A stretch of 6,744 nucleotides of DNA from Clostridia bacterium (GTDB taxonomy: Bacteria; CBDUZB01; JAGLHV01): positions 1 to 6,744 of the forward strand of contig JAUVLC010000127.1 of assembly GCA_030595925.1 (NCBI GenBank). The letters are read 5' to 3'. This document shows positions 1-6,744 of this stretch, piece by piece (within the stretch, counting starts at the first letter, position 1; the number at the start of each line of letters is the position of its first letter). The translations under genes were made by a program, and so were the position numbers. Under the pieces are notes generated by a model. That model made no database searches. It was not told the DNA's origin and was given only the letters and a program-made list of their open reading frames with translations.

Positions 1-471
1 TTTGAAAATTTTTTTGACCAGGAAATGAAAAGGAATAGACGGAAAGAAATTCCTTTTAGTCTTTTTATTATAAACATTGATAATTTTTGTAAAATAAGTA
101 ATAAATCCGGCTTTCGCCAAAGTGATGAAATTTTGAAGAAAATTGGTAACTTATTGAAAAAAAATATGCGAAAAATTGATTGTGTTGCCCGGTTGGGTGA
201 AGATGAATTTGGAATAATCCAGATAGGTGTGAATAGTAAAGAAATAGAAAGGGAAGGATTGAAGATAAAAAAGGTAATTGAAGAATATCCATGGAAAATT
301 AAAGGTGAAAAACTTACCTGTAGTATAGGGTGTACGGTATATCCGGAAAAAGGAAGGGAAAAGGAAAAATTAATAGCACAGGCACGGAAGGCAATGGTTT
401 TGGCAAAAAAGAAAGGGAAAAATAGAGTTTGTTTTTATTCAGAAGAAATAAAAAAATATCAGGAAATATAG
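1..471 (+). CDS. GGDEF-domain protein, 3' part only, probably degenerate diguanylate cyclase
   Basis: The reading frame is open from base 1, so the gene begins outside the window; the ATG at 25 is internal to the GGDEF fold, not a start. Seen: FENFFDQEMKR leads into IINIDNF (family LLDIDxFK), then RKID, GEDEF (bases 196-210) and a C-terminal AKKKGKNR segment (family AKxxGRNR). GGDEF domains make cyclic di-GMP from two GTP in the cytosol. Here several catalytic positions are changed: the first, metal-binding Asp of DID is Asn (codon 73-75), the usual KIND is KISN, GHxxGD is GFRQSD, and the signature is GEDEF rather than GGDEF. The allosteric I-site RxxD, five residues before the signature, is intact (RKID). 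Inference: weak or no cyclase activity, possibly a c-di-GMP receptor. N-terminal sensor domains cannot be seen. The punA start lies 72 bases downstream with no terminator between, so co-transcription is possible. Confidence 0.9.
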   Translation, partial: FENFFDQEMKRNRRKEIPFSLFIINIDNFCKISNKSGFRQSDEILKKIGNLLKKNMRKIDCVARLGEDEFGIIQIGVNSKEIEREGLKIKKVIEEYPWKIKGEKLTCSIGCTVYPEKGREKEKLIAQARKAMVLAKKKGKNRVCFYSEEIKKYQEI

Positions 472-543
472 TTTTCGGCTTATAGTATGAAAATTGAGCG
501 GAGTCTTTAAAATATTAATTTTTAGGATGAATGTTGAATTAAA

Positions 544-1377
544 ATGAATTGGAATCAGAAAGTAAAAAAGGCTAAAGAATATATTTTAAGTAAGAATGGA
601 ATTAATCCGGAAGTAGGATTGATTTTGGGTTCAGGATGGGAAGGACTGGATGAAAAAATTAAAAAAAAGGTAAAAATTCCTTATAATGATATTCCCTTTT
701 TTCATTCTCCCGGAGTAAAAGGGCATAAGGGGGAATTAATTTTAGGTGAATGGCCGGGAGGACGAAAAAACAGAAAAGCTGGAAAGAAAGTGTGTATAAT
801 GCAGGGAAGGATTCATTTTTACGAAGGGTATTCAATGCAGGAAATTGCCTATCCGGTAATGGTAATGAAAGCCCTGGGGGTAAAAATTTTGATTATAACT
901 AATGCCAGTGGTGCTGTTAATGAAAGTTTTTCCTGCGGTGATTTAGTATTGATTTCCGACCATATAAATTTGATGGGTAGTAATCCTTTAATTGGTTGGG
1001 ATGCAAAACGCGTACGATTTTTAAATTTGAGCAATGTTTATGACGAAAAATTAATAAATTTAGCTAAAATTTGTGCTAAAAGAAAAAAAATAAAAATAAA
1101 AGAAGGAGTATATGTTGCTACTTCCGGACCTGCTTATGAAACACCGGCGGAAATTAGATTAATGTGTCGTTTGGGAGGAGATCTGGTAGGGATGTCTACT
1201 GTTCCGGAAGTGATTATGGCCGGATATCTGAAAATGAGAGTTCTGGCTGTTGCTTGCATAGCTAATGTTAATGAAAGCAAGGGGGAAAAGATTTCCCACC
1301 GGAACATAATAAAAAATATGCATAAATTCAGGAAAAATTTAGTAAAATTAGTGGAAGAAATTTTATTTCGGATTTAA
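544..1377 (+). CDS. punA: Purine nucleoside phosphorylase (trimeric, PNP-I type)
   Basis: Cytosolic salvage enzyme that converts a purine (deoxy)nucleoside plus phosphate to the base and (deoxy)ribose-1-phosphate. It has 277 residues, the usual PNP-I length. Visible motifs, matched to human PNP from memory: GLILGSGW with phosphate-binding Ser30; GHKG with His61; GRIHFYEGY with Arg89, His91 and Tyr93; TNASGAVN with Asn120/Ala121; SGPAYETPAE with Tyr198/Glu199; VGMSTVPEV with Met217/Ser218; Asn241 in the base pocket; His252. The Asn at the human Asn243 position and the Glu199 match indicate 6-oxopurine (inosine/guanosine) preference; this is inferred. A basic loop around residues 71-82 is slightly longer than usual. 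Start: an in-frame stop at 535-537 precedes the ATG at 544, and the N-terminus aligns with the family. The Shine-Dalgarno is poor: AGGA (524-527) is about 16 bases away, and a six-codon ORF (527-547) ends across this start, which may couple translation. It is followed 69 bases later by pdp. Confidence 0.95.
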   Translation: MNWNQKVKKAKEYILSKNGINPEVGLILGSGWEGLDEKIKKKVKIPYNDIPFFHSPGVKGHKGELILGEWPGGRKNRKAGKKVCIMQGRIHFYEGYSMQEIAYPVMVMKALGVKILIITNASGAVNESFSCGDLVLISDHINLMGSNPLIGWDAKRVRFLNLSNVYDEKLINLAKICAKRKKIKIKEGVYVATSGPAYETPAEIRLMCRLGGDLVGMSTVPEVIMAGYLKMRVLAVACIANVNESKGEKISHRNIIKNMHKFRKNLVKLVEEILFRI

Positions 1378-1382
1378 TTTTT

Positions 1383-1396
1383 CGCAGCTTGCTGCG
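1383..1396. repeat. GC-rich perfect palindrome between punA and pdp
   Basis: CGCAGCTTGCTGCG is a perfect inverted repeat: a stem of five or six pairs with a 4- or 2-base loop. It stands out in an AT-rich spacer. It has a T-run before it, not after it, so it is not a rho-independent terminator on the + strand. It could be a solitary REP-like palindrome, an mRNA processing or stability hairpin, or chance. I recall similar GCAGCAAGCTGC palindromes in other bacterial intergenic DNA but cannot verify this here. Confidence 0.5.
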
Positions 1397-1433
1397 TGGT
1401 AGTGATTTGGAGATGGTTTTTGTTTAAAAAAAG

Positions 1434-1441
1434 AAGGGGGG
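1434..1441 (+). promoter_or_regulatory. Ribosome binding site that sets the pdp start
   Basis: AAGGGGGG ends 5 bases before the ATG at 1447. The longer in-frame reading from GTG 1396 would begin inside the palindrome, has no Shine-Dalgarno, and adds 17 residues (MVVIWRWFLFKKRRGES) that do not match the family. The site therefore supports 1447 as the start. Confidence 0.7.
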
Positions 1442-1446
1442 AAAGT

Positions 1447-2754
1447 ATGCAAATACTTAGTCTTCTTAGCAAAAAAAGAAGCGGAGGAACTTTAAGCAAA
1501 GAGGAAATAGAATATATAGTAAATGGATTTGTGAGAGAGGAAATTCCTGATTATCAAATGGCATCTTTAATGATGGCTATTTTCTTAAAAGGGATGAGCA
1601 AAGAAGAAATTATTCATTTTACTCAAGCACTTGCTTTATCAGGAGAAGTAATAAACTGGACAGGAATTGAGGGGAAGAGAATAGATAAACATTCTACGGG
1701 CGGGGTAGGAGACGGAACGTCTCTGATTCTTGCACCTTTAGTTGCTGCAGCGGGAATTTCCGTTCCTATGATTTGTGGTAAAGGGTTAGGTCATACGGGA
1801 GGAACAGTAGATAAATTAGAATCCATCCCGGGGTTTAAGACAAATTTGCCTATACGGCAATTTATTGAGCAGGTGGGGAGAATAGGAATTGCAATAATCG
1901 GACAAACTAATCAGATTAATCCTGCCGATAAAAAGATTTATGCTTTGCGTAATGCTACGGCAACGGTTGAGTCTATACCGCTGATTGCTTCCAGTATTAT
2001 GAGTAAAAAAATAGTAGAGGGAGTGGAAGGTTTAATTCTGGATGTAAAAATAGGAAGAGGGTCTTTTATTAAAAAGAAGACAAGGGCTAAGAAATTAGCT
2101 GCTTTTATGGTAGAAATAGGAAAGGTTTTTGGGATAAAAACGATAGCTTTAATAACTAATATGGACCAACCCCTGGGAGAGATGATAGGTAATGCCTTGG
2201 AAGTAAAACAGGCTATAGATATTTTAAAAGGAAAAGGACCCCGTGATATAAAAGAGTTGGTCTTTCATTTAGGCAGTTTAATGTTAATGACCGGAAAGAA
2301 AGTTAGAAATATTAAAGAAGGTGAAAAAGTTTTAAAAGAATTAATAGAAAAAGGAAAAGCATTGGAAAAGTTTAAAGAGATGGTAATAGCACAGGGAGGG
2401 GATGGTCAAATAATAAATAATCCGGATAAAATTTTACCCCGGGCTAAAAAAAGAATAAAAATACAAACACTGGAAAGCGGGTATCTGCAGAGTATGGATG
2501 CCCGGGAGATTGGAATTGCTACTATGCTTTTAGGAGCGGGCAGGGAGAAACTGAATGACCAGATTGACTATGCCGTGGGAATACAATTACATAAAAAAGT
2601 AGGAGATAGGGTAGAAAAAGGAGAACCGGTGGCTACTTTTTATGTTAATAATGAGAAAAAATTACCCCTGGCACAAGAAATGTTTTTATCAGCCTGCAAA
2701 ATTGACCGGAAGAGGGCCAGAAAAATTTCCTTAATCTATGAGGAAATAAGATGA
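1447..2754 (+). CDS. pdp: Pyrimidine-nucleoside (thymidine/uridine) phosphorylase
   Basis: Splits pyrimidine (deoxy)nucleosides with phosphate to uracil/thymine and (deoxy)ribose-1-phosphate. At 435 residues it matches the Pdp/DeoA family (about 430-440) rather than the longer archaeal AMP phosphorylases. Order: N-terminal helical domain (MQILSLLSKKRSGG), glycine-rich phosphate site KHSTGGVGDGTS (Lys81, His82, Ser83), the signature GKGLGHTGGTVDKLES (Thr120), YALRNATATVES (Arg168), ASSIMSKK (Ser183, Lys187), and a C-terminal alpha/beta domain ending with GDRVEKGEPVATF. All these align to E. coli DeoA residues with a constant offset of three (numbering from memory). Odd: the position equal to Ser113 of DeoA, which lies in the signature and contacts substrate, is Cys110, the usual following Arg is Lys112, and VKxGSGAF is KIGRGSF. 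These may shift activity or simply be lineage variation. The stop overlaps the recJ start (ATGA), so translation is probably coupled. Confidence 0.94.
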   Translation: MQILSLLSKKRSGGTLSKEEIEYIVNGFVREEIPDYQMASLMMAIFLKGMSKEEIIHFTQALALSGEVINWTGIEGKRIDKHSTGGVGDGTSLILAPLVAAAGISVPMICGKGLGHTGGTVDKLESIPGFKTNLPIRQFIEQVGRIGIAIIGQTNQINPADKKIYALRNATATVESIPLIASSIMSKKIVEGVEGLILDVKIGRGSFIKKKTRAKKLAAFMVEIGKVFGIKTIALITNMDQPLGEMIGNALEVKQAIDILKGKGPRDIKELVFHLGSLMLMTGKKVRNIKEGEKVLKELIEKGKALEKFKEMVIAQGGDGQIINNPDKILPRAKKRIKIQTLESGYLQSMDAREIGIATMLLGAGREKLNDQIDYAVGIQLHKKVGDRVEKGEPVATFYVNNEKKLPLAQEMFLSACKIDRKRARKISLIYEEIR

Positions 2755-4967
2755 ATTGGCCGATTAAAAAATGGGTTTTAAAAAGGCCTGATAAAAAAAT
2801 AGTAGAAAAAATTGCAGATAAACTAAATATTTCCCCGGTTATTGCCCGTATTTTGGTAAATCGGGGAGTAAAAACAATAAAAGAAGCTAATGATTTTATT
2901 AATTCCGATATTTTAGATATATATTCGCCTTTTTTATTGACGGATATGGAAAAAGCGGTAGAAAGAATAAAGAAGGCGATAAAAAATAAAGAAAAAATAC
3001 TTATTTACGGGGACAGGGACGTAGATGGTATAACCAGTGTGGGAATAGTAAAAAAGTTTATTGATGGTGTAGGTGGAAAGACAGTTTACTATATACCATC
3101 CGAAGAAGGATACGGAATCTTTAAAAATATTCTGGAAAAGTATAGTCATGAGGGAATTAGCTTAATTATTACGGTAGATTGTGGAATAAATGCGATAGAA
3201 GAAGTTTCCTATGCCAAAAGCTTAGGAATGGAAGTAATAATAACCGATCATCATCAACCCTTAGAAATTTTACCTTCTGATGCTCTCGCGATAATAAATC
3301 CCAAAAGAGAAAATTCTTCGTACCCTTTTAAATCAATAGCAGGATCAACGGTTGCTTTTAAACTTTGTCAGGCTTTTTTGTATTCAAATGGAAAGGAGTA
3401 TATTAAAGAATTAATAGCAATAGCAGTTAAAAAAAATGATTCTTCTCTTCAAGCAGGGGAAGGAGAGAATTTTGAAATAGGAGCGGTAAAGCTAAAAAAT
3501 GGATTGACTGTAGATACATTTAACGGTAAGTATGAAAAAGGTAAAATTTCTTCGAATAAAATGGTAGAGAATTTTTTGGATTTTATAAAAGAAAAACCAT
3601 TGATTGTTTATAATGAAACAGAAAATTTTAAATTTTTAAAAGAACAAATAGAAAAAATGTCAGGTAAAAAAATAAAGAATCAGATAGTGGATGTTTTAAA
3701 AATGAGTTATGCTCATCCACAATTGAAATCTGATGACTTAATTTTTAGCCCGGAAAAACTGGTAAATACGAATTTGAAAACCGATGTTCAAAAACATAGT
3801 ATGCTCGAGGAACATAATTCCTTAACAGATGCTTTATCCATAGCCGGAATGTTTTATAAGCTTTTTTCTATATCTAATTTTCGTATGAACTTTTTTATCA
3901 AAGAATATGTTGATTTGGTTGCTTTAGGTCTTGTTGCGGACCATATGCCCTTAATTGATGAAAATAGAATTATTCTTAAATATGGATTGAAACGGATAAA
4001 GCGTACTAAGAAAAAAGGATTAAAAGCAATTCTTGAAAAATGGAATATTGATGATATTCCTACTATTGAGGATATTTCCTGGTATATTGCACCTTTTCTA
4101 AATGCGGCAGGAAGAATGGGGCAGGGACATTTAGGCGTTGAGTTAATTTTAACTAATAAACCGGAAGAAGTACAAGCTTTGCTAACAAAGATTAATGATT
4201 TGAACGAAAAAAGAAAAAAATTGCAAAAGAAAAGTTTAGAATATGTTATGAAATTACTGCCACAGCAGTGTGATATTAATAAGGATAAAGTTCTTGTAAT
4301 TAGTGTTGATGATTTGGATCGTGGAATAATAAGTATCATTTCTTCCCGGATTTTTAGGGAGTATGATAGACCTGTTATTATACTTAGTATAGTGGGAGAA
4401 GAGGCGCGTGGGTCGGCACGAAGTATAGATTCTTTTGATTTAACCAGGGCTTTTGGGAAATGCAGCAGTTTGCTAATTCGTTACGGGGGGCATAAAAAAG
4501 CTGCCGGATTGACTATTGCGGTAGACAATATTGCAAAATTCAAGGAAAAAATCAAAAAAATTGCCGAAGAAACAATAAGCCATGAGACATTAGGGGCTAA
4601 ATTGGAAATAGATGCGAAAATAGACATATCTTTAGCTACCCGGGAATTTGTGAAAGAGATAAATCAATTGGGCCCTTATGGAGCGGATAATCCTCCTCCG
4701 GTTTTTAGTATAGAAAACATTCCTGTAAAAAAATGTATCGGGAAAAAAATTAGTAAAAATCACCTGTTTTTAAAAATAGAAAATAATGGGAAAAAGATAG
4801 ATGCCGTAGGGTGGAAAATGGGGTCAAGAAAGGAAGTTTTTTCTCAAGTGGATTTCGTAGATTTTGCTTTCCAATTGGAATTAAACAAATGGCAGGAAAA
4901 AGAATCCGTCCGAATGAGATTGGAAGATATAAAACCATCCCAGAGGATGCTTAATCAGCAGGGGTAA
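2751..4967 (+). CDS. recJ: Single-stranded-DNA-specific exonuclease RecJ with an inserted DnaQ-like domain
   Basis: RecJ is a DHH-family 5'-3' exonuclease on single-stranded DNA, acting in recombination and repair and needing Mn/Mg. Visible in order: motif I YGDRDVDGITS (residues 86-96), motif II VDCG (142-145), motif III TDHHQP (165-170), motif IV AGSTVAFKL (197-205), an extra domain (about 221-372), motif V DLVALGLVADHMPL (388-401), LNAAGRMG (450-457), the DHHA1 parts RGSARS (553-558) and RYGGHKKAAG (577-586), and an OB-fold region from about 640. The metal-binding Asp/His set looks complete, so the RecJ activity is probably intact. Without the insertion the protein would be about 588 residues, near the family norm of about 570. 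Odd changes: Arg89 replaces the usual aromatic in GDYD, and Phe449 replaces the usual Arg before LNAAGR. Start: ATG overlaps the pdp stop by four bases, with GAGG (2740-2743) at 7 bases. No clear terminator follows. Confidence 0.95.
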   Translation: MNWPIKKWVLKRPDKKIVEKIADKLNISPVIARILVNRGVKTIKEANDFINSDILDIYSPFLLTDMEKAVERIKKAIKNKEKILIYGDRDVDGITSVGIVKKFIDGVGGKTVYYIPSEEGYGIFKNILEKYSHEGISLIITVDCGINAIEEVSYAKSLGMEVIITDHHQPLEILPSDALAIINPKRENSSYPFKSIAGSTVAFKLCQAFLYSNGKEYIKELIAIAVKKNDSSLQAGEGENFEIGAVKLKNGLTVDTFNGKYEKGKISSNKMVENFLDFIKEKPLIVYNETENFKFLKEQIEKMSGKKIKNQIVDVLKMSYAHPQLKSDDLIFSPEKLVNTNLKTDVQKHSMLEEHNSLTDALSIAGMFYKLFSISNFRMNFFIKEYVDLVALGLVADHMPLIDENRIILKYGLKRIKRTKKKGLKAILEKWNIDDIPTIEDISWYIAPFLNAAGRMGQGHLGVELILTNKPEEVQALLTKINDLNEKRKKLQKKSLEYVMKLLPQQCDINKDKVLVISVDDLDRGIISIISSRIFREYDRPVIILSIVGEEARGSARSIDSFDLTRAFGKCSSLLIRYGGHKKAAGLTIAVDNIAKFKEKIKKIAEETISHETLGAKLEIDAKIDISLATREFVKEINQLGPYGADNPPPVFSIENIPVKKCIGKKISKNHLFLKIENNGKKIDAVGWKMGSRKEVFSQVDFVDFAFQLELNKWQEKESVRMRLEDIKPSQRMLNQQG
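3411..3866 (+). other. Inserted DnaQ-like (DEDDh exonuclease-fold) domain inside RecJ, catalytically degenerate
   Basis: Residues about 221-372 do not belong to RecJ but follow the order of a DEDDh exonuclease: EIGAVKLKNGLTVDTF (after Exo I), a helix MVENFLDFIKEKP, LIVYNETENFKFL (Exo II), QIVDVLKMSYAHPQLKSDDL, and EEHNSLTDALSIAGMFYKL (Exo III). Aligning by eye, Exo I DxE is replaced by Lys227 and Asn229, and the Exo II Asp by Asn292, while Exo III keeps His355 and Asp360. Three of four carboxylates are lost, so I infer no exonuclease activity and a structural, DNA-contact or protein-contact role. The frame is unbroken and codon use is like the rest of recJ. The domain sits in the loop between motifs IV and V, next to the RecJ active site. 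The alignment is manual; the fold call is fairly safe, the exact Exo I register less so. Confidence 0.82.
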
Positions 4968-4976
4968 AGGTGGTTC

Positions 4977-5109
4977 ACAGATAACAGATAGTCCATAGTC
5001 GACAGTCCATAGTCCATAGATAACAGATAAAGAATAAATACTAAATCCTAAATTCGAAATACTAAACAAATTCAAAATACAAAATACAAAACAAAGGACA
5101 AAGACAAGG
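4977..5109. repeat. Degenerate heptamer tract (19 consecutive 7-base units)
   Basis: The spacer after recJ reads in a fixed 7-base period: acagata twice, gtccata, gtcgaca, gtccata twice, gataaca, gataaag, aataaat, actaaat, cctaaat, tcgaaat, actaaac, aaattca, aaataca twice, aaacaaa, ggacaaa, gacaagg. Neighbouring units are most alike, and the consensus drifts from GTCCATA-like to AAATACA-like. A period of seven is incompatible with coding, so open frames reading across it are artefacts. Heptameric short tandem repeats are known from cyanobacteria (STRR); whether this tract is related is unknown. It lies at the border between the housekeeping operon and the recombined zone. Confidence 0.8.
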
Positions 5110-5128
5110 AATAAAAGGTAGGCACAGA

Positions 5129-5152
5129 ATTACCCAGGAAGACGATGATTAA
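5129..5152 (+). repeat. Left copy of imperfect direct repeat, possible relic of an EEP gene end
   Basis: ATTACCCA, four differing bases, then GACGATGATT and a stop codon; 18 of the first 22 bases equal those at 5637-5658 in the same spacing. Both copies read ITxxDDD-stop (here ITQEDDD). In the right copy this is the natural end of a DNase I-like reading frame, so the left copy may be what is left of a second such gene. Upstream of it only heptamer repeats are visible. Confidence 0.55.
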
Positions 5153-5181
5153 AAGAACTTTGAAAACTTGAAAGGATAGAA

Positions 5182-5520
5182 ATGAGAAGGATAGATGTAA
5201 AGCAAAGTTTAATAAATGATTTTGTAAATAGGTCCTTTAGGGATCAAGCCGATAAAGATTATATTGTTGCTAGAATATGTTATCGATATAGCTTGCCTCA
5301 ACAATTTTTATGGAGTGCTTTACAAACTATAGAGAAATATTTAAAAGCAATTTTACTTTATAATAGAAAAAGTACTATAAACCTTTCTCACAACATATCA
5401 AAAGCATACGAAGAAGTATTAAAAATATCTGACATTTCTTTTGATTTTCCAGAAGAAATAAAACCACAATCACAAATACAAGCTTATATGATAATTTCTG
5501 GTTTCAAAACGAATACTTAA
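5182..5520 (+). CDS. HEPN-domain protein, C-terminally truncated
   Basis: Residues about 1-95 match the HEPN family found in bacterial genomes: FVNRSFRDQADKDYIVAR, then SLPQQFLWSALQTIEKYLKAILLY, a conserved His70 (NLSHN) and a second helix SKAYEEVLKI. HEPN proteins are all-helical; many are RNases or toxins paired with a MNT nucleotidyltransferase, but no MNT partner is present here. From about residue 95 (EEIKP) the homology stops, because the bases from about 5460 belong to an endonuclease gene in another frame; the last ~17 residues are therefore read out of frame from foreign sequence. The ATG at 5182 has a good site, AAAGGA at 5171-5176, so a shortened protein could still be made. Loss of the C-terminal helices and the expected continuation suggest a dead gene. 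HEPN identity fairly sure; function of this copy unknown. Confidence 0.75.
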   Translation: MRRIDVKQSLINDFVNRSFRDQADKDYIVARICYRYSLPQQFLWSALQTIEKYLKAILLYNRKSTINLSHNISKAYEEVLKISDISFDFPEEIKPQSQIQAYMIISGFKTNT

Positions 5521-5660
5521 CCGAATATAACCAAAATTCCGGTATTGACATGTTTGACCAAACAATGTTTAATAATGACGATACAAAAGCAAAACTAGCA
5601 GTATCCGACCATCGTCCCATCTGGGCAACATTTAACATTACCCACCCCGACGATGATTGA
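5460..5660 (+). pseudogene. 3' remnant of an endonuclease/exonuclease/phosphatase (DNase I-like) family gene
   Basis: In the frame with codons at 5460, 5463 and so on, the sequence reads KTTITNTSLYDNFWFQNEY, later GIDMFDQTMFNNDD, then LAVSDHRPIWATFNI and ITHPDDD-stop at 5658. SDHRP (5604-5618) is the C-terminal catalytic motif of the EEP superfamily, with the Asp and the His general acid/base, and YDNFWFQ is typical of secreted or extracellular members. Only the last ~66 codons exist: upstream the bases encode the HEPN protein in a different frame, and a stop in this frame lies at 5442-5444. There is no start or ribosome site. It is a fragment left by a deletion or recombination event. Confidence 0.8.
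5637..5660 (+). repeat. Right copy of imperfect direct repeat (end of the EEP remnant)
   Basis: ATTACCCA, CCCC, GACGATGATT, GA: it encodes ITHPDDD-stop, the tail of the EEP remnant. It pairs with the copy at 5129-5152, about 500 bases upstream, with two identical blocks of 8 and 10 bases at the same spacing. Together they bracket the HEPN fragment. Confidence 0.6.
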
Positions 5661-5698
5661 TTTTTTATAGTCTTTTTTAAGTATTGTTTTAAAAATTA

Positions 5699-5727
5699 TT
5701 GACATAATTAATTGTTTTGATAATACT
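5699..5727 (+). promoter_or_regulatory. Candidate sigma-70-type promoter for the lipoprotein gene
   Basis: A perfect -35 box TTGACA (5699-5704) is followed after 17 bases by AATACT (5722-5727), four of six matches to TATAAT; GATAAT (5719-5724) is closer to consensus but only 14 bases away. The predicted transcript would start about 40 bases before the ATG at 5773. The 5661-5772 spacer is otherwise AT-rich with no other feature seen. Confidence 0.6.
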
Positions 5728-5757
5728 ACTAAAAGCGTAATATATCAAAAAATAAAA

Positions 5758-5764
5758 AAGGAGG
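5758..5764 (+). promoter_or_regulatory. Canonical Shine-Dalgarno site of the lipoprotein gene
   Basis: AAGGAGG ends 8 bases before the ATG at 5773. This is the strongest ribosome site in the window and implies an ordinary CCUCC anti-Shine-Dalgarno in the host. Confidence 0.85.
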
Positions 5765-5772
5765 ATTTAAAA

Positions 5773-6639
5773 ATGAAAACCATAATAATCACTTCAGTAG
5801 TTTTTTTTCTTTTTGTTTTGTCATGCGATGCTTCAAATAACGGAATCGCAGGTTTGGTTAAACGCTATTATGATAGAAAGACATTATCATCTGTTGTTGT
5901 TGAGGTGAAAACGCAAACAGATATTAGAGAACAAATGAACAAAGCCCATAAAACAAGTAAGACCGATTCTGCTGGTCAATTTGAGATATCTGGATTAATT
6001 GCAGGAAAGGGTTATCAAGTCCGGGTCAAGGATCCGATGTATATTAGTGATTCAAATTATGTATATGTTCCAGAAAAAGGTACAAGAATGCTGAAAAATC
6101 CTCTAATAGCCTGTCCTCTTCCCCCCGGCGGAGGTATTTGGATTTATGAATTTAGTTCCTCTAAATTTAATAGACTCAAGTTGGAGAATGAAAAGAAAGT
6201 TAAAATAAGGGTGCATGCTGGTCTTATTGGAAATAGATCAGTATTTTCTATCTCCGATAACGACACGAATAAGATTTGTGAGGAAATAGAACCCGATGGA
6301 TTGCTTATAATCTTCCGTGAGGATGTTAAGGATATAGCCCAATTATATAAGATCCCAAACAAAACTGTATCACTTGGTACAGAAGGGACTGCTCAAATAA
6401 AAGAAGGCTGGTATTATAATATAAGAGACTTTTTTGGGGAAGACTGGTGGAGTGATGGGCGCAAAAGATTAGCAGCTCTAGGACAAACACCACTTTTAGA
6501 GAATGCGTTAAATATAAAATCAAACAATATTTGGGCAATTCCATTAAGAAACTTCTATTCAGGATTGTATATTTTAACAACAGAAATTACATCTGGGCAA
6601 AGAGCTAGTGTACTGTCTCTAACAGTTCTTTACATTTGA
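5773..6639 (+). CDS. Predicted lipoprotein with a transthyretin-like/carboxypeptidase-regulatory-like domain
   Basis: The first 17 residues are a short signal peptide (one Lys, then a hydrophobic stretch IIITSVVFFLFVL) ending in VLSC, a plausible lipobox with lipidated Cys18; Asp at +2 would, by the E. coli rule, favour the inner membrane if the host is diderm. Residues about 24-115 look like a seven-stranded carboxypeptidase regulatory-like domain (GIAGLV start, then TDSAGQFEISGLIAGKGYQVRV, the TDxxGxFxxxxLxxGxYxV pattern), usually an adhesion or folding module. A PPGGG linker follows, then about 170 residues (GIWIYEF onward, with FFGEDWWSDGRKRL near 220-232) that I do not recognise. It has its own promoter and ribosome site, so it is a separate transcription unit. 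The 3' end overlaps the opposing transposase frame by 21 bases; the last eight or so residues may be derived from the insertion element. Function unknown. Confidence 0.8.
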   Translation: MKTIIITSVVFFLFVLSCDASNNGIAGLVKRYYDRKTLSSVVVEVKTQTDIREQMNKAHKTSKTDSAGQFEISGLIAGKGYQVRVKDPMYISDSNYVYVPEKGTRMLKNPLIACPLPPGGGIWIYEFSSSKFNRLKLENEKKVKIRVHAGLIGNRSVFSISDNDTNKICEEIEPDGLLIIFREDVKDIAQLYKIPNKTVSLGTEGTAQIKEGWYYNIRDFFGEDWWSDGRKRLAALGQTPLLENALNIKSNNIWAIPLRNFYSGLYILTTEITSGQRASVLSLTVLYI

Positions 6640-6744
6640 AATTTTTCTCATAATGCTTTCAACTGAAGCTGTCCAAACGAAAACTTTTGGATTTTGATTA
6701 TGAGATTTAATATATTTTTTTATAACCATAATGAGCTCTTTTAC
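6613..6744 (-). mobile_element. Left (transposase 3') end of an IS630-type element, boundary uncertain
   Basis: Because the transposase stop is at 6619, the element must extend to or left of that point, into the lipoprotein coding region. IS630 elements insert at TA; TA at 6611-6612, directly followed by CTGTCTCTAACAG containing an ACTGT/ACAGT hairpin (6612-6616 and 6622-6626), is a possible edge. The other end is not in the window, so the terminal inverted repeat cannot be confirmed. Confidence 0.45.
6619..6744 (-). CDS. IS630-family transposase, C-terminal end (continues past the right edge)
   Basis: On the - strand the frame reads from 6744 to a TAG at 6621-6619, 41 residues: VKELIMVIKKYIKSHNQ, then NPKVFVWTASVESIMRKIS and NVKNC. 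The block HN-NPKxFVWTAS-I matches the very conserved C-terminus of IS630-family (DDE) transposases. The catalytic DDE part would lie outside the window, so activity cannot be judged. The usual trailing residues after the FVWT block are short here. The gene is convergent with the lipoprotein gene and overlaps its last 21 bases. Confidence 0.85.
   Translation of the reverse strand, partial: VKELIMVIKKYIKSHNQNPKVFVWTASVESIMRKISNVKNC

Follow-up and report, generated by a model that had tools for sequence, protein, structure and literature searches.

The window (the whole stretch of 6,744 nucleotides that was analysed) contains a complete recJ gene set among genes of several other kinds. Its first feature is a GGDEF domain truncated by the window start (1-471; Pfam E 1e-28). 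Genes for a purine nucleoside phosphorylase and a pyrimidine nucleoside phosphorylase (544-2754) precede recJ, and since the pyrimidine nucleoside phosphorylase gene overlaps the recJ start (ATGA at 2751), the arrangement suggests that genes for nucleoside salvage and DNA degradation form one operon. Directly after recJ are short tandem repeats (4988-5107), composed of an ATAGTCC heptamer and AAATACAAAAC-like 25-mers. Two adjacent broken genes seem to occupy 5182-5660: an ORF with HEPN similarity (Pfam E 5e-4, under its cut-off) has a stop at 5520, and the open fragment that follows ends SDHRPIWATFNITHPDDD, which by eye resembles the tail of an endonuclease/exonuclease/phosphatase protein. At 5773-6639 an ORF that may encode a secreted protein or a lipoprotein gives a weak carboxypeptidase regulatory-like match.

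The recJ product scores 548 bits with the NCBIfam model TIGR00644, against a curated cut-off of 396.9, and is therefore a member of the RecJ family; it carries the Pfam domains DHH, DHHA1 and RecJ_OB. The gene and the features of its RecJ core are as follows, with the motif labels and the roles of the motif I–VI residues taken from Cheng et al. 2016 (PMC4846377).

2751-4967, + strand: recJ, 738 aa, with a nested DnaQ-like domain (TIGR00644; Pfam DHH/DHHA1/RecJ_OB; AlphaFold)
3009-3029, + strand: RecJ motif I, GDRDVDG, with metal ligands Asp88/Asp90/Asp92, and with Arg89 at the position of the Tyr of ordinary RecJ (drRecJ Tyr80) (alignment; PMC4846377)
3096-3116, + strand: loop 116-122, PSEEGYG, without the 5′-phosphate Arg of ordinary RecJ (drRecJ Arg109) (alignment; PMC4846377)
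3177-3179, + strand: RecJ motif II metal ligand Asp143 (invariant alignment column)
3246-3254, + strand: RecJ motif III, Asp166-His167-His168 (DHH) (invariant alignment columns)
3879-3938, + strand: helix 377-396, bridging the C-terminal end of the insert and motif IV Asp397 (DSSP of the full-length model)
3939-3941, + strand: RecJ motif IV metal ligand Asp397 (invariant alignment column)
4113-4115, + strand: RecJ motif V Arg455 (invariant alignment column)
4284-4568, + strand: DHHA1 domain (Pfam PF02272)
4413-4421, + strand: motif VI Ser555/Arg557, inside the DHHA1 domain (invariant or nearly invariant columns)
4608-4928, + strand: RecJ OB domain (Pfam PF17768)

The RecJ catalytic residues are all present (Asp88, Asp90, Asp92, Asp143, His167, Asp397, Arg455, Ser555 and Arg557). 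The full-length AlphaFold model, built from an input of 33 sequences, has a pLDDT of 89 and a pTM of 0.89, and when the insert is left out it matches Staphylococcus aureus RecJ (8y30) with Z 40.1 over 555 residues (VIA-align). The protein is thus predicted to be an active RecJ 5′-3′ single-strand exonuclease.

Between motif III (DHH, 166-168) and motif IV (Asp397) this RecJ carries a second domain, in which the following features are recognised.

3393-3878, + strand: nested DEDDh (DnaQ/PolC-exo-like) domain, residues 215-376, about 160 residues, predicted to be catalytically dead (profiles; AlphaFold; structure comparison)
3423-3431, + strand: Exo I positions Ala225 (Asp in live inserts) and Lys227 (Glu in live inserts) (alignment to live inserts)
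3624-3626, + strand: Exo II position Asn292 (Asp in live inserts) (alignment to live inserts)
3726-3809, + strand: low-confidence loop, residues 326-353, directly before Exo III (pLDDT below 50 in the full-length model, and similar in the insert-only model)
3813-3830, + strand: Exo III His355 and Asp360, both kept (His and Glu in the sister species G001) (alignment to live inserts)

Several lines of evidence identify the fold. First, the insert taken alone (3396-3890) matches NCBIfam DEDDh models (PRK09145, E 2.3e-9; PolC, E 8e-6; dnaQ, E 3e-5), and phmmer matches it to the PolC exonuclease of Thermotoga maritima (2p1j; E 2.2e-4); a profile made from seven insert-bearing RecJs matches the same exonuclease with E 1e-43 over profile positions 211-388. 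Second, an AlphaFold model of the insert alone (residues 209-384; 14 input sequences) has a pLDDT of 78 and a pTM of 0.74, with the strand and helix order of RNase H-like/DnaQ domains. Third, comparison of this model by Foldseek and VIA-align finds the PolC exonuclease (9qrn; Z 14.6), the DinG exonuclease (8zef; Z 14.0) and E. coli epsilon (2ido; Z 13.7), and residues 215-377 within the full-length model match the PolC exonuclease with Z 15.0. Models and structure comparison thus agree on a DnaQ-type RNase H-like fold, present whether the insert is modelled alone or in the whole protein; the nested DEDDh-type fold is real and far above chance. This bears out an earlier note on this DNA, made from the sequence alone, which had proposed a proofreading-type domain nested in RecJ and structure prediction of both forms as the check.

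The placement of the domain departs from that note in three respects. Its bounds of 221-372 do enclose an RNase H-like fold and are slightly too narrow, about 215-376 fitting better; the site, put between motifs IV and V, lies between III and IV by the labels of PMC4846377; and the domain does not nest beside the active site. Its last helix (357-375) runs almost straight into the RecJ helix 377-396, Asp397 being at the far end, so the root of the domain would be about 28 Å from the catalytic metals along this helix (19 residues at 1.5 Å each).

At the five DEDDh positions the window has A, K, N, H and D, and the sister species G001, whose protein is 73% identical, has T, K, G, H and E, where live inserts have D, E, D, H and D. 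Three of the five catalytic residues are therefore lost in the window, the five-residue DEDDh set is incomplete, and the domain is, judged by these residues, catalytically dead. The note's description of an insert kept in frame and stripped of catalysis thus holds, through the losses at Ala225, Lys227 and Asn292. Its Exo II position (Asn292) and Exo III residues (His355/Asp360) agree with the alignment to live homologues; its Exo I acids, read as Lys227/Asn229, were two residues out of register. The idea that His355 and Asp360 survive for a reason is rejected, as the sister species has Glu at position 360 beside its His.

We define a subfamily of RecJs by a domain of at least 100 aa between motifs III and IV, at the same site, and the window RecJ, with 172 aa there in the alignment, belongs to it. 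Carriers are found in many families of Spirochaetota, including Treponema and Borreliella, and in Elusimicrobiota (L090, L091), Lindowbacteria (L092), RUG730 (L109), the genus of the window and further lineages (L006, L066, L068, L069, L072 and L073). The homologue search and the check for DxE that had been proposed therefore find same-site inserts in several phyla, with all five residues (D, E, D, H, D) in 19 of the 65 carriers; the remainder miss anything from one to all five. Since many members have the full set, the dead copy in the window would be one decayed branch of a two-nuclease enzyme. There are also intermediate and reduced states. L090 keeps DxE and has Asn at Exo II and Lys in place of His at Exo III, and its insert, like that of the window, lacks a segment between Exo I and II. 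Shortened inserts of about 100-110 aa, with no recognisable catalytic residues, are present in L077, L078 and L119, which are grouped with Elusimicrobiota, although only L119 bears the name Elusimicrobium. Dead inserts of about 145-180 aa occur across Spirochaetota, those of Borreliella and Treponema (L114 and other Spirochaetota loci, L093-L113) being about 145-155 aa. Taken together the residue patterns indicate that the inner nuclease has died repeatedly across the subfamily and yet has been kept. Seven members were scanned with Pfam, and DHH, DHHA1 and RecJ_OB are found in all seven and RNase_T in five. Among viral RecJs, all 21 matches span too few residues to contain an insert.

A RecJ paralogue, L211 (G073:C51:1700-4200), shows the reverse decay: its motif I is TDKDSEG and no DHH motif was seen, and its nested exonuclease, with DLETTG intact, appears live. 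The same genome (G073) also carries a second RecJ of ordinary length.

In a tree of the RecJ core, with the insert columns left out, the carriers, the window RecJ included, fall on one side, except that the insert-free L075 lies among them. When the inserts are placed with free DnaQ-like domains, an AU test does not reject the inserts as one clade (p 0.65, from a weak tree of 178 columns). The DEDDh domain was thus apparently acquired once in this RecJ subfamily. A tree in which every insert-free RecJ groups together is not rejected by an AU test run on a reduced set (p 0.72), so that L075 may either have lost its insert or never had one.

The subfamily also differs at the 5′-nucleotide pocket. 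The RecJ of Deinococcus radiodurans contacts the 5′ nucleotide through Tyr80 of motif I, which is stacked on the base, and Arg109, which holds the phosphate (PMC4846377). Of 83 insert-free RecJs, 80 have Tyr, Phe or Trp at this motif I position and 82 have the loop Arg. In the 65 carriers the motif I residue is always Arg, Lys or Ser, and 63 of them have no loop Arg (L043 and L068 have one at a different place, read by eye). The window RecJ, with Arg89 and no loop Arg, departs from the usual RecJ 5′ pocket, which is not a condition of membership; the near relative L075 has the carrier-type pocket, yet no insert. The pocket thus looks remodelled in the insert subfamily, and the motif I Arg may take over the 5′ phosphate.

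Some of the components have precedents. The window protein shares with bacterial RecJs of known structure (D. radiodurans, Thermus thermophilus and S. aureus) the DHH-DHHA1-OB core, all metal ligands and the fold, and differs in its 160-residue nested DEDDh-like domain, in having Arg for Tyr in motif I and in having no equivalent of drRecJ Arg109. With the DEDDh exonucleases (DnaQ/epsilon, PolC exo and DinG exo) the insert shares the fold (Z 13.7-14.6), PolC exo being nearest in sequence, but it is nested in RecJ and has lost three of the five catalytic residues. Nested DEDDh domains are already known from PolC, where the exonuclease is inserted in the PHP domain (PMC3919608); there a normally live exonuclease sits in the PHP domain of a polymerase, whereas the window has a dead copy within a nuclease. 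Dead DnaQ-like domains kept in a DNA-processing enzyme are likewise known in Pol I orthologues (PMC12926913), in a different host enzyme and at a different place in the chain. Finally, the DHH domain of Cdc45, a eukaryotic relative of RecJ, also has an insertion, proposed to bind partners (PMC4873980), although that one is helical, that of the window is RNase H-like, and the link between Cdc45 and RecJ is distant. A profile search of solved structures finds no RecJ with a nested domain, the best RecJ matches consisting of two stretches that flank the insert. In the accessible text of a Borrelia recJ study (PMC2779866), RecJ is handled as a plain 5′-3′ exonuclease. Literature searches, with most subscription papers and outside domain databases beyond their scope (the architecture may stand there without comment), yielded no description. 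The two-nuclease form of RecJ is therefore apparently both widespread and undescribed.

Building on the fold, its site, the residue losses, the kinship with live forms and the constraint on the insert, all established by computation, we consider it likely that this is a RecJ subfamily with a once-acquired DEDDh domain that is dead in the lineage of the window and kept there as an accessory binding module. The ancestor of the subfamily would have gained a DEDDh 3′-5′ exonuclease domain in the loop that separates motif III from the helix before motif IV. Live members would then be two-nuclease enzymes, the DHH core trimming the 5′ ends and the nested domain the 3′ ends of single-stranded DNA, and their intact catalytic residues make it most likely that they attack both ends of a single strand. 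The nested domain of the window lineage would have become inactive, with every catalytic residue of the RecJ core retained, leaving 5′-3′ activity only. Attached to the helix that leads up to Asp397, the dead domain is still folded and would most likely bind single strands or a partner, as an accessory module.

It could instead be an evolutionary leftover, needed only for RecJ folding, with no binding role and en route to loss. The catalytic positions vary even within the genus, the Exo I-Exo II segment is missing in the window and L090, and the shortened inserts of L077, L078 and L119, together with the insert-free L075, mean that the domain can be dispensed with. However, the persistence of dead inserts of some 145-180 aa across Spirochaetota speaks against this, as does the constraint on them. 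Between the window and G001, the one species pair compared, the dN/dS (NG86) of the insert, 0.27, is as low as that of the C-terminal half, 0.28, the N-terminal part having 0.21. Dead inserts have a median ratio of insert to core distance of 1.14 and live ones a ratio of 1.23, from pairs that are not independent. Measured against the RecJ core, the dead inserts do not evolve faster than the live ones, and the copy in the window therefore looks like a maintained pseudo-exonuclease. Dead inserts appear to be under purifying selection and not drifting free, in line with the earlier suggestion that the domain was retained, and we regard a mere leftover as rather unlikely.

The note put forward binding at the 3′ side of the substrate, gating and docking as jobs for the dead insert, and all three are candidate roles. 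A more specific possibility among them is that the dead insert is a docking site for a partner. The insertion proposed for docking in the DHH protein Cdc45 (PMC4873980) offers a parallel, and the modelled root of the insert is distant from the catalytic site, so that docking need not block that site. We hold docking, as a candidate role, to be unlikely in this specific form. It is very improbable that His355/Asp360, together with other residues, sustain a residual or altered catalysis: two of the five DEDDh residues are present, but with the two Exo I acids and the Asp of Exo II missing, metals could not be held in the known way, and Asp360 is itself replaced by Glu in the sister species. That the segment is an ordinary RecJ region mistaken for a DnaQ-like domain can be dismissed, since, although Pfam RNase_T (PF00929) finds no match in the insert of the window, the site holds 1-18 residues in insert-free RecJs against 100-187 in carriers, the segment has both the fold and the sequence matches of a DEDDh domain, and live homologous inserts match RNase_T with E down to 1e-39.

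The preferred reading, of a once-live nuclease kept as a binding module, leaves room for a further role of the live forms. In the genome and genus of the window, searches with PF00929 and TIGR00573 find no DnaQ-like domain besides the dead RecJ insert, which is itself seen in the window by TIGR00573 only, and weakly. Among 120 Spirochaetota genomes, the RecJ insert matches RNase_T in 16, 13 of which carry no RNase_T domain elsewhere; a separate RNase_T domain is thus present in 3 of the 16 genomes with a live insert and in 64 of the 104 others (Fisher p 0.002, hand counts). Counted by family, also by hand, p is 0.02 to 0.16, which is not securely significant, so this exclusion is only suggestive. 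In the four genomes of one spirochaete family, f72 (G106, G113, G154 and G134), no DnaQ-like domain is found apart from the live RecJ insert, and the DnaE proteins (L195, L221, L223 and L224) have a degenerate PHP metal site with ligands lost, for example FVNLHVQSHYSILR and TDYNN versus FVHLHVHSHYSLLDG and TDHGN; the DnaE of the window keeps FVHLHNHTEYSLLDG and TDHGN, its N-terminal PHP motifs being intact. A survey of bacterial polymerases noted some bacteria with an inactive PHP and no recognised DnaQ (PMC12926913). One may speculate that the RecJ insert fills this missing-proofreader gap in f72. The wider proposal, that live-insert RecJ is a two-ended single-strand exonuclease which in some bacteria is the sole DnaQ-type exonuclease and a non-canonical replication proofreader, the dead copy of the window lineage being kept as a binding module, is quite doubtful. 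It would nonetheless supply a concrete candidate for the unexplained proofreader where PHP is broken and DnaQ absent, the gap noted in that survey.

For the RecJ family, the finding would mean that one chain can hold two nucleases of opposite expected polarity, in several phyla, with dead forms in Treponema and Borreliella. Live, dead and shortened inserts form a natural series that can be used to test what a pseudo-nuclease domain does.
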